Source: Sulfurimonas sp. HSL3-7 (GTDB lineage Bacteria > Campylobacterota > Campylobacteria > Campylobacterales > Sulfurimonadaceae). Taken from it: a stretch of 64,000 nt of DNA. Below are positions 1 to 64,000 of this stretch, piece after piece (the first letter of the stretch is position 1; every line of letters begins with the position of its first letter). The stretch lies in contig NZ_CP147919.1 in the NCBI RefSeq assembly GCF_039645985.1, forward strand, positions 186,001 through 250,000, written 5' to 3'. The notes under the pieces are model-generated. The model was not told the origin of the DNA and did no database searches. It saw nothing but the letters and a program-made list of their open reading frames with translations. The position numbers were made by a program, and so were the translations under genes.

Positions 1-391
1 CCCTGGCGGCAGGGTTCTCGTTGCGGAACCAGATCTGCCCGTCCTCTATGAGTTCGTCGATAGGCCCGATCTTTCCCTTTATTGCCGCGGTTTTGATGAT
101 ATGCAGGGTTATGGCATGAATGATGTCGCAGGCTTCACCGCCCTTGTGCCCGAGGTCTTCGGGGTGGGCTCCGTGGATAATAAGTGTCGCTGCGATCTCT
201 TTCAGAAGATCTTCTTTGTCCCACTGCATATCCAGGATCGCAACATAAAGTTTTTCTGCGATCCTTTTCAAGGCGCTTTTTCCCTCTTCGTCAGGGGTAT
301 TGGCATCGAATCCTTCTTCGAGCATCTCGTCAATGGTCGTTAGATTATTTGAAGCAACAGCCGAAAACCACTTCTCTCTTCTCTTTCCCAT
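1..391 (-). CDS. Ankyrin-repeat-like protein, N-terminal part (runs off left edge)
   Basis: An open frame of 130 codons starts at ATG 391 and continues past base 1, so the C-terminus is missing. An AAAGGATC ribosome site lies just upstream. The protein begins MGKRREKWFSAVASNNLTTI and has helix-turn-helix ankyrin-like units: residues about 8-38 (EEGFDANTPDEEGKSAL) and about 60-95 (LIIHGAHPEDLGHKGGEA). No signal peptide is visible, so it is probably cytosolic. Ankyrin units usually mediate protein-protein contacts; no partner or function can be named from this fragment. Confidence 0.7.
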   Translation of the reverse strand, partial: MGKRREKWFSAVASNNLTTIDEMLEEGFDANTPDEEGKSALKRIAEKLYVAILDMQWDKEDLLKEIAATLIIHGAHPEDLGHKGGEACDIIHAITLHIIKTAAIKGKIGPIDELIEDGQIWFRNENPAAR

Positions 392-477
392 ATCATGATC
401 CTTTTTATATAATCTGACGTAATTAAAGTGTACCTTATTTTAAGCAACAAAGGCAAGTGTGACAATTAGGGGTATCC

Positions 478-1428
478 CTATAATTTCTCGATGAAACAGT
501 CCCTGTCGAGATGATAGACGTCAAAATCTTCGGCGATAAACAGCTTTCCCTCATAGCAGTGTTTTATCTCATCGTAGATCATTTTGACATCCAGGGGACT
601 CTCTTTGTTATAGCGAGGGTCGATGTGGTTGGCAATGAGATTTTTGACGCCTCTGCTTTGGAGCGCCTCGCCGAGCTCCATGGCGGTGGTGTGGAGCACT
701 TTCCTGACCAGTTTATCGTACACTGCCTGCGTGTAGGTGCACTCGTGTACCAGCAGGTCGAGGTCTTCGAGATAATCGTCCAGGACGGCAGGTGTGCTGT
801 TGTCGCCGGCGATGATGAGGGAACGCCCGATGACCGGCTTGAGCATGTACTCGGAGGGTTCGAGCTCTTTGCCCTCGAACCGTACGTTTTCTCCCCGCTT
901 GAGTTCGCCGTAGAGCGGCGAGGGCTCCAGTCCGAGCGCTCTGAGCTTCGCTTCGTTTAGTCGGTCGGTGATGTCGTGCTCTTTGATATAGAAGGCGACA
1001 CTCTCTTTGGAGTGGACAAGGGGAAGTACTTTGAGTGTGAACCGATCAAAGAGAAAGCTCTCTCCGGCTCGGTACTCGATAATCTCGAGTCGATAGCCGA
1101 GATGCGTCTCCGATAGATCCATCGCACACTCCAGAAACGCTCTGATCCCCTGCGGTCCGTAGATGGTCAGCGGAGCCGTTATGCCGTCGAGCTTTTTCGT
1201 CGCCAAAAGTCCCGGCAGACCGAAGTAGTGGTCTCCGTGCAGGTGGGTGATAAAGACGGTGCCGAGGCGTCCGAAGGAGAGTTGGCTTTTCATGATCTGG
1301 CGCTGGGTCCCCTCGCCGCAGTCGAAGAGATACCACATGCTCTCCTGCTCGAGTGTGAGACCGAGCGCGGAGACGTTGCGCTCGCTGGTCGGTTTTCCGG
1401 CGCTTGTACCCAGAAATGTCAGCGTCAT
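478..1428 (-). CDS. rnz: Ribonuclease Z (tRNA 3'-processing endonuclease)
   Basis: A 316-residue metallo-beta-lactamase-fold protein of the usual length for the short RNase Z form, which cuts the 3' trailer from tRNA precursors. Zinc motifs are visible in order: HLHGDH at 62-67, His139, Asp209 in AGDNST, His228 in HEC and His268 in NHIDP. The flexible exosite arm expected around residues 150-190 is present. The start has an AAAGGAGAAGAG ribosome site directly upstream. It is divergent from the ZIP transporter gene, with about 150 bases shared between them. Confidence 0.95.
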   Translation of the reverse strand: MTLTFLGTSAGKPTSERNVSALGLTLEQESMWYLFDCGEGTQRQIMKSQLSFGRLGTVFITHLHGDHYFGLPGLLATKKLDGITAPLTIYGPQGIRAFLECAMDLSETHLGYRLEIIEYRAGESFLFDRFTLKVLPLVHSKESVAFYIKEHDITDRLNEAKLRALGLEPSPLYGELKRGENVRFEGKELEPSEYMLKPVIGRSLIIAGDNSTPAVLDDYLEDLDLLVHECTYTQAVYDKLVRKVLHTTAMELGEALQSRGVKNLIANHIDPRYNKESPLDVKMIYDEIKHCYEGKLFIAEDFDVYHLDRDCFIEKL

Positions 1429-1539
1429 CTCTTCTCCTTTTTGCTGGTGATTCTATTTTAGCACAGATGGCCCGGCCTCATGACGGAAACGGATCGTAGG
1501 AAGATCCCGAAGAGGTTGAAAATCACCGTCAAAAGAGGC

Positions 1540-1545
1540 TATACT
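1540..1545 (+). promoter_or_regulatory. Candidate -10 box for the ZIP transporter gene
   Basis: TATACT lies 31 bases ahead of the ATG at 1576, in the region between divergent rnz and the transporter gene, with AAAAAGGGAACGGG as ribosome site just before the start. No good -35 hexamer is seen, as is common in Campylobacterota. No metal-regulator operator could be recognised. Confidence 0.4.
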
Positions 1546-1575
1546 GGAGGATTATCTACCTAAAAAGGGAACGGG

Positions 1576-2391
1576 ATGCAGACTCAATGGCTACTTGAAT
1601 ATCATCCGGTACTGCTGGCGCTCTTTGCGGCACTTTTCACATGGGCCATGACGGCGATGGGGGCTTCGATGGTCTTTTTCTTTAAGACCATCAATGCCAA
1701 AGTGCTCAACAGCATGCTCGGTTTTGCGGCGGGGGTGATGATCGCTGCAAGCTTCTGGTCGCTTCTGGAACCTGCGATAGCGATGTCGGAAGCAAGAGGA
1801 GAGAGTGGGTGGTTTCCTGCCGCTGTCGGCTTTCTGGCCGGAGGCGCTTTTCTGTTTTTGATCGATAAGATCCTGCCGCACCTGCATTTGGGTCTTCCGA
1901 TCAGTCAAAAAGAGGGCATAAAGACATCGTGGGAACGGAGCGTACTGTTGGTGCTGGCGGTTACCCTGCACAATATTCCCGAAGGGCTGGCGGTAGGCAT
2001 CGCATTCGGGGCATTGGCGGACAATTTTGATACCGGGGTGCTCGGCGCCGCTATCGCCCTTGCTATCGGTATCGGCATACAGAACTTTCCCGAAGGCGCC
2101 GCCATCTCCATTCCGTTGCGGCGCGAAGGTTTTTCACGGTTCAAAGGGTTCTGGTACGGGCAGCTTTCCGGTGCCGTTGAACCGGTCGCCGCGGTCATCG
2201 GCGCCTACATGGTCATGACCATAACCCCGCTGCTACCCTATGCGCTCTCTTTTGCGGCGGGAGCGATGATCTTTGTGGTCGTCGAAGAGCTGATCCCGGA
2301 ATCGCAGATCGGGAATGAGACCGATCTCTCCACGATCGGGGCGATGGTTGGGTTCGCCGTGATGATGGTGCTGGATGTTGCTTTCGGGTGA
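1576..2391 (+). CDS. ZIP-family divalent metal transporter
   Basis: A 271-residue inner-membrane protein with about eight hydrophobic segments. Residues 132-137 (HNIPEG) and the related QNFPEG at 169-174 are the metal-binding signatures of TM4 and TM5 in ZIP permeases, which bring Zn(II), and in some members Fe(II) or Mn(II), into the cytosol. The histidine-containing stretch HLHLGLP at 102-108 matches the variable cytosolic loop of the family. It stands alone with its own ribosome site. Substrate specificity cannot be decided from sequence; ZupT/GufA-type members are the closest remembered relatives. Confidence 0.88.
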
Positions 2392-2411
2392 TTTTCAACT
2401 CCATCAACACA

Positions 2412-2485
2412 CATATACGACACAGGGAATTTCCCCGTTTTACCGACGTTTTAGAGCACTTTATAACGCTCTGTGAGTAGATATG
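2412..2485. terminator. Weak hairpins downstream of the ZIP gene
   Basis: Between 2392 and 2520 there are two small inverted repeats: GGGA-ATT-TCCC followed by CGTTTT near 2424, and AGAGC/GCTCT around 2451-2472. The first, with its short T run, is a plausible weak rho-independent terminator for the transporter gene. Nothing else is recognisable in this gap. Confidence 0.3.
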
Positions 2486-2520
2486 TTAGTATCAAGAATC
2501 TACGTTTTGGAGCCGGAACC

Positions 2521-3255
2521 ATGCCTGAAAGACACCGCGGTCCCCATCCGCAAGATGCCAAATGTTTTGGCGAAGTGCAGTTAGCCAGACTTAAAACGGC
2601 TGCCGGCGAACTCGCATGGCTTTTGAGCCGGGGTTATTCGATGGGGGCGTCGAACGAGCTTGTCGGCGACCATCATCAGCTGACCTCCCGGCAGCGGCTG
2701 GCCATAGCACGCGTCGTCTGTGCAGAGGAACAGGTCGAAGAACGGCAGGCAAAGCAGGTGCCGCTTTCCCTTTTAAAAGAGAAAACGGTGATCATAGACG
2801 GCTTCAACCTGCTTATCACCATCGAGACTGCTCTTGGCGGCGGCGCGATCTTCAACTGTCTGGATGGTTGCTGTCGGGATCTTTCTGCGGTATACGGCAG
2901 TTACAAGATCGTGGCAGAGACAAGGCAGGCTATAACGCTCATCGGCAGAACGCTGGAGCAGAGTTCGCCTCAAAAGGTGGTATGGCTCTTTGACCGGCCT
3001 GTCTCCAACAGCGGCAGGGTGGCGGAAGTGGTACGCGAGCTTGGCGAAGAACACAACTGGCCCTTTGAAGCGGAGACCACCGACAGTACGGATGCCCTGC
3101 TGAGTCGAAGCAGCGATGTTGTCATCAGCTGCGACTCGGCGATACTGGAGCAGGCAAAAAGCTGGTGCAACCTGGCCTGCGAAACGATCACACGGCAGAT
3201 ACCTGAAGCTTGGACCATTGACCTGACAGGCAAGCAGCATAGAGGCCCAGAGTAG
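2521..3255 (+). CDS. DUF434/DUF5616 domain protein, function unknown
   Basis: Starting at ATG 2521 gives 244 residues (MPERHRGPHPQD...). The frame is open further upstream, but this start follows a GGAG and begins the conserved region. The N-terminal ~60 residues, with RGYSMGASNELVGDHHQLTSRQ, fit DUF434; the remainder, with VIIDGFNLLITIE and repeated acidic patches (LFDRPVS, TDSTDALL, SCDSAI), fits DUF5616. The alternating hydrophobic-Asp pattern resembles PIN/NYN-like Rossmann nucleases. That resemblance is inference; no enzymatic role is known to me. No signal peptide, so cytosolic. Confidence 0.75.
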   Translation: MPERHRGPHPQDAKCFGEVQLARLKTAAGELAWLLSRGYSMGASNELVGDHHQLTSRQRLAIARVVCAEEQVEERQAKQVPLSLLKEKTVIIDGFNLLITIETALGGGAIFNCLDGCCRDLSAVYGSYKIVAETRQAITLIGRTLEQSSPQKVVWLFDRPVSNSGRVAEVVRELGEEHNWPFEAETTDSTDALLSRSSDVVISCDSAILEQAKSWCNLACETITRQIPEAWTIDLTGKQHRGPE

Positions 3256-3333
3256 TTTATTTATTTTTAGTTGATATAAGATTTTCTGGAGTATTATAAA
3301 TAATTATCGGGCATTTCTTACAAGGAGAACAAC

Positions 3334-4359
3334 ATGGCAGAAACAGCATGGTTAAGTAAAAAACTCCCCAGCGGCAAGGTCCTCTGTGAGGCCTGCGCCC
3401 AGGCGTGCAAGCTCGGTGAAGGCGAATACGGCATCTGCGGTGTAAGGAAGGTCGAGAACGGCGAGCTCCACCTGCTCGTCTACGGGCTTGCGGCCGCCGT
3501 CAACGTTGATCCGGTCGAGAAGAAGCCGATGTTCCACTTCTTGCCCAAAAGCAAGGCCTTCTCCCTGGGAACGGTAGGGTGCAACTTCTCCTGTACCTTC
3601 TGTCAGAACTACGACATCTCCCAGTTTCCCAAAGAGCATGATCACCAGATCGTCGGCCATGAGATGCCGCCGGAGCGTATCGTCGAGCTGGCCCTGGAGT
3701 ACGGCTGCGATTCCATTGCCTACACTTACAACGAGCCGGTCGTTTTTTTCGAGTACACTTACGATACGGCCAAGCTGGCGCATGAGAAGGGGCTCAAGAA
3801 CATCTACGTCACCAGCGGTTTCGAGACCAGCAAGGCGATCGACCTGCTTGCCCCCTATGTCGACGGCATGAACATCGACATCAAGGGGTTTACCGAGGAG
3901 TTCTACCACGAGATCTGCGGCGGACGGCTCAAACCGGTGCTTAACGCAGTCAAGCATGCTCACGACAAAGGGATCTGGGTAGAGATCACGACCCTGCTTA
4001 TCCCGGGCAAGAACGACTCCGACGAAGAGATCAGGGGGATCGCAAAATTCATCGCGGATGTTGACCCTGCCATCCCCTGGCACCTCTCCGCTTTCCATCC
4101 GACCTACAAGATGCTCGACGTCCCCCGTACGCCGACGTCAACCCTGCTGAGGGCTTACAAGATCGGTCAGGAAGAGGGGCTCAAATATATCTATGTCGGT
4201 AACGTCGACGATGAGGATCACGAGTCGACCTACTGTCCGGGCTGCAAAAAAAGGGTCATCGACCGCAGCGGTACCATCGGCCAGTACGTCACCAACGAGC
4301 TCGATGAAAACGGCACCTGCCCGTATTGCGGCTATGTGCTTGAAGGGGTATGGCATTAG
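3334..4359 (+). CDS. amrS: AmmeMemoRadiSam-type radical SAM enzyme
   Basis: A 341-residue radical SAM protein of the AmrS / PflA-like family. The cluster motif CxxxCxxC is at C83, C87 and C90 (GCNFSCTFCQN). A conserved N-terminal Cys region (CEACAQACKLGEGEYGICGVR, residues about 18-38) and a C-terminal zinc-ribbon-like pair, CPGC and CPYC, frame the TIM-barrel. Members are thought to act with AmmeMemoRadiSam A and B partners, whose substrate is unresolved; those partners are not next door here. An AAGGAG ribosome site precedes the start. A weak ATTCC-CGGG-GGAAT hairpin follows the stop. Confidence 0.85.
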   Translation: MAETAWLSKKLPSGKVLCEACAQACKLGEGEYGICGVRKVENGELHLLVYGLAAAVNVDPVEKKPMFHFLPKSKAFSLGTVGCNFSCTFCQNYDISQFPKEHDHQIVGHEMPPERIVELALEYGCDSIAYTYNEPVVFFEYTYDTAKLAHEKGLKNIYVTSGFETSKAIDLLAPYVDGMNIDIKGFTEEFYHEICGGRLKPVLNAVKHAHDKGIWVEITTLLIPGKNDSDEEIRGIAKFIADVDPAIPWHLSAFHPTYKMLDVPRTPTSTLLRAYKIGQEEGLKYIYVGNVDDEDHESTYCPGCKKRVIDRSGTIGQYVTNELDENGTCPYCGYVLEGVWH

Positions 4360-4497
4360 GATTCCCGGGGGAATACTTTAAGATATAGCAGCGCGTGATG
4401 TTTTTCCCATCTCCACCGCATTTAACCCGTTGGTGTCCTATATCGGAAAATTTTCAATATTTTCCTCCGATTTAACTACTTTTGATGAGAAGCTCTC

Positions 4498-4503
4498 TAT
4501 ACT
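4498..4503 (+). promoter_or_regulatory. Candidate -10 box for the tRNA-Thr/tRNA-Tyr unit
   Basis: TATACT ends 18 bases ahead of the first tRNA base, a distance that fits a short 5' leader removed by RNase P. The region upstream is AT-rich, without a convincing -35. Confidence 0.45.
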
Positions 4504-4521
4504 TGCGCTCCGATTTCAGAT

Positions 4522-4598
4522 GCCGACATAGCTCAGTTGGCTAGAGCAGCTGATTTGTAATCAGCAGGCCCGGGGTTCAAATCCTCGTGTCGGCACCA
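4522..4598 (+). tRNA. tRNA-Thr (TGT)
   Basis: A complete 77-base cloverleaf with encoded CCA. The acceptor stem GCCGACA pairs with TGTCGGC, the D-arm and GGTTCAAATCC T-arm are intact, and the anticodon TGT is at 4556-4558 in loop TTTGTAA. It reads ACA codons. tRNA-Tyr follows 30 bases downstream in the same orientation, and the pair is probably co-transcribed. Confidence 0.95.
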
Positions 4599-4628
4599 TC
4601 GATTTCGGATCTTTTTAACACAACAGAC

Positions 4629-4713
4629 GGTGAGATAGTCAAGTGGCCAACGACGGCAGACTGTAAATCTGCTCCCTATGGGTTCCCAGGTTCGACTCCT
4701 GGTCTCACCACCA
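4629..4713 (+). tRNA. tRNA-Tyr (GTA)
   Basis: An 85-base class II tRNA with a long variable arm and encoded CCA. The acceptor GGTGAGA pairs with TCTCACC, and the anticodon loop CTGTAAA carries GTA. It lies directly behind tRNA-Thr. The ~250 bases that follow, up to the next gene, are AT-rich and hold nothing I recognise. Confidence 0.95.
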
Positions 4714-4963
4714 TTACCTTTTAAAAATTATTCCTACAAAACGTAATGTTACTAAAGAGTGACAACTATAAATCCTACCTGCGATCGGGACATCGTTTGG
4801 CTTCTTTGCCTTATTTTATAGAATCCTTTGATGTTCGGTTTGTTTTTTGCCTGATGTGATAAATTGAAAGGGTCATGTAATATAATTCGATAAAGATTAT
4901 GGGCATAGAGAACAGTCGGTCGTTATAGCTATATCTTCGGAACTCTTTTTTTAGGTGTATATT

Positions 4964-5353
4964 ATGAGTATCTTTGCTTTACAATCGCCGGCGGGCGGCT
5001 TTTTGGATGAAGACCTCGAACATTTTAATAAAACGTTTGATGACTGGTGTGTACAGTTTGATAACTACGAAGATGCCAGTACCATTGCGGAGAGCCTTGA
5101 TGAAAGAAAGAGTGTCGAGATCGTTGAGATCACACCGCTGAGCTATCCGAAATATTTCTTTTCAGACCTACAAGGCAATATTCATGCAACACGGCAGGTC
5201 GATGACAAGATTATCTGTATTGTCGAGCCCTTTATGGGGTCAAATTTTCGCATCGCTGTCTGTGATTTGAAGACGAAGCGTGTGAAACTGATGCCGACGC
5301 GCTATAAAAGTGTCCTGAGTGTCGAAGGCGCTTTTGCGAATTTTACGAATTGA
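4964..5353 (+). CDS. Hypothetical protein, 129 residues
   Basis: The start is set at ATG 4964 (MSIFALQ...); another in-frame ATG lies three codons upstream at 4955. A weak TTTAGGTG precedes it. The protein is soluble and acidic at the N-terminus (DEDLEHFNKTFDDWC) and has a beta-rich C-terminal half (DKIICIVEPF, RIAVCDLKTKRVKLMP). There are no signal peptide, membrane segments or recognised motifs. I do not recognise the family. It lies ahead of queF in the same orientation, separated by 158 bases, so a functional link is not implied. Confidence 0.6.
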   Translation: MSIFALQSPAGGFLDEDLEHFNKTFDDWCVQFDNYEDASTIAESLDERKSVEIVEITPLSYPKYFFSDLQGNIHATRQVDDKIICIVEPFMGSNFRIAVCDLKTKRVKLMPTRYKSVLSVEGAFANFTN

Positions 5354-5511
5354 TCTATTCTTTGTTCCTGATAGTTCAGCTGGCGCTTGTTTGATAAAGA
5401 AAGACGGGAAATACGATAAAATAATCTATTCGTCCAAAAAATAGTATATTCCAGTTTTTGAGAAGATCGAGTTTTTTGGAAAAGAGATCATAAATAAATT
5501 GACGGAAGACG

Positions 5512-5988
5512 ATGAAACGAGAAGATGAAGTCAGCCAGCTTGGCTCGGAAACCACTCAGTACCACTATACTTATGCCCCTGAACTGTTGGAGACGTTTGT
5601 CAATGCTCATCAGGAGAATGACTACTGGGTCACGTTAAATGCCGATGAGTTTACCGCTCTGTGCCCCGTCACCAATCAGCCTGATTTTGGTACACTGATT
5701 ATTAACTATATCCCTGACATCAAGATGGTTGAGAGCAAGTCCTTGAAGTTGTATCTTTTCAGTTTCATCAACAGCGGCGAATTTCATGAAGATGTCGTCA
5801 ACAAGATAGGCAAAGACCTTGTGGCATTGATGGCACCGAAATATCTTGAAGTCATCGGTCTGTTTTACCCCCGCGGTAACATCAGCATACATCCCGCTTA
5901 CAGCTACAGCAACGGTGAAGCGAAGTACGCAGAGATAGAACAATACCGGTTCATGAACCGAAATCTGAACCCGCAACGTATAGGATAA
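5512..5988 (+). CDS. queF: NADPH-dependent 7-cyano-7-deazaguanine reductase QueF
   Basis: A 158-residue single-domain tunnelling-fold protein of the short (B. subtilis-type) QueF class, which reduces preQ0 to preQ1 for tRNA queuosine. The QueF signature VESKSLKLYLFSF is at about 75-87, followed by GEFHEDVVNKI. The thioimide-forming Cys is in ALCPVTNQPDFG (about residues 49-60), and GLFYPRGNISI is the C-terminal family motif. I looked upstream for a preQ1 riboswitch and saw none. The next gene starts four bases after the stop, so the two form an operon. Confidence 0.9.
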   Translation: MKREDEVSQLGSETTQYHYTYAPELLETFVNAHQENDYWVTLNADEFTALCPVTNQPDFGTLIINYIPDIKMVESKSLKLYLFSFINSGEFHEDVVNKIGKDLVALMAPKYLEVIGLFYPRGNISIHPAYSYSNGEAKYAEIEQYRFMNRNLNPQRIG

Positions 5989-5992
5989 TGCC

Positions 5993-6352
5993 ATGACATT
6001 GACAAAAGTGCCCTTGCGGGAAGGATCCCACTTGGAGTATAGTTCTCGAGAGCTGCTTTTTCTTGCACACAGCGGTCAACCATACAGGGGTTCCGTTTAC
6101 ATCCAATTTACCTCCATAGGTGAGAGCTTTGATCTGCGTGATTTTAAAAAGTACATCACCTCACTAAGAGCAAAGACGTTTTATGCGGAAGATATCGCCA
6201 ACGAAATCTACGCTGTCATCGACAGCAGTATCGCTACAAAACATCTTGGGGTCATCGTCGATCTGGCAGCCAGAGGCGGTATTCAGCAACGTGTGCGTTT
6301 CGGCACTGATTTTATCCCTACAAAAAAAGAAAACATCTTTCAAATTCGTTGA
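5993..6352 (+). CDS. Tunnelling-fold-like protein of unknown function, probably truncated by frameshift
   Basis: 119 residues starting four bases after queF. The middle part (GESFDLRDFKKYITSLRAKTF then YAEDIANEIYAVI) resembles the helical stretch of T-fold enzymes such as QueF or FolE2, but the QueF catalytic Cys and ESKS signature are absent. That makes it a possible non-catalytic relative or partner; this is inference. The frame ends just after a run of seven A (6322-6328). A coding-like stretch in another frame continues to 6519, so the true product may be about 55 residues longer. Confidence 0.55.
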   Translation: MTLTKVPLREGSHLEYSSRELLFLAHSGQPYRGSVYIQFTSIGESFDLRDFKKYITSLRAKTFYAEDIANEIYAVIDSSIATKHLGVIVDLAARGGIQQRVRFGTDFIPTKKENIFQIR

Positions 6353-6519
6353 GACTATTGTATCAACCTGCCTCCCTGCGGGCATTCAAAGACAACAACG
6401 ATGCCGCGTTGCAGCTTTTTGAAACCTGCCAGTCCATCTGCAGTGAAGCTTATAAACTGACCGCTCTGGATGACATAGTATTCAAGGATATTCCCGCTGA
6501 TCTGTTCAATCGTAAGTAG
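6353..6519 (+). pseudogene. Out-of-frame continuation of the preceding gene
   Basis: Directly after the TGA at 6350-6352, the frame beginning at 6352 reads RLLYQPASLRAFKDNN and on to FKDIPADLFNRK with a TAG at 6517-6519. It has protein-like composition and no start codon of its own. Joining it to the upstream frame needs a one-base change, most simply in the A7 run at 6322-6328. It could be a real frameshift mutation, programmed slippage or a sequencing error. The rest of this gap, to 6763, shows no gene. Confidence 0.45.
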
Positions 6520-6763
6520 GTTGAAGATATCACGTATTCAGTCCAGTGCGGTCTAGTAGATACTGTTTCGTTTTATAGTGCATTAAAACAGATTTTGCAC
6601 CGTATTCAGGGGTGGATCGCGAGATGATGAAAAAGAGAAGGTCAGAGACGATAAAAGCCAGGATACCTTAGATTACGCTTAGCTACAGTTTTTGCTTATT
6701 TAAATGTACAGAAGTTATTAAAGATTGTATTTTGAGGATTTGTTTGGGGGTTATAAAAAATGG

Positions 6764-6852
6764 TGGTGGAGACCCAGGGATTCGAACCCTGGGAGGTGTG
6801 ACCCTCGCCGGTTTTCAAGACCGGTGCATTCGACCAACTCTGCCAGATCTCC
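6764..6852 (-). tRNA. tRNA-Ser (TGA)
   Basis: An 89-base class II tRNA with a long variable arm. The acceptor GGAGATC pairs with GGTCTCC, the anticodon TGA is in loop CTTGAAA, and CCA is encoded. It is the last gene of a four-tRNA minus-strand cluster (Gly-Leu-Cys-Ser). Confidence 0.95.
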
Positions 6853-6876
6853 ATATAAGTGTAACGTTAAAAAAAG

Positions 6877-6950
6877 TGGAGGTGCCACCCGGATTTGAAC
6901 CGGGGATAGCAGCTTTGCAGGCTGCGGCCTTACCACTTGGCGATGGCACC
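6877..6950 (-). tRNA. tRNA-Cys (GCA)
   Basis: A 74-base cloverleaf. The acceptor GGTGCCA pairs with TGGCACC, the discriminator is U as expected for tRNA-Cys, the anticodon GCA is in loop CTGCAAA, and CCA is encoded. Third gene of the Gly-Leu-Cys-Ser cluster. Confidence 0.95.
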
Positions 6951-6957
6951 ATCTTGG

Positions 6958-7044
6958 TGGTGCCCGGAACCGGACTTGAACCGGTACAGTGTTACCACCG
7001 AGGGATTTTAAGTCCCTTGCGTCTACCAATTTCGCCATCCGGGC
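6958..7044 (-). tRNA. tRNA-Leu (TAA)
   Basis: An 87-base class II tRNA with a variable arm. The acceptor GCCCGGA pairs with TCCGGGC, the anticodon TAA is in loop CTTAAAA, and CCA is encoded. It lies 7 bases from tRNA-Cys, which implies processing from one precursor. Confidence 0.95.
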
Positions 7045-7114
7045 ATCAATGCCAAATATACAACGAAAACACTTTATATAACTTCTTTTACAAAAAAACT
7101 ATATAAAGTGTTTA

Positions 7115-7189
7115 TGGAGCGGGAAACGAGGTTCGAACTCGCGACCCCAACCTTGGCAAGGTTGTGCTCTACCACTGAGCTATTCCCGC
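7115..7189 (-). tRNA. tRNA-Gly (GCC)
   Basis: A 75-base cloverleaf. The acceptor GCGGGAA pairs with TTCCCGC, the anticodon GCC is in loop TTGCCAA, and CCA is encoded. First gene of the minus-strand cluster, directly behind its promoter. Confidence 0.95.
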
Positions 7190-7210
7190 ACTTTGTCGTT
7201 GTAGGGCGGA

Positions 7211-7239
7211 AGTATATCAAAAAATATTTTGCTTGTAAA
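7211..7239 (-). promoter_or_regulatory. Promoter of the Gly-Leu-Cys-Ser tRNA cluster
   Basis: On the minus strand, TTTACA (7239-7234) is followed after exactly 17 bases by TATACT (7216-7211). The tRNA-Gly 5' end lies 21 bases downstream of the -10. This is one of the few two-hexamer promoters in the window, as expected for a stable-RNA operon. Confidence 0.7.
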
Positions 7240-7297
7240 GGGTTTTTTGTAAAAAATACAAATTTTTTTTCTAAAAGATGGAATAGGGCTTTGATTT

Positions 7298-7306
7298 TGC
7301 TATAAT
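7298..7306 (+). promoter_or_regulatory. Extended -10 promoter of ilvD
   Basis: TGCTATAAT, a perfect extended -10, lies 34 bases ahead of the ilvD ATG, with AAGGGTATTCC as ribosome site. No leader peptide or attenuator could be made out in the short leader. Confidence 0.65.
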
Positions 7307-7340
7307 CGCGTTATTCATAAACTATATATAAGGGTATTCC

Positions 7341-9026
7341 ATGCGCAGTGATACTATTAAACGCGGGTTCGACAAAACACCTCACCGTTCGCTTCTTCGT
7401 GCGACGGGACTGAAAGATGAAGATTTTGACAAGCCGTTCATCGGTGTAGCCAATTCGCACATCGACATTATCCCAGGCCACTTCTTTTTACAGGAGTACG
7501 GCCGTATCGTCAAAGAGGCGATCCGCGAAGCCGGCGGCGTGCCGTTCGAGTTCAACACGATCGGTGTTGATGACGGTATCGCGATGGGGCACGACGGGAT
7601 GCTCTACTCTCTGCCGTCACGCGAATTGATCGCAGACTCTATCGAGACGGTGATGAACGCCCATAAGCTTGATGCGATGATCTGTATCCCAAACTGCGAC
7701 AAGATCGTACCGGGTATGTTGATGGGCGCGCTCCGTGTGAACGTACCGACGATCTTCGTTTCGGGCGGTCCGATGCAGGCCGGCCATAAAAAAGACGGTA
7801 CGCCGATCGACCTGGCGACAGCGTTTGAAGCGGTCGGTCAGCATGCCGAAGGGAATATGAGCGATGAAGAGCTTTATGAGATCGAGTGTGAGGCCTGCCC
7901 AAGCGGCGGTTCATGTTCGGGCATGTTCACCGCGAATTCAATGAACACCCTCTGCGAGGCGATGGGCGTAGCATTGCCGGGTAACGGCACGGTGCTTGCG
8001 ATGACGCCAGAGCGTATCGCGATGGTCAAAGAGGCGGCCAAACGCATTGTCGAGATGGCAAAAAGCGAGGATCCGAAATGGAAGATGCGCAATATCCTGA
8101 ACGAAGATGCGATCCATAACGCCTTTGTTATCGATATGGCGATGGGCGGTTCATCGAACACGGTGCTACACCTGCTCTCTATTGCCAAAGAGGCAGAGGT
8201 CGACTTCGACATCACAAACATCAATAAGATCGGTCAGCAGGTTGCGCATATCGCCAAGATCTCGCCGTCGCTCTCTACGGTGCATATGGATGACATCAAC
8301 CGTGCAGGCGGTGTCAATGCGGTTATGAAAGAGGTGAGCAGACGTGGTGACGTTTTACGTACCAATGTTATGACGGTGACGGGTGAGACCCTGGCGGAAC
8401 GCATCAAAGATGCCGAGATTAAAGACACCAGCATCATCCACACCAATGAGAACGCCTTCTCGCCGGTCGGCGGTCTCTCTATCCTCTTCGGAAACCTTGC
8501 TGAAGAGGGTGCGGTCGTCAAAACGGCCGGTATCGCACCGGGCATGCGTCAGTATAAAGGGACGGCAGTCTGCTTTAACTCGCAGCAGGAGGCGATCGCC
8601 GGGATCATGAGCCATAAAGTCAAAGCGGGCAATGTCGTTGTCATCCGCTACGAAGGGCCTAAAGGCGGACCGGGTATGCAGGAAATGCTGGCACCGACTT
8701 CGCTCATCATGGGGATGGGACTGGGCGAGAGTGTTGCGCTGATTACCGACGGCCGTTTCTCCGGTGCGACGCGCGGTGCAAGTATCGGTCACGTCAGCCC
8801 TGAAGCGGCAGAAGGCGGGATGATCGGGCTGATTGAAGACGGCGACGAGATCGAGATCGATGTCGATAGCCACCTGTTACAGCTCAATGTCGATGCCGAA
8901 GAGCTGGAACGCCGCCGCATTCACTTTACACCGGTCAAAAAAGAGATTCCGTCAAAATGGTTGAAACGCTACAGCCTGCTTGTCTCCAACGCCTCGAACG
9001 GTGCTGCTTTAAAAACTGAATTATAA
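7341..9026 (+). CDS. ilvD: Dihydroxy-acid dehydratase
   Basis: A 561-residue IlvD/Edd-family enzyme that dehydrates 2,3-dihydroxy-3-methylbutanoate and its isoleucine-pathway analogue to the 2-oxo acids. The iron-sulfur Cys motifs are intact: ISNCDK-equivalent [11 protein letters not shown] (about 115-125) and the later [12 protein letters not shown]. The substrate/Mg motifs [19 protein letters not shown] and [11 protein letters not shown] are clear. It is a complete single gene with its own promoter. The 264 bases after it hold a structured repeat element shared with other convergent gaps. Confidence 0.96.
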
Positions 9027-9029
9027 ATA

Positions 9030-9270
9030 GTGCCAGCTGGGTCTGCCCTTCGGGTATCGGCACATCTTGCACATAAGTTTAGTGCTCGGCGCAGAAGAGC
9101 CAACAGCTCACTACAGCGAACAACTAAATTGTGCGTCGTATACCAGTGCGCTGTCGGCTAAACGTTTTGCACAATCTACACCAAAACAAGGGTACCACTC
9201 GCGAAGCGATGTTCCCTCAAAACCTGAACCTTTTACAAGTTCACTTTTAGGTGAGCTTCGCACCTTCCTA
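9030..9270. repeat. Intergenic structured repeat, copy A (between convergent genes)
   Basis: Bases 9090-9133 are identical to 25192-25235 (44 of 44), and similarity continues to about 9178. The core has a hairpin GAGC-CAACA-GCTC and then CAA-CTAAA-TTG. In front is GTGCC...GGCAC (9030-9063) enclosing a CC-TTCG-GG tetraloop. At the far end AGGTG-AGCTTCG-CACCT (9249-9265) resembles the end of the copy near 41970. It occupies the gap between ilvD and the convergent pglF-like gene. No frame in it looks coding. Its function is unknown; 3'-end structure or terminator is the simplest idea. Confidence 0.6.
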
Positions 9271-9290
9271 TAATAATCGAATCACGAGAG

Positions 9291-11066
9291 CTATGCTTTG
9301 CGCGTAAACTCTGGCACGATCTTCTGCAACCCCTCTATTTTGTCATCGGCTTTCAGCAGCGCGTGTATATCTTCGTTTAAGCGGGATATAGCATATGTTG
9401 AGGGGTGAGCGATAAATATCGAGCTGTACTCCGTCTTCTTCTCGTTTTCATCGATCAGCAGCTCTTCAAAGAGCTTTTCTCCCGGACGCAGGCCGGTGAA
9501 GCTGATCTCGATTTCGTCCTCTTTGCCGTAGAGTCTGATCATCTGCTGGGCAAGGTCGTAGATCCTGACCGGTTCGCCCATGTCGAGGATAAAGAGCTCG
9601 TTGCCTCTGGCGATAGAGGCGGCCTGCAGGACCAGCTGGCACGCCTCTGGAATCAGCATAAAATAACGGATCATCTCTCTGTCCGTCACGGTCACCGGAC
9701 CGCCGGATTCGATCTGCTTTTTAAACTTCGGGATCACGCTGCCCGAGCTGCCGAGCACATTTCCGAAGCGCACGGCGACGATCTCCGTCTCTTTTGAGTC
9801 GACGTTCTGGGCATAAAGCTCGCCGACCCGTTTCGTTGCGCCCATCACATTGGTCGGACGGACCGCCTTGTCGGTGGAGATGATGACCACCTTCTGCACC
9901 TTGTGCGCGATGCTCAGATCGATGACGTTCTTCGTCCCGATGATGTTGTTGACGACGGCGATATCGACATTCTCTTCGCAGAGTGGTACATGCTTGTAGG
10001 CTGCGGCATGGATGACGATGTCGACCGGACGTTCTGAAAAGAGCTTGTCGAGACGCTGGTAGTCGGTGACGGAGCAGAGGGCATGCACCGCTTCGGGAAG
10101 CTCCTCTGCGATCTGGTAGAGGTTGAACTCGCTGTTGTCGACCAGCGTCAGCGATGCCGCACCGAAATGGTGGCACTGTTTTGTGATCTCGCTGCCGATA
10201 CTGCCGCCGGCACCGGTGATAAGAACATTTTTGCCTTTGATGAAGGCGGCGATGGCGTTGCTGTCAAGGTCTTTCGGATGGCGGGCAAGCAGATCCTCAA
10301 TAGAGAGGTCCTCGAGCTTCTCGTGTTGCGAACCGAGGATCTTGGCCAGCTTGATCTCTTTGATACCGGCGTTCTGCAGACGCAGAAAGAGGGCTTTGAG
10401 ATCGCTCTGGGAGAGCTCGGCCGTGATGACGGCGGCAGTGATCCCCCGCTCGTCGATCTCTTTTTCAAGATCATCGGCCGCATAGACCTTGACCTTGTTG
10501 ATATAAGTGTTGACAGCGCTCTGATTCTCTTTCAACAGGGCGAAGATAGCGACAGGAAAGTAGTTAAGTTCTCCGCTGAGGGCACTTTTGATAATGGAAC
10601 TAGTTTTGGGGTTGACCCCGACAATAAGGGTCGGTCTTTCATCGCCCTGCTTCAGCTGTTCGATCAGCGCGCGTTTGGAGATCCGAAGCGCACCGGTCAG
10701 CATTAGGGAGAGAAAGAGGTCGATCAGAATGGCGCTTCTGGGCATCGGCATAAAGAAGTCATAGAAAAAGTAGAGCAGTACACCGAAGGCGGCGGCGGCA
10801 CTGATGTGGGCCTTGATCAGATGCAGGGCATCGTCCAGACCGAAAAAGCGCCAGGTGATGCTGTAGATACGAAAGAGAAAAAAGAAGAGCAGTTTAAGCA
10901 GCGATAGCGTGACGAAGACCGTCAAAAAGTTGGTCATATGTTTGGGTTCGATGACAAAATCGAAACGCAGGGCATAGGCGAGCTGAAGCGAGATGTAGAA
11001 GAGAACGAGGTCGCTCAGAAGAAAAAAGAGCAGACGCTTTGCAAAACTGGGCTGAAATAGGTTCAA
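9291..11066 (-). CDS. pglF: PglF-like UDP-sugar 4,6-dehydratase, membrane-anchored
   Basis: 591 residues: four N-terminal membrane helices (about 10-130), a CoA-binding-like Rossmann domain (about 140-260) and a C-terminal SDR dehydratase domain with TGAGGSIGSE at 284-293 and STDKAVRPTNVMGATKR carrying the catalytic region. The family makes UDP-4-keto-6-deoxy sugars, and PglF acts on UDP-GlcNAc for bacillosamine. Exact substrate is inferred. It is the last gene of the minus-strand glycan operon and overlaps the previous gene by four bases. PglE/PglD partners are not in this window. Confidence 0.85.
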   Translation of the reverse strand: MNLFQPSFAKRLLFFLLSDLVLFYISLQLAYALRFDFVIEPKHMTNFLTVFVTLSLLKLLFFFLFRIYSITWRFFGLDDALHLIKAHISAAAAFGVLLYFFYDFFMPMPRSAILIDLFLSLMLTGALRISKRALIEQLKQGDERPTLIVGVNPKTSSIIKSALSGELNYFPVAIFALLKENQSAVNTYINKVKVYAADDLEKEIDERGITAAVITAELSQSDLKALFLRLQNAGIKEIKLAKILGSQHEKLEDLSIEDLLARHPKDLDSNAIAAFIKGKNVLITGAGGSIGSEITKQCHHFGAASLTLVDNSEFNLYQIAEELPEAVHALCSVTDYQRLDKLFSERPVDIVIHAAAYKHVPLCEENVDIAVVNNIIGTKNVIDLSIAHKVQKVVIISTDKAVRPTNVMGATKRVGELYAQNVDSKETEIVAVRFGNVLGSSGSVIPKFKKQIESGGPVTVTDREMIRYFMLIPEACQLVLQAASIARGNELFILDMGEPVRIYDLAQQMIRLYGKEDEIEISFTGLRPGEKLFEELLIDENEKKTEYSSIFIAHPSTYAISRLNEDIHALLKADDKIEGLQKIVPEFTRKA

Positions 11067-12025
11067 TCAAAGGCCTTCTTAGTGTCAATGAGTTTTGTAA
11101 GCGTATATAATAGCACTATGAGGGCCAAAAAAAGATATAGATACCCCGTTGTCGGCGTGAAAAAGAGGGCTGTAAAGATCGAGAGGTTGACGCCCATGGC
11201 GAGCAGAACGACCTTGGCGTGGGAAAACCCGGCTTGATTAAGCCGTTGATAGGCATGTTTTTTATGTGCCTGAGAGAGCTTTTCACCTCTTTTGGCCCGC
11301 CTGCAGAGGGTGAGGGTCGCATCAAACCAGAAGAGAGAGAGCAGCATTATCCAGCCTAGAAAGTGCGGTGAAGCGGCATCATAGAGCATCAGGACTGCGA
11401 AGATAAAACCCAGCGGAGCGCTGCCGACGTCCCCCATAAAGATGGAAGCCCTGTGCCAGTTGAAAACAAGAAAGCCCGCAGCCGCGACAGCGACAAAAAG
11501 AGCCGCCTCGCTGCCGAAGAGCAGGTAGGCGGACAGGCCTGCAAAAAGCGCTTCGCTTCCTGCATAGCCGTCGATGCCGTCGAGGAAGTTGTAGAGGTTG
11601 GTCATCCAGACGATGCCGAACAGAGCGATGACGTTAAGCCAGATACCGCTAAGCGTAAAGGTAGCAAGGTTGAACGTATCGACGCCTCCTAGAACGTAGA
11701 GCACGGTAGCAGCACTGAGAAGCTGGACCCCCAGGCGTATTTTAGCCGAGAGGGGGTAGATGTCGTCGACAAGACTGATGAGAATGACAGGCAGAGCGGA
11801 GAGAAGCGCGAAAAAGAGCTTCGGATCGATCAGGGTTTGAAGATAGAGGTAAATGATGGCCCCGTAAAAGGCGATCATGATCGCCAAGCCGCCTCCTTTA
11901 GGTGTTGGCATTGTATGTGAACTGCGCTCATTCGGGTGGTCTAAAAGCTCTTTTTTATTGCTAAAGAAGCGTATCGCCAAGGTGCCGAGAGCCGAAGTGG
12001 TAAAAATGAGAAGAGCATACATCAT
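11063..12025 (-). CDS. WecA/MraY-type polyprenyl-phosphate sugar-1-phosphate transferase
   Basis: A 320-residue polytopic membrane protein of the polyprenyl-phosphate N-acetylhexosamine-1-phosphate transferase family (GT4-like). Catalytic signatures are seen: VDDIYPLSAKIR with DD at 87-88, NLYNFLDGIDG (about 143-153), FMGDVGS, and a C-terminal HKKHAYQR basic motif. It loads the first sugar phosphate on undecaprenyl phosphate at the cytosolic face. In this cluster it would start the glycan that PglB or a polymer pathway finishes. It is unlike the one-helix PglC of Campylobacter. Four-base overlap with the dehydratase gene. Confidence 0.85.
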   Translation of the reverse strand: MMYALLIFTTSALGTLAIRFFSNKKELLDHPNERSSHTMPTPKGGGLAIMIAFYGAIIYLYLQTLIDPKLFFALLSALPVILISLVDDIYPLSAKIRLGVQLLSAATVLYVLGGVDTFNLATFTLSGIWLNVIALFGIVWMTNLYNFLDGIDGYAGSEALFAGLSAYLLFGSEAALFVAVAAAGFLVFNWHRASIFMGDVGSAPLGFIFAVLMLYDAASPHFLGWIMLLSLFWFDATLTLCRRAKRGEKLSQAHKKHAYQRLNQAGFSHAKVVLLAMGVNLSIFTALFFTPTTGYLYLFLALIVLLYTLTKLIDTKKAFD

Positions 12026-12035
12026 GACATTTTTT

Positions 12036-14120
12036 TTAGATTTTCAGTCTGTAGATTTTAGTTAATGGATCAAGGATGACTGGTTCGAAAAGTTCACTGT
12101 CATAGTTATTGAAAAGATACATCTGTATATAGGTAGAGTTCATATACTCATTGTCGAGCACCACAAATCGCTGCATGTCTTCCAGGTAGATGACAGAGAG
12201 ACGTGACATAGGGGTAATGGTCTGTCTCTGGATATTGGGCTTGCCGCTTTGGTCGTAGTTGATACGGATAAACTGCCCTAGAGGCACCTTTTGGTCGCCG
12301 ATCTGCAACTTCCCTTCATATTTCATCAGGGCGATGCCATTGCCAAGTTGCAGGACTGTGCCGCTGTCCCGGAACTGCCGGGTCGAGTAGAAAAACGGTT
12401 TTGACAGCGGTTGGCCTGTTTTGAGATCCAGGTTGGAAAAGAGTTTGACCGTCGGTAGGATGTCCAGCATACGCATCGGCAGATAGAGATAGATATCGCG
12501 GCTTTGCTGCGGCAGTGTTACATCACCGTAGCGGAGATTCTCAAGGTAGGCACTGACATCGACCTGATCCTCCTTTTTGTTTTTGAAGAGGGTATTGGTG
12601 ACAAGATCGTAGTTGGAACCGACGTAGGCTTCGACAGCTAGACGTGAGAGCCGTGCAGCTTCCAGGGGCGATGTAGAGAGCAGTATCTCGGAGACGATAA
12701 AGTTGTCGTTATTGTGCTTGCCACCGTCAATCAGCGTATTCTTGTTGCCGTAGTACCAGATTGGATAGCCATAATCCCACCATGTGATCACGTAATCTTT
12801 GGATGAGGATTTGGCTTTGAAATTGTCGAGGATCTGGACCTCTTGTTTCGTAAAGACGGTTGGCACTTTGTAGCCGATGATGTGGGTGATGTTGGGATAG
12901 ATCATCGCCGCTGTCAATACAGTAAGTACGGGGTAATATAACTTTTTTTCGTTCGTGTATCGGGCAAAGACATGGAAGAGATATATCGCACTGATCGCGG
13001 CAACCGGTACGGCATAGACGGTGAAACGCAAGCCTCCCATTAACGAGAAAAGTCCGATGCCTATAAGCGGAAGGGCCAGGATAAACTCTTTATGGCGGAG
13101 CACTAATACGATGTAGCCGGCCAATGCGGCAAAGACCCCGATTACCGAACCTGATATGCGGTTTGCCATAGTGTCAAACGGGATGAGTCCTGCCTCCCGG
13201 ACCGTCTGTGAGACCTGGAAAAAGTGCAGGCCACTGCTCTCGACACCGCGGTTGAAGTAGAGCGAGATTTTCATCCAGATAAGATCAAAGACATGGCCGG
13301 TATAGAGAAAGAGAAAGACGGTGATGATGGAACCGTTAAGCGAAAGGTTGGCACTTATAAGTTCTCTTTTGATTGCGACGAAGAGAGCGATGATAATGGC
13401 AAACTGGGCCCAGGCATTGATATCCATTAGTCCCACAGAGATCAGGAGTATGGAGTGGTAGGTAAACGCATCTCTGCGGTGAAAAACCACCATATAAACC
13501 ATATAGATGATTCCTATAGCATAGACAACGGCGCGTCCCTGGTCATAGAGAAAGGGATAGATCAGAAAGGAAAGGGCACTCAGAAGTGCAAATATTGTCT
13601 TTTCCGTTTTGATCGTCGCGAGTAGAAAATAGAGGATGAACATCGGTGCCATGGCAGAGAACATGTCTGTGTCGTAGTAACCGATCATCGTGCGGTTGTA
13701 ATAGCTCCATGCGATAGAGCCTAACAGTGCTGCAAAAAAGCCGACGGCGGGCATGCCGAAAAGACGGCCGATCAGAATAATAGGTATGATGACCAGACTT
13801 GAGACGACAGCCGGCATGTAGAGGATGACGGAATCAAGAGAAAAGGGCATGATCTTGGCAATATAAGCGCTTAAGGTGATAGCTGCTGTACGATAAAGCT
13901 CGGGCACACGCGGATTGTATTGGAGTGTGCCTTCGAGCCACTTCTGGGCGCCCGATGCAAAATAGTAGCCGTCATTGGTATTGATCATCAGTTGGTCGTT
14001 CCAGATGAACTGCGGATTGCCCTGAAACTGATAGACCCAGATCATTCGAACTAGAAAACTGAATAGATAGGCAAAGAAGATAAAAAGCAGGATCGGTTTT
14101 GTGTCAGTTTTTTCTTGCAT
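12036..14120 (-). CDS. pglB: PglB/STT3-family oligosaccharyltransferase
   Basis: I take ATG 14120 as start, because AAAGGGA sits 10-16 bases ahead of it; an in-frame ATG at 14144 would put that site inside the gene. About 694 residues: a dozen or so membrane helices followed by a soluble periplasmic domain. The STT3 catalytic signature WWDYGYPIWYYG lies at about 447-458. The acidic loop NTNDGYYFASGA early in the protein matches the divalent-metal motif of EL1. It transfers a lipid-linked glycan to Asn in D/E-x-N-x-S/T sequons in the periplasm. It follows the GT2 gene closely. Confidence 0.93.
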   Translation of the reverse strand: MQEKTDTKPILLFIFFAYLFSFLVRMIWVYQFQGNPQFIWNDQLMINTNDGYYFASGAQKWLEGTLQYNPRVPELYRTAAITLSAYIAKIMPFSLDSVILYMPAVVSSLVIIPIILIGRLFGMPAVGFFAALLGSIAWSYYNRTMIGYYDTDMFSAMAPMFILYFLLATIKTEKTIFALLSALSFLIYPFLYDQGRAVVYAIGIIYMVYMVVFHRRDAFTYHSILLISVGLMDINAWAQFAIIIALFVAIKRELISANLSLNGSIITVFLFLYTGHVFDLIWMKISLYFNRGVESSGLHFFQVSQTVREAGLIPFDTMANRISGSVIGVFAALAGYIVLVLRHKEFILALPLIGIGLFSLMGGLRFTVYAVPVAAISAIYLFHVFARYTNEKKLYYPVLTVLTAAMIYPNITHIIGYKVPTVFTKQEVQILDNFKAKSSSKDYVITWWDYGYPIWYYGNKNTLIDGGKHNNDNFIVSEILLSTSPLEAARLSRLAVEAYVGSNYDLVTNTLFKNKKEDQVDVSAYLENLRYGDVTLPQQSRDIYLYLPMRMLDILPTVKLFSNLDLKTGQPLSKPFFYSTRQFRDSGTVLQLGNGIALMKYEGKLQIGDQKVPLGQFIRINYDQSGKPNIQRQTITPMSRLSVIYLEDMQRFVVLDNEYMNSTYIQMYLFNNYDSELFEPVILDPLTKIYRLKI

Positions 14121-14159
14121 ATTGAACGTCCCTTTATTAGTCACGATATTATAGTGGAT

Positions 14160-14990
14160 TTAACGAAAATACTTATAAACTACCTGTTTTATAACACTAG
14201 GAGCCATAAAAAGCAGGTAGTGTGTCAAGGCATAGAGGTAGCCTTTTATGCCGAAGTTGAAACGCCGGGTCGCATCAAACTTGATCTTCATCACCTCGAT
14301 CGCCCGGGCTCTGTTCTTCCGGCGGGAGTAGAAGGCATTATTTGTACGGACATAGACCAGTACCTCCTGGAGGTTGTGAAATCTGGCCCCCTTGTCAAAG
14401 GCCTCTACCCATAAACGGAAGTCCTCGTTTCGGCTGTTTTCGTCATAGTGCCCAAAACGTCGAAAAAAGCTTGTCCGGAAGGCAACAGTGACATGGGCCA
14501 TTGGGTTGCGTTTGACCATATGGCTCAAGATATCGTCATGATATTCCGGATAGCTGATCCGCTGTCTTGCACCGGTATCCGTATTGAACTCCTCGATCCA
14601 GCCGCCGAGAATATCGGTCTCGGGATGCGTTTTAAAATAGTCAAGCTGCTGCTCTATCCGTTTTGGTACCGCAATATCGTCAGCGTCCATCCGGAAGATA
14701 AAGGCATATTCCTGCTGCAGTGCAAACTCAACCAGTTCGTTGAGCGAGTATGCCAGTCCCATGTTCTGTTCCCTTTTCCCAAGGTGCGTTATCTTTTTCT
14801 GGCGGTAGAGGGCGTCAAGGTAGGCATCAAGTTCGGGATCGACTCTGCCGTCTTCCTGCACCAAAATATCAAACTCTTTTCTGCTCTGTACAAAGAGGGA
14901 TTGGAACATCTCTTTGACGACAGGAAGCGTATCGTTTTTATAGACGGAGACGATCATGGCAGCGTTTCTCGGACGTGTTTCGTTAAGCAT
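14160..14990 (-). CDS. Family 2 glycosyltransferase
   Basis: 276 residues with a GT-A fold: MIVSVYKNDTLPVVKEMFQS at the N-terminus, the nucleotide-sugar metal motif as FRMDADDIAVPKR (about 99-111), and a GGWIEEFN / RNEDFRLWVEAF acceptor-side motif (ED near 186). The C-terminal ~50 residues are hydrophobic and basic and may bind the membrane. Donor and acceptor cannot be read from sequence. The start overlaps the upstream KpsS-like gene by eight bases, so they are translationally coupled. Confidence 0.85.
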   Translation of the reverse strand: MLNETRPRNAAMIVSVYKNDTLPVVKEMFQSLFVQSRKEFDILVQEDGRVDPELDAYLDALYRQKKITHLGKREQNMGLAYSLNELVEFALQQEYAFIFRMDADDIAVPKRIEQQLDYFKTHPETDILGGWIEEFNTDTGARQRISYPEYHDDILSHMVKRNPMAHVTVAFRTSFFRRFGHYDENSRNEDFRLWVEAFDKGARFHNLQEVLVYVRTNNAFYSRRKNRARAIEVMKIKFDATRRFNFGIKGYLYALTHYLLFMAPSVIKQVVYKYFR

Positions 14991-16194
14991 TGTCAGCCTT
15001 TATATGCCAGCTCTCTCTGGCGAGGATGGCCTGAACGGTCTCAAGCGGGACCGGTGCATTCCCGAAATAATCAGCAGGCAGAAGATAGGCCAGGATATAG
15101 GCTCTCAACCGCTTTTGATCAAAATTTTTATAGATGGCATCGCCAAAGACCGTGATCTCTTTCTCTTCAATAAGGGCCTGAAGCCCGACGGTACTGTTAT
15201 TGACGACAACCAGTGCTGCTTTGCGGATCAGCTCAGTTGTGGCATTGCCCGCAATTACAAACGACTCTTTTTGGCTCAGGTCTAAGATACAGTCGATCTC
15301 ATTCCTGTCGCTCTCTGCGGGATGGATCTTGACGATCAGCTGCCACCCTTTTTCCCGGCTGATGCGGAGTGCCTGACGGATAAGATCGGAATTGGAGTAG
15401 CGGCTGAAGAGTTTTACCTGCGAATCGTCCGAGACCTGCAGCGGTACAAAAATGAAAGGGCGCTCAAGTGTTTGCACAGCAAAGGTGTGGGCGTGAAATC
15501 TGTTCAGAACCCGGTTTAAGGCGAGTTTGAGAATATGGCGGCGGTCTTCTTTCACACAGCCAAACAAATAGCCAAGGGTGTCAATAAGGGCATGCCATGG
15601 GATACTGGAACGGTTGGCCGCCTGTTTCGGAAGATGCTCAGTTTGGAGATATCCTCCCAGCCACGCCTGATAAGCCGCTTCGTTAACAGGCGATCGGTCG
15701 AGTATTTCGGGGTGGCTGCAAAGATAAGAGCCCCCGCTCGTCCCCTGGACATCGACAAAGATGCGTTCTCCCAGGTTCGAGATCTCGAAATAGCGTGTCT
15801 GTATATGGTGAAGATGTGCAAAAGCAGAGAGCGTTTTTGCGACTGTCGTCGTCCCGTTCCAGATAAAGAGGTACTTTATGGCCGACTTTTTATGCAGTGC
15901 TGAGAGCTTTGCAAAGATAGAACTGTAGATTTCGGCGGCATCGCTGAGTGCGTGATAGCCGTTCATGACACTCAACGAATGTTGTAGATCAGCTTTGATT
16001 TCGGCGTGGCACGCTGGAGAGTTCTTAAGCAGATGGACCTCGAAGCCCGCCGATTTTGCAAGCAGAAAGACGGAGAGCTTTGCTGTAATTAGCAAAGGAC
16101 GGCAGCCAAGCTGAACAAGTGGAGGGAGCATTCGTTTAAAAAAACGGTAACGCTCCATGACATCAATATAAAGCACAACAGTTTGGTTTTTCAA
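14983..16194 (-). CDS. KpsC/KpsS-like capsule-type glycosyltransferase
   Basis: 403 residues, soluble. The C-terminal half has the capsule polysaccharide (KpsC/KpsS) signature set: FVPLQVSDDSQVKLFSRYS (about 232-250), IVKIHPAE, then VVVNNSTVGLQALIEEKEI and FGDAIYKN. Family members add beta-Kdo linkers to phosphatidylglycerol, and related domains act in other surface glycans. The N-terminal ~200 residues are divergent. No kpsMTED export genes are seen nearby, so here it may serve the Pgl/O-glycan pathway; this is inference. Confidence 0.7.
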   Translation of the reverse strand: MKNQTVVLYIDVMERYRFFKRMLPPLVQLGCRPLLITAKLSVFLLAKSAGFEVHLLKNSPACHAEIKADLQHSLSVMNGYHALSDAAEIYSSIFAKLSALHKKSAIKYLFIWNGTTTVAKTLSAFAHLHHIQTRYFEISNLGERIFVDVQGTSGGSYLCSHPEILDRSPVNEAAYQAWLGGYLQTEHLPKQAANRSSIPWHALIDTLGYLFGCVKEDRRHILKLALNRVLNRFHAHTFAVQTLERPFIFVPLQVSDDSQVKLFSRYSNSDLIRQALRISREKGWQLIVKIHPAESDRNEIDCILDLSQKESFVIAGNATTELIRKAALVVVNNSTVGLQALIEEKEITVFGDAIYKNFDQKRLRAYILAYLLPADYFGNAPVPLETVQAILARESWHIKADNA

Positions 16195-16203
16195 GCGCCC
16201 CTC

Positions 16204-16947
16204 TTATCGTTTGATCTTAAGTAAATTGAGCAGCGTCCTGCCCGTCATATTGAGAGCAAACCGTTTAAGAGCGAACAGTATTCCGACGTTTTTGGCATTG
16301 GAATCGAACAGCTCTATCTGATACTTCAGCATGTTTGAGCCTTTTCCGCCTTCACGAAAGTTGGCGACGACCTTGTCGATGAAGTGTGTTGCAACGCCGC
16401 TTTTTATCACTCTTACGATCAAATCTCTGTCGGCTGCAAGCTGGTATTGCGTATTGAAGGGGAACTGTTTGTGCAGAGAGAGGTTGATAAAACAGGTCTG
16501 ATGGTGAATGTTCTTGCCGTACTCGTCAAAGGTGCTATACCTGATGACGCTCTCTTTTGTCTCTTCATCAATAATACGTATATTGGCGGTGATGAAATCG
16601 GCTTCTGTCTTGACGATCGCGTCGGCTACCGCTTCCAGCGCATCTGGTTCATACCAGTCGTCGGCGTTCATAAAGGCGACATAATCCCCGGTGGCGCAGG
16701 CGAGCCCTTTGTTCATCGCATCGTAAATACCTTTGTCCGGCTCACTGACCCAGTAGTCGATCTTCTCCTCATACCGTTTGATGATGTCGAGGGTTCCGTC
16801 GGTTGAGCCGCCGTCGATGATGATATATTCAACATTGACATAGGTCTGATTGATGACACTTCGGATGGTCTCTTCAAGATGTTTCTCTCCGTTGTAGACA
16901 ACGGTGATAACAGTGATTCGAGGTTTCTTTTCAGGCTTACCGCTCAT
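16204..16947 (-). CDS. Family 2 glycosyltransferase
   Basis: 247 residues, a typical GT2 protein of the WcaA type: ITVITVVYNGEKHLEETIRS start, EYIIIDGGSTDGTLDIIKRY, SEPDKGIYDAMNKG and the metal motif NADDWYEPDA (about 94-103). The acceptor-side HHQTCF motif is also present. It is cytosolic, facing the membrane pathway. Its 5' end overlaps the upstream GT4 gene by eleven bases. Confidence 0.9.
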   Translation of the reverse strand: MSGKPEKKPRITVITVVYNGEKHLEETIRSVINQTYVNVEYIIIDGGSTDGTLDIIKRYEEKIDYWVSEPDKGIYDAMNKGLACATGDYVAFMNADDWYEPDALEAVADAIVKTEADFITANIRIIDEETKESVIRYSTFDEYGKNIHHQTCFINLSLHKQFPFNTQYQLAADRDLIVRVIKSGVATHFIDKVVANFREGGKGSNMLKYQIELFDSNAKNVGILFALKRFALNMTGRTLLNLLKIKR

Positions 16948-18178
16948 TAAGAGATTCCTTGTACAGTGCTATATATTTCTGCGCTACAACAACACTGTCA
17001 AATTCTTTGGCTATCTTCGCTTCAGCATTTTTGGAGAGTTCGTCATAGTCTGGTGTATTGAGGACCCATTCGATCCCATGTGTAAGATCATCGGTATCAA
17101 GGGGTATGGCCAGGTAGCCATTCTTCCGATGCTCTATCATATCACTATTGCCGCCGACATCAAAAGCGACAACCGGGGTGGCACAGGCGAGACTTTCCAT
17201 AATGACATTGGAAAGGTTCTCCTGCAGACTGGGGACGACCATCACATCACATGCGCTATAGAGTGTAGAGAGTGCGACGTCGTCATCCAGATGCCCGATA
17301 TAATGTGCTCTGAAGTCAAACTCCGGAGTGTGTTGAGGTTCACTGTTGCCGAATATGACCAATTCTATATTATTGGCGGAGAGGTTGTGCAAAGCCTGCT
17401 TGAGCTCTATAAATCCCTTGTTTATATCACCTGCCGGGGCCATTGCCCCAAAAAGTACCAGTTTTTTATCTTTTGGCAGGTTCCAGTGTTCTCTTGCCTG
17501 CGCTCTGTCGGAGGGCATGAATGTCTTGGTATCGATTGGGTTTGGCAGGTTTGTCACGCGCTTGTCTTTGAACAGAGTGCTTTCTTTTGCACAACTTTCC
17601 AGCCATCTGCTCAGGGCTACAATCGTCATGTGCGGCATGCGTGAAAATGTTTTCTCTTTCCTTGTAAAAACATACCGGCTCAGATCGTTCTCGCTGTTGC
17701 TTCCAAGTCTTGGACAGGCACCGCAATGTTCCTTATACTTCTCGCACTCCCATTTGACATGGCAACCACCGGTAAAAGCCCAGTTGTCATGAAGCGACCA
17801 GACAATCGGAGCTTTAATACGGGCCAACTCTTCTATTCTGATCATCCCGAAGCCTATCCAGTGCAGATGTACGAGGTCCGGATTGATTTTATTGATATGA
17901 TCGACTACATTTGAAAAGGGGAGCCATGCGGGGGTGAAGAGTGTTTTTGTCCGGTGTCTATAAAATCTGATGGGAAACTGGTCCAATACACGACGGACTT
18001 TATTGATGAGTCTTTGCCGCTTTGTTTTTGACCCGAAAACGGTAGTGTCGTCGCTTATCTTGTTCTGCACCAACATCCGGCTGTTTATCTTGGCATCCAG
18101 TAATGCTCTGTGCAGTCTGTACGCTGCTTTTGCAGCGCCACCTTGAAGATCGGATGTATTTACGATGAGTATTTTCAT
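16937..18178 (-). CDS. Family 4 glycosyltransferase
   Basis: 413 residues, GT-B fold. The N-terminal acceptor domain begins MKILIVNTSDLQGGAAKAAY with HLHWIGFGMI (about 100-109), and WSLHDNWAFTGGCHVKWEC contains a small Cys cluster (C-x-C...CGACPR) typical of the WcaC-like subgroup. The donor domain has VVPSLQENLSNVIMESLACA and the E-x7-E motif used by retaining GT4 enzymes. It probably extends the glycan in this operon. The linkage cannot be inferred. Confidence 0.88.
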   Translation of the reverse strand: MKILIVNTSDLQGGAAKAAYRLHRALLDAKINSRMLVQNKISDDTTVFGSKTKRQRLINKVRRVLDQFPIRFYRHRTKTLFTPAWLPFSNVVDHINKINPDLVHLHWIGFGMIRIEELARIKAPIVWSLHDNWAFTGGCHVKWECEKYKEHCGACPRLGSNSENDLSRYVFTRKEKTFSRMPHMTIVALSRWLESCAKESTLFKDKRVTNLPNPIDTKTFMPSDRAQAREHWNLPKDKKLVLFGAMAPAGDINKGFIELKQALHNLSANNIELVIFGNSEPQHTPEFDFRAHYIGHLDDDVALSTLYSACDVMVVPSLQENLSNVIMESLACATPVVAFDVGGNSDMIEHRKNGYLAIPLDTDDLTHGIEWVLNTPDYDELSKNAEAKIAKEFDSVVVAQKYIALYKESLNER

Positions 18179-19080
18179 TTTTTCTTGTATATCGCTATGA
18201 CAGTATGCCCGTTTGGAAGGAGTTCATCTTTTAATCCTTTGACCAGTACTTTTGAAAAGAGTTCTGCTGCCCTTGCGACAAGTTTGCGTACCAGTGAGTC
18301 ATCCAGGACTTTTGTCTTCAAGAGAGCGGTCTGTATAAATGTACTCAGGCACCATTGCTTGTGGACCTTCTGAACTTTTTCATGATGGATATCTATGACC
18401 TCTAAATTGTATTGTTCGGCAATGAATTTCAAGGTCGTATCACTCCATCTTGTAACATGATGCGGCGGCATGTTCAGGATGCCGTTCGTCACATACTTCA
18501 AGAAAGAGTCTTCACTCGGTACGGCAATAATCAACTTGCCGCCTTTTGTCAAGGCTTTGATCTGAGATTCAATAAAACATTTGGGATCCGACACATGCTC
18601 CAGGACCTGGAAGCTGACAACGACATCAAATGTGCCCGGATGCTTGTCTGCAAAGTCCTGTATCATCTCATTTTCTATCTTGATACCGTTTTGTGCCGCG
18701 ATCTCTTTTGCTTTTTTGCTAAAGTCCAGGCCCGTATAGTCATTGGTCGGAAGATGTTTAGCAAATGCCCCTTTACCGCTTCCTATTTCAAGGACTCTGT
18801 CGGTGGGGGTTATCTGTTTTATCGCCTCTTTAAACTCCTCCTTTTCATCCATATAATACCATTCAAATCGCTGAAGGGCATTATAAAAAGTTTCGTCACC
18901 GGTTAACAATGGCGCGTAATATCGTAGTCGGCAGTTTTGGCATTCGCAATATTTCAGATCCTGATCCAATAAATGGGTAAAGTCCGTACCTGTAAGTTGT
19001 CTGTAGCGTTGTACCAACTTATTATGATCGATCAGTTCCAGCTCTATTACTTTTTCATTCAAACAAAGTGGGCAGCTCAT
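18175..19080 (-). CDS. Class I SAM methyltransferase with N-terminal zinc-binding Cys motif
   Basis: 301 residues. The N-terminus carries CPLC (4-7 region) and CECQNCRL (about 48-55), a treble-clef-like zinc motif found in many surface-sugar methyltransferases. The SAM fold follows: VLEIGSGKGAFAKHL (motif I, about 95-109), GLDFSKKAKEIA, VVSFQVLEHVSDP (about 152-164) and GGKLIIAVPS. It likely O- or C-methylates a nucleotide sugar or glycan in this operon. Four-base overlap with the GT4 gene. Confidence 0.82.
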   Translation of the reverse strand: MSCPLCLNEKVIELELIDHNKLVQRYRQLTGTDFTHLLDQDLKYCECQNCRLRYYAPLLTGDETFYNALQRFEWYYMDEKEEFKEAIKQITPTDRVLEIGSGKGAFAKHLPTNDYTGLDFSKKAKEIAAQNGIKIENEMIQDFADKHPGTFDVVVSFQVLEHVSDPKCFIESQIKALTKGGKLIIAVPSEDSFLKYVTNGILNMPPHHVTRWSDTTLKFIAEQYNLEVIDIHHEKVQKVHKQWCLSTFIQTALLKTKVLDDSLVRKLVARAAELFSKVLVKGLKDELLPNGHTVIAIYKKK

Positions 19081-19979
19081 ATTATCCCTTTGGCGTATTT
19101 TATTGCTTTGTACACAGCTCTTTTGAATAGCGAAGGCTTTAAGCGTTTGTAGTATCTTTCCAAAGCGGCGGTGTTTTCTCTTTTGATCGATATTTCGGAA
19201 GGGAAATCATTATCACAAGTCACGGCAAGTGTGACATCATAGTCACAACTTCCGGCACAATGGGTGCCACTGTCGTCGTGCCCGATGTTTTGGACAAATG
19301 ACTTTTTGGGATGCAGGGAGAGGCCTCCGTTAAAATAAGAAGAGGCATACCAAAAAATTGCCCAGGTATTGATCTTGTGTTGATGATTCAAAACGATATG
19401 CGAATAATAATCGTAGGTATTGTTTATATTGAACTCTTTTACAGTCTTTTTGTCAAACTTCTCCAGGAAGTATGCTGTGTCTTTTTTAAAATAGGCCCAT
19501 CTGTCAGTCCAGGTCGCCCAACCCCAGCATGTTGTAGGCTGAATAAAAAAGTGGTGCTCGATCTTTTCCAGGGGCGGGGTATAGCCGCTTATATGCCAGA
19601 CTTTTTTCTCATCTTTGTAGAACTTCAAAGCTTCGTTCATAAACTGCAGAAAACAGGGGCTCGTAACCAGATCGTCCTCAAGTACAATAATCGTGCCGTA
19701 TTGTTTTACGATCTTTGTCACACCGTCGATGATAGAGTCTGCGAGTCCCCAGTTTTTATCACGTTCTATAATGGTTACTTTTTTAAAGCCGTCTATCGTT
19801 TTAATATAGTCTCTGACCTCTTTCACGCTCTTTTGCGCATCTTCATTCTTCGGGGCATCACTGTATATAAACAGTTCGCTCCGGGCGGCTAACGTATTCT
19901 TCTGCAATGCTTCCACGGTTTGTCGTGTGTGCCAGAGACGGTTATAGACAAAAAGAACGATTGGCGCTAAAGGCATCAT
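19077..19979 (-). CDS. Glycosyltransferase, GT-A fold (GNT-I/sugar transferase-like)
   Basis: About 300 residues from MMPLAPIVLFVYNR; an in-frame ATG seven codons earlier (20000) would overlap the upstream methyltransferase gene, and neither start has a clear ribosome site. Motifs are FVYNRLWHTRQTVEAL, SELFIYSDAPKNED, NWGLADSIIDGV and the metal site VLEDDLVTSPCFLQFM. TTCWGWATWTDRW is the recurrent Trp-rich motif of this family in bacterial glycan clusters. The sugar specificity is unknown. A weak membrane-associated basic C-terminus (RAVYKAIKYAKG) fits the rest of the pathway. Confidence 0.8.
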   Translation of the reverse strand: MMPLAPIVLFVYNRLWHTRQTVEALQKNTLAARSELFIYSDAPKNEDAQKSVKEVRDYIKTIDGFKKVTIIERDKNWGLADSIIDGVTKIVKQYGTIIVLEDDLVTSPCFLQFMNEALKFYKDEKKVWHISGYTPPLEKIEHHFFIQPTTCWGWATWTDRWAYFKKDTAYFLEKFDKKTVKEFNINNTYDYYSHIVLNHQHKINTWAIFWYASSYFNGGLSLHPKKSFVQNIGHDDSGTHCAGSCDYDVTLAVTCDNDFPSEISIKRENTAALERYYKRLKPSLFKRAVYKAIKYAKGII

Positions 19980-19983
19980 ATTG

Positions 19984-20631
19984 TCAGATCTTTTTTGCAT
20001 CTAAGATGATTGATGTGTAGTTTAATTGGCCATTTCTGTTGCGCTGGTCGTACTGTTTTGATCGATGGATCATCCCCTCTTCAGCACACCATTTTTTGGC
20101 GTGAAAATTGTGCTCTTCGTCAAAATATTCCAGCAGTTCCGTCTGAAAACCCGCCTGTTCGAACAGGTCTGCAAGTGTCTTATAGGTATAGAGTACTTTA
20201 TGATCATCGGATCCCGAGCCCGAACCGCCGGCTTTTACCTCGTCGATGTAGTGATGATTGGGATGCAGACCATCCGGAACAGCTATGCGGATATAGCCTC
20301 CCGGTTTCAGGTAGGAGTAACAGTTTTTCGCAGCGGCAATCCCTTCTTCAACCGTCAGGTGCTCCCAGACATGTTCGGCGAGAATAGCATCGATACTGTT
20401 GTGACGGAAAAAACTGTGCCAGTGGCTTTTGTTGAGGATATTCAAGTACTCGATGTCGGTCGGAATCCAGTTCCTCTCATAGACAGAGGATGCACCGATC
20501 ACAATTTTAATGCCTCCCGGTGTTTTCAACTCTTTTTTAAGCCTTTGGGTCCCCTTGTATGACCTGACCCGCTTAGCAATACGAAAATAAGCCGAATTGA
20601 CCAGAGGTGTTTTTCTGAGAAGATGTTTCAT
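19984..20631 (-). CDS. SAM-dependent methyltransferase-like protein
   Basis: 215 residues. A short basic leader is followed by IKIVIGASSVYERNWIPTDIEYLNI. In place of a classical glycine-rich motif I it has the pattern seen in sugar-cluster methyltransferases: AILAEHVWEHLTVEEG (about 85-100) and LKPGGYIRIAVPDGLH. HNFHAKKWCAEEGMI near the C-terminus is also common in this subgroup. It shares one base with the next gene upstream. Probably modifies a glycan; the acceptor is unknown. Confidence 0.75.
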   Translation of the reverse strand: MKHLLRKTPLVNSAYFRIAKRVRSYKGTQRLKKELKTPGGIKIVIGASSVYERNWIPTDIEYLNILNKSHWHSFFRHNSIDAILAEHVWEHLTVEEGIAAAKNCYSYLKPGGYIRIAVPDGLHPNHHYIDEVKAGGSGSGSDDHKVLYTYKTLADLFEQAGFQTELLEYFDEEHNFHAKKWCAEEGMIHRSKQYDQRNRNGQLNYTSIILDAKKI

Positions 20632-21281
20632 TATAAGCCTAATACATTATCATCCCGGTAAAAAACCGTTGTGCATTTTTTGAAAAAAACAGCGGGGGCG
20701 ATACCCCAGAAATCTATCCGTCTGAAGCCCTGATCCTTCAGGAAATCAAGCCCCTCCCTGTATGCATCCCTTTCGGAATCGTCAAGAACGATGACCCCGT
20801 TGCTGCCAAGAGCCTGTAGAGCGTTTTTGATACAGTTGACCCTCTCACGTCCATCGACAATTACAATATCAAATTCAGTCTTCAGGTTCGTTGCAAATTT
20901 GGCATACTTGCTGTCATCGTTTATTGCCTGATAGTTTAGGGAGACATTGTCCGGCATGGTATGTGAAATCTTATCATACCAGAATCTGTCATGCTCCACC
21001 GACACAACTGTCTTGACCCTGCCTGCGTACCATAACGTGGAGTTGCCCGAACCAAACTCAAAAATCCGCATCGTGCTGTTCAACCGCGCTTCGATAAAAT
21101 CGATAAAGGGATATGTAACCCAGGGGAGCGGTCGGCCTCTGCCGTCCACCGGCATTTTGCGGATAAAAGAGTCAACCCAGCCGATATCTTTCAGATAGCC
21201 CTGTATGCTCATGGAACAGGTGAGTTTGGTCAGGCTCGGGTGCTGCAGCAGCGTTAAGACCTTACTGATCTTTGTAAGCAA
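20631..21281 (-). CDS. Class I SAM methyltransferase-fold protein
   Basis: 216 residues with a Rossmann methyltransferase core: MRIFEFGSGNSTLWYAGRVK (motif I), VVSVEHDRFWYDKI (acidic end of beta2), FDIVIVDGRERVNC and VIVLDDSERDAY. It resembles FkbM/TylF-distant proteins found in polysaccharide loci. It has no signal peptide. Its start overlaps the 3' end of the flippase gene by 20 bases. Substrate unknown. Confidence 0.7.
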   Translation of the reverse strand: MLTKISKVLTLLQHPSLTKLTCSMSIQGYLKDIGWVDSFIRKMPVDGRGRPLPWVTYPFIDFIEARLNSTMRIFEFGSGNSTLWYAGRVKTVVSVEHDRFWYDKISHTMPDNVSLNYQAINDDSKYAKFATNLKTEFDIVIVDGRERVNCIKNALQALGSNGVIVLDDSERDAYREGLDFLKDQGFRRIDFWGIAPAVFFKKCTTVFYRDDNVLGL

Positions 21282-22581
21282 AAAATTTCCTTATGTTGAG
21301 GGTATTGAGCTTCATATAAAAAACGGCTCGTGTCTTTGGATTAAAAAAATCGAATAGAAATCCAGCCACACCGTAACTGATAAGCGTTGCATATGCCGCC
21401 CCGATGATACCGAACTCTTTGATAAGAAGCAGGTTTAAAATGATGTTTGTCAGCATACCGTAAAAAGTCCGGTAAAAGGCTAGTTTCTGAAGCTCTTCAA
21501 CGATAAACCACTTGCTGCTGGCAACACCCAGAAAGACAAATACTCCGGTCCAAATATGAACGATCAGAACCGAAGCGGATGGATGGAAAGGGCTCCCGTA
21601 TAGCATGTCGATCAGCCAATCCGAGAAAAATGACATCGGCAATGCAATGGCTATCGCGATCCAGACCATCAGGTCAAACAGCTTCTGAAGTCTCGCATAA
21701 TAGAGCGTTTCGCTCTGTTTTTTGGCATGGATAACGGCCGGAAAGATCGAAGCTGCGATCACCGTCGGTATAAAGTACCAGGCTTCGCTTATCCGGACAG
21801 CAGCGGCATATTGTCCGACAGCTTCATTTCCCAACATCGTTTTGATCATCACCTGATCGACTTTTGTATAGACTGCGACAACGATACCGCTAAGTATTAA
21901 AGGCCAGCTCTCTTTCAAAAGGGTGACCGCAACACCGCTGTTGAATGTCCATTGTCCAACGGATAGATGGTTAAGCCTATAGATATAGATGAATCCAAGC
22001 GCCAAAACAATACTGTCAAACAAGACGACAAAGGCGAACGCGATCAGTGGGGCCGCTTTGAGTATCAATACTATTTTGACAATGGAGGATACGCTCAGGG
22101 AGATGATGTTGGCATAAACAACATATCTGCTTAATACCCTGCTTTGAAAGTAAATGTCAATGACATTGAAACTTTGAAAAAGCATGGCAGAGGCGATGAT
22201 GAAGATTAGCGTAGCGGTATAGGTGTCGATCGATACGAGGTTGATCGCAAGCGCCAAAAAGAGCAGAACAAGCACGCCCCCGATGATCTTGAGCAAAAAG
22301 GCGGTACCCAAAAGGAGGTCCCGCTGTGTCTCGTCTTTGACAAGTTTGCGGACAATGATGTTGTCAAGGCCCAGGGCAGCTACAGCGCTGAAAAGACCCA
22401 CAAAGGCTCCAGCATAAGAGAGCAACCCGAACTGCTCGGGTCCGAGATACCTGGCGATCCAGACTCCGATTAAAAGCCCGGCGGCCATCCGAAGGATTTT
22501 TTCTCCAAAAAGCCATGAAGTGTTCTTGAAGTATTTCATAAAACCTTGATGGCTTTTGAGGGCTTTAAGTTTTGCAATCAT
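21262..22581 (-). CDS. Wzx-type oligosaccharide flippase
   Basis: 439 residues with about twelve membrane helices, a MOP-superfamily polysaccharide transporter. The start is typical: NTSWLFGEKILRMAAGLLIGVWIARYLGPEQFG. It would move the undecaprenyl-linked glycan to the periplasmic face for PglB or a ligase. It is the first gene of the minus-strand glycan operon. Campylobacter uses the ABC flippase PglK at this step, so a Wzx-type protein next to PglB is a notable variant. The ~160 AT-rich bases upstream probably hold the promoter. Confidence 0.85.
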   Translation of the reverse strand: MIAKLKALKSHQGFMKYFKNTSWLFGEKILRMAAGLLIGVWIARYLGPEQFGLLSYAGAFVGLFSAVAALGLDNIIVRKLVKDETQRDLLLGTAFLLKIIGGVLVLLFLALAINLVSIDTYTATLIFIIASAMLFQSFNVIDIYFQSRVLSRYVVYANIISLSVSSIVKIVLILKAAPLIAFAFVVLFDSIVLALGFIYIYRLNHLSVGQWTFNSGVAVTLLKESWPLILSGIVVAVYTKVDQVMIKTMLGNEAVGQYAAAVRISEAWYFIPTVIAASIFPAVIHAKKQSETLYYARLQKLFDLMVWIAIAIALPMSFFSDWLIDMLYGSPFHPSASVLIVHIWTGVFVFLGVASSKWFIVEELQKLAFYRTFYGMLTNIILNLLLIKEFGIIGAAYATLISYGVAGFLFDFFNPKTRAVFYMKLNTLNIRKFFAYKDQ

Positions 22582-22741
22582 GGTTACGATACTTGTCGCT
22601 GATTCAATTTGATCGGTCTCTTTTTATTCTAAAGTATGTCTGAGTGAAGATTATTTGTCTATACATTAGGTTTTCGAATAATCTTTTATATTTTAGCGTA
22701 ATAAAAATAATGACTTTAGGCTTTAATCTGTTATGGATAGC

Positions 22742-23941
22742 TCAGAACTGCTGCTTCAAGATCAACCGCACATAGGTTGTATTATCTTTACCTGCATAGT
22801 CGATCTTCTCCCAGCGCAGGTAGGCGGAGGTGTTGACACTGAAATTCTGACGGAGGTGGGCGTAGGTGGAAAAGAAATCGCCGTCGGGGAGATCTGCATA
22901 ACGGGTCTTTGTCAGCCAGATCGCCAGTTCGGTCGTGCCGAAACTGTACGGGTGGAGGAGGTTATAGGCGCTCTTTAGCGACCAGGTTTCGGGGCGGTTG
23001 TTCTTGCGGCCGTTGGCGACCATGGAGGAGGTGTAGACTTTGCTCAGACCACCGTAACCGTTGTTGATGCCGCTCTGGCCCCTGTTCTTCGAGTAGCTCA
23101 ACTGCAGGTCGAGCCCGGCGTAATCCATGCTGGCCTTGTAAGCGGCCAGGTCGACATCGTCGCCGCCGATGGCACTGGAGGTATCGGCATTCGAATCGAT
23201 GCCGCCGTTGGTATAGGTCCTGATGTATTGGATGCCGAAGCAGACCAGGGCGGTGTCAAAAAGCAGCCGCCGGTATTCGTACTGCAGGTAGAGCGAGTCA
23301 TAGAGGTTTGGTGCAAGGTAGTAGTAGACCTGAAGCCAGTTTGCATCGTTGAGGTAGTAGCTTCCCCCGATGAAATAGAGACCGTGTACAATGGGGCCGC
23401 TCGCGCTTTCCTTGCGGTAGACCGCAGAGGTGTTGCTTCGGATAGCGTTGATCGCGGCAGCGATAAGGGTGAGTTCATTGACCCGGTTGTAGGTGATGCT
23501 GGCACCTGTTGCACCCCACGGGACGATGCGGGTCGGGTCCTCGTTGAAGAGCGGGGTGTTGAAGGTCTGTGCGCCGAGACGGAAATAGGTAGTCGGGTTC
23601 TGATAGTAGAGATTGCCCTGTGACAGGGTGTTGAGGTGCAGCGAGGGCTTGTCGTTGTTAAAGAGCAGAAGCCGTTCGGGGTTTTTCGTGTTGCCGAGTG
23701 CATGCGAACCGCTGTATTCGAGTTCCATTCCAAAACGGTAGAAAAGGTGTGATTTGTAGCCCAGACTGCCGCCGAGTGCCGTTGCATAGGCGTCATTGAC
23801 CTGCCCGGGCTGATCGATAATGTAGGTGTAGAGTTGCAGGTCCCCGCGGAAGTTTCTCCGGTCGGTCAGTGATTTCTCATCGGCAGTATCTGCCCAGAGA
23901 GAAAGGGGTATGAGAAAAAGGAAAAGAGTTCTAGACCACAT
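22742..23941 (-). CDS. Outer-membrane porin, OprD-like beta-barrel
   Basis: 399 residues. A short signal peptide (MWSRTLFLFLIPLSLWA, cleavage about 17-18) is followed by many alternating beta-strands rich in Tyr/Asn/Gly and a C-terminal strand ending in YVRLILKQQF. The terminal Phe is the usual BAM recognition signal. Length and aromatic girdles (YGGLSKVYTSS, YLRWEKIDY) fit an 18-strand OprD-family channel for small solutes. Its start overlaps the end of the CitE-like gene by 11 bases, so they are probably co-transcribed. Confidence 0.75.
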   Translation of the reverse strand: MWSRTLFLFLIPLSLWADTADEKSLTDRRNFRGDLQLYTYIIDQPGQVNDAYATALGGSLGYKSHLFYRFGMELEYSGSHALGNTKNPERLLLFNNDKPSLHLNTLSQGNLYYQNPTTYFRLGAQTFNTPLFNEDPTRIVPWGATGASITYNRVNELTLIAAAINAIRSNTSAVYRKESASGPIVHGLYFIGGSYYLNDANWLQVYYYLAPNLYDSLYLQYEYRRLLFDTALVCFGIQYIRTYTNGGIDSNADTSSAIGGDDVDLAAYKASMDYAGLDLQLSYSKNRGQSGINNGYGGLSKVYTSSMVANGRKNNRPETWSLKSAYNLLHPYSFGTTELAIWLTKTRYADLPDGDFFSTYAHLRQNFSVNTSAYLRWEKIDYAGKDNTTYVRLILKQQF

Positions 23942-24827
23942 CGAAATATTCGGCCCGTTTTAGGATCCGTTCGGCCCACGGACTCTGCGTTTTCGCCTCG
24001 CCCATCCTGCCGCCCAGGTTCATGACCCCATCTTTTCGTGAAAGGAGGGCCTTGGCTTCGCGGAGCTCATCTTCAGTGACGCGGTAGAGCTCGTTCATCG
24101 GCGCAATCTGGCGGGGGTGGATGATGGTCTTGGAGACGAACCCGTTTTCGAGCTCTTCTTTGATCTCCTCCTCGAACCCGGTCTTGTCGGAGAAGTCCGG
24201 AAAGACCGGGGCACTGATGTCGAAACCGTACGGTTTGAAGGTCGCCAGGATATTGGCGATCACCTGGGACGGGACGAGCATATCGTAGAGCGACTTTCCG
24301 ATCACGCGTCTGAGGCCGAGCTGGCGAAGCATGTCTTCGGCGCCGAAACGGATACAGACGATCTGTTCCCGGTAGGGGAGCAGCATCTCGCGCAGTTTTT
24401 GAAGCTTTTGCGTGTCAAAGAGCTCTTCGCTTTCGATGGAGGGCATGAAGAAATGAGTAAAGGGTGAAACGGAAAGGGGGAAGAGTGAAAGGTACTCTTC
24501 CGCATTGCCCATGCCAAATTTTGGGAGGATGAAACCGTCGATCTTCTCAATATGCTTTTGCACCAAAAAAGTTTCAAGCATCGCCGTGTCTTGCGGGCGG
24601 ATAAATCTGAGGAGCTTATTCTCTTTAATACCGGCAAGTGTACCGGGCAGATTATTGAGTGCATCCGGCCGATCTGTTTCGGCAAGGCCGTCTTCAAAGT
24701 CGATGACCACCGAACGAAGATCGGGGTACTTTTCGCCCGAGAGTATCGTTTCAAGGTCTTTATGCGAGGCGGGGACAAAGAGGGTCCCGCCGAGTGCAAT
24801 GGCAGGAAGAGGTTTCGGGGTGGCCAT
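23931..24827 (-). CDS. HpcH/HpaI-family (CitE-like) aldolase/lyase
   Basis: 298 residues, TIM-barrel CitE superfamily: GGTLFVPASHKDLETIL near the N-terminus, the metal/acyl-CoA region SVVIDFEDGLAETDR (about 39-53, with Asp-Glu-Asp), RFIRPQDT, a catalytic acidic loop IDGFILPKFG, and CIRFGAEDML (about 156-165). Members cleave or form acyl-CoA hydroxy acids (citryl-, malyl- or methylmalyl-CoA type). No citrate lyase partners (CitD/CitF) are near, so the true substrate is open. Gene order puts it upstream of and coupled to the porin gene. Confidence 0.8.
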   Translation of the reverse strand: MATPKPLPAIALGGTLFVPASHKDLETILSGEKYPDLRSVVIDFEDGLAETDRPDALNNLPGTLAGIKENKLLRFIRPQDTAMLETFLVQKHIEKIDGFILPKFGMGNAEEYLSLFPLSVSPFTHFFMPSIESEELFDTQKLQKLREMLLPYREQIVCIRFGAEDMLRQLGLRRVIGKSLYDMLVPSQVIANILATFKPYGFDISAPVFPDFSDKTGFEEEIKEELENGFVSKTIIHPRQIAPMNELYRVTEDELREAKALLSRKDGVMNLGGRMGEAKTQSPWAERILKRAEYFDVV

Positions 24828-24916
24828 GGGCGATCTTTAAAGTCGTTACACTGAATTTTTGGATGGGGTTAGCATAAAGTCTTTTGTGTAAAATTACGCT
24901 TATTAAAGGTCGCAGA

Positions 24917-25156
24917 ATGAGAATAATAGCTATTTTACTAACCACAGGGCTAGCCCTTTTGGCGGAAGAGAACGGTGTCAAAGAGGGGATCGAGACAGGG
25001 ATCGGGAAGTATCGAAGCGACTCCTGCGACAATGCCAGAGAGAAGGTCCGTGCCAAGTACGAGATCATCAAAATGGACCCGGGGTGCCGCTGTTTTATCA
25101 ACGACGCGCACCGCTGGGAATGCGACATCGAGTTCACCTACAAAAAAGAGAAGTAG
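24917..25156 (+). CDS. Small Cys-containing exported protein
   Basis: 79 residues from ATG 24917, chosen because AAAGG lies 8-12 bases ahead; an earlier in-frame ATG at 24884 would bury it. MRIIAILLTTGLALLAEE is a signal peptide. The mature part holds four Cys (SCDNAREKV, CRCFINDAHRWECDIEF) spaced like two disulfides or a small metal site, and ends in lysines. Probably periplasmic. Family not recognised; no link to neighbours is evident. Confidence 0.6.
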   Translation: MRIIAILLTTGLALLAEENGVKEGIETGIGKYRSDSCDNAREKVRAKYEIIKMDPGCRCFINDAHRWECDIEFTYKKEK

Positions 25157-25189
25157 CTTCAGCGTATCTTGCTCCAAATGAAGGCTCTC

Positions 25190-25282
25190 CACGCAGAAGA
25201 GCCAACAGCTCACTACAGCGAACAACTAAATTGTGAGTCGTGCAGCAGTGCGCTTTCGGTCTGAGTTTGGCACGAACTACTT
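25190..25282. repeat. Intergenic structured repeat, copy B
   Basis: Bases 25192-25235 are identical to 9090-9133, and the similarity continues to about 25280 (GAGTCGTGCAGCAGTGCGC). It contains hairpin GAGC-CAACA-GCTC, a CTCAC/GTGAG pair spanning 19 bases, and CAA-CTAAA-TTG. Like the other copies it lies between convergent genes. No coding potential is seen. Confidence 0.65.
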
Positions 25283-25319
25283 CTCTTTGTCCTTATTTGG
25301 GATGTGTTTGACATCAAGG

Positions 25320-25556
25320 TCACGGCCGGTGCGAGCCGTCGCAGTAGGGAAGCTCTTTTGAACGCCCACAGCGGCAGAGGAGAACCTCTTCGGGCCTGTC
25401 AAGCGTGAACTTGATCGGTTTACCGCCCTTTTTGACATGGGTGCCGTCGCAGTAGGGAAAAGTGTCGGCGTGGCCGCAGGTGCAGTAGGCGTATTTGAAA
25501 CCGGCCTCGAGGCTGGCTTTCAGCGGTTCATTGATAAAGTGTGTTTTCTCGGGCAT
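25320..25556 (-). CDS. Double CDGSH iron-sulfur domain protein
   Basis: 78 residues from ATG 25556, preceded by AAGGAG. Two CDGSH-type [2Fe-2S] motifs are complete: CTCGHADTFPYCDGTH (about 25-40) and CRCGRSKELPYCDGSH (about 61-76), each C-x-C-x(n)-C-D-G-x-H. Tandem mini-CDGSH proteins of this size are known in bacteria and bind two redox-active clusters with 3Cys-1His ligation. Cellular role is unclear: electron transfer or cluster handling. Cytosolic. Confidence 0.88.
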   Translation of the reverse strand: MPEKTHFINEPLKASLEAGFKYAYCTCGHADTFPYCDGTHVKKGGKPIKFTLDRPEEVLLCRCGRSKELPYCDGSHRP

Positions 25557-25634
25557 AGTACTCTCCTTAGCGCAAAAGCGGAACAATCTCTCCATTGTAA
25601 CAGAATGCCGTGCGCCAATAATGCGATATTTTAC

Positions 25635-25640
25635 TATAAT
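25635..25640 (+). promoter_or_regulatory. -10 box placed for a leaderless start
   Basis: A perfect TATAAT ends six bases before the ATG at 25647, so transcription would begin at or within a base or two of the start codon. No ribosome site is present. The same spacing occurs at the DUF134 gene near 57.7 kb. Confidence 0.5.
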
Positions 25641-25646
25641 ACGCTC

Positions 25647-26240
25647 ATGAGTCGCATCGATAACCACAACTACTACACCACCGCCATAACACGTCACGGC
25701 AACAGCGCCCGGGGGGTACACTGGAACTCGCAGCATACGCAATACAAGCGTTTTGAGATCCTGCTTGGCATGCTCGGTGACCTTGAGTCATTTGAGGTCG
25801 TCGATGCCGGCTGCGGGTTTGCCGAGCTTTACCGCTACATGCAGGCGCAGGAGACACTGCCGCGTACTTACGTCGGTCTGGAGATCATGGAGACCATGGT
25901 CGAAGAGACACGAAAAAGAGCGGCCTGCGAAGTCAGGGTGTGCGACATCCTTCGCGATCCCCTGCCGGAGGCGGATTACTACATCTGCAGCGGGGCGATG
26001 AACATATTGACCCGCGAGGAGACAGCGCTCTTTATCCGCCGCTGTTTTGCAGCGAGCCGCAGAGGGTTTGTCTTCAATCTGCTCGAAGGGGAGGACGAAT
26101 CCCTGGTCTACAACTACTGTCAGCCCAAAGAGATAGAGGCGATGGCTAAAGAGCTGGGGGCCGGATTTACGATGAAAAGAGGGTACCTGCCGCGGGATTT
26201 TACCGTCTTTCTTCAGAAAGAGGAGAATGGAAAATGGTGA
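25647..26240 (+). CDS. Class I SAM-dependent methyltransferase
   Basis: 197 residues from ATG 25647 (MSRIDNHNYYTTAITRHGNS). The frame is open upstream, but that part overlaps the CDGSH gene and is not protein-like. SAM fold: VVDAGCGFAELYRYM (motif I, about 49-63), YVGLEIMETMVEE (beta2 acidic end), VCDILRDPLP and YICSGAMNILT. The family often appears as an uncharacterised methyltransferase; the acceptor is not known. It is probably leaderless. asnB follows about 95 bases later in the same direction. Confidence 0.75.
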   Translation: MSRIDNHNYYTTAITRHGNSARGVHWNSQHTQYKRFEILLGMLGDLESFEVVDAGCGFAELYRYMQAQETLPRTYVGLEIMETMVEETRKRAACEVRVCDILRDPLPEADYYICSGAMNILTREETALFIRRCFAASRRGFVFNLLEGEDESLVYNYCQPKEIEAMAKELGAGFTMKRGYLPRDFTVFLQKEENGKW

Positions 26241-26311
26241 ATAGAAAATGGACGATTGTGATGGCTGATCTTGGCGTAATATCTGCTTCTTTTCGATTCC
26301 TGATTTCCGAT

Positions 26312-26335
26312 CTATCAGACGCGGAGCGTCTATAG
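26312..26335 (+). promoter_or_regulatory. Hairpin covering the asnB ribosome site and start codon
   Basis: CTAT-(C)-AGACGC, loop GGA, GCGTCT-ATAG: a ten-pair stem with one bulged C. The loop plus first stem base form the GGAG ribosome site, and the last paired base is the G of the GTG start at 26335. If formed in the mRNA it would block initiation. It could be a translational control element or a chance inverted repeat. Confidence 0.45.
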
Positions 26336-28143
26336 TGTGCGCGATATTCGGCATCCTCGGTCCGTTCGATCCTCAGCAGGCCCGCCAGGCGCTCTCGACA
26401 ATGGCGCACCGCGGGCCGGATTACTGCGGTATCGTCGAACAGGAGCGCCTCTTCTTCGCCCACAACCGCCTCAGCATCATCGACCTGCGTGCCTCGGCGC
26501 ACCAGCCGATGCGCCACAACGAAGTTCTGCTCAGTTTCAACGGGGAGATCTACAACCACAGGGCCCTGCGCCAGGAGCTCTCCGCCGACTTCATCTTTGC
26601 AAGCGACTCCGACACGGAGGTGCTGCTGGCCGCTTACAAAAAATGGGGGCTTGCTTTTGTCGATCGGCTGGTCGGGATGTTCGCCATCGCCCTTCTGGAC
26701 GGAGAGGAACTTTACCTCTTCCGCGACCGTCTCGGTAAAAAGCCGCTCTTCTACCTGCACAACAGGGAACAGTTCATCTTCGCCTCGGAGATCAAGGGGC
26801 TCGCCCCCTTCCTTGCCAAAAAAGAGATGAACAAGGATGCCCTGATCAGCTACCTCGGCTATCTGGCTCCCACGCCGCCGCACACCTTTTTCAAGGGGAT
26901 CCACAAACTTGAAGCGGGGGAGATGCTCCATTTTGACGGCAGGAAGATCGGGAAGAGGCCGTACTACTCGCTTTTGGATGCCCCTTCGTCGATAATCGTT
27001 ACGGAGAAAGAGGCGCTTGCGGTGATCGAAGAGCGTCTGCTCGAGAGCATGCGGCTGCGGCTGAATGCCGATGTGCCGATGGCCTCCCTACTTTCGGGTG
27101 GTATCGACAGCGCCCTTATCGCCGCGATCGCCAAAGAGCAGGGAAACCCGCTGCACACCTTTACCCTTGGTTATGCCGAATACCGGAACTACGATGAGCG
27201 CAGCAACGCATGCTTCACGGCGGAGGCCCTCGGGGTCAGAAACAGCGCAATAGAGATCACGCAGGATGACTTCATCGGCGCGAGCGAGAAGGTCTTTGCG
27301 GCGATGGATGAGCCGCTCAACGATCCGGCGGCCATTCCGCTCTACCTCCTCTTCGAGGGGATCAAGAAAGAGGGGTACAAGGTGGTCTTCAGCGGCGAGG
27401 GGAGCGACGAGCTCTTTTTGGGGTACCGGCAGTACTTTGAGTACCTCGACATCGAGAAGGCTGCCACACTGCAGCACAAGAACTGGCTCAAGAAGTACTT
27501 CCGCGCAAACTTCTCGATGAACCGGGAGTGGGAGTGGTACAAGCGGGTCTTCGACGACCAGCTGCTCTTCCGCACCTCGGGGGAGAAGTTCACCGATCTT
27601 CAGAAGAACATGCTGCTGCGCCAGAACATCAAAGACGGCGACGGCCTGCGCTTTCTGGAACCCTACCGCAAAATGTTCGAAGCGAGTGGCCACAGCGACC
27701 CGAGCCTCTGGTACAGCTATATCGATCTCAAGCTCTTTCAGGCGGAGCATTTCCTGGCCAAGCTTGACCGGGTCTCGATGGCCCACTCCATCGAGTCGCG
27801 TACCCCTTTTCTGGACCACAACCTGGCCGAGAGCGTCTTCAGCATCGCCCCGCAGCTGCGCTATAGAGACGGGGTGACCAAGGCGCTGCTCAAAAAAATC
27901 GCCGCGAAGTACCTGCCTGACGAGGTGATAGGGCGCAAGAAAAAAGGGTTTTCAAACCCCTATATGGAGTGGCTGGCAGCATCGGGCAAGATCGATCTGA
28001 TCGAAGAGGTAAACGAGCAGACGGGACTCTTCAACCGCGATGTCTTAAAAGAGTATATAGAGCGGGGCGTGCGCGGCCGTTTTAAACAGCATGTATGGGG
28101 ACTGTATGTTTTATCGTACTGGCTAAAGGAAAATCTCCTGTAA
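26335..28143 (+). CDS. asnB: Glutamine-hydrolysing asparagine synthetase
   Basis: 602 residues from GTG 26335. The start is fixed by chemistry: Cys2 (MCAIFGILG) is the N-terminal nucleophile of the glutaminase domain. Glutaminase motifs RGPDYCG, NHRLSIIDL-like HNRLSIIDLRASAHQPM and SFNGEIYNH are intact. The synthetase domain has the ATP pyrophosphatase loop SLLSGGIDSALIA (about 243-255) and SGEGSDELFLGY (about 354-365). The last 58 codons are matched by a diverged second copy at 30523-30699. It makes Asn from Asp, Gln and ATP, or amidates a sugar/peptide precursor in some paralogues. Confidence 0.93.
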   Translation: MCAIFGILGPFDPQQARQALSTMAHRGPDYCGIVEQERLFFAHNRLSIIDLRASAHQPMRHNEVLLSFNGEIYNHRALRQELSADFIFASDSDTEVLLAAYKKWGLAFVDRLVGMFAIALLDGEELYLFRDRLGKKPLFYLHNREQFIFASEIKGLAPFLAKKEMNKDALISYLGYLAPTPPHTFFKGIHKLEAGEMLHFDGRKIGKRPYYSLLDAPSSIIVTEKEALAVIEERLLESMRLRLNADVPMASLLSGGIDSALIAAIAKEQGNPLHTFTLGYAEYRNYDERSNACFTAEALGVRNSAIEITQDDFIGASEKVFAAMDEPLNDPAAIPLYLLFEGIKKEGYKVVFSGEGSDELFLGYRQYFEYLDIEKAATLQHKNWLKKYFRANFSMNREWEWYKRVFDDQLLFRTSGEKFTDLQKNMLLRQNIKDGDGLRFLEPYRKMFEASGHSDPSLWYSYIDLKLFQAEHFLAKLDRVSMAHSIESRTPFLDHNLAESVFSIAPQLRYRDGVTKALLKKIAAKYLPDEVIGRKKKGFSNPYMEWLAASGKIDLIEEVNEQTGLFNRDVLKEYIERGVRGRFKQHVWGLYVLSYWLKENLL

Positions 28144-28150
28144 ACTTCGT

Positions 28151-28346
28151 ATGAAACTACTCTGTTTCGTTTTAGTACTCCTCTTTGGTCTTGTTCCCAC
28201 GTGGGCGGAGCCGATCGATATTGCGTGGCGAGCCCGTCGACTTAACACGTGAAGAGAGTGAACTGTTGACACTGCTCATCAAGCCAAACAGCAGACAGTT
28301 GACCTTTGCAGGCAAGATAAATGGAAATATGCTCAGGACACTGTAA
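28151..28346 (+). pseudogene. Decayed exported-protein gene
   Basis: ATG 28151 opens a signal peptide (MKLLCFVLVLLFGLVPTWA) followed by EPIDIAWRARRLNT and a stop at 28250-28252. In another frame, EPVDLTREESELLTLLIKPN then RQLTFAGKINGNMLRTL continues to a TAA at 28344-28346. This looks like one small exported protein broken by a frameshift. It lies just behind asnB at the edge of the inserted segment. Family not recognised. Confidence 0.5.
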
Positions 28347-28389
28347 CCATGCTATTTTAAAGATACCAAACTTTCCGGTACCAAACAAT

Positions 28390-28428
28390 AAACAGCTGTG
28401 CCATTCGGATATGGGTACAGGCTGTTTT
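28390..28428 (+). terminator. Rho-independent terminator
   Basis: AAACAGC pairs with GCTGTTT, and the stem continues inside as TGTGCC with GGGTACA (one bulge); the downstream arm runs into TTTTC. It would end transcription from asnB and the decayed gene, before the separate promoter of the lipoprotein gene. Confidence 0.6.
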
Positions 28429-28463
28429 CTATCTACTCGTAATAGATCACACTAATCATTATC

Positions 28464-28491
28464 TTGAAACGGTAAAAGTTTGCAGTACAAT
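28464..28491 (+). promoter_or_regulatory. Promoter of the repeat lipoprotein gene
   Basis: TTGAAA (28464-28469), 16 bases, TACAAT (28486-28491). Transcription would start near 28498, with AAAGGATG as ribosome site ahead of the ATG at 28536. A clean two-hexamer promoter makes this gene an independent unit. Confidence 0.6.
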
Positions 28492-28535
28492 AGAAACAGA
28501 AGATGCTCTCTTACATTGTATTTAAAGGATGTAAA

Positions 28536-30437
28536 ATGAAAGTCGTAGCAAGTATTTTTAGAACCCTTTCAGTCGTGACCTTTATGGTGATCATTGCGGG
28601 GTGCAGCGGGAGTGACGGTTCCAATGGGCATGATGGTCTTGAAGCCCTGATTCTGACGAGTACGGAGCCTATCGGTCCCAATTGCGTGGATGGTGGTATC
28701 AAAGTCGAGAGTGGTATCGACAGTAATAGAGACGGTGTTTTGGCACAGGAAGAGGTGGACCAGACCGAATACCTCTGTAACGGTGAAGCCGGGACGGATG
28801 GAACTGATGGGTTAGATGGCTACTCTTCGTTGCTTGCCATGGTTGCTGAGCCGATGGGGAGCAACTGTACCTATGGCGGTACGAGGATCGACAGCGGTGT
28901 CGATGATAACAGGAACGGGGTACTTGACGCCTCCGAAGTGGACCAGACCGAGTACGTCTGTTCGGACAGCAGTCAGGCGGACGCTTTTGAGGGGGTGGTC
29001 TATACTGCCGACAAAAATCTCGATGGCATGGCAGAGCTGTATGCGAATGTAGGCGGTGAAGAGATCAAGCTTGCAGCACCGGCGGTGGGTTCGGAGAGTA
29101 TATCAGACGTAAAGGTGTCACCGGATAAAACGCGAGCCGCCTACAGGCAGGGAGGGCGGCTTTACAGTGTCGACCTCTTAAAACGATCTGCCCCTAAACA
29201 GATGCATCCGGAGTTGGTAACGGGTGGTTCTGTGTTAGATTACGCGTGGGCGCCGGACAGTTCGAAGATAGCGTATCGGGCCGACCAGGAGACAGACAAT
29301 GTTGTTGAGCTCTACACCGTTTTTGCGGACGGCAGCGGCAATGCCAAGGTAAGCGGCGCGCTGGTCGCCAACGGTAATGTGTTTAGTTACGCGTGGGCGC
29401 CGCACAGCTCGAAGATAGCGTATCTGGCTGACCAGGAGACAGACAATGTTGTTGAGCTCTACACCGTTTTTGCGGACGGCAGCGGCAATGCCAAGGTAAG
29501 CGGCGCGCTGGTCGCCAACGGTAATGTGTTTAGTTGCGCGTGGGCGCCGGACAGCTCGAAGATAGCGTATCTGGCCGACCGGGAGACAGACAATGTTATT
29601 GAGCTTTACACCGTTTCACCGGACGGCAGCGAAAATGTCAAGGTAAGCGGCCCGCTGGTCGCAAACGGTAATGTGTTTAGTTACGCGTGGGCGCCGCACA
29701 GTTCGAAGATAGCGTATCTGGCCGACCAGGAGACAGACAATGTTGTTGAGCTCTACACCGTTTTTGCGGACGGCAGCGGCAATGCCAAGGTAAGCGGCGC
29801 GCTGGTCGCCAACGGTAATGTGTTTAGTTGCGCGTGGGCGCCGGACAGCTCGAAGATAGCGTATCTGGCCGACCGGGAGACAGACAATGTTATTGAGCTT
29901 TACACCGTTTTTGCGGACGGCAGCGGCAATGCCAAGGCAAGCGGCGCGCTGGTCGCAAACGGTAATGTGTTTAGTTACGCGTGGGCGCCGGACAGTTCGA
30001 AGATAGCGTATCTGGCCGACCAGGAGACAGACAATGTTGTTGAGCTCTACACCGTTTTTGCGGACGGCAGCGGCAATGCCAAGGTAAGCGGCGCGCTGGT
30101 CGCAAACGGTGATGTAGGGGATTACAAGTGGGCGCCGGACAGTTCGAAGATAGCGTATCGGGCCGACCAGGAGACAGACAATGTTGTTGAGCTCTACACC
30201 GTTTTTGCGGACGGCAGCGGCAATGCCAAGGCAAGCGGCGCGCTGGTCGCAAACGGTTATGTGTTTAGTTACGCGTGGGCGCCGGACAGTTCGAAGATAG
30301 CGTATCGGGCCGACCAGGAGACAGACAATGTTGTTGAGCTCTACACCGTTTTTGCGGACGGCAGCGGCAATGCCAAGGTGAGTGGTACGATGCCGTCATT
30401 TGGTGATGTCGGTGAATTTATCATTGTTCAGCCGTAA
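28536..30437 (+). CDS. Lipoprotein with Ca-loop-like domains and eight identical-type beta-propeller repeats
   Basis: 633 residues. A lipobox signal peptide (MKVVASIFRT...IIAGC, Cys about 21) is followed by GSDGSNGHDG, then two related ~45-residue modules, each with an EF-hand-like loop (DSNRDGVLAQEEVDQTEYLC and DDNRNGVLDASEVDQTEYVC) joined by a DGTDGLDG collagen-like spacer. One degenerate blade comes next, then eight 49-residue TolB/PD40-type units (WAPDSSKIAY, ADQETDNVVELYTV, DGSGNAKVSG). It is probably an outer-membrane or surface lipoprotein folding as an eight-bladed propeller. Ligand unknown. The repeats are almost identical at DNA level, which is unlike any neighbour. Confidence 0.85.
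   Translation: MKVVASIFRTLSVVTFMVIIAGCSGSDGSNGHDGLEALILTSTEPIGPNCVDGGIKVESGIDSNRDGVLAQEEVDQTEYLCNGEAGTDGTDGLDGYSSLLAMVAEPMGSNCTYGGTRIDSGVDDNRNGVLDASEVDQTEYVCSDSSQADAFEGVVYTADKNLDGMAELYANVGGEEIKLAAPAVGSESISDVKVSPDKTRAAYRQGGRLYSVDLLKRSAPKQMHPELVTGGSVLDYAWAPDSSKIAYRADQETDNVVELYTVFADGSGNAKVSGALVANGNVFSYAWAPHSSKIAYLADQETDNVVELYTVFADGSGNAKVSGALVANGNVFSCAWAPDSSKIAYLADRETDNVIELYTVSPDGSENVKVSGPLVANGNVFSYAWAPHSSKIAYLADQETDNVVELYTVFADGSGNAKVSGALVANGNVFSCAWAPDSSKIAYLADRETDNVIELYTVFADGSGNAKASGALVANGNVFSYAWAPDSSKIAYLADQETDNVVELYTVFADGSGNAKVSGALVANGDVGDYKWAPDSSKIAYRADQETDNVVELYTVFADGSGNAKASGALVANGYVFSYAWAPDSSKIAYRADQETDNVVELYTVFADGSGNAKVSGTMPSFGDVGEFIIVQP
29241..30390 (+). repeat. Eight tandem 147-bp coding repeats
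   Basis: Units begin at 29241, 29388, 29535, 29682, 29829, 29976, 30123 and 30270, always exactly 147 bp apart. Units 2 and 4 encode the same 49 residues, and units 3 and 5 share the rare variants C-at-1, R in ADRETD and I in NVIEL, so a two-unit block of 294 bp was duplicated. The last unit degenerates after about 120 bp. Confidence 0.95.
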
Positions 30438-30522
30438 TGCAGATTGAGGTTTTGTTACACATAAAAATAACTTTTCTCAGATAAACCATGTTGATAGGTG
30501 GCAAACAGAGGTATGTTAGCAG

Positions 30523-30699
30523 AAGTGGCTGACCGCTTCCGGGAAGATCGATCTTATCGAAGAGGTGAACGAGCAGACGGGACTCTTTAACCGGGATGTC
30601 TTAAGAGAGTATATAGAGCGGGGAGTGCGCGGCCGTTTTAAACAGCATGTATGGGGTTTGTATGTATTATCCTATTGGATAAAACGAAATTTATTATAG
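30523..30699 (+). pseudogene. Remnant of a second asnB 3' end
   Basis: 59 in-frame codons ending at TAG 30697-30699 read KWLTASGKIDLIEEVNEQTG and on to KRNLL. They match the last 57 residues of the intact asnB (27967-28140) with 4 amino-acid differences, while about 25 of 174 bases differ, mostly at synonymous sites. There is no start and no upstream part. Its stop runs straight into the ribosome site of the next gene (TAGGAGGATACTATG), the expected junction of an original asnB-arsC pair. Confidence 0.9.
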
Positions 30700-30708
30700 G
30701 AGGATACT

Positions 30709-31062
30709 ATGAATGAAGTCCAGATCTGGCACAATCCGCGCTGTTCAAAGTCGCGCGAGGCGATGAAGCTGTTGGAAGAGAGCGGTGTAGATGCCGAGGT
30801 GGTGAAATACCTCGAGGTCGAACCGGATGAAGAGGCGATCAAAGCAGTGCTGAAAAAACTGGGTATCCATGCGAAAGAGCTGATGCGGACCAAAGAAGAT
30901 ATCTACAAAGAGCTGAAACTGGCCGGTGTGGATGATGAAGGCGTTTTGATCCGTGCGATGAGCCGATTTCCGAAATTGATAGAGAGACCTATTGTCATCA
31001 AGGGTGATAAGGCAGTGATCGGAAGACCGCCGGAAAAGATCGTGGAATTTTTAAAAGGGTGA
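30709..31062 (+). CDS. arsC: ArsC/Spx-family arsenate reductase-like protein
   Basis: 117 residues, thioredoxin-like ArsC fold. The N-terminal motif is HNPRCSKSREAMKLLEE with the catalytic Cys at 12, and the C-terminal signature RPIVIKGDKAVIGRPPEKI (about 93-111) includes the conserved Arg and cis-Pro region. Glutaredoxin-coupled ArsC enzymes reduce arsenate to arsenite. No arsB/acr3 or arsR is near, so a general reductase (YffB/YfgD-like) is equally possible. AGGAGG precedes the ATG; a strong terminator follows. Confidence 0.85.
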   Translation: MNEVQIWHNPRCSKSREAMKLLEESGVDAEVVKYLEVEPDEEAIKAVLKKLGIHAKELMRTKEDIYKELKLAGVDDEGVLIRAMSRFPKLIERPIVIKGDKAVIGRPPEKIVEFLKG

Positions 31063-31069
31063 ACGTCGT

Positions 31070-31095
31070 AAAAAAGCCATCTGATTGGCTTTTTT
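31070..31095. terminator. Bidirectional rho-independent terminator
   Basis: AAAAAAGCCA, loop TCTGAT, TGGCTTTTTT: ten pairs with an A run on one side and a T run on the other. It serves arsC on the plus strand and, read backward, the convergent DUF465 gene. Confidence 0.9.
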
Positions 31096-31168
31096 AGATT
31101 TGAACCCAAGGGAAGTTTCGTAAAAATTGCCAAGGGTTGAAGAGGATGGGGCGTGTTCCCCAATCTAA

Positions 31169-31405
31169 TTACAGATTGTGCTCTTTTTTGTATTTGATCA
31201 AGATACCGTATGCTTCGTCTTTTAAAAGAAGTTTCTCTTTTTTCAGTTTTTCAAGCTCTACGTCAGTCATCGGTGTTGTCCCGTTTTCTGCTTTCGTGAT
31301 CTGATCGTCAAGCATGTTGTGCTTGTCAAAGATGTGTAGGAAGTGCGCGTTTGCCGCTTCATTCTCTTTCATGTGGGTAATGATGTCTCTGTATTCGTGT
31401 AACAT
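31169..31405 (-). CDS. YdcH-like small helical protein (DUF465)
   Basis: 78 residues from ATG 31405, with AAGGAACGAC just ahead. It has two heptad-rich helices: MLHEYRDIITHMKENEAANA with HFLHIFDKHNMLDDQI, then VELEKLKKEKLLLKDEAYGI. The motif FxxLFxxHxxLDxxI followed by a K/L-rich second helix is the DUF465/YdcH pattern. Cytosolic helical hairpin; function not established in the family. Downstream of the small membrane-protein gene on the same strand. Confidence 0.8.
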   Translation of the reverse strand: MLHEYRDIITHMKENEAANAHFLHIFDKHNMLDDQITKAENGTTPMTDVELEKLKKEKLLLKDEAYGILIKYKKEHNL

Positions 31406-31448
31406 TGTCGTTCCTTGACATTGATTTATTTTGAAATTATAGCGTCCG

Positions 31449-31922
31449 TTATGTTTGAGATTGATTAATACGCTGTTTTCCCAGCAGATAAAAAATGGCA
31501 ATCAAAATGAGATAGAATCCCAGCCAGATCAGATTTGACAGCGTGTTGCCCAGTTGAAAGAGTGACGCATAGATCGCAATATCGCTGAGCAGAACAGAGA
31601 GCGTACCGAGCTCAAGCAGTTTTGTCCGATCGCCATCATACTTTTTTACGATCCATTGCCAAAGAAAATAGTAGCCGAAACCATAGAGTGTGAAGAGCAG
31701 CAAAAAGCTGAGGACCATCAGCGGTATCTGACTAAGGTATTCCTGCAGGATCGTACGCAGTGTAATGTCCGTAAAACTGATAAGAAGAGGCAGAAGAACG
31801 CCGCCCAGAAAAAAGAGCTCCAGAACGGCTTTGTAGATCGGTCTTATTTCAGGATCCTTGGCAGGGTGATCCCCTCCTGACCGTGGTATTTCCCTTTTTT
31901 GTCTTTGTAGCTTGTCTCGCAA
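31449..31922 (-). CDS. Small integral membrane protein of unknown function
   Basis: The frame from ATG 31922 gives 157 residues, but the first ~27 overlap dcd in another frame and read like non-coding ([20 protein letters not shown]). The real start is probably nearer 31860, after AGGAGGGG, at a codon I cannot pick: no ATG, GTG or TTG is in frame there. The conserved-looking part has four membrane helices ([71 protein letters not shown]). Family not recognised. Confidence 0.55.
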
Positions 31923-32404
31923 TCTTCGTCGCCCTGGAGGAAGAGCACCTGGGCTATCCCTTCATTGGCATAGATCTTGGCCGGAAGCGGCGTGGTGTTC
32001 GAGATCTCGATGGTGATGTGGCCTTCGAACTCCGGTTCGAACGGGGTAACGTTGACGATGATGCCGCAGCGGGCATAGGTCGATTTTCCAAGGCAGATCG
32101 CCAAGACGTCGCGCGGTATTTTGAAGTACTCTACGGTGCGTGCAAGGGCAAAGGAGTTCGGCGGGACGATACAGACGTCACCTTCAAAATCCACCACGTT
32201 TGCATCATCAAAATGTTTCGGATCGACGACGGTCGAGTTGAGATTGGTGAAGATCTTGAACTCGTTGCTGACACGGATGTCATAACCGTAGGAGCTCAAC
32301 CCGTATGAGACTACCCCTTTGCCAACCTGATCTTCACAAAAGGGGCTGATCATCCCTTCCTGTAGTGCCTGCTCACGAATCCATGTGTCTGCTTTTAAAC
32401 CCAA
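31844..32404 (-). CDS. dcd: dCTP deaminase
   Basis: 186 residues, trimeric dUTPase-fold enzyme that deaminates dCTP to dUTP to supply dTMP synthesis. Motifs are [18 protein letters not shown] (about 34-51), [16 protein letters not shown], the substrate loop [32 protein letters not shown] with the catalytic Glu, and [10 protein letters not shown]. Standard length for the monofunctional Dcd. The membrane-protein gene follows and overlaps its 3' end. Confidence 0.95.
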
Positions 32405-32547
32405 ACCTAATCCTTTTAAGTGATCTTTATTTATTACAAAATTGTCGTAAACATAAAAGTATACTGAGATACTGATATTACGCTGATTAATATAAAGTGT
32501 GTTATTATATCGGATTAAAGTTAAGCCATTTTTTAGGAGTTTCCAAC

Positions 32548-33009
32548 ATGGATATGAAGCAAATTAAGTCACTAATAAGCACCTTTGACGACAGCGGTCT
32601 TTCAAAGATTAAGATCAATAAAGAAGGTTTTGAAATTGAGATGGAAAAAGCAACAGGTCTAGTTGCTGCCCCTGTTCAAACTATTAGCGCAGCAGCTGCC
32701 CCTGCAGCGGCAGCTGCTGCGGCGGCCCCGGCAGCGGTAGCCCCGGCAGCAGCACCGCAAGCGATCAGCGGTGACACGATCGACTCACCTATGGTGGGGA
32801 CTTTTTATGCAGCTCCATCACCGGATTCAGCCCCATTTGTAAAAGTGGGCGATACGGTCAAAAAAGGTCAGGCCGTCGCTGTTCTTGAAGCGATGAAGAT
32901 CATGAATGAACTTGAAGCGGAATTTGACTGCAAGATCGTTGAGATTTTGGTGAAAGACGGTCAGGCAGTTGAGTATGATATGCCACTATTTGTTGTAGAG
33001 AAAATCTAA
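32548..33009 (+). CDS. accB: Biotin carboxyl carrier protein of acetyl-CoA carboxylase
   Basis: 153 residues from ATG 32548, with TTAGGAG at proper distance; the frame is open further upstream without a ribosome site. It has an N-terminal helix-strand region ([20 protein letters not shown]), a flexible Ala/Pro linker of about 40 residues with long Ala runs, and the biotinyl domain with [13 protein letters not shown], where Lys in EAMKIM is biotinylated. It carries CO2 in malonyl-CoA synthesis. accC starts three bases after the stop, forming the usual accBC operon. Confidence 0.96.
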
Positions 33010-33011
33010 TT

Positions 33012-34352
33012 ATGGCTGAGATCAAACGCATTTTAGTTGCGAACCGCGGGGAGATTGCTCTTCGTGCTATCCGTACGATTAAAGAGATGGGTAAAGAGGC
33101 TGTAGCTGTATACTCCAAAGGCGATAAAGATGCAAACTATCTGAAGCTCGCAGATGCAGCGATCTGCATCGGTGAGGCGCCAAGCTCTGAAAGTTACCTC
33201 CATATCCCTTCGATCATCTCTGCGGCAGAGATCAGCAACTGTGACGCGATCTTCCCGGGTTACGGTTTTTTAAGCGAGAACCAGAATTTCGTTGAGATCT
33301 GCACACACCACGGTATCAAATTTATCGGGCCGACGGTCGAAGTTATGGAACTGATGTCGGATAAGTCAAAAGCCAAAGATGTCATGATCAAAGCCGAAGT
33401 GCCGGTCGTACCGGGTTCAGACGGTGCCATCCATGACATCAATGATGCGGCTGAACGTGCCAAAGCGGTCGGTTACCCGGTCATACTTAAAGCTGCCCAG
33501 GGCGGCGGCGGTCGCGGGATGCGTGTTGTTGAAGAGGAGTCGGCACTCAAAAATGCCTTTTTGGCAGCGGAGTCCGAAGCGATCACTGCTTTCGGCGACG
33601 GCACGATCTATATGGAGAAGTTCATCCAGAACCCTCGTCATATCGAGGTCCAGATCATGGCCGACAGCCACGGAAATGTGCTTCATATCGGCGAGCGTGA
33701 CTGTTCAATGCAGCGCCGCCACCAGAAGCTGATCGAAGAGTCGCCGGCTGTTGTCTTGACGCCGGAGGTTCGCGAACGTCTACATAAAGCAGCTGTACAG
33801 GCGACAAAGTTCATCAAGTATGAAGGTGCCGGTACATTTGAATTTCTTCTCGACAAGAACCTTGACTTCTATTTTATGGAGATGAACACCCGTCTCCAGG
33901 TCGAGCACACTGTCTCTGAAGAGGTGAGCGGCCTGGACCTGATTGAGTGGATGATCCGTGTCGCTGAAGGCGAAGCGCTTCCTTCACAGGAGAGTATCAA
34001 CTTTCACGGCCACTCTATTGAGTGCCGTATCTCTGCAGAAGATTCCATTAGATTCCTGCCTTCTCCGGGTACGATCAAAGAGTGGATCGCGCCGGGCGGC
34101 TTAGGTATTCGTATCGATACCCATGCACACGCGGGTTATACCGTGCCGTCTACCTATGATTCTATGATCGGTAAGCTCATCGTTAAAGCGGACACCCGCG
34201 ATCAGGCGATCAAGCGTATGCACCGTGCCTTGAGTGAGTTCAAGATCGAAGGTATCCGTACAACGATCGATTTCCATAAGAAGATGATGACAAATCCTGA
34301 CTTCATCAACAACAACTTCGATACGAAGTACCTCGAAAATTACAAGGGCTAA
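33012..34352 (+). CDS. accC: Biotin carboxylase subunit of acetyl-CoA carboxylase
   Basis: 446 residues, ATP-grasp enzyme that carboxylates biotin on AccB. Visible motifs: ILVANRGEIALRAIRTIKEM, FPGYGFLSENQNF, the glycine-rich ATP loop KAAQGGGGRGMRVV (about 158-171), the metal-binding FYFMEMNTRLQVEH (about 285-298) with catalytic Arg in NTRLQVEH, and GHSIECRI. Full family length. Followed by a repeat-bearing convergent gap. Confidence 0.97.
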   Translation: MAEIKRILVANRGEIALRAIRTIKEMGKEAVAVYSKGDKDANYLKLADAAICIGEAPSSESYLHIPSIISAAEISNCDAIFPGYGFLSENQNFVEICTHHGIKFIGPTVEVMELMSDKSKAKDVMIKAEVPVVPGSDGAIHDINDAAERAKAVGYPVILKAAQGGGGRGMRVVEEESALKNAFLAAESEAITAFGDGTIYMEKFIQNPRHIEVQIMADSHGNVLHIGERDCSMQRRHQKLIEESPAVVLTPEVRERLHKAAVQATKFIKYEGAGTFEFLLDKNLDFYFMEMNTRLQVEHTVSEEVSGLDLIEWMIRVAEGEALPSQESINFHGHSIECRISAEDSIRFLPSPGTIKEWIAPGGLGIRIDTHAHAGYTVPSTYDSMIGKLIVKADTRDQAIKRMHRALSEFKIEGIRTTIDFHKKMMTNPDFINNNFDTKYLENYKG

Positions 34353-34460
34353 CGGCCCAGTACAGCGAAGGACTAAATCCTGAGTCGTGCAAGGGTTAGA
34401 AACCCAATGCCGCTAGGCGTTTAAGCCGGGTAGTAAGGGCTAACGCCCCGGTAGAGTATG
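34345..34460. repeat. Intergenic structured repeat, copy C
   Basis: It shares the core TACAGCGAA..ACTAAAT..TGAGTCGTGCA with copies A and B (34362-34394). It differs just where the stems are: GGGC-TAACG-GCCC replaces GAGC-CAACA-GCTC, and GGA-CTAAA-TCC replaces CAA-CTAAA-TTG. A second GGGCTAACGCCC stands at about 34430-34441, and GGGTT-AGA-AACCC lies between. The gap is convergent (accC versus the GGDEF/ETL gene). Confidence 0.6.
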
Positions 34461-34476
34461 CTTCTGAAATATGACT

Positions 34477-34496
34477 TATAGGCTTAAAAGCCTATA
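34477..34496. terminator. Palindromic hairpin downstream of accC and of the convergent sensor gene
   Basis: TATAGGCTT-AA-AAGCCTATA, nine complementary bases each side. No clean T run follows on either strand, so it may be a weak bidirectional terminator or an mRNA 3'-end stabiliser. Confidence 0.45.
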
Positions 34497-34544
34497 TGAA
34501 ATGCACCCATTTCACTTTCTCCCCTCATTTTTTTGTCTGTCTTT

Positions 34545-37500
34545 TTAGACATCGATCTGATCTGTATGAAGGCCTTTGACAAATAGTTCAAACTCATCAG
34601 CAAGGAGAGGTGTGCTGTAGAGATAGCCCTGTATCTCATCACATCCCTGTCCGCGAAGATAGTTGAGCTGTTCTGCCGTCTCGACGCCTTCGGCGATCGT
34701 TTTGAGTCCGAGGCTGTTTGCCATGCTGATAATCGCACTGACAATCGCTTTATCTTCCGGATCAGTATGGATATCGCGAACGAAGGAGCGGTCTATTTTA
34801 AGTTTATAGACTTTGAATTTCTTGAGGTAACTGAGCGAGGAGTAGCCTGTTCCGAAATCATCGATCGACATGCGTATACCCCGTTCGTTCAGGCTGTCCA
34901 TTACGGCAGTGGCTCTTTTGGGGTCTTTCATTGCTACCGCTTCCGTCAATTCTATCTCCAGGTATTCCGGTTGCAACCCTGCCGTTTCAAGTATGTCTGT
35001 GACCAGGTCCGGTAAATTGGGATGACGGAACTGAACCGCTGAGAGGTTGACGGCGACGATCATCGGCGGCAGACCGGCCTCTATCCAGCGCTTTGCCTGT
35101 GCCACAGCAGAACGAAGTACCCACTCCCCGATCGGTAGGATCAATCCGCTCTCTTCTGCGAGCGGAATAAACTCTGCAGGTGAGATATTCCCAAGCTCGG
35201 GGTGGTGCCATCGCAGCAGGGTCTCTGCTCCGATAATACGGTTGTCATGCAGAGAAATCTGGGGCTGATAGACCAGATGGAGTTCGTTTCGTTTTAGCGC
35301 ATGGCGTAATGCATTGGTCAACCGTAGATTACGTGCTGAATCTTCCTGCATCGCTTCGGTAAAGAAACAGTAGTTATCGCGTCCTTCCTGCTTTGCGCGG
35401 TACATGGCGATATCGGCATTTTTGGAGAGTGTCTCCTGATCGGTTCCATCTGCAGGATAGATGGCGATACCTATGGAAGCGGTCACTGTAAGCTCATTTT
35501 GATCAATCGTAAAAGGCTCCGCTATACTGTCTAGAATTTTCTGAGCAACATGCGCAATACCTTGCATAGTGGTGTTTGACAACATAAATATAAATTCATC
35601 TCCACCCAGCCGGGAAATGGTATCCGCTTCACGTAAAATCGATTTAAATCGTTTGGCCAATGCTATCAATAAAGCATCACCGATACGATGACCGAGTGTG
35701 TCGTTGATATCTTTGAAGTGGTCAAGATCTAAAAACAGTACGGCCAACTCGCCGTTATCCCGTTTCGCCAAGCTGATTGCATATTTGATTCGGTCTTCTA
35801 ACTGGGTCCGGTTTGGAAGTCCGGTAAGCGCATCGAAATTGGCAAGATAATGGATACGCTCCTGGTCGCGTTTTTTCTCTGTGATGTCCTCTTTGATTGC
35901 CATATAATGGGCAATTTTTCCATCGGCTTGAAAGATGGGGGACGCTTTTATTGCTTCAATGTATTCAGTGCCGTCTTTTCGATGGTTGATAAACTCTCCC
36001 TTCCAGCTTTTTCCCTGGGTCAACTGTTGCCACATGGCATCGTAGGTGGCCGGAAGTGTTTTTCCTGATTGGAGCAGACGCGGATTTTTGCTGATTGCTT
36101 CCTCTTGCGTGTATCCGGTAACGGTGACAAACGCGGCATTGACGTATTCGATATTGCCGTCGACATCGGTAATAACAATAGTATGGGGACTCTGCTCGAC
36201 TGCCTGCGAGAGTTTCAGCAGCTGGCTTTCTGCTTTCTTGCGCTCTGTAATATCCTGTGCCGTTGAGAGGGCCCCTATAGGATTTCCGTCATCATCCTTG
36301 AGAGAACGGCACCACCAGGCAAGAAGACGTATCTCGCCGTCAAAGCGTTTTTGCCAGCTCTCCATATACGTAATGTTGTCATCCCCTTCAATCAGCGGAT
36401 TGTCGATATTATAGGCTACCTGTTCCCCTTTAAAATAGGCAGAAGCCTCTTTGCCGATAACATCTTCTCCGAAGAAAGCAATCCCGGCCCTGTTCGACCA
36501 GGTATAGACCTCGTCGTTATTCACCTGCATGATGATGTCGGGAACGGAAGCCAAAATAGCTTCGGTCTGGGAAGAGAGTTCTCGATAGGCCTCCTCTCTC
36601 TTTTTTCTTTCGGTGATGTCCCGGGAAGCGGCGTAGATGTAGGGTCTATTATCCAGTTCAATCATCCTGGTCGTAATCTCAGTATCAAAAACGGTACCGT
36701 CTTTACGGCGATGACGTGTTTCAAGTGTGAGAGACGTTTTGGACGTGGAGTGGAAGACGTCTATAATCCCTTCATGTGACATATCGGTGTCCCAGTCACA
36801 TAGATTCAGGTTGCGCGCTTCATGTTCGTTGTAGCCGAGCATCTGAATAAAAGAGGGGCTGTATGCGCTAAGATTGCCCTCTAAATCGACAATATGGATG
36901 CCGTCGGCAGAAGATTCGAGCAGGCTGTTCAGCCACGCCCTGTTTGATTCAAGCTCTCTGGTCCTGAGCTGCAGTACCTGCCTGTTTTTTACAAGCGAGA
37001 GGATGATAAAAAGTAAGAAAAGATAGACGAGGAGTCCCCCCAACGTCAGAAGCAGGGGGTATTTGCTGTCCGTTGCGGCATCAAAGGCCGGTGTGCTCGA
37101 AAAACGGATATGCCATGTCCGTCCGCCGACTTGAAGAGGCTGACAGCAGTCGTGTTTAGAGATATAGGAGGAGGGTTCAAAAGAACGATAGAGGAGATCG
37201 TCGACGGTGTGCTCTTCGGCATCGTAGATCTCAAAATTGAGCAGGGAATCCTTCAGGGCAACCGCGCTCATCAGATCTTCCATCCGAAAGGGGCTGTAGA
37301 CAAATCCAAGAAGCATATCTCGGCGTGCTTCAACCGTATCGGGCTCCCGCTCTGTTTTGTAGAGGGGAAGATACATCAGAAAACCGGGCTGGACATCAGA
37401 ATCAATCTCCTGAACCAATATCACCCGCCCCGAAGCCGACGGAAGAGCTGTGTCTCTGGCCCTTTCCATCGCCTCCTTGCGGGTAGGCTCGGAAAACATG

Positions 37501-38003
37501 TCGTATCCGATTGCCTGGATATTGCGTTTGTCCATCGGTTCGAGATAGAGAATCGAACTGTATTGTTCGCGTTTCCCGGCGGGTTTCAGCATAAAAGGAG
37601 AATAGCCTTCATCACGCATCCTCTGCTCGGTCGGGGTAACTTCGTCGGGACGGAGCATCATCGAAAATCCGATCCCCTGAAAACCGGGGTAATATTTCCG
37701 GGTCTGCAGCGCCTTTACAAATTGATGCCATTTTTGCCGGTCGATACCTTCACTGGCGTGGAAGAAGGCGATGCCGCTGCGCAAAGCGTTCTCATATTTT
37801 TGCATCCGTCTGTCGATATGGTCCAGGTTCTCATTGACTCGGCTTTCAAAGAGCTCTTTGGCGTGGCTGTCAAAATAGTGTTTTGACATAGTCCAGACGA
37901 AAACGGCAATGACAAGGGAGAAGAACAAGATGATCCAGGAGGTCGAGGGGCGGCTGAAATAAGCTTTTCGAAGGAAAACACGAGGTCTAATATCTCTTTT
38001 CAC
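34545..38003 (-). CDS. CHASE-PAS-GGDEF-EAL membrane c-di-GMP sensor protein
   Basis: 1152 residues. A first membrane helix (about 22-42) and a second (about 318-345) enclose a periplasmic CHASE domain (FHASEGIDRQKWHQFVKAL, KYYPGFQGIGFS). Three PAS domains follow (starts about 358, 480 and 605; the middle one has an extended PAC), then GGDEF with intact RLGGDEF at about 795-801, and an EAL domain. There the signature is GAETLLRW (about 925), with Ala replaced by Thr but the metal-binding Glu kept; DDFGTGYSSLSYL, KIDRSFV and AEGVET are intact. Likely synthesises and/or degrades c-di-GMP. Single gene. Confidence 0.9.
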   Translation of the reverse strand: MKRDIRPRVFLRKAYFSRPSTSWIILFFSLVIAVFVWTMSKHYFDSHAKELFESRVNENLDHIDRRMQKYENALRSGIAFFHASEGIDRQKWHQFVKALQTRKYYPGFQGIGFSMMLRPDEVTPTEQRMRDEGYSPFMLKPAGKREQYSSILYLEPMDKRNIQAIGYDMFSEPTRKEAMERARDTALPSASGRVILVQEIDSDVQPGFLMYLPLYKTEREPDTVEARRDMLLGFVYSPFRMEDLMSAVALKDSLLNFEIYDAEEHTVDDLLYRSFEPSSYISKHDCCQPLQVGGRTWHIRFSSTPAFDAATDSKYPLLLTLGGLLVYLFLLFIILSLVKNRQVLQLRTRELESNRAWLNSLLESSADGIHIVDLEGNLSAYSPSFIQMLGYNEHEARNLNLCDWDTDMSHEGIIDVFHSTSKTSLTLETRHRRKDGTVFDTEITTRMIELDNRPYIYAASRDITERKKREEAYRELSSQTEAILASVPDIIMQVNNDEVYTWSNRAGIAFFGEDVIGKEASAYFKGEQVAYNIDNPLIEGDDNITYMESWQKRFDGEIRLLAWWCRSLKDDDGNPIGALSTAQDITERKKAESQLLKLSQAVEQSPHTIVITDVDGNIEYVNAAFVTVTGYTQEEAISKNPRLLQSGKTLPATYDAMWQQLTQGKSWKGEFINHRKDGTEYIEAIKASPIFQADGKIAHYMAIKEDITEKKRDQERIHYLANFDALTGLPNRTQLEDRIKYAISLAKRDNGELAVLFLDLDHFKDINDTLGHRIGDALLIALAKRFKSILREADTISRLGGDEFIFMLSNTTMQGIAHVAQKILDSIAEPFTIDQNELTVTASIGIAIYPADGTDQETLSKNADIAMYRAKQEGRDNYCFFTEAMQEDSARNLRLTNALRHALKRNELHLVYQPQISLHDNRIIGAETLLRWHHPELGNISPAEFIPLAEESGLILPIGEWVLRSAVAQAKRWIEAGLPPMIVAVNLSAVQFRHPNLPDLVTDILETAGLQPEYLEIELTEAVAMKDPKRATAVMDSLNERGIRMSIDDFGTGYSSLSYLKKFKVYKLKIDRSFVRDIHTDPEDKAIVSAIISMANSLGLKTIAEGVETAEQLNYLRGQGCDEIQGYLYSTPLLADEFELFVKGLHTDQIDV

Positions 38004-38204
38004 AGTGGGCTTTTCCTTCTCCGGATACCGGTTTAATTATCAGTAATTCTAATAAAACTATTCTAACTTAAATAGTATTAAGTTTCTATAGGCGTTGTTG
38101 CCGTTTTTAAAGGGTGCATTAGGAGGATAGTAACGAGGAGCAACTCATGGCATATTTTACTGTTGGGCAGATGCCGTGTAGTACTATGCGTATAAAAAGT
38201 TATA

Positions 38205-39041
38205 CTAGTTTCTCGGCAGGCGGATCACCTTGATCTCAGCATTCAAACGTTGCCTGTCAAAATAGTCCTTCAGGATCGTTTCGCGTTTTTGCCCCATGAT
38301 GGCATTGGAGATCTGCGGTTTGATAGCCTCCATGTCCGGCGCGTTGACCTCTCCCTTCTCTTTGAGGTAAAAGCTCATGAATCCGCCCTTTGGCGAGGGA
38401 AGGACCTGGGTGAATCCGTTAAGCGGTGTCGTGTCCAGAAGTTCGGCGAGTCGGGGGTTCATCTTCGCTGCTTCGAATGTACGCTCTTCGCTGCTCACGT
38501 CGGGTGCGTAGAACATCGGGTTGTCTATTTTCTCCTGCAGATGGCCCTTGTCCGCACACTCGTAGATGATGACATTGTAGCTGGAGGGCTTTTGGAACTC
38601 TTCTTTATGGAGCTGGTAATACTCTTTGATCTCTTCATCGGTGGGCTGTTCCAGGTTGGCAAAAGCGATCGCATTGTAGAGCTTCTGGTTGAGGATCTTC
38701 TCTTTGATCTTCTCTTTGAGCTTTTTCTCGCTAAGACCCTGTGCACTTTGGATGGCCTGATAGAGTTCAATCACGCTCATGTTGTTTTGTTCAGCCATTT
38801 TCTGGATGTCGTCGAAAACTTCTTGTTTGGAGACGCTGATATGGCGTTCCTTTATCTCTATCTCTTCGAGTTTTTTACGCTCCAGAAGCTCGACAGCCTG
38901 TTCTTGAGGGATGTTGTTCTCTTCCATAGCCTTTGTGATCTCATAAAGCGTTATAGGCTGGTCTTTGACCATAATTGCGATACCGTCAATTGTGGCAGCA
39001 TGGATAGAGAGGAAAAAAAGTGTAAGCAGTATGATTTTCAA
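38205..39041 (-). CDS. SurA-like periplasmic chaperone/peptidyl-prolyl isomerase (PEB4-type)
   Basis: 278 residues. The signal peptide MKIILLTLFFLSIHAAT leads into TIDGIAIMVKDQPITLYEI, a SurA_N-type start. A long helical chaperone part follows (about 40-125, Lys/Glu-rich), then a parvulin-like region (EFQKPSSYNVIIYECADKG to LNGFTQVLPSPKGGFMSFYL). The PPIase core is poorly conserved, so chaperone activity is likelier than isomerase activity. It probably escorts outer-membrane proteins through the periplasm. Single gene divergent from gltX. Confidence 0.75.
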   Translation of the reverse strand: MKIILLTLFFLSIHAATIDGIAIMVKDQPITLYEITKAMEENNIPQEQAVELLERKKLEEIEIKERHISVSKQEVFDDIQKMAEQNNMSVIELYQAIQSAQGLSEKKLKEKIKEKILNQKLYNAIAFANLEQPTDEEIKEYYQLHKEEFQKPSSYNVIIYECADKGHLQEKIDNPMFYAPDVSSEERTFEAAKMNPRLAELLDTTPLNGFTQVLPSPKGGFMSFYLKEKGEVNAPDMEAIKPQISNAIMGQKRETILKDYFDRQRLNAEIKVIRLPRN

Positions 39042-39182
39042 AAGGGGCTCGCTTGTCAGTTTAGATGGGGTATTTTACCTGCTTTATCGTAAGGCTTCAA
39101 TACGCTCCGCACTTAAAGCGCATTTTTGTTAAAATTCGGCATTAATTTTTGTGATGCTGAGACATCACTGTAAAGGTCAGAC

Positions 39183-40571
39183 ATGATTGTGACACGTTTT
39201 GCTCCAAGCCCGACGGGCTATCTCCATATCGGCGGTCTTCGTACGGCGCTTTTCTCTTATCTCTGGGCACGCGGTAACGGTGGAAAATTCGTTTTGCGTA
39301 TTGAAGATACGGACCAAAGCCGTAACAGTGAAGAGGCGGCCAAGGCTATCGTTGAAGCATTTAAATGGGTGGGACTGGAACACGACGGGGAGATCACCTA
39401 CCAGTCAAATCGTTCAGAGATCTATACGAAGTATATTCAGCAGCTGCTTGAAGAAGGCAAGGCGTATAAGTGCTATATGTCCAAAGAAGAGCTGACGGCA
39501 CTTCGTGAAGAGCAGATGGCGAAGAAAGAGCGCACACGTTATGACGGGCGTTATCGCGACTTCAAGGGAACGCCGCCGGAAGGCATTGAGCCGGTCATCC
39601 GTATCAAGGCGCCGACGAGCGGTGAGATCGTTGTGGATGACGGCATCAAAGGGCGGGTCAGCTTCCAGGCAGAAGATATTCTGGATGACTTTGTTATCGC
39701 TCGGGCAGACGGCTCACCGACCTATAACTTTGTCGTGGCGATCGATGATGCCTTGATGGGGATCAACGAGGTGATCCGCGGTGATGACCACCTCTCCAAT
39801 ACACCGAAACAGATGGTGATCTACAAAGCACTCGGTTTTGATCTGCCGAAGTTCTATCATGTTCCGATGATCCATAATGCCAACGGGAAAAAACTCTCCA
39901 AACGTGACGGCGCTACCGATGTGATGGCCTATAAAGAGATGGGCTACCTGCCGGAGGCACTGCTTAATTTTCTGGTTCGTCTCGGTTGGAGTCATGGTGA
40001 TCAGGAGATCTTTTCGTTTGAAGAGATGACGACGCTTTTTGATCCTGCCAATATCAACAAGTCAGCTTCGATCTATAATGTTGAAAAGCTTGACTGGCTG
40101 AATGCCCACTACATCAAAAACAGCAGTAACGAAGAGTTGGCACAGCTGCTGGAAGAGTACGATATCTTCTTAAAGGCGCATGATAAGAAAGAGATCCTGC
40201 TCGATGCACTTAAAGAGCGTGCAAAATCGATGAAAGAGCTTGCCATGCTCATCAAAAGTATCCTGGAGACACCGACAGCCTATGATGATAAGGCAGTTAA
40301 AAAAGCGTTCAAAGGCGATGCTATGGAGATATTGCAGGCATTTGCGAAAAAAATCGAAACGGCTCAGACACTGCACCTGCCTTCCGATTATCATCATGAG
40401 ATGGAGAGCCTCGTTAACGAGATGGGGATAGGTTTCGGCAAGATCGGTATGCCGTTGCGGGTTGCCCTGCTTGGTGAGATGTCGGGCCCAGGGCTTGACA
40501 GTGTCATGGCGATCATCGGCAGAGAAGAGACGCTTAAGCGAATCGCGAACGCCGTCTCTGCACTGTCGTAA
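39183..40571 (+). CDS. gltX: Glutamyl-tRNA synthetase
   Basis: 462 residues, class I synthetase. The HIGH-type motif is PSPTGYLHIGGLRTAL (about 8-23) and the KMSKS-type loop is KKLSKRDGATDV (about 238-249). RIEDTDQSRN is the Glu-binding signature. The C-terminal anticodon-binding helices are of normal length. Campylobacterota commonly have two GluRS paralogues; this could be either, so tRNA specificity (Glu only, or Glu/Gln) is open. Malic enzyme follows 20 bases later. Confidence 0.95.
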   Translation: MIVTRFAPSPTGYLHIGGLRTALFSYLWARGNGGKFVLRIEDTDQSRNSEEAAKAIVEAFKWVGLEHDGEITYQSNRSEIYTKYIQQLLEEGKAYKCYMSKEELTALREEQMAKKERTRYDGRYRDFKGTPPEGIEPVIRIKAPTSGEIVVDDGIKGRVSFQAEDILDDFVIARADGSPTYNFVVAIDDALMGINEVIRGDDHLSNTPKQMVIYKALGFDLPKFYHVPMIHNANGKKLSKRDGATDVMAYKEMGYLPEALLNFLVRLGWSHGDQEIFSFEEMTTLFDPANINKSASIYNVEKLDWLNAHYIKNSSNEELAQLLEEYDIFLKAHDKKEILLDALKERAKSMKELAMLIKSILETPTAYDDKAVKKAFKGDAMEILQAFAKKIETAQTLHLPSDYHHEMESLVNEMGIGFGKIGMPLRVALLGEMSGPGLDSVMAIIGREETLKRIANAVSALS

Positions 40572-40590
40572 TTAACGTAAAGGAAACGAT

Positions 40591-41871
40591 ATGAGTATCA
40601 CAAAAGCGTCATTTGCACAGGCTGCACTGGACTACCATGAGGACGAGCGACCGGGCAAGATCGCAACAGAGGTGACCAAATCGTTTCATTCCCAGGAAGA
40701 CCTTAGCCTGGCCTACACACCGGGCGTTGCCGTGCCCTGTCTGCACATCGAGAAGAATCCTGACGATGCCTACCGCTATACGGCTAAAGCCAATCTGATC
40801 GGGGTGATCTCCAACGGCACCGCTGTCCTCGGACTTGGCGACATCGGGGCACTGGCGTCGAAACCGGTGATGGAGGGCAAGGCGGTCCTCTTTAAAAAAT
40901 TCAGTGACCTGGATGCCTATGACATTGAGGTCGACACCAAGGATATTACCCGCTTTTGCAATGTGGTCGAGGCGATCGCACCGACCTTCGGCGGCATTAA
41001 TCTCGAGGATATCAAAGCGCCGGAGTGTTTTGAGATCGAAAAACGTCTCGTAGAAGCACTTGATATTCCGGTTATGCATGATGATCAGCACGGCACAGCG
41101 GTGATTTCGGCAGCCGGTATTATGAACGCCTGCCGCCTGACAGAACGTAATATTTCCGATATCCGCGTCGTAATCGTGGGTGCGGGAGCTGCCGCGATCT
41201 CATGCGGACGTCTCTATCGCCATATGGGGGTGAAGACGATCATTATGATCGACTCCAAAGGGGTGATTCACAATGGACGCAGTGATCTCAATGCGTACAA
41301 GAAAGAGTTCTCGCTCCAGGTAGAGACAAGCCAGAAAGAGGCATTCACGAAGGCCGATGTCGTGGTGGGACTCTCCAGACCGGGTACATTCGGCGCAGAG
41401 GACATCAAACGCATGGCAGCCGATCCGATCATCTTTACCCTGGCTAACCCGACGCCTGAGATGTTCCCTGAGGAGGTGCGTGAAGTCCGTCCCGATGCGA
41501 TCATTGCAACGGGACGGAGCGACTTCCCGAATCAGGTCAACAATGTACTCGGGTTTCCGTTTATCTTCCGCGGTGCGCTGGACGTCCGTGCCAAAAAGAT
41601 CAATATGGAGATGAAGGTGGCCGCTTCCGAAGCCCTGGCGACAATGGCACGCAAAGAGGTACCGGAATATATCAGCGAGCTGTATGGAACAAAGGTTGCG
41701 TTCGGACGCGAATATATTATTCCCAAGCCGTTCGACAAACGCCTGATCGTCGAAGTCTCATCTGCCGTTGCCGCTGCCGCACTGCACAGCGGTGCAAGTA
41801 CACGCAGTGATTTCGATATAGAACTCTACAAAGAAGAACTCGCCAAACGTGTCTGCGTAGAGTGCGATTGA
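40591..41871 (+). CDS. maeB: NAD(P)-dependent malic enzyme
   Basis: 426 residues, the short bacterial form without a phosphotransacetylase domain. Motifs: [16 protein letters not shown] (Tyr general acid), [13 protein letters not shown]-like [32 protein letters not shown]-like [14 protein letters not shown] (metal acidic residues), [11 protein letters not shown], and a Rossmann [14 protein letters not shown] (about 192-205). Oxidatively decarboxylates malate to pyruvate. It probably shares a transcript with gltX. Confidence 0.93.
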
Positions 41872-41885
41872 GGTTTTGGCCTCAG

Positions 41886-41904
41886 CGTTTCTTCTTCTGA
41901 AACG
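41886..41904. repeat. Hairpin after malic enzyme gene
   Basis: CGTTTC-TTCTTCT-GAAACG, six pairs and a seven-base loop, 15 bases after the maeB stop. It is the start of the structured convergent gap that also holds repeat copy D. Confidence 0.4.
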
Positions 41905-41924
41905 GGTGAGTGGAGCGGGTTGCG

Positions 41925-41990
41925 CTTCCGGTGAGTGCAAACTTCGTTCATTTGTTAGTCCTAAGGTGAGCTGCGCCACCTTTTTATAAC
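41925..41990. repeat. Intergenic structured repeat, copy D (reverse orientation) with terminator
   Basis: Read on the minus strand it gives GCGCAGCTCACCTTAGGACT followed by AACAAATG. This aligns loosely with the CAGCTCAC...ACTAAAT core of copy A and closely with the far end of copy A (AGGTGAGCTTCGCACCT). On the plus strand AAGGTG-AGCTGCGC-CACCTT (41963-41982) followed by a five-T run makes a rho-independent terminator for maeB. Relationship to copies A-C is weaker than among those three. Confidence 0.45.
41963..41985 (+). terminator. Rho-independent terminator after maeB
   Basis: Six-pair stem AAGGTG/CACCTT with an eight-base loop, then TTTTT. It sits inside repeat copy D, between the convergent maeB and glutamate dehydrogenase genes. 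Confidence 0.55.
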
Positions 41991-41999
41991 CGCTTCACG

Positions 42000-44900
42000 T
42001 TAAATTGCGATCGCCATCAGCTGATTGACGGTGATCACTACCTCTTTCACATTTTTATTTTGATCATCTATGAGCTGCTTGATCTGAGCAATTGTTTTAT
42101 CAAAGAGCTCTCTGTCACTGTTAAGGTAGTTCTCAAAGGCATCCAACGGTGCTTCGTTGACCCGCTGGAAGGAGAGGACCTTTTCCGTAAAGTGGACCAC
42201 GATAAATTCGATGTAGAAGAGCATCTGACGTTTCAGGGCAAGATCGTTCTGATCGTTGATCTTAAGCTCGTCGAGGATCCTGATCAGTTCCATGATCTCA
42301 AAGTTGCGGATGATGAGATAGAAGAGGGTCGCGATATTGTCGAAGGTGTTGTCCTTATGCTCTTTGATCATAATAGCGGCCACGGCAAAACGCAGATAGT
42401 CGAGGATATCAAAGAAACGGTTAAACGCTGTATTTCCGGGTATAAGCTCTATCGGCGGTTTCTCTTTTTCAATCGTGTCCAAAAGCTCAAAGAGACGGCT
42501 TTTGTAATCAAGTATGTGGGCGGAATCGAGCATATCGGCATTGAGGTTTTTCAACATCCATCCGGTAGAAAAGTTAAGCGTTTTCTCGAGCCGGTCAAAG
42601 AGCTGGTACTGTGTCGGCAGCGCCATGACATAATCCTGTCTGAATATCTCATAGCGGATATCGTTGGCATTGAAAAGATTGTTGCTGATGAGATAGGATT
42701 TGATCTTGAGAAGAAAGCGCTCTTTTCCGAGACGGTTAAAGTCATGGACAAAGCTTGCTCCCTGGGCGTTGATCAGCATATCGGCAATAACGGTCGCAAT
42801 GATCTGGCGTCGTAGCGGATGGGCCTCTATCTCATTCTCGTAAACGCTTACAAATGATTTTGGAAAATATTTATAGAGGTAATCGACACTGCCCGGTTCA
42901 TCAATAAAGGTGTTCTCAAGAAGCAGACCTTTGACAAAGATTTTGGCGTAGGAGAGCAGAGAGGCGAGTACCGGCCGAACGATCTCTCCTTTTTTGGTCA
43001 ATATTTCGTGCATGTTTTCCGTTTTTGGAATGAAAAAGTCGCGCCGGCTAAAGGCTTCGATATTGGTGCTTAAAATATCGATCGCCATGTTGAAATCATC
43101 CATATAGAGGCGACTGAGTGTCTCATCGCGCGAGAGAGCCAGGGCTTGGCGGTAGTTGCTCCATAAGACCATATTGACGACTTGCTGTGTAAGTGACTTA
43201 AGGGTTTTCCGGCTCTCTTCTTCGCTTAGCAGCGCTTTCTCTTTAAGTGCATTGAGAAGGATCTTTAAGTTGACTTCGTGGTCTGAAGTGTCAACACCGG
43301 CGGCGTTGTCAATGCCGTCGATATTGATCTTGCCCCCGTTTAACGCGTACTCGATGCGTGCCCTTTGGGTGAAACCGAGGTTTCCGCCTTCACAGACGAC
43401 GCTGCAGCGCAGTTCGGAAGCGTCGACACGTACGGCTTCATTCTGTTTATCCCCAAGATCAAGATTGCTCTCTTCGGAGTGTTTGACATAGGTACCGACG
43501 CCTCCGTTGAAAAGAAGATCGACTTTCATGCATAAGAGTGCTTTTGCCAGTTCCTCCCCGCTCAATACGCTCTTTTTGGTTGCGAGCATCTTCTGGATCT
43601 CCGGCGTCAGCTCAATCGCTTTATGGCTGCGTAAAAAAACCCCGCCGCCTTTAGAGATGAGTGAACGGTCATAGGCACTCCAGGAGCCGTCTTTTGCATC
43701 AAAGAGACGCTGTCTCTCTTCATAGGCTGTTAGAGGGATGGGATTTGGGTCGATAAAGATCTCTTTATGGGAGATGGCGGCCAGAAGCTGAAAGCATTTT
43801 GACTCCTGCATGCCGTTGCCAAAGACATCACCGTTCATCGAGCCGATCCCCACGACGGTGATATTCTCTTTTCTGAAGTTGATCCCTTTTTCCAGAAAGA
43901 AGCGTTCTGTCGATTTAAGCGAACCCTTGGCCGTGATACCGAGTTCCTTGTGGCCGAAACCGTTTGAACCTCCGCTTGCAAAGGCATCGCCGAGCCAGAA
44001 GTTGCGCTCAATAGCGATGGCGTTGGCGACATCGCTCATCGCGGCGGTTCCTTTGTCTGCAGCAACAACAAAGTAAGGGTCTTCATCATCATAGGCGATG
44101 ATCTCTTTGTCCCGAACGACCTCCCCCTCTATGCGGTTGTCGACCAGATCTAGCAGATTATGAATGAAACTTGAGTAGACCTCTGTAAAAAACTCTTTTG
44201 AGATATCGCCTGGTTCGCGATGGATGACAAAACCGCCTTTGGCCCCATCGGGAATGATAATGGCATTCTTACCCTCTTGGGTGATCATCAGAGATTTGAT
44301 CTCGGTACGAAAATCTTCGTGCCGTTCACTCCAGCGCAATCCTCCCCGGGAGACGCTGGACATGCGAAGATGGACACCGGAGAAATCATTATGGGAGACA
44401 AAAGTTTCGATCTTGGGCTGCATTCCCTTGAGGTTTTGGGCAAAAGTCGCGGTATCGATCTTGAAGGCGATCGCTTCCCTGTTTAAAAAATAGTTGGTCC
44501 GCACCGTCGACTGGATCAGTGCGTAGGTGAGCTTTAAGATCTTGTCATCAGTAATATTGGGTACTTTCTTGATATTGTCTTCGATGAGCTCTTCGAGCTC
44601 GTTGAGTTTGTGTGTTCGGGAAGTGATCGTCGGGTCGAACTTTGCGGCAAAGTAGCGTAAAAAGAGTTTTGCCATCTCGGAGTGGATGGTGAGCGTGTGC
44701 ACGAAACTGCCGAGATTGATGGCGAGAACCGCCTGGTTCATGTAGTCGATTATTGCTTTTAGCAGGGAGAGCTGCCGAAGGTTGAGGTTCTGTTCACAGA
44801 CCAGTGAGAAGAGTTGCGAGAGCTGAAACCCTCTGCCCATAAGCGCCTGGGTGATGACCTCTTCGATGTTGTCTTTTGCCAGGGTGAGCTCTTCTATCTT

Positions 44901-45239
44901 GATGAGGTTAAGATTAAAGCGTTTGATATGCACCGTCTTTTTTTTATGCTCAAAACTGAAGGGGATCTCATCAATAATATTGAAACCGAAATCGTGAAGG
45001 ATCGGCATGACCAATGAAAGCATCAGCGCTTGTTTCGAGTAGATGCGGATTGCTGCATTTTCACCTTTTATAAGCACTTGCACAACGATCTTTTTGTCTT
45101 GTATCTGCGAGAAAAGATCTTCGGATATATTGATATCGTCCGGTGTCAGCAGTTGTGAACAGATGGCGTTCATTGTCTCTTTGTGAGGCATTTGAATCCT
45201 TTGAAAATGGTTCGAAAATCGGAGTGTGTTATCGCTCAT
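42000..45239 (-). CDS. Large NAD-specific glutamate dehydrogenase
   Basis: 1079 residues, the size of the NAD-GDH form seen in Campylobacterota (intermediate between the 50-kDa and 180-kDa classes). The catalytic region holds RGGLRWSERHEDFRTEI, QEGKNAIIIPDGAKGGFVI (catalytic Lys), PYFVVAADKGTA and VVGIGSMNGDVFGNG for NAD binding. C-terminal ~350 residues are a helical domain. Oxidatively deaminates Glu to 2-oxoglutarate, usually for amino-acid catabolism. The sensor gene upstream is separated by only 15 bases. Confidence 0.9.
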   Translation of the reverse strand: MSDNTLRFSNHFQRIQMPHKETMNAICSQLLTPDDINISEDLFSQIQDKKIVVQVLIKGENAAIRIYSKQALMLSLVMPILHDFGFNIIDEIPFSFEHKKKTVHIKRFNLNLIKIEELTLAKDNIEEVITQALMGRGFQLSQLFSLVCEQNLNLRQLSLLKAIIDYMNQAVLAINLGSFVHTLTIHSEMAKLFLRYFAAKFDPTITSRTHKLNELEELIEDNIKKVPNITDDKILKLTYALIQSTVRTNYFLNREAIAFKIDTATFAQNLKGMQPKIETFVSHNDFSGVHLRMSSVSRGGLRWSERHEDFRTEIKSLMITQEGKNAIIIPDGAKGGFVIHREPGDISKEFFTEVYSSFIHNLLDLVDNRIEGEVVRDKEIIAYDDEDPYFVVAADKGTAAMSDVANAIAIERNFWLGDAFASGGSNGFGHKELGITAKGSLKSTERFFLEKGINFRKENITVVGIGSMNGDVFGNGMQESKCFQLLAAISHKEIFIDPNPIPLTAYEERQRLFDAKDGSWSAYDRSLISKGGGVFLRSHKAIELTPEIQKMLATKKSVLSGEELAKALLCMKVDLLFNGGVGTYVKHSEESNLDLGDKQNEAVRVDASELRCSVVCEGGNLGFTQRARIEYALNGGKINIDGIDNAAGVDTSDHEVNLKILLNALKEKALLSEEESRKTLKSLTQQVVNMVLWSNYRQALALSRDETLSRLYMDDFNMAIDILSTNIEAFSRRDFFIPKTENMHEILTKKGEIVRPVLASLLSYAKIFVKGLLLENTFIDEPGSVDYLYKYFPKSFVSVYENEIEAHPLRRQIIATVIADMLINAQGASFVHDFNRLGKERFLLKIKSYLISNNLFNANDIRYEIFRQDYVMALPTQYQLFDRLEKTLNFSTGWMLKNLNADMLDSAHILDYKSRLFELLDTIEKEKPPIELIPGNTAFNRFFDILDYLRFAVAAIMIKEHKDNTFDNIATLFYLIIRNFEIMELIRILDELKINDQNDLALKRQMLFYIEFIVVHFTEKVLSFQRVNEAPLDAFENYLNSDRELFDKTIAQIKQLIDDQNKNVKEVVITVNQLMAIAI

Positions 45240-45254
45240 TGTAGCATAGCTAGA

Positions 45255-47354
45255 CTACAAAATGATCTCCTTTGCGACGACACTTGACTGCGGCTTGTCG
45301 AAATAGTACCCCTGCCCATAGGTTATCCCGATCTCCCTGAGCTTCAGCGCGGTCTCTTTCGTCTCTACGAACTCGGCAGTGGTCTCAACGCCAAGGGCTT
45401 CTGCATAGCGCACGATGGTCTGAACCGTCAGCAGATACTTTTCATTGGTCTCAATCCTGGAGATCAGGGAGCCGTCGATCTTGAGTGTATCGACTGAGAG
45501 TTTGGCAAGATGTGAGAAGTTGGAGTAGCCTGTTCCGAAATCATCGATGGCGATACGGCATCCGTAGCTTTTTAAAAGGGTGATGAAATGTTTGACGACA
45601 TCGATATTGGTCAGGTTCTCACTCTCAAGCAGCTCTATTTCCAGGCGCTTCGCACTTTGGGGGTTGTTTTTAAGCAGCTCTTCAAGAATCTGCATCAATC
45701 CTCTGTCGAGGAGGTCGCGCATGGAGAGGTTGATGGAGAAGCGGTAGGGCTCCGATTCAAAGGTCTCAAAAACGCGCTCGATCATCATTTTTGTCAATTC
45801 ACGATAGAGAGGTGTCTGTGCGGCAAGCGCCAAAAAACGATCCGGTACAATGATCTCGCCCTCTTCGCTTACCTGCCGTATAAGAGCTTCGTATTTGACG
45901 ATCTTGCCGCTTTTGAGATCGATGATGGGTTGGAAATAGGGGATGATCCGATGGTCATCTATGGCAGATGAGAGAGATTTGAGGATGTTGATATTCTTTT
46001 GGATCTGCTCTTTTAGCCCAAGTTCTTCGGAGAAGGTGACGATCGCCTCCAGGGAACTTTTTTTATGATGTTTTAATACCATATCGGCATTTTCGAGCAG
46101 GGGTTCCTGGGTGTTGATCGCAATATTGACCGTAATATTGACCTCGATATCATCTTTGATAAAGAGATAGTATTTGATACTGTGCGCCAGTGCTTCGGCA
46201 AAACTGTACGCCGCTTTTTGAGGGAGGTTTTCGAACAATATACCAAAGTCATCACCGCCCAGACGATAGTAGCTTGGATTAAAAGGTTCAAATATCGGGA
46301 GCTTGATGAGCTGCGAGACCTCTTTGAGAATATAGTCGCCGATATTGGAACCATAGATATCGTTAACATGTTTAAAGTCATTGATATTGACAAGCAGAAG
46401 TGTCGGATCGGCATAGGTTTTCAAGGCCAGGGTCTGATTGAAGCTGTTTCTGTTCAAAAGGCCGGTCAGGATATCAAAGTTAGCGACATACTCCAGCTCT
46501 TTCTGCAGGATTTTAAGGTTTCTGTTCTCACGCTGTGAACGCAGCAGGAGATTGACGATGATAATCAGTGCCGTGATAATGAGCACTAGGAGAAGCATAG
46601 CAAATCTATCGATCATGATAAAGTCATTCTTGGCGACCTGATTAAAGCTGTTCTGCAGGTTTGAAAGCATGGTCGTCAGTCCTTTATCCTGCAGTTTTGT
46701 GATGATGACGATAAAGTCGGGGAAATTTTTCTGGATGTACCTGATGTGGAGTGTCAGGGTCTTTATAAAAGCTTTCTGTTCATCATTCGTTGTTTCAAAA
46801 TTTTTAATATTTTGCAGATGCGGTCCGATCGATTTGAGATGCATCTCTTCAAGTAGAAGGCGCATATTTGAGAGTTCTGAGATGATAGCATGGATATCAT
46901 TGTGAATGGTGGCGTCAGGCGGAAAGATGTGATGCGAACGGTTAGCGTAGTTGATTAGAAAGACAAAAGAGTTTTTGATGCCGGCGTTAAGCATTAAATA
47001 GTGTTCAACGGCACTGTTGTATTCCGCTATATCACTTCCCAGATCAATCAGGGAATAATCGAGACTGAGATATTGCTCTTTGCTAAAGAGCGGCGCATTA
47101 TAGAGATCGGCATAGGCCTCATTAAGATTACGGGCCCCCTGCGAGATATCATCTTGGTTGTTGTAGCCGTAAAGCGCACTTTTTAAAATATCGTATGAAA
47201 GTGCATCATAGTCACTTTGCAAGGTATGAAAGGCATTGATGACAGTTTTGTACTGCTGGGAGTATTCGCGTTGGTGTACGTAATAATATACCGTTAAAAA
47301 AACGGAGACCAATCCCATAAGAAAAGCAAGGGAAATTTTGAGATTAGATCTCAT
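45255..47354 (-). CDS. DAHL-GGDEF-EAL membrane c-di-GMP protein
   Basis: 699 residues. An N-terminal helix (about 7-25) and a second at about 248-270 enclose a helical periplasmic DAHL-type sensor region. GGDEF follows with the signature YRLGGDDF at about 361-368 (GGDDF, active-site variant), then an EAL domain with complete KYEALIR (about 486), IDDFGTGYSNFSHL and KIDGSLISRI. VETTAEFVET replaces the usual AEGVE. The GGDEF half may be a GTP-binding regulator and the EAL half a phosphodiesterase; this is inference. The start overlaps the peroxidase gene stop. Confidence 0.85.
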   Translation of the reverse strand: MRSNLKISLAFLMGLVSVFLTVYYYVHQREYSQQYKTVINAFHTLQSDYDALSYDILKSALYGYNNQDDISQGARNLNEAYADLYNAPLFSKEQYLSLDYSLIDLGSDIAEYNSAVEHYLMLNAGIKNSFVFLINYANRSHHIFPPDATIHNDIHAIISELSNMRLLLEEMHLKSIGPHLQNIKNFETTNDEQKAFIKTLTLHIRYIQKNFPDFIVIITKLQDKGLTTMLSNLQNSFNQVAKNDFIMIDRFAMLLLVLIITALIIIVNLLLRSQRENRNLKILQKELEYVANFDILTGLLNRNSFNQTLALKTYADPTLLLVNINDFKHVNDIYGSNIGDYILKEVSQLIKLPIFEPFNPSYYRLGGDDFGILFENLPQKAAYSFAEALAHSIKYYLFIKDDIEVNITVNIAINTQEPLLENADMVLKHHKKSSLEAIVTFSEELGLKEQIQKNINILKSLSSAIDDHRIIPYFQPIIDLKSGKIVKYEALIRQVSEEGEIIVPDRFLALAAQTPLYRELTKMMIERVFETFESEPYRFSINLSMRDLLDRGLMQILEELLKNNPQSAKRLEIELLESENLTNIDVVKHFITLLKSYGCRIAIDDFGTGYSNFSHLAKLSVDTLKIDGSLISRIETNEKYLLTVQTIVRYAEALGVETTAEFVETKETALKLREIGITYGQGYYFDKPQSSVVAKEIIL

Positions 47355-48292
47355 TTAAGATCCAATATGGCAGGTCTTTCACCCTCTAAGGTTTTTAAAA
47401 AAGCGACAAGGAGAGCGATGTCCTGTTTTGAGAGCGTAATACCTAGATTGTAGTGTGCCATCATCTCGATTGCTTCTTCAAGTGTTGTTGCATTGGCGTC
47501 ATGAAAAAAAGGGGCTGTCAGGGTGATGTTTCGAAGCGTCGGCACTTTGAAGACATTTTTATGGATCTCTTTTTTGGTAAAAGCATAACGGTCCTGATAT
47601 TTTTTGTCATAGGGGTAGTCGATAAAAAGCCCCATTTTCTGAAAGGCGTTTGAGCCGATATTGATCCCGTTGTGACAGGTGACACAGCCAAGCGATTTGA
47701 ATTTTTCATAGCCTTTTTCCTCGTCGGGGCTGAGCTTTATTTCGCCTCTTAGATAACGGTCGAAACGGCTGTTGGGTGTGGTCAGCGCTTTTTCGAACTC
47801 GACGATGGCATCCGTAACATTTTCAACGGTGATAGGCGTAGCGCCATAGATCTTTTTGAACAGATCTTGATAGGTCCGGTTTTCATTTAGACGCGTTTCG
47901 ATCTCTTCGGGTGTCATATTCATCTCAGCATGGTTGAAAAGCGGACCGTTCAGCTGCTCTTTCAGGTCTTTTGCCCTGCCGTTCCAAAATTGTTTGAAAT
48001 TGTAGCGGCTGTTGTAAATAGGGGGTGACTGGATGTCCCCTTTGCGCCCATGGACGCCAAGGGAAACAGGATTCGGATCGGCACTTCCGTAATCAAAACT
48101 GTGGCAGCTGTGGCAAGAGACATTTTTATCAGAGGAGAGGATGGGATCGAGATAAAGCATCCGGCCGAGTTTGGCTTTGGCGATATCGACATCCTCAAGA
48201 TGCGTCGGCAAAGGGGCGATCGGCTCAAGGGCAAAAAGAACCGGTGCTGAAAAGAAAAGAAGTAAGAGTCTCTTTATCATAGATATTATCAT
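47351..48292 (-). CDS. Di-haem cytochrome c peroxidase-like protein
   Basis: 313 residues. The signal peptide MIISMIKRLLLLFFSAPVLFA is followed by two haem sites: CHSCH (about 60-64, peroxidatic side) and CVTCH (about 203-207, electron-transfer haem). GVHGRKGDIQSPPIYNSRYN and FKVPTLRNITLTAPFFHDANATTLEEAIEMM are CcpA/MauG family motifs. It reduces periplasmic H2O2 with electrons from cytochrome c, though MauG-like oxidase function cannot be excluded. It overlaps the sensor gene by four bases; they may be co-expressed. Confidence 0.9.
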   Translation of the reverse strand: MIISMIKRLLLLFFSAPVLFALEPIAPLPTHLEDVDIAKAKLGRMLYLDPILSSDKNVSCHSCHSFDYGSADPNPVSLGVHGRKGDIQSPPIYNSRYNFKQFWNGRAKDLKEQLNGPLFNHAEMNMTPEEIETRLNENRTYQDLFKKIYGATPITVENVTDAIVEFEKALTTPNSRFDRYLRGEIKLSPDEEKGYEKFKSLGCVTCHNGINIGSNAFQKMGLFIDYPYDKKYQDRYAFTKKEIHKNVFKVPTLRNITLTAPFFHDANATTLEEAIEMMAHYNLGITLSKQDIALLVAFLKTLEGERPAILDLK

Positions 48293-48315
48293 ATCACTAA
48301 AAAGATTAAGCAGTA

Positions 48316-48969
48316 TTACAGATTTTTAGATAGGTGCCAGAATTTTCGGAGTCCGGCTTTAGCTTTGCTGTCAACCTCATAGGAGATGTAGGTGAGATAT
48401 GTCTGAATATCTTTGGGTGCAATGCCGGTTCGCATGGACGCTTCATGAAGCAGATATTGCGGGATTTTTCGCCGGTCTCTTTTAAAGGCTTTAGAAAGTT
48501 TTTTGATCTCCTGTTGATGTCCGTGATGGCAGAGAAGTGCAAAGACAAAGGGGAGCTTATATTTCTCATGCCACACTTTTGCCAGGTCGATCGTGCTGCC
48601 GTCGCCTTGGAGATAATGGCGCAGTGCCTTATCACCGATCAGGACCTCGCCGTTGAGACCGAGAACTTTTGCCAATATGTTTGATGTGGCACTTTCCTGG
48701 TCTGCCATATAGGTGTCAGAAGGTATCAAGAGTACGCTCAAGACCTCTTTTTTGGCGATAATACCGAGGTCGACAAAACGTTCGTGTCTGGCCTTTATGC
48801 TTGAGATAAAGGCGGCATCGACACGGCGCGCTGCATAATCGGCATTGATCTTGGACGGCACCCCTTTTTTATAGTTGAAACTTTTATATGTGCGGGAAGA
48901 ACGCCCATACCGCTTCATAAAGAGATGAAAAGGAAGCAGGTTCAAATACTGGATCTTGCCAAAGAGCAT
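48316..48969 (-). CDS. mqnA: Chorismate dehydratase MqnA (futalosine menaquinone pathway)
   Basis: 217 residues, periplasmic-binding-protein-like MqnA/MqnD fold. The N-terminus (FGKIQYLNLLPFHLFMKR) and VPSKINADYAARRVDAAFISSI match MqnA of Campylobacterota, which converts chorismate to 3-enolpyruvylbenzoate; the family has no single catalytic motif to check. It is slightly shorter than many homologues. A TATAAT (48997-48992 on the minus strand) and AGGGAG precede the start. Its 3' end lies 24 bases from the peroxidase gene. Confidence 0.8.
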   Translation of the reverse strand: MLFGKIQYLNLLPFHLFMKRYGRSSRTYKSFNYKKGVPSKINADYAARRVDAAFISSIKARHERFVDLGIIAKKEVLSVLLIPSDTYMADQESATSNILAKVLGLNGEVLIGDKALRHYLQGDGSTIDLAKVWHEKYKLPFVFALLCHHGHQQEIKKLSKAFKRDRRKIPQYLLHEASMRTGIAPKDIQTYLTYISYEVDSKAKAGLRKFWHLSKNL

Positions 48970-49140
48970 AAAACTCCCTTTTTTTGTCGCAATTATAACG
49001 CATTGAAGGTTTAGCTTTCGCGAAAACGATGCTGGTTTCTTGTAAATGGATCGTTTTGCGACTCAGGTTGCTTTTTCGATAGGTTAAGCAGTGTTCCTGT
49101 CTTATACGAACTCACCAACTCATGGTGCTGTTTACAAATA

Positions 49141-49149
49141 TGCTATAAT
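49141..49149 (+). promoter_or_regulatory. Extended -10 promoter of moaD-moaE-moeA
   Basis: TGCTATAAT, identical to the ilvD promoter core including the following CGCG. The leader from about 49156 to the ATG is 40 bases and contains one hairpin. Confidence 0.65.
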
Positions 49150-49161
49150 CGCGATAATAAT

Positions 49162-49183
49162 AAAGAGGGGGAATACCCTCTTT
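49162..49183 (+). promoter_or_regulatory. Leader hairpin before moaD
   Basis: AAAGAGGG, loop GGAATA, CCCTCTTT, followed by one more T, just ahead of the AAGGAT ribosome site. It resembles a terminator or attenuator placed between promoter and gene, but the T run is short. It is far too small for the known Moco riboswitch class. Confidence 0.5.
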
Positions 49184-49195
49184 TAAGGATAGAAA

Positions 49196-49417
49196 ATGGT
49201 ACGTGTAGAATTTTTGGGGCCGATACAAAAAGAGGCTTTAGAGCTTGAAGCGGCAACGCTTCGGGATGTAGCCGCAGCTCTTCAGAGTGATGCCGAGGTC
49301 AAGGATTGGCTTGACACCTGTGCGGTGGCAGTCAATGACACCTTGGTCAAGAGTCTTGATACTGTGTTGAAGTCCGGTGACAAAGTCTCGCTTCTGCCCC
49401 CGGTCTGCGGGGGCTGA
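49196..49417 (+). CDS. moaD: Molybdopterin synthase sulfur carrier subunit MoaD
   Basis: 73 residues, ubiquitin-like beta-grasp fold. MVRVEFLGPIQKEALELEAAT start, AVNDTLVKSLDTVLKSGDKVSLLPPVCGG end. The C-terminal Gly-Gly is the site adenylated and thiocarboxylated before sulfur transfer to precursor Z. First gene of a three-gene molybdenum-cofactor operon; moaE begins one base after the stop. Confidence 0.93.
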   Translation: MVRVEFLGPIQKEALELEAATLRDVAAALQSDAEVKDWLDTCAVAVNDTLVKSLDTVLKSGDKVSLLPPVCGG

Positions 49418-49418
49418 G

Positions 49419-49865
49419 ATGCTTGAACTTTACGATGGTCCGGTCCCGGTCGAAGAGATCCTGGTGCGTTGGTACCGTGAAGAAGCGGGCAGCAACTACG
49501 GTGCTTTTATCCCTTTTATCGGAACGATCCGTGACGAAGAGGGTATTTCGGGCTTGAGTTTCGATATTTACGAGCCGATACTGGAGTCATGGTTTGATGC
49601 ATGGCAGCAGAGGGCGAAAGAGGCGGGTGCGATCCTGAAGATGGCCCATTCCAAAGGGGATGTTCCCCTGCACACCTCTTCGTATGTTGCGGCGGTCTTC
49701 TCGCCGAAACGCAAGGTCGCACTGAAGATGATTAATGACTTTGTCGAGGATTTCAAGGCAAGCGCCCCGATCTGGAAGTATGACCTCAAAGAGGGAAAAC
49801 GCGTCTATGCCCGTGATCGTTCAACGCCGATCAGCGGCAGCGGCCTCCTTGGGGAAGAGGCGTGA
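49419..49865 (+). CDS. moaE: Molybdopterin synthase catalytic subunit MoaE
   Basis: 148 residues from ATG 49419, which follows the moaD stop by one base. Motifs: NYGAFIPFIGTIRDEE, RAKEAGAILKMAHSKGDVPL (His-x-x-Gly-x-x-x-x region that binds precursor Z), SSYVAAVFSPKRKVAL, and WKYDLKEGKRVYA, containing the catalytic lysines. Forms the heterotetramer with MoaD. The stop overlaps the moeA start. Confidence 0.92.
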   Translation: MLELYDGPVPVEEILVRWYREEAGSNYGAFIPFIGTIRDEEGISGLSFDIYEPILESWFDAWQQRAKEAGAILKMAHSKGDVPLHTSSYVAAVFSPKRKVALKMINDFVEDFKASAPIWKYDLKEGKRVYARDRSTPISGSGLLGEEA

Positions 49866-51073
49866 GTTTTCTTGCCTACGAGGCGTCGGTAGAACGCCTT
49901 AACGCTCTGGATACGGGTGCGGTCCGCAGTGAGAAGGTCTTTTTAAATGCTTCTCTCGGACGCTATCTGGCAGAAGATCTGGTCGCTTTTGAGAATTCAC
50001 CGACACAGCCGACATCTGCGATGGACGGTTATGCGGTGCTCCACAGCGATCTCGCTTCGGGCCGCATCAAGATTCTTGGCGACAACCCTGCCGGCAGTGA
50101 TGAGACAAGGGAAGTCACAAGCGGATACTGCATCAAAACCTTTACCGGGTCGGTGATGCCGCGTGGTGCCGATACTCTTATCCCGATCGAGAATGTGACA
50201 GTGGAAGGTGATACGATTATTGTCAATAAAGAGGTTTCCTGTGGATTCAGTGTCCGTCCGATCGGCGAGAGTTATGCCAAAGACGATGTGCTGATCAACA
50301 AAGGGACCAAGATCGGTTTTGCGGAGATCGGCGTGATGGCGGGCCTCAATACGGCCGTAGTTCCGGTGGTTTTGAAACCGCGTGTTGCGGTGCTGTCGAC
50401 AGGCAGTGAGATCCTCGAGATCGGAGAACCGCAGCAAAACGCCGCGCAGATAAGAAGTTCAAACCATCACACGATCGCGGCGATTGCCAATATGGCCGGC
50501 GGTGAGGCGATGCAGATGGGGGTTGTCAAAGACGACCGTGCTTCGATCACTGCGGCTTTTGAAAACGCCCTCTCTTCGGCTGACATCGTGGTCAGTACCG
50601 GAGGCGTGAGTGTCGGCGACTATGATTTCGTCAAAGATATTATCCCCGCATTGGGGGCCGAAGTGGTTTTCAAAGGAGTGAACATCAAACCGGGGCAGCA
50701 CGTCATGGTCGCCCAAAAAGGGGAGAAGCTCATCATTGGACTCCCTGGGTTTGCTTACTCGTCAACGGTGACTTTTTTATTGTACGTCGTCCCGTTGATC
50801 AAGAAGTTTCTGGGTAGCGAAAAAGTGTTCGAAGTAGTCGAAGCGACGCTGGCAGAACCGTTCAACAAACGCTCCAAGAAAAGCGAGTTTACCGCCTGCA
50901 ACCTCCGTTTCGAAAATGGGCGTTACGTCGTCGATTTTGAAGGGAAAAAATCGGGAACGTCCGCGATTTTGACCAATATGCTCGGCAGTTCCGCACTGAT
51001 CCACAGCAAGGAAAATGACGGAGCTAAAGAGGCTGGCGAGACGGTTAAGGTTATAAAACTCGATCGTTTCTAG
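49862..51073 (+). CDS. moeA: Molybdopterin molybdenumtransferase MoeA
   Basis: 403 residues from GTG 49862, overlapping the moaE stop (GTGA). MoeA inserts molybdate into adenylated molybdopterin. Motifs: QPTSAMDGYAVLHSDL (about 43-58), TGSVMPRGADTLIPIENV, STGSEIL, RSSNHHTIAAIAN, STGGVSVGDYDFVKDI and GLPGFAYSS. Its last base lies inside a CTAG shared with the stop codon of the convergent diguanylate cyclase gene. Confidence 0.95.
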   Translation: MSFLAYEASVERLNALDTGAVRSEKVFLNASLGRYLAEDLVAFENSPTQPTSAMDGYAVLHSDLASGRIKILGDNPAGSDETREVTSGYCIKTFTGSVMPRGADTLIPIENVTVEGDTIIVNKEVSCGFSVRPIGESYAKDDVLINKGTKIGFAEIGVMAGLNTAVVPVVLKPRVAVLSTGSEILEIGEPQQNAAQIRSSNHHTIAAIANMAGGEAMQMGVVKDDRASITAAFENALSSADIVVSTGGVSVGDYDFVKDIIPALGAEVVFKGVNIKPGQHVMVAQKGEKLIIGLPGFAYSSTVTFLLYVVPLIKKFLGSEKVFEVVEATLAEPFNKRSKKSEFTACNLRFENGRYVVDFEGKKSGTSAILTNMLGSSALIHSKENDGAKEAGETVKVIKLDRF

Positions 51074-52194
51074 ATCGCCACGAGAGAGATGCTGTTTCGC
51101 CCATTCTCTTTGCAATGGTAGAGTGCTTTGTCCGCCTGAAAGAACTTGGACTCAAAGGTATGACAGACTTCGATCGGTCGGGAGACCACCGCACCGATCG
51201 AGGCAGTGAGATAAGCGGCGGCCTTACTGCTCTTGTGCTCTATCCTGGCACTGCGTATACTCTTCTGTATGCTTTGAAGCCGCTCTTCTATCGACTCTTT
51301 TGACCTCCCTGCAATAATACCGCCAAACTCTTCGCCGCCGATCCGAAAAACATGGTCATCGCTGCGGCGCAGTACGTTCTTCAAAATATCGGCTACCTTT
51401 TTAAGCGCCTTGTCGCCCATCTGATGCCCGTAGGTGTCGTTGTAGTTTTTGAAATAGTCGACATCCAGAATAAAAAAGCAAAAATAGCTGTTCTCTCTCG
51501 AGGCGATGTCCATTTTTTGCGGGTAGATCTCGTGGAGTTTGCGGCGGTTGTAGAGATCGGTCAGATGGTCTTTATGGGAGAGCTCACGCAGTTTTTTGGC
51601 ATTTCTGCGCTCTCTCTCATGCAGCAGATGAAGTGCCTTGAAGGTGCGTTCACGGTTGTATTCGGCAAGCGAGATGACGAAGACGGTGCCGAAAGAGGCC
51701 ACCGCCAAACGCAGAAAAGCCTGCATCGACCACGCCCCCTCTTCCCAGACGCCTATGCCGTTATAGGCGAAAGAGAGAAGAATAACGTAATAGACAGCGG
51801 TGATGGCAAGACCGAAACGGACCCCCTTGAGCAATATAGCGAATGCGGGGAAAAATAGGCTCCAGACCAGCCCGAAATCTCTGTTCTGACTGACAATGCT
51901 GAATGTAAGAAGGAACAGAAAGAGAAAATAGATCGTATAGGTGGCGACAAGCGAAAAGTTTTTGTAGCGGACAAGATGTCGCAGCAGCCCCAGACTGACA
52001 GCCGCGGCAGATGCATCGGCAATAAACATCTGGGTGTCATGGAAAGAAAAAAGCTGTTTTATCGTAAAGAACGAAGAGGCGGCCGAGAAAAAGCCCAGCA
52101 GCGAGAGCAGCAGGGCATATTGGAATGCTGTATACGCTTTGGAGTCGTATTGGCCGATCTGTTGGTTAAGCACTGCAAGTATATTTTTAGGCAT
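51070..52194 (-). CDS. Membrane-bound diguanylate cyclase (GGDEF)
   Basis: 374 residues. The N-terminal ~180 residues form about six membrane helices (ALLLSLLGFFSAASSFFTI ... LAVASFGTVFVISL), a short coiled coil (FKALHLLHERERRNAKKLREL) follows, then a GGDEF domain with HKDHLTDLYNRR-type entry and the active FRIGGEEF at about 281-288. No clear RxxD inhibitory site just upstream. Makes c-di-GMP in response to an unknown membrane signal. Its stop overlaps that of moeA. Confidence 0.88.
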   Translation of the reverse strand: MPKNILAVLNQQIGQYDSKAYTAFQYALLLSLLGFFSAASSFFTIKQLFSFHDTQMFIADASAAAVSLGLLRHLVRYKNFSLVATYTIYFLFLFLLTFSIVSQNRDFGLVWSLFFPAFAILLKGVRFGLAITAVYYVILLSFAYNGIGVWEEGAWSMQAFLRLAVASFGTVFVISLAEYNRERTFKALHLLHERERRNAKKLRELSHKDHLTDLYNRRKLHEIYPQKMDIASRENSYFCFFILDVDYFKNYNDTYGHQMGDKALKKVADILKNVLRRSDDHVFRIGGEEFGGIIAGRSKESIEERLQSIQKSIRSARIEHKSSKAAAYLTASIGAVVSRPIEVCHTFESKFFQADKALYHCKENGRNSISLVAI

Positions 52195-52300
52195 CTCTCT
52201 CTTCGGACTCCACGAGTTGAAGATTCATTATAACAGAAAATACACATAAAAATATAAAAAAACAGAATAGAACCTAAAGGCGAGGTTCCGTTGGCAATGT

Positions 52301-53632
52301 TTACTTTTGAATTTTCGCGAGGATCGCCTCTTCAGCGATATCGTCACTGCGGTATTTCACGACTACAAGGTCTTCCGTCTCATTGATGTACCACTCTGCA
52401 ATAGCGTCATGCTCAAGGTCTTCAAGTTTTTTCATATCGATCTCGTCGATATGTTTGAAAAGATGTTTGTGCTTTGCCGGATTTGAGAGCTTGATCGCTG
52501 TCATGATCAACCAGAGTGCGCCGATCAGCCCCAGTATCATCCCCATGCTCTGACGGTCAGAGATGTCCAGCATCAAACCGGCAAAGGTACCGCCCAAAAA
52601 GGTCATGAAGTAGGAGATCGAGTTGGAGATCCCGAGAGCGGCACCTTTCTGGTGCACTTTTGCATATTTGGAGATGAGCGACTGCACCAACGGCTCCATC
52701 ATATTGAAGCCGATAAAAAAACTGACGACGCCGACAATGAAAAGTACCGGCGTCGTGGCGTAGCCCATCAACACAAATGCGGTGATAAAGAGGACAATAG
52801 AGAGCATAAAGATCTCTTTTGCCTTGTTGTGTTTCTCACCGAATACGGCAGCCGGCCCCATTGCGATCAGGCCGAAGAGCATTGCCGGTAGATAGACCAT
52901 CCACAACTCCGATTTTTCCCAGGCAAAACCGCCCTCGGCAAGCGGGTTGGTCATGATGATCGGGATCAGTACGAAGGCGACGGTCATCAGCCCTTTCTGC
53001 ATACCGTTGATGATGATCATGCCGAGCAGGTTCGGATCTTTGAGAATATCGGAGGTCTTGGTCGTGTTATGGTAGATGTGGCGGATACGCGGGGGCGTCG
53101 GTACTTTGGTGAAAAGCAGCAGCATGGCCAGGCCGGAGAGTCCGGCGGTTACCCAGAAAAGAAAATCGACCCCGAAAGCAGCCCCCAGTACCGGACCAAG
53201 ACCCATTGCCAAGGCAAAGGAGAGGGCAATAGTACCGCCCATCATCGCCATCGCTTTACCGCGTACCTCTTCGGGAACCAGGTCGGAGATCATGGCGGTG
53301 ACAACCGCACCGATCGCACCGGCACCCTGAAGGAAACGGCCGACCATCAGGGTATAGATGTCCGTGCTCAGAGCCGCAATCACGGAACCGATAAGAAAGA
53401 TGACAAGTCCGACGAAGATGGTCGGTTTGCGGCCGATCTTATCGCTGATCGTGCCGAACGGTACCTGAAAGAGTGCCTGCGTTAGGGCGTAACCGCCGAC
53501 GATGATACCGACGAGCAGAGGTGTTGCCCCCTCCATGCTCATGGCGTAGACCGAGAGAACAGGAAGAACGAGGAACAGCCCTAAAAAGCGCAGGGATAAA
53601 ATAGCCGAGAGCGGCATTATTTTTTTGAACAT
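52301..53632 (-). CDS. MFS transporter with C-terminal cytosolic extension
   Basis: 443 residues from ATG 53632, preceded by GAAGG; an in-frame ATG at 53692 lacks a site. Twelve membrane helices with the MFS loop 2-3 motif FGTISDKIGRKPTIFVGL (about 60-77) and QGAGAIGAVVTAMISDL, as in drug:H+ antiporters. After TM12 there is a ~75-residue soluble tail (HKHLFKHIDEIDMKKLEDL ... RSDDIAEEAILAKIQK), unusual in length for the family and beta-alpha in character. Substrate unknown. Divergent from rdgB. Confidence 0.85.
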   Translation of the reverse strand: MFKKIMPLSAILSLRFLGLFLVLPVLSVYAMSMEGATPLLVGIIVGGYALTQALFQVPFGTISDKIGRKPTIFVGLVIFLIGSVIAALSTDIYTLMVGRFLQGAGAIGAVVTAMISDLVPEEVRGKAMAMMGGTIALSFALAMGLGPVLGAAFGVDFLFWVTAGLSGLAMLLLFTKVPTPPRIRHIYHNTTKTSDILKDPNLLGMIIINGMQKGLMTVAFVLIPIIMTNPLAEGGFAWEKSELWMVYLPAMLFGLIAMGPAAVFGEKHNKAKEIFMLSIVLFITAFVLMGYATTPVLFIVGVVSFFIGFNMMEPLVQSLISKYAKVHQKGAALGISNSISYFMTFLGGTFAGLMLDISDRQSMGMILGLIGALWLIMTAIKLSNPAKHKHLFKHIDEIDMKKLEDLEHDAIAEWYINETEDLVVVKYRSDDIAEEAILAKIQK

Positions 53633-53768
53633 GAACAGACCTTCGGGTAAAAATAGTGGCAATTTTCTAGACAACTGCGTTAAAATGCGCATTATAGTAC
53701 AGATGCTGTTTTTTTTGTCTCAAAGATAGAGGCAGTGTTTTGAATTAAAAGTTGCGTAAGGAAGTAAG

Positions 53769-54374
53769 ATGCGAATTGTCCTGGCCACCTCTAATAAGGG
53801 GAAAGTACGTGAGATAAAAGCGATGTGCAGTGATTTTGAAGTGGTGCCCTACACCGACCTGATAGATGCTTTTGACATCATCGAGGATGCCCCGGATTTT
53901 AAGGGAAATGCCCTGATCAAGGCGCGGGCTGTATATGCGGCGCTCGGCGACGAGGATGCTATCGTCCTTTCTGATGACAGCGGCATCTCCGTAGATGCTC
54001 TCGGTGGCGAACCGGGTATTTACAGTGCGCGTTACGCCGGGGAGGATGCCAGCGATAAAGAGAACCTTCAAAAACTGATGAACGCGGTCAAAGCCAAAGG
54101 GTTGGAGAGTTCCCCGGCACACTATACGGCAGCCATTGCGATCGTGACGAAAGAGGGTGAGCAGACAGTACACGGCTGGATGTACGGTGATGTCATTACC
54201 GTGCCTCGCGGTGACAACGGTTTTGGCTATGACCCCTGTTTTATACCGGAAGGTTTTGACAAAACCCTGGGTGAGCTTGACGAAGAGGTAAAAAAAGGAC
54301 TGTCGCATCGATCAAAGGCCCTTTATCTGGCTGCCCTGGTGCTGCATACGATCAAAAAAGAACGTCATCAGTAG
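53769..54374 (+). CDS. rdgB: XTP/dITP diphosphatase (house-cleaning NTPase)
   Basis: 201 residues, Ham1/RdgB fold. [19 protein letters not shown] start (SNKGK nucleotide motif), [12 protein letters not shown], the metal-binding [23 protein letters not shown] (about 72-94) and [12 protein letters not shown]. Removes deaminated purine nucleotides (ITP, XTP) from the pool. The 290 bases after it contain the candidate retron RNA of the next gene. Confidence 0.95.
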
Positions 54375-54445
54375 ATATCGTTTCGGAGCACAACATTCAT
54401 CATATTGCAGTAATACTAGACGGGTCTTTTATCAGATGACTATCC

Positions 54446-54487
54446 CGTTCCTGACTGTTGCCAGCTGCCTCCGGCGATCACGGAACA
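54446..54487 (+). other. Imperfect stem-loop upstream of the retron-like unit
   Basis: GTTCC pairs with GGAAC, and inside it GTTGCC with GGCGAT (two G-T pairs), around a loop that contains CTGCCT. No T run follows. It may be the 3' structure of the rdgB transcript or an extra part of the candidate RNA. The loop CTGCCT could also pair with the AGGCAG of a1; this may be chance. Confidence 0.3.
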
Positions 54488-54537
54488 GAGATAGTAAAAC
54501 ATGATGCTGTTTAAAGCTAGTATGAGCATGACTTGAT

Positions 54538-54543
54538 TATAAT
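54538..54543 (+). promoter_or_regulatory. -10 box of the candidate retron RNA and reverse transcriptase
   Basis: A perfect TATAAT with TTGAT just ahead. Transcription would start about seven bases downstream, at 54549-54551, which is where the a1 repeat AGGCAG begins. No -35 match is seen at the right distance. Confidence 0.6.
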
Positions 54544-54549
54544 AAAACT

Positions 54550-54648
54550 AGGCAGTAGCTTTATACGATTTCGATCGTAGTTCAGGTCCGTTTTGGTAGC
54601 GCGTTTCGCCTACTTTTCTGAATGGTCCCACTGAAATTCGTGCTGCCT
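54550..54648 (+). ncRNA. Candidate retron msr-msd RNA
   Basis: About 99 bases between promoter and reverse transcriptase gene. a1 AGGCAGTA (54550-54557) pairs with TGCTGCCT (54641-54648) over eight pairs including one T-G. The next base inside is G54558 of a TAGC, as in retrons, where the branching guanosine lies beside the a1/a2 helix. Next is TACGAT-TTCG-ATCGTA (54564-54579), an msr-type hairpin with a UUCG tetraloop. The msd part would be TTCAG (54581-54585) to CTGAA (54618-54622 or 54631-54635), enclosing GTAG-(C)-GCG-TTT-CGC-CTAC (54596-54613). It is shorter than most known retron RNAs. Confidence 0.55.
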
Positions 54649-54664
54649 TCCTAAGAGAAGAACT

Positions 54665-56239
54665 ATGATCAAACAATACAAGACTATCAAAATTGCCAAA
54701 GGTGATGGACGATATCGAATACTTTACGCACCACACAAAGCCTACAAAAACAAATTAATATCGTTTCTTCCGGAACTACAGCAAAAACTCCATAATATCG
54801 ATGTAGAAGGTCGTATCCACGGTTTTATGCGCGGCCGTTCACCGGTGAGCAACGCACTCAAACATGTCGGCTACGCCTACACGCTCTCGCTTGATCTGGA
54901 AGATTTTTTTGACAGTGTGAAAGCGGATATGGTCAAAGCGTACCTGAGTGAAGAAGCGTTCTCTCTCTGTTTTATCGACGGCATCGCCAGGCAAGGTCTA
55001 CCGACAAGCCCTGTGATCGCCAATCTCGCTTTTGTAGAGATCGATAAAGCGATTGCGGATGCTCTTTCAGATGAAGGGGTCTATGCTGTCTATACCCGTT
55101 ACGCCGACGACCTGATCTTCTCTTTTAACGACAAGGCCTTTGCGGAGACGATTGAAAAAGTTGTCGAGAGGATCATCAATGGTGCAGGTTTTCGCCTTAA
55201 CCATAAAAAAAGAAAGCTGCAGAGTGCCAAAAACGGCCGGAGGATGATCACCGGTATCGCAGTGGACAACCGCGGCATCCACCCCAGCCGGGCATTGAAA
55301 CGCCGCATCAGGGCGGCGGTGCATCAGGAGAACAGGGCTGAGGCCTTCGGTCTTCTCTCCTGGGCCGAGTGCAGACCTCCCAAAGCGTTTTATACCGATC
55401 GTGATCTGCTTAATAAAAACATCTTTGACGGAGAGGCCTTGGACATCTCGAACGATTTTTACCTTGCGAATCTTCTCTCTTTCGAGGCCTATGTCGACGC
55501 AGTTGAAAGCGACTTTGACGGTTCTGCCCTTTTGCATGAGCAGGATAGAGAGAAGTGGGAAAAACAGAAGAGTGCTTTTCTGACGCAGAGAGAAGCATTT
55601 TATATAAAAGAGAAAAAACGTGCCGAAGCGGAGCATCAAGAGAGACGTAAAGAGATGGAGAGACATTTTTTAGCTGAAAAAGAGGAGAAGAGAGAGGAGA
55701 AAAAGTTGCAGAAAGAGACAGTTACCCAGAGCGTTTCTTCTACCCGTCCTGAAGAGAATAGCGAGGACGCCTCTCCCAAAGAGTTGAAAATCGATCTTGA
55801 TGCGCTAAAAGAGATAGAACAGCAAGAGAGCGCACATTTCCAGGCAGAGAAAAAAGCACGTCGGCGCAGGCAGGAAGAGCAACGCCAGGCCAATGAGGAG
55901 AAAGAGGAGAAAAAACAGCGGCTTAATAAACTCTTTTTAGCAAGTATTCTTCCCCTTTTGATCCTCTTAGGCGCGATGAGCTACTACTTTTCAGCGACAA
56001 AGATCGAGATAAAAGAGGCGTACCCGCTCTTCATCGAAACGGTACCGTTTGATGCCAAAATACAGATCATGAACATCAAACCGGCATACAAGCCGGGAAT
56101 CCTGCTTAAACCGGAAAACTATGATATACGTATCAGCAAAAAGGGGTATGAGACCCAGCGGTTCTGGATAAAGATGGAGCACGAGAACAAAATCGTCAAA
56201 CGCGAATTGAAGAAGGTCAAAGTCCGTAAGGTCTATTAA
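54665..56239 (+). CDS. Retron-type reverse transcriptase fused to coiled coil, membrane helix and PEGA-like domain
   Basis: 524 residues; GAGAAG precedes the ATG. The RT domain (about 1-280) has RILYAPHKAYKNKL, the retron NAxxH motif as NALKH (63-67), SLDLEDFFDSV with Asp77, RQGLPTSPVIANL (109-121), YTRYADDLIFSF with YADD at 146-149, GFRLNHKKRKL, and ITG (195-197) matching the retron VTG. Catalytic acids are intact. Residues about 290-422 are a Glu/Lys/Arg-rich coiled coil, followed by one helix LFLASILPLLILLGAMSYYF (423-442). The rest (about 445-524) is PEGA-like: ETVPFDAKIQIMNI, GILLKPENYDIRISKKGYET. Basic residues before the helix place the RT in the cytosol and PEGA in the periplasm. Confidence 0.85.
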   Translation: MIKQYKTIKIAKGDGRYRILYAPHKAYKNKLISFLPELQQKLHNIDVEGRIHGFMRGRSPVSNALKHVGYAYTLSLDLEDFFDSVKADMVKAYLSEEAFSLCFIDGIARQGLPTSPVIANLAFVEIDKAIADALSDEGVYAVYTRYADDLIFSFNDKAFAETIEKVVERIINGAGFRLNHKKRKLQSAKNGRRMITGIAVDNRGIHPSRALKRRIRAAVHQENRAEAFGLLSWAECRPPKAFYTDRDLLNKNIFDGEALDISNDFYLANLLSFEAYVDAVESDFDGSALLHEQDREKWEKQKSAFLTQREAFYIKEKKRAEAEHQERRKEMERHFLAEKEEKREEKKLQKETVTQSVSSTRPEENSEDASPKELKIDLDALKEIEQQESAHFQAEKKARRRRQEEQRQANEEKEEKKQRLNKLFLASILPLLILLGAMSYYFSATKIEIKEAYPLFIETVPFDAKIQIMNIKPAYKPGILLKPENYDIRISKKGYETQRFWIKMEHENKIVKRELKKVKVRKVY

Positions 56240-56255
56240 CCTTTGACCGCGCTAA

Positions 56256-56402
56256 TCAGAAAAGTGGATACGTTCTTCCATTCTCTTTTTCGATCGCATA
56301 GACTATCTGGAAGGTGATGGTCCCGAAGCTGTGCTTTTCGGCGATTGTCGTTAATGTACTTTCTTCAAATCCAAAATGAAAACCCCTTCTTTCCGTGATC
56401 AT
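56256..56402 (-). CDS. Small ORF antisense-facing the reverse transcriptase gene
   Basis: 48 residues, MITERRGFHFGFEESTLTTI then IVYAIEKENGRTYPLF, with GGGAG six bases before the ATG. Composition is protein-like, but the family is not recognised and the opposite strand also reads plausibly in part. The frame stays open upstream of this ATG. It could be a short gene, the 3' remnant of a larger one, or chance. The gap 56240-56581 holds nothing else I can support. Confidence 0.3.
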   Translation of the reverse strand: MITERRGFHFGFEESTLTTIAEKHSFGTITFQIVYAIEKENGRTYPLF

Positions 56403-56581
56403 GGAAACTCCCGTATTCGCTTTCGAGATCAGTGACAGCGATGAAACCCTTTTCGGGCTATTTTCTATATCGGAAGCAATTTATCGCACGATGGCGGTAT
56501 TTGACGTATAAAATACGTCATAAGTTTTATTTAATCGTCACTTTAGTAGAGTTCCAAAAAATAAAAAGGGGGAGTATTCCC

Positions 56582-57049
56582 ATGATTAAAAAAATAGTAA
56601 CAGGTGCGGTTTTATTTTCGACTTTGGCGCTGAACCTGTCTGCATTCGATACGAATAAAGCAGAGGATTTTGACGCTTTCTACTCGCACATGACACAAAA
56701 AGCGTGTGCTGCTTCAAAACTTTCGATCGGCAGTGACGAAGTGATGCAGATGCTGCGTGAAGAGAAAAAGTTCACTCTGCTTGATATCCGTACAAAAGGG
56801 GAACTGGCTGTATTGGGACTCAAAACTGCGAACACCGTCGAGATGCCTCTTGAACATCTTTTTGAAAAAGAGAACCTTGCGAAACTGCCGACCGATGAAT
56901 TGATCGTGATCGTCTGTTATTCCGGTACACGCGCGACGATGGCTGCCGCCAGTCTGAAGATGCTTGGTTTTAAAAATACGCGTGTGATGAAAGGCGGCAT
57001 AGTCGGACTTGCACAAGGCAATACACCAAAAAGCGCTCCGCTGAAATAG
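56582..57049 (+). CDS. Exported rhodanese-domain protein
   Basis: 155 residues from ATG 56582, directly after AAAGGGGGAG; an open frame extends upstream without a site. The signal peptide MIKKIVTGAVLFSTLALNLSA is followed by a single rhodanese domain: VMQMLREEKKFTLLDIRTKGE, TVEMPLEHLF, the active-site loop CYSGTRA (Cys about 119) and GFKNTRVMKGGIVGLAQG. Likely a periplasmic sulfurtransferase or sulfane-sulfur carrier, reasonable in a sulfur-oxidising lineage. The gene is convergent with the DUF134 gene. Confidence 0.85.
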   Translation: MIKKIVTGAVLFSTLALNLSAFDTNKAEDFDAFYSHMTQKACAASKLSIGSDEVMQMLREEKKFTLLDIRTKGELAVLGLKTANTVEMPLEHLFEKENLAKLPTDELIVIVCYSGTRATMAAASLKMLGFKNTRVMKGGIVGLAQGNTPKSAPLK

Positions 57050-57084
57050 GTTGAAAGTCTCTGTTTAGACAGAACAGGCAGAGG

Positions 57085-57693
57085 CTAAGACCGCTGCTGA
57101 CCGTTTAAAAATCCCAAATTCAGCAGTTTTTCCACTTCGATCTTTTTTGTGACAACAGGGGAGATCCCTTTAGCCGCCAAGGCATGCTTGAGCCCCTCCC
57201 CGATACTGCTGCTGACAAAAAAGTTGACGTTATGTTCTGAGAAAAACCCGGGCAGCAGCTGTCCCGGTTTTCCTTTCTGTACGAAGACGGGGTTATCCAG
57301 GATCTCCGTGCTGACGACTTCGCCTTCATTGATATGTAAGATGATGATAAAGGGCTGCAGCGGCGTGATGGTTTTATAACTCTCTTTATCGGAAGAGCAG
57401 AAGGCAATCCTGTAATCCTCTTTCTGGTCCTTGATGATGAGGTTTGCGCCGCTTACCAGGGCCAGAGCGACCTTCTCATGCGCGCTTTTCATGATGCGCG
57501 AAAAGGTAGGGCGTGAAACATTCATCTTCTTTGCGGCATCGGCCTGGTAGAGCCCCAGCAGATCCATCAGGTAGATCGCTTCGATCTCTTCGTGAAAAAG
57601 GGTGATACTGTTTTCACCCTTTTGTTCAAGCGGTCCGAAAGCCTTGACGAGGGGTTTGAAATTGAGGGTGCGTTTTATTTTTTCTCTTGCCAT
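57085..57693 (-). CDS. DUF134 DNA-binding protein fused to a NifX/FeMo-co-binding-like domain
   Basis: 202 residues from ATG 57693. The N-terminal ~100 residues are DUF134: HEEIEAIYLMDLLGLYQADAAKKMNVSRPTFSRIM, a sigma-like helix-turn-helix. The C-terminal ~100 residues (RIAFCSSDKES, FIIILHINEGEVVSTEIL, FFVSSSIGEGLKHALAAKGI) are a dinitrogenase iron-molybdenum cofactor-type domain. A TATAAT ends six bases before the ATG, so the mRNA may be leaderless. It is divergent from a stand-alone NifX-like gene and probably regulates it through the repeated GACATATGTTCATA sites between them. Confidence 0.82.
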   Translation of the reverse strand: MAREKIKRTLNFKPLVKAFGPLEQKGENSITLFHEEIEAIYLMDLLGLYQADAAKKMNVSRPTFSRIMKSAHEKVALALVSGANLIIKDQKEDYRIAFCSSDKESYKTITPLQPFIIILHINEGEVVSTEILDNPVFVQKGKPGQLLPGFFSEHNVNFFVSSSIGEGLKHALAAKGISPVVTKKIEVEKLLNLGFLNGQQRS

Positions 57694-57723
57694 AAAGAAA
57701 TTATATCCAATCAAGTTTTTAAT

Positions 57724-57752
57724 TTGACATATGTTCATAAAATCGCTATCAT
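57724..57752 (+). promoter_or_regulatory. Promoter of the NifX-like gene
   Basis: TTGACA (57724-57729), 17 bases, TATCAT (57747-57752). The expected start is near 57759, inside the second operator copy. ACAGGAG is the ribosome site for the ATG at 57796. Confidence 0.65.
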
Positions 57753-57769
57753 TCGGACATATGTTCATA
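57726..57769. promoter_or_regulatory. Two direct operator repeats in the divergent promoter
   Basis: GACATATGTTCATA occurs exactly at 57726-57739 and 57756-57769, 30 bp apart (about three helical turns). Each holds the palindrome ACATATGT. The first overlaps the -35 and the second covers the start point of the NifX-like promoter. This is the geometry of a repressor site, most simply for the adjacent DUF134 protein. Confidence 0.65.
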
Positions 57770-57795
57770 TAAACACTAATTTACAGGAGTCTCAG

Positions 57796-58191
57796 ATGTT
57801 GGCAGTAGCAGTAAAGACAGACAAAGAGAACACAGCAGTCTCCCCTCTATTCGGTAAGGCGAAGTTTTTTGCCTTCTATGACGGGAAAAATATTACAATA
57901 GAAAAAAATGAAGTAGGCGACGGCATAGCGGTGATCAACTGGTTCGCACAAAAAGGTGTCGATACGATCATCGTCAAAGAGATGGGGAGCAACCCCTATA
58001 AGGCTTTACAAAACTATCATATGAAGTTATTATATGCGGGTGACGAACGTATAGAAGTAGCGGATATCATCAAAAAATATGAAGCAGGCGAATTAAATGG
58101 ACTCAATGCGTCACAGATGCAAAATATTATTGCAAAACATGAAAAGCATCATACGCATCCCCATGGGCATGAACACGGGCATACACATTAA
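57796..58191 (+). CDS. NifX/NifB-C-type iron-molybdenum cofactor-like protein, His-rich tail
   Basis: 131 residues from ATG 57796 (ACAGGAG ahead). RNase H-like NifX fold: MLAVAVKTDKENTAVSPLFGKAKFFAFYD, then VINWFAQKGVDTIIVKEMGSNPYKAL, typical of dinitrogenase iron-molybdenum cofactor family proteins that bind Fe-S or Mo-Fe-S species. The tail HEKHHTHPHGHEHGHTH is a metal-binding stretch. No nif structural genes are near, so the role is probably in iron-sulfur or metal handling, not nitrogen fixation; this is inference. DUF4492-cydAB follow in the same direction. Confidence 0.82.
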   Translation: MLAVAVKTDKENTAVSPLFGKAKFFAFYDGKNITIEKNEVGDGIAVINWFAQKGVDTIIVKEMGSNPYKALQNYHMKLLYAGDERIEVADIIKKYEAGELNGLNASQMQNIIAKHEKHHTHPHGHEHGHTH

Positions 58192-58211
58192 ATATTGAAC
58201 GGGTAAAAAAG

Positions 58212-58445
58212 ATGGCGCAGAAGAGTTTTTCCAGGTTGAAATGGCTGTTTTACCTCTATTATGACGGCTTTAAGAACATGAAAACAGGCAAGACGCTTTG
58301 GCTGATCATAGGGATCAAGCTTTTTGTGCTGCTGGTCATTATCAAGTGGCTCTTCTTCCCCAACTTTTTAGAGACCCGTTTCACAAACGATGAAGACCGG
58401 GGTGCTTATATCCTCGATGCATTAACACCACCAAAGGAGAAATAA
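58212..58445 (+). CDS. DUF4492 membrane protein preceding cytochrome bd genes
   Basis: 77 residues with one clear membrane helix (TLWLIIGIKLFVLLVIIKWLFF, about 30-51), basic N-terminus (QKSFSRLKWLFYLYYDGFKNM) and acidic C-terminus (TNDEDRGAYILDAL). DUF4492 genes recurrently sit just upstream of cydA in Campylobacterota and Bacteroidota. The role is unknown, likely assembly or an accessory subunit. The stop shares one base with the cydA start. Confidence 0.8.
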   Translation: MAQKSFSRLKWLFYLYYDGFKNMKTGKTLWLIIGIKLFVLLVIIKWLFFPNFLETRFTNDEDRGAYILDALTPPKEK

Positions 58446-59974
58446 TGGAAAATGCTGATCTGTTGGTAGATTGGTCGCGTGCCCAGTTTGCACTGACCGC
58501 GCTCTATCACTGGCTTTTTGTACCGCTGACGCTCGGTCTGACCTTCCTGGTTGCTATCATGGAGACGATCTATGTCAAGACAGGCAAGAGCGAATGGAAA
58601 ACACTGACGAAGTTTTGGATGACCCTGTTGGCTATCAACTTTGCGATCGGTCTTGCGACCGGTATCATCATGGAGTTTGAGTTCGGGACCAACTGGTCGA
58701 ATTACTCCTGGATCGTCGGCGACATCTTCGGGGCTCCGCTTGCTATCGAAGGGATCATGGCTTTCTTTATGGAGTCGACCTTTTTTGCCGTGATGTTCTT
58801 CGGCTGGGACAAGGTCTCTAAAAAGATGCACCTGCTCTCAACATGGCTGGTCGCATTGGGTTCCAACCTTTCGGCTTTGTGGATCCTGGTTGCCAACGGC
58901 TGGATGCAGAACCCGGTCGGGATGCGTTTCAACCCTGATACCGCGCGTAATGAGATGGTCGACTTCTGGGCGGTGCTTTTCAACCCGAACGCCGTCAGCA
59001 AGTTCCTTCACTCCATCAGCAGCGGTTATGTACTGGCCTCGCTCTTTGTGATCGGGATCAGCAGCTGGTACCTTCTGAAACGGCGCGAGGTCCTGTTTGC
59101 CAAGCGTAGCATCGTCGTGGCATCGAGTTTCGGTCTGTTGACCTCGCTCTTTCTGCTTGCAAGCGGTGACGAGTCGGCGCATCAGGTCGCTCTTAATCAG
59201 CCGATGAAACTGGCAGCGATGGAAGGGCTCTACAAAGGCGAGGAACGTGCCGGTATTATCGCCTTCGGCCAGCTCAATCCGGACAAAGAGGTCGGCGACG
59301 ACAATGCGCCTTTTGAGTTCAGTATCGAGATACCGTATGCCCTCTCTTTCCTCGGGTATCACTCCTTTGATGCCTTTGTCCCGGGTGTCGAAGACCTGGT
59401 CTATGGCAATGAAAAATACGGCATCATCAGTACCGCGGAGAAAATTGCCATCGGTAAGGAGGCAATTGCCTCACTCAGCGAGTATAAAGAGGCGAAAAAG
59501 AGCGGTGACCTGGTCACGGCTGATACGGCACTGCAGCGTTTTGAAAGCAGCAGCCATTATATGGGGTACGGCTATCTTGAGAAGCCTGAAGATGCCGTGC
59601 CGAATATCCCGATAAGTTTTTACAGCTTTCACATTATGGTGGGGCTGGGCAGCTGGTTTATCCTGCTCTTTATCGTGATGCTCTACAGTATTATGACCAA
59701 TGAGATGGAGAAGCGACGCTGGCTGTTGTGGGCGGCACTCTTTACGATTCCACTCGGGTATGTGGCCCAGGAAGCGGGCTGGATTGTCGCGGAAGTGGGT
59801 CGTCAGCCGTGGGCAATTCAGGATATGCTGCCGGTCGGTATGGCGACGTCGAGCATCGAGCATACCAGTGTCATGATCACCTTCTGGCTTTTTGCGGTCC
59901 TCTTTACTGGACTGCTTTTTGCCGAGGTCAAGATCATGTTGAAACAGATCAAAATCGGACCTGAGGAGCATTAG
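58445..59974 (+). CDS. cydA: Cytochrome bd oxidase subunit I
   Basis: 509 residues, nine or so membrane helices. The haem b595 axial His is in ALYHWLFVPLTLGLT (His22), and the haem b558 ligands and Q-loop region are present, with the short-Q-loop type length. GFGTNWSNYSW-like FGTNWSNYSWIVGD, SGYVLASLFVIG, and VAEVGRQPWAIQDML are family motifs. It oxidises quinol and reduces O2 to water without proton pumping. First main gene of cydAB plus a small downstream gene. Confidence 0.95.
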   Translation: MENADLLVDWSRAQFALTALYHWLFVPLTLGLTFLVAIMETIYVKTGKSEWKTLTKFWMTLLAINFAIGLATGIIMEFEFGTNWSNYSWIVGDIFGAPLAIEGIMAFFMESTFFAVMFFGWDKVSKKMHLLSTWLVALGSNLSALWILVANGWMQNPVGMRFNPDTARNEMVDFWAVLFNPNAVSKFLHSISSGYVLASLFVIGISSWYLLKRREVLFAKRSIVVASSFGLLTSLFLLASGDESAHQVALNQPMKLAAMEGLYKGEERAGIIAFGQLNPDKEVGDDNAPFEFSIEIPYALSFLGYHSFDAFVPGVEDLVYGNEKYGIISTAEKIAIGKEAIASLSEYKEAKKSGDLVTADTALQRFESSSHYMGYGYLEKPEDAVPNIPISFYSFHIMVGLGSWFILLFIVMLYSIMTNEMEKRRWLLWAALFTIPLGYVAQEAGWIVAEVGRQPWAIQDMLPVGMATSSIEHTSVMITFWLFAVLFTGLLFAEVKIMLKQIKIGPEEH

Positions 59975-59975
59975 A

Positions 59976-61106
59976 ATGTTTGAAAATCTATCGTTATTGG
60001 TATTGCAGCAGTATTGGTGGTTCCTGATCGCTGTTCTGGGCGCACTCTTTGTTTTTATGACCTTTGTCCAGGGGGGTCAGACCCTTCTCTACACACTTGC
60101 CGAAAGTGACAAAGAACGCAATGTTCTCGTCAATTCACTGGGACGGAAATGGGAACTTACCTTCACCTCCCTGGTGATGTTCGGCGGGGCACTTTTCGCC
60201 GCTTTCCCGCTCTTTTATGCGGTCAGTTTCGGCGGGGCCTATTATGTCTGGATGGCGATTCTCTTTTCTTTTATCATTCAGGCGGTTTCGTATGAGTACC
60301 GTAAAAAGCCAGACAACCTCTTCGGCGAACGCAGTTACGAGATACTGCTCTTCATCAACGGAAGTGTTGGTGTCTTTCTGATCGGTGCCGCCGTTGCGAC
60401 GCTCTTCACCGGCGGAAACTTCATCGTCAATACGATGAACCTTTCGCGCTGGACGATGCCGAGTTACGGTCTTGAAGCACTGCTGGATCCTTTCAATGTG
60501 GCCTTCGGACTGATGCTCTTCTTTTTGGCACGTATTCAGGGGTCGATGTACTTCCTGAACAACGTCGCCGAAGAGAGCATCGCTGAGCGTGCCCGTAAAA
60601 GTGTCCGGACCAACGCCCTCTTTTTTCTGCCGCTCTTTATCGGTGTGGCGGTTGCCATCCTTTTGATGAGCGGGTACGGGTATGACCCGCAGAGCAAAAG
60701 TGTGGAGATCGTCGCCTTCAAATTCCTGAAAAACTTTATGGCGATGCCGGTCGTGGCGATCATGCTGCTTGCCGGGACGCTCCTGGTACTCTTTTCGCTT
60801 TACAGCACACTCTTTAAAGAGAGCAACAGAGGGATCTGGTCTTCGGGTCTTGGTACCGTTTTGGTCGTGATGAGTCTTTTCCTGATCCTTGGACTGAACA
60901 ATACTGTCTACTACCCGTCGCTCTCCGACCTGCAGAGCTCACTGAGCATCGAAAACAGTTCAGGAAGCCACTACACGCTCACGGCCATGAGCTATGTCTC
61001 GCTTTTCGTTCCAGCCGTACTCGCATACATCATTGTGGTGTGGCGCGCGATGGACAGAGAGCCGATCACGATTGACGAAGTCGAAGCCGACTCGCACCAC
61101 TATTAA
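59976..61106 (+). CDS. cydB: Cytochrome bd oxidase subunit II
   Basis: 376 residues with about eight or nine membrane helices, starting two bases after cydA (GAGGAGCATTAG is the ribosome site overlapping the cydA end). QQYWWFLIAVLGALFVFMTFVQGGQTLLY is the typical N-terminal segment, and GRKWELTFTSLVMFGGALFAAFPLFYA follows. It forms the heterodimer with CydA. The C-terminus is cytosolic and acidic (TIDEVEADSHHY). Confidence 0.93.
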   Translation: MFENLSLLVLQQYWWFLIAVLGALFVFMTFVQGGQTLLYTLAESDKERNVLVNSLGRKWELTFTSLVMFGGALFAAFPLFYAVSFGGAYYVWMAILFSFIIQAVSYEYRKKPDNLFGERSYEILLFINGSVGVFLIGAAVATLFTGGNFIVNTMNLSRWTMPSYGLEALLDPFNVAFGLMLFFLARIQGSMYFLNNVAEESIAERARKSVRTNALFFLPLFIGVAVAILLMSGYGYDPQSKSVEIVAFKFLKNFMAMPVVAIMLLAGTLLVLFSLYSTLFKESNRGIWSSGLGTVLVVMSLFLILGLNNTVYYPSLSDLQSSLSIENSSGSHYTLTAMSYVSLFVPAVLAYIIVVWRAMDREPITIDEVEADSHHY

Positions 61107-61115
61107 GGAGAGAAG

Positions 61116-61274
61116 ATGGAACATCTATCAGGAATGATCTGGTACGCAACATGGCCTGTCATCATCTATATGTCATACAAGTTTGTTGAACTCAATCTGC
61201 GCCATTTTGCGAAGATGGAGCGTCTTGAAGAGCTTGAAGCGAAGTTCGAGAAGAACAAGGAAATGCAGGTATAG
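61116..61274 (+). CDS. CydX-like small membrane protein
   Basis: 52 residues, MEHLSGMIWYATWPVIIYMS then YKFVELNLRHFAKMERLEEL and a Lys/Glu-rich helix to KEMQV. AAGGAGAGAAG precedes the ATG, nine bases after cydB. One membrane helix and the position right after cydB fit the small third subunit (CydX/CydH/YnhF group) of bd oxidases; sequence similarity to E. coli CydX is not evident. The longer charged C-terminal helix is unlike CydX (about 37 residues). Confidence 0.75.
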   Translation: MEHLSGMIWYATWPVIIYMSYKFVELNLRHFAKMERLEELEAKFEKNKEMQV

Positions 61275-61310
61275 TTGTATTACTGCATTATTGAAGAAGG
61301 AGGATAGGGC

Positions 61311-61904
61311 ATGTTGATCGATTACCGTAATAAAGCGCTGACACAGCGCTACCAGCTGATGGCACAGACGATTATCCCCAGACCTATAGCCTGGGTCGTT
61401 ACGGAAAATGACGGGGTGGTGAACGTCGCGCCTTTCAGCTACTTCATGGGACTTTCATCCGAACCGGCGACGATGGTGATATCGGTCGGGCACAAAAGTG
61501 ACGGCAGTGAAAAAGACACCCTGCGCAACCTGCGAGAGAGCAAAAAATGCACGATCTGCATGGTGGACGGCAAGCTTCTGGAGAAGATGCACTTCAGCTC
61601 CAAAGAGCTGGACGCTTCGTTGAGCGAAGCCGACGTTTTCAATATTCCTCTTACCCGTCCGTACGAGAATTTCCCGCCGATGGTCGAAGGGACCCCAAGC
61701 GCTTTTTTCTGTGAGTATTACCAGGAGTTCGAGCTTAAAGGTTCCAAGACCATACCGCTTGTCGTCGAGATCAAACAGCAGTATATCGACGATAGCTGTG
61801 TCAGTGACAGCGAAACGATGCATATCAGCTATGATGCGGTGGCCCGTGTCGGCAAATCGTATGCGATGATGAGCGAAGAGATAAAACCGCCGAAGATACC
61901 ATGA
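61311..61904 (+). CDS. Flavin reductase-like FMN-binding protein
   Basis: 197 residues of the flavin reductase (FlaRed/FMN-binding split barrel) family: RYQLMAQTIIPRPIAWVVTENDGVVNVAPFSYFMGLSSEPATMVISVG is the characteristic N-terminal half, followed by KDTLRNLRESKKCTICMV. Binds FMN without a fixed substrate signature; annotated members range from NADH:FMN reductases to oxygenase partners. GAAGGAGGATAGGGC precedes the ATG. It overlaps the next cytochrome gene start by four bases, suggesting joint expression. Confidence 0.85.
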   Translation: MLIDYRNKALTQRYQLMAQTIIPRPIAWVVTENDGVVNVAPFSYFMGLSSEPATMVISVGHKSDGSEKDTLRNLRESKKCTICMVDGKLLEKMHFSSKELDASLSEADVFNIPLTRPYENFPPMVEGTPSAFFCEYYQEFELKGSKTIPLVVEIKQQYIDDSCVSDSETMHISYDAVARVGKSYAMMSEEIKPPKIP

Positions 61905-62620
61905 TGAAGATCTTTTTTAGAGTGTCGGTTGCGCTGAATCTGCTGCTGTTCGCCTTTGCAGGCTGCGCGCCGGAGAAGAAAAAACGCAATGATCTTGACG
62001 GCAAAGCTCTTTTAGAGAGCAAATGTGCCTCCTGCCACAACCTCGATATTCCGCCGGAAACGTATCCCGAAGAGAAAGCACCGCCGATGATGGCGGTGGC
62101 GTTTCACATCTACGACTTTATCGAGGTGGATACACCGGCAGAGAAGATCCCCGCGTCGATCGCTTTTGTGAAGGATTATGTTTTCAGCCCCTCTTACGAG
62201 AAGTCGTTCTGTGACAAGAAAAGCCTGGAGGATTACGGTCTGATGCCGTCGCAAAAAGGGAAACTGAGCGAAGCAGAGCTTGACGCTGTTGCCATCTACA
62301 TGTTTGAACATTATAACCGGGAGAATTTTCTGCGGGTGATGAAAGAGAGACAGATCCTGCGGGATATGGATCCCGGTGAACGTGTCGCGCGAAAATATGG
62401 CTGCACCAGCTGTCATGGCGTAACACAGAAGAAGATGGGGCCTGCCTTACGTGCTATCGCCAAGCGCTACAAAGATGACGAAAAGCAGATCAAGAGAAGC
62501 ATCCTTTCAGGCACCAAAGACAGATGGGAAGAAGCAAACCACGCGAGGATGCCTGCGTTTAAAACACTTAACGATGAAGAGCTTGACAGCGTGACAAGCT
62601 GGATATTGGAGCAGAAATGA
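61904..62620 (+). CDS. Di-haem c-type cytochrome lipoprotein
   Basis: 238 residues from ATG 61904, with another ATG immediately upstream at 61901. A lipobox signal peptide (MKIFFRVSVALNLLLFAFAGC) is followed by a Lys/Arg stretch and two haem sites: CASCH (about 43-47) and CTSCH (about 166-170). Distal Met candidates are present (MPAFKTLNDEELD near the C-terminus, MMAVAF in the first half). Probably a periplasmic membrane-tethered electron carrier. The next small gene overlaps it by four bases. Confidence 0.85.
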   Translation: MKIFFRVSVALNLLLFAFAGCAPEKKKRNDLDGKALLESKCASCHNLDIPPETYPEEKAPPMMAVAFHIYDFIEVDTPAEKIPASIAFVKDYVFSPSYEKSFCDKKSLEDYGLMPSQKGKLSEAELDAVAIYMFEHYNRENFLRVMKERQILRDMDPGERVARKYGCTSCHGVTQKKMGPALRAIAKRYKDDEKQIKRSILSGTKDRWEEANHARMPAFKTLNDEELDSVTSWILEQK

Positions 62621-63012
62621 TGGGTAAAAGCATTTTGGCCGTCTTTGTATTGCTTTTTTCGATGACCGCAACAGCCGATGTCAACAAAGGCAAACGCTAC
62701 TATATGAAAAGTTTCAAGCAGAAGTTCAAGATGAACGGGCTTGCGTTTACACAGCTGCATACCGCTGAGGAGTGGAGCGTGCTTTTCGAGGAGGAGGGTA
62801 AAGGGTTTATCAGCGAGTTTTCCCGGAAGTATCCCGAGCAAAAAGCCTTCCTTGAGGATCCGAAGCTTTGGAAAAAGCTGCAGCATGTCAGGGATTTTGC
62901 CATTGAGTATGCCAAGGATTCCGGCAATATACCCTCCTGCGGAGAAGATGAGGCGACAGAGACACCGATAGAGCTTGAACCTCAAGAGAGTTCGAGCGAA
63001 GCTCTGTTTTGA
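62617..63012 (+). CDS. Exported protein with no haem site, coupled to the cytochrome gene
   Basis: 131 residues. The signal peptide MMGKSILAVFVLLFSMTATA precedes DVNKGKRYYMKSFKQKF, reminiscent of a cytochrome c N-terminus (NxGKxLYxxxC) but without any CxxCH. The rest is helical (TAEEWSVLFEEEGKGFISEF, KLWKKLQHVRDFAIEY) and ends acidic with one Cys (IPSCGEDEATE). It is translationally coupled to the di-haem cytochrome. Possibly a haem-lost cytochrome relative or accessory subunit; this is inference. Confidence 0.65.
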   Translation: MMGKSILAVFVLLFSMTATADVNKGKRYYMKSFKQKFKMNGLAFTQLHTAEEWSVLFEEEGKGFISEFSRKYPEQKAFLEDPKLWKKLQHVRDFAIEYAKDSGNIPSCGEDEATETPIELEPQESSSEALF

Positions 63013-63040
63013 ACGACGATGAGATTAAAGTATAAGTCTG

Positions 63041-63234
63041 TTTCATGAGTTTGCGGATTACACGGACCAGCTGCCGGATGAGCGCGGTCAACACCTATTG
63101 TTGCGGCTTGTCTCAAAGGGTGGTTCGCACACCGCGTTATGGGTTACTTAGAGATGATGGGATACAGTGATGTCTATGTCATTGATACCTCGATCGTCAA
63201 TTTTATCGAAGCATATCACGCCCCCACCGAATAG
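63041..63234 (+). pseudogene. Frameshifted rhodanese-like remnant
   Basis: One frame reads FHEFADYTDQLPDERGQHLL then RLVSKGGSHTALW; a second continues HRVMGYLEMMGYSDVYVIDT and SIVNFIEAYHAPTE to a TAG at 63232-63234. Together they resemble the C-terminal half of a rhodanese (the SGGRSHRAMGYLEMMGY-like turn and following strand) with the active-site part corrupted. There is no start and at least one frameshift. The remaining bases to 63332 hold only an AT-rich promoter-like region for the next gene. Confidence 0.5.
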
Positions 63235-63332
63235 ATGAAAAGGAAAGGGTGAATTACCCTTTCTTTCTCTTCTTAACACTTATGTAACAATAGCATCTTA
63301 TAATAATTATAATTTTAATCTGAGGTGAATTG

Positions 63333-64000
63333 ATGGAATCAGTAGATCTATGGACAATATTTTTTGTGGCTCTTTTAGGCTCGGTTGGGCACTGTATCGG
63401 GATGTGCGGCGGCTTTGTCGTGGCCTATTCAACAGCGAAGATCGATCCAAACCGCACAAAGTTCTTTCAAAGTTTGGCACATACGCTCTACTCGGTGGGG
63501 CGTGTGGTCTCGTATATGTTGATCGGAGCGGTATTCGGTTATTTGGGTTCGGCGATCAATTTCTCCCTGGGTGCCAAAGGGGTGCTTTTTATCGTGATCG
63601 GTATTTTGATGGTGATCATCGCTTTTTCATTAAGCGGAAAGATAAAGTTTTTGACGGTGATCGAACACTCTATAGTGCAGACCCCGCTGTTCAAGAAACT
63701 CTTTCAGTCGGTCATCAAGTCAAAATCGTTGCCGAGTTTTTTTTACATGGGCGTGCTTAACGGTCTGATTCCCTGCGGCCTGGTCTACTTTTTCGCAACG
63801 GCCGCGATCGCTTCGGGTTCAGCGCTGATGGGAGCCGTGGTGATGGCCGTCTTCGGTCTGGCGACGGTGCCTGCACTTTTTATTTTGGGGATGGTGAGTA
63901 CCTTTATCTCTCAAATGGCCTGGCGTAAACATGTTCTGAGCGCGGCAGCGGTACTGATCGCCCTGTATGGTATTTATACCGGGTATAAAGGCTACCTCAT
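63333..64000 (+). CDS. SafE/TauE-like sulfite-exporter-family membrane protein, N-terminal part
   Basis: At least 222 residues, running off the right edge. TGAGGTGAATTG precedes the ATG. It has six hydrophobic segments, with the paired motifs LLGSVGHCIGMCGGFVVAYS (about 15-34) and GVLNGLIPCGLVYFFATAA (about 137-155), whose Cys residues (HCxGMCGG, PCG) mark the UreH/CcoS-associated 'sulfite exporter TauE/SafE' family. In Campylobacterota such genes often accompany cytochrome oxidase or metal (copper/nickel) handling. Substrate not inferable. Confidence 0.8.
   Translation, partial: MESVDLWTIFFVALLGSVGHCIGMCGGFVVAYSTAKIDPNRTKFFQSLAHTLYSVGRVVSYMLIGAVFGYLGSAINFSLGAKGVLFIVIGILMVIIAFSLSGKIKFLTVIEHSIVQTPLFKKLFQSVIKSKSLPSFFYMGVLNGLIPCGLVYFFATAAIASGSALMGAVVMAVFGLATVPALFILGMVSTFISQMAWRKHVLSAAAVLIALYGIYTGYKGYL

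Follow-up and report, generated by a model that had tools for sequence, protein, structure and literature searches.

A candidate membrane-tethered retron: a reverse transcriptase fused to a predicted transmembrane helix and a PEGA-type domain in Sulfurimonas

In the window (the whole stretch of 64,000 nucleotides from Sulfurimonas sp. HSL3-7 that was analysed) we identified a gene that joins a reverse transcriptase (RT) of the retron clade to a conserved stalk, a transmembrane (TM) helix and a PEGA-type domain, that follows an RNA closed by a1/a2 repeats, and that is fixed at one locus in one genus (Table 1). We are highly confident that the RT and the RNA form a retron locus. As the overall explanation we lean, with modest confidence, towards a membrane-tethered single-gene retron, in which the RT and the part that is usually a separate effector make up one membrane protein; its function as a membrane-acting sentinel of defence or stress is a tentative proposal, placed slightly short of even.

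Table 1. Features of the retron-like locus (coordinates refer to the window)
Feature	Coordinates	Strand	Basis and remarks
TATAAT -10-like element	54538..54543	+	~7 nt ahead of the RNA; conserved in all six genomes aligned here
Retron-type non-coding RNA (msr-msd candidate), 99 nt	54550..54648	+	directly upstream of the RT in seven of seven genomes
a1 arm AGGCAGTA of the terminal stem	54550..54557	+	pairs with a2 in every sequence having letters there
Predicted branching G (UA-G-C right after a1)	54558..54558	+	invariant in seven sequences
msr hairpin SL1 UACGAU-UUCG-AUCGUA	54564..54579	+	two double-sided compensatory pairs
Hairpin P3/SL3 (msd, or msr recognition hairpin plus short msd)	54581..54635	+	three double-sided compensatory pairs in P3
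Apical loop G-UUU-C of SL3	~54603-54607	+	
a2 arm TGCTGCCT	54641..54648	+	partner of a1
RT-stalk-TM-PEGA fusion gene	54665..56239	+	524 aa plus stop, ATG start, ORF intact
Retron RT core, residues 1-230	54665..55354	+	NALKH, D77, YADD, ITG, H220
Genus-specific conserved segment, residues 231-290 (FYTDRDLLNKNIF...SNDFYL)	55355..55534	+	72-78% identity; pN/pS ~0.17-0.22 in diverged pairs
Charged coiled-coil stalk, residues 291-422	55535..55930	+	helices 295-354 and 378-444 in the model; lowest conservation of all parts
Single transmembrane helix, residues 423-442	55931..55990	+	hydropathy, basic N-side flank; kept in orthologues
PEGA-type beta domain, residues 450-520	56012..56224	+	homology to domains of host-family proteins, PEGA by transitivity; pLDDT 94-98

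Architecture of the fusion protein

The protein exhibits the RT motifs NALKH (63-67), Asp77, RQGLPTSP (109-116), YADD (146-149) and ITG (195-197). NALKH fits the retron motif NAxxH and ITG corresponds to VTG with V changed to I, while YADD, D77 and the QG motif are invariant across all members of the genus. The Pfam scan identified RVT_1 (1.3e-17), and the PADLOC retron RT models matched at ~1e-43 with up to 146 bits, the top-scoring ones being II-A/III-A; the group II intron maturase model reached 42 bits (4e-11). Structure prediction from the seven sequences alone was poor (pLDDT 58), and the model used here was obtained from a 56-row alignment (mean pLDDT 86, mostly 92-98 in the RT core), with long helices in the stalk and a beta domain starting at residue 453. 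The fold search carried out with this model returned the RTs of retrons Eco7, Ec86, Ec78 and Eco2 as the top matches, ahead of group II RTs. The segment following the RT core (residues 231-290) is among the best-conserved parts of the protein within the genus; no relative of it was found in viral contigs, and it possibly substitutes for the RT thumb.

Residues 423-442 constitute the sole strong hydrophobic stretch (mean hydropathy 1.98, the next best segment elsewhere reaching 1.19). The basic N-terminal side of this helix suggests an N-in/C-out orientation, and it is very probable that the RT resides in the cytosol and the PEGA domain outside. The C-terminal segment scores 12.2-14.5 bits with the PEGA profile (PF08308), i.e. 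under the Pfam cut-off of 20.8. Over 44-74 residues it is 41-56% identical to domains that further host-family proteins contain, among them two domains of L022 (47% and 55% identity), which scores as PEGA with 1.3e-12, and L023 (48% identity, PEGA score 1e-4); the last ~75 residues are thus, as judged from these alignments, homologous to accepted PEGA domains despite the sub-threshold Pfam score. The same PEGA variant is present in L023 (721-2541, minus strand), L021 (1198-2754, minus strand) and L025 (556-1701), joined to caspase plus sulfatase-modifying-factor and to transglutaminase-like domains, and is a widely used envelope module in the relatives.

The original prediction, made from the letters alone, had described intact retron-type RT motifs, a charged coiled coil of ~130 residues, a single membrane helix and a PEGA-like beta domain, with the RT in the cytosol and PEGA in the periplasm. 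All these elements were recovered at the places proposed, and the topology agrees with the charge distribution around the helix. The further proposal that an RT is fused to a membrane effector or sensor held up as far as the fusion is concerned, which is real and conserved; the effector or sensor role of the C-terminal part is a putative one. Scans with Pfam and NCBIfam revealed no recognisable toxic or enzyme domain in that part, and the search of a viral structure library gave no match specific to it. Could the PEGA domain instead be a periplasmic sensor of the cell wall or of adsorbing phage, with the RT complex as the output, through the making of msDNA or the release of a bound activity? 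The conservation of PEGA, which equals that of the RT core, its predicted location outside, and the occurrence of the same domain in further proteins that combine a cytosolic part with a single TM helix would agree with such inward signalling. We regard it as improbable, since PEGA domains are usually held to be structural and we know of no retron that is regulated from outside the membrane.

Phylogenetic position and phage relatives

In a tree of 110 rows, which included group II RTs, the latter fall outside with support of 100/100, and the genus forms a clade (100/99) nested in a 21-row clade (99/93) whose other members come from phage contigs and a plasmid. The RT therefore stays within retrons, as the original prediction had proposed. 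Assignment to group II introns was rejected by this split, and assignment to DGR or Abi RTs by the model scores and the fold ranking.

The nearest RTs outside the genus are found in viral contigs (37-44% identity) and on ColE1-like plasmids of 4-5 kb. The viral members of the clade begin directly at RT motif 1; in most of them motifs A and B are separated by a short stretch (23 residues in the window RT versus 45 in Ec78), and a common G-x-x-x-W/F motif follows V/ITG. In RTs of the clade the usual N-terminal extension is missing, as are part of the A-B region and much of the thumb. One of the contigs, L052, carries an RNA of 226 nt (4747-4972), located via its inverted repeats, with 13-bp a1/a2 repeats and a G right after a1 (z = -6.25), in a phage replication module next to integrase, DnaB and DnaD genes. 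On account of this RNA, the clade includes true retrons by anatomy. Three other contigs (L070 4977-6269, L073 4968-6335 and L075 4054-5406) share a different C-terminal domain with the pattern W-T-S-C ... A-R-x-L-V/I-Y and without a Pfam match, which may possibly represent fused effectors of phage retrons. In two tiny ColE1-like plasmids of 4.2 and 4.8 kb from Klebsiella and E. coli, an RT of the same clade directly follows a 98-aa gene (L143 754-1587, NZ_CP055514.1; L144 1004-1837, NZ_CP103649.1); the branch of these RTs is long, and a search for a retron RNA beside them recognised none.

This topology suggests that the host probably captured a phage-type retron. Since the search for relatives covered mainly a viral collection and the phylum, a sampling that is biased with respect to phage ancestry, the capture is inferred rather than demonstrated. 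TM-PEGA modules, also attached to cytosolic domains, occur frequently in the host family, and the phage relatives showed none; the fusion was therefore probably made in the host.

The upstream RNA

The gap between the Ham1 gene and the RT is a highly conserved stretch that holds a single-copy RNA, whose predicted anatomy matches that of a retron msr-msd. It is closed by a1/a2 inverted repeats with a G after a1, and it is conserved and covarying: 98.7% of the paired cells in the alignment of seven sequences are retained as pairs, and five pairs are altered on both sides, a count as high being reached in 0 of 500 shuffles (0-1 in slid controls). Transcription would start after the TATAAT element. 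Thus the RT branch, the motifs and the upstream a1/a2 RNA expected of a retron are all present in the sequence. No known RNA family could be assigned, the Rfam matches in the window being tRNAs only. The RNA was absent from the original prediction, which likewise did not mention a probable origin from phage or the vertical descent at a fixed locus.

The loop of SL3 reads UUU in six of the seven genomes and CUU in the remaining one, and RT residue H220 aligns with H268 of Ec86, the thumb histidine reported to stack on the UUU loop of the Eco1 msr (PMC12405507). This correspondence leads to two readings of the 3' part of the RNA: P3/SL3 may constitute a small msd, or SL3 may serve as the hairpin for recognition, which would leave an msd of just ~30-35 nt. 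A strict scan for GUUUC hairpins upstream of the clade RTs found one in L051 only; as it did not tolerate bulges and failed to detect the hairpin of the window RNA, its outcome speaks neither for nor against such hairpins in the clade. A covariance model built from the seven RNAs of the genus recovers all seven training copies and gives zero matches in the phage relatives, whose RNAs, if present, have therefore diverged past recognition by this model.

With an RNA this short, in which a long msd hairpin of its own is missing, the msDNA may be reduced to a minimum or not be made at all. Or perhaps the msd hairpin has been lost and the RT is retained as an RNA-binding membrane scaffold that makes no real msDNA? 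The length of 99 nt against 226 nt in L052 and the reduced RTs of the clade would speak for it; the invariant YADD, D77 and QG motif, an RT core under purifying selection and the chance that P3/SL3 is itself a small msd speak against it, and we consider such a loss rather improbable.

Conservation, locus and selection

Among 228 genomes of the host family, the fusion occurs in the window's genus only, and a scan of GTDB contigs returned the same six other genomes; searches of the broader class and phylum revealed other retron-like RTs and no fusion. Five of these genomes encode full-length orthologues (58-67% identity), all with the C-terminal part. The sixth (G336; L031 4679-5479) has the first 267 codons as far as the contig end; codon 244, close to that end, is an in-frame TAA, which reflects a base-calling error in the MAG or else a broken copy. 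An eighth genome of the genus, 56% complete, is without the locus and is missing Ham1 as well.

The gene adjoins Ham1/RdgB in seven of seven genomes, with a rhodanese gene on the other side where the assembly reaches. Other genera mostly retain the MFS-Ham1 pair, often with a uppP-like gene beside Ham1, and do not carry the fusion gene. In G334, Ham1, RNA and RT are set apart by one additional gene and a short insertion, and the RNA remains with the RT. In this genome (L026 8552-12850), a glycine-rich, porin-like looking gene of 514 aa follows Ham1 and precedes the retron RNA, and an inverted repeat of ~25 nt lies between RNA and RT. A mobile element in the window was rejected, given that RT and RNA have no duplicate in the genome.

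In diverged pairs, pN/pS is 0.15-0.27 for the RT and PEGA parts and ~0.4 for the coil; synonymous sites have reached saturation, as have those of the core neighbours, and the RT tree is not in conflict with the trees of neighbouring genes. From these comparisons, the fusion gene is vertically inherited and under selection. The conservation of the whole fusion at one locus of the genus with low pN/pS makes the observation more than a chance event. An ordinary cytosolic retron RT with an accidental C-terminal fusion, which the frequent unrelated C-terminal domains on retron RTs of this clade could suggest, is contradicted by the same stalk-TM-PEGA arrangement under purifying selection in every full-length orthologue, and we regard it as most improbable; an assembly artefact was rejected as well, with the full-length protein being present in six genomes. 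The original prediction had named two findings that would overturn it, an RT placed outside retrons and a fusion that is an isolated accident, and neither was observed. It had also suggested a look at the neighbourhood for a defence island. Such an island was not found: the ten neighbours include no defence gene with a meaningful PADLOC match, the only hit being a spurious one of 15.7 bits to Cas12a.

The absence of defence genes from the neighbourhood, together with fixation in the genus, keeps alive the possibility that a membrane-tethered RT-RNA-DNA complex was recruited to normal physiology, such as envelope stress or surveillance of DNA and RNA, and does not act in phage defence. The single syntenic position in all seven genomes with an assembled locus, the agreement with neighbour trees, the core-like synonymous saturation and the housekeeping character of the surrounding genes are in keeping with such a role, as is a precedent for vertical retrons in myxobacteria, described in a passage of PMC8867640 that cites Rice and Lampson 1995. 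On the other hand, the protein evolves faster than Ham1 or the MoeA-like neighbour, a linked partner gene from a known pathway is absent, and most retrons tested to date protect against phage. We consider housekeeping recruitment unlikely, yet a serious contender.

Comparison with known retrons

The PADLOC types RT-Toprim (I-C), RT-DUF3800 (VII-A1), RT-Protease (XI) and RT-TIR (XII) likewise combine a retron RT and a C-terminal part in one polypeptide, and the RNA of single-gene fused retrons lies just upstream. In those types the fused domains are soluble enzymes or DUF3800, whereas here a stalk, a TM helix and PEGA follow, with no enzyme domain recognised: Pfam and NCBIfam scans detected no Toprim, DUF3800, protease or TIR domain after the RT, the PADLOC models of fused types match the RT part only, and RT-Toprim-like fused RTs occupy another branch of the tree than the RT of the genus. 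By its domain content, the fusion fits none of the named single-gene retron types, in line with the original prediction. Eco1/Ec86 and the II-A/III-A retrons share with it the NAxxH and VTG-like motifs, the a1-G branch context, the UUU-loop hairpin and the matching thumb histidine, but differ in possessing separate effector genes, a longer RT with the N-terminal extension and a full thumb, and a longer RNA with its own msd hairpin. In Ec48-like retrons, where the outcome at the membrane may be similar, the membrane effector is a separate gene, whereas here the membrane protein is the RT itself, with one TM helix. The phage RTs (L052, L051, L070, L071, L073 and L075, all from IMG/VR contigs) resemble the window RT in identity, in the mostly short A-B region and in the G-x-x-x-W/F motif, and one of them has a retron RNA; they differ in lacking TM-PEGA, in having other or no C-terminal domains and, in several cases, in residing in phage replication modules. 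We know of no RT-TM-PEGA-like fusion from myxobacterial retrons, which have a soluble RT and are alike in being inherited vertically within a lineage (PMC8867640). The literature searched, a set outside of which the main retron classification paper falls, contained no RT-PEGA fusion or membrane-tethered retron, and the architecture is likely to be previously undescribed.

Proposed mechanism

According to the reading as a membrane-tethered single-gene retron, the cytosolic RT would bind the upstream RNA and start reverse transcription of the 3' part at the branching G, giving a short msDNA of ~60 nt, or of 30-35 nt should SL3 be an msr hairpin. The resulting RNA-DNA complex would be held at the cytosolic face of the inner membrane on the coiled-coil stalk, which is probably oligomeric. 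Damage to the complex or its loss, e.g. via a phage nuclease, could then rearrange the stalk, and this change could affect the envelope through the single TM helix, with PEGA serving as the outer anchor. The complex-loss step is proposed by analogy with retrons in which RT-RNA-DNA keeps the effector in check (PMC12548924).

As to the origin, the tree would be explained if an ancestor of the genus had captured a phage-borne retron, whose RT was then fused, in the host, to a TM-PEGA module of the host. It is unusual for a mobile defence system to be fixed throughout a genus, and vertical descent at a fixed locus makes a routine role of this kind less certain. A bolder interpretation, which we hold to be doubtful, is that the captured phage retron and the envelope module have become a core, vertically inherited function, in which the RT and its own RNA stay permanently at the inner membrane, with msDNA minimal or absent, outside of ordinary phage defence.

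Implications

Most known retrons are patchy in distribution, mobile and cytosolic, with effectors that are soluble or separate. The locus described here looks like a captured phage retron that was given a permanent role, and the analysis draws attention to an uncultivated phage clade whose retron RTs are compact and begin without the usual N-terminal extension. If the interpretation is true, a one-protein membrane retron derived from a phage-type RT and fixed in a genus would link the biology of msDNA to the cell envelope, and would provide a test case for whether retrons can acquire a permanent cellular role.
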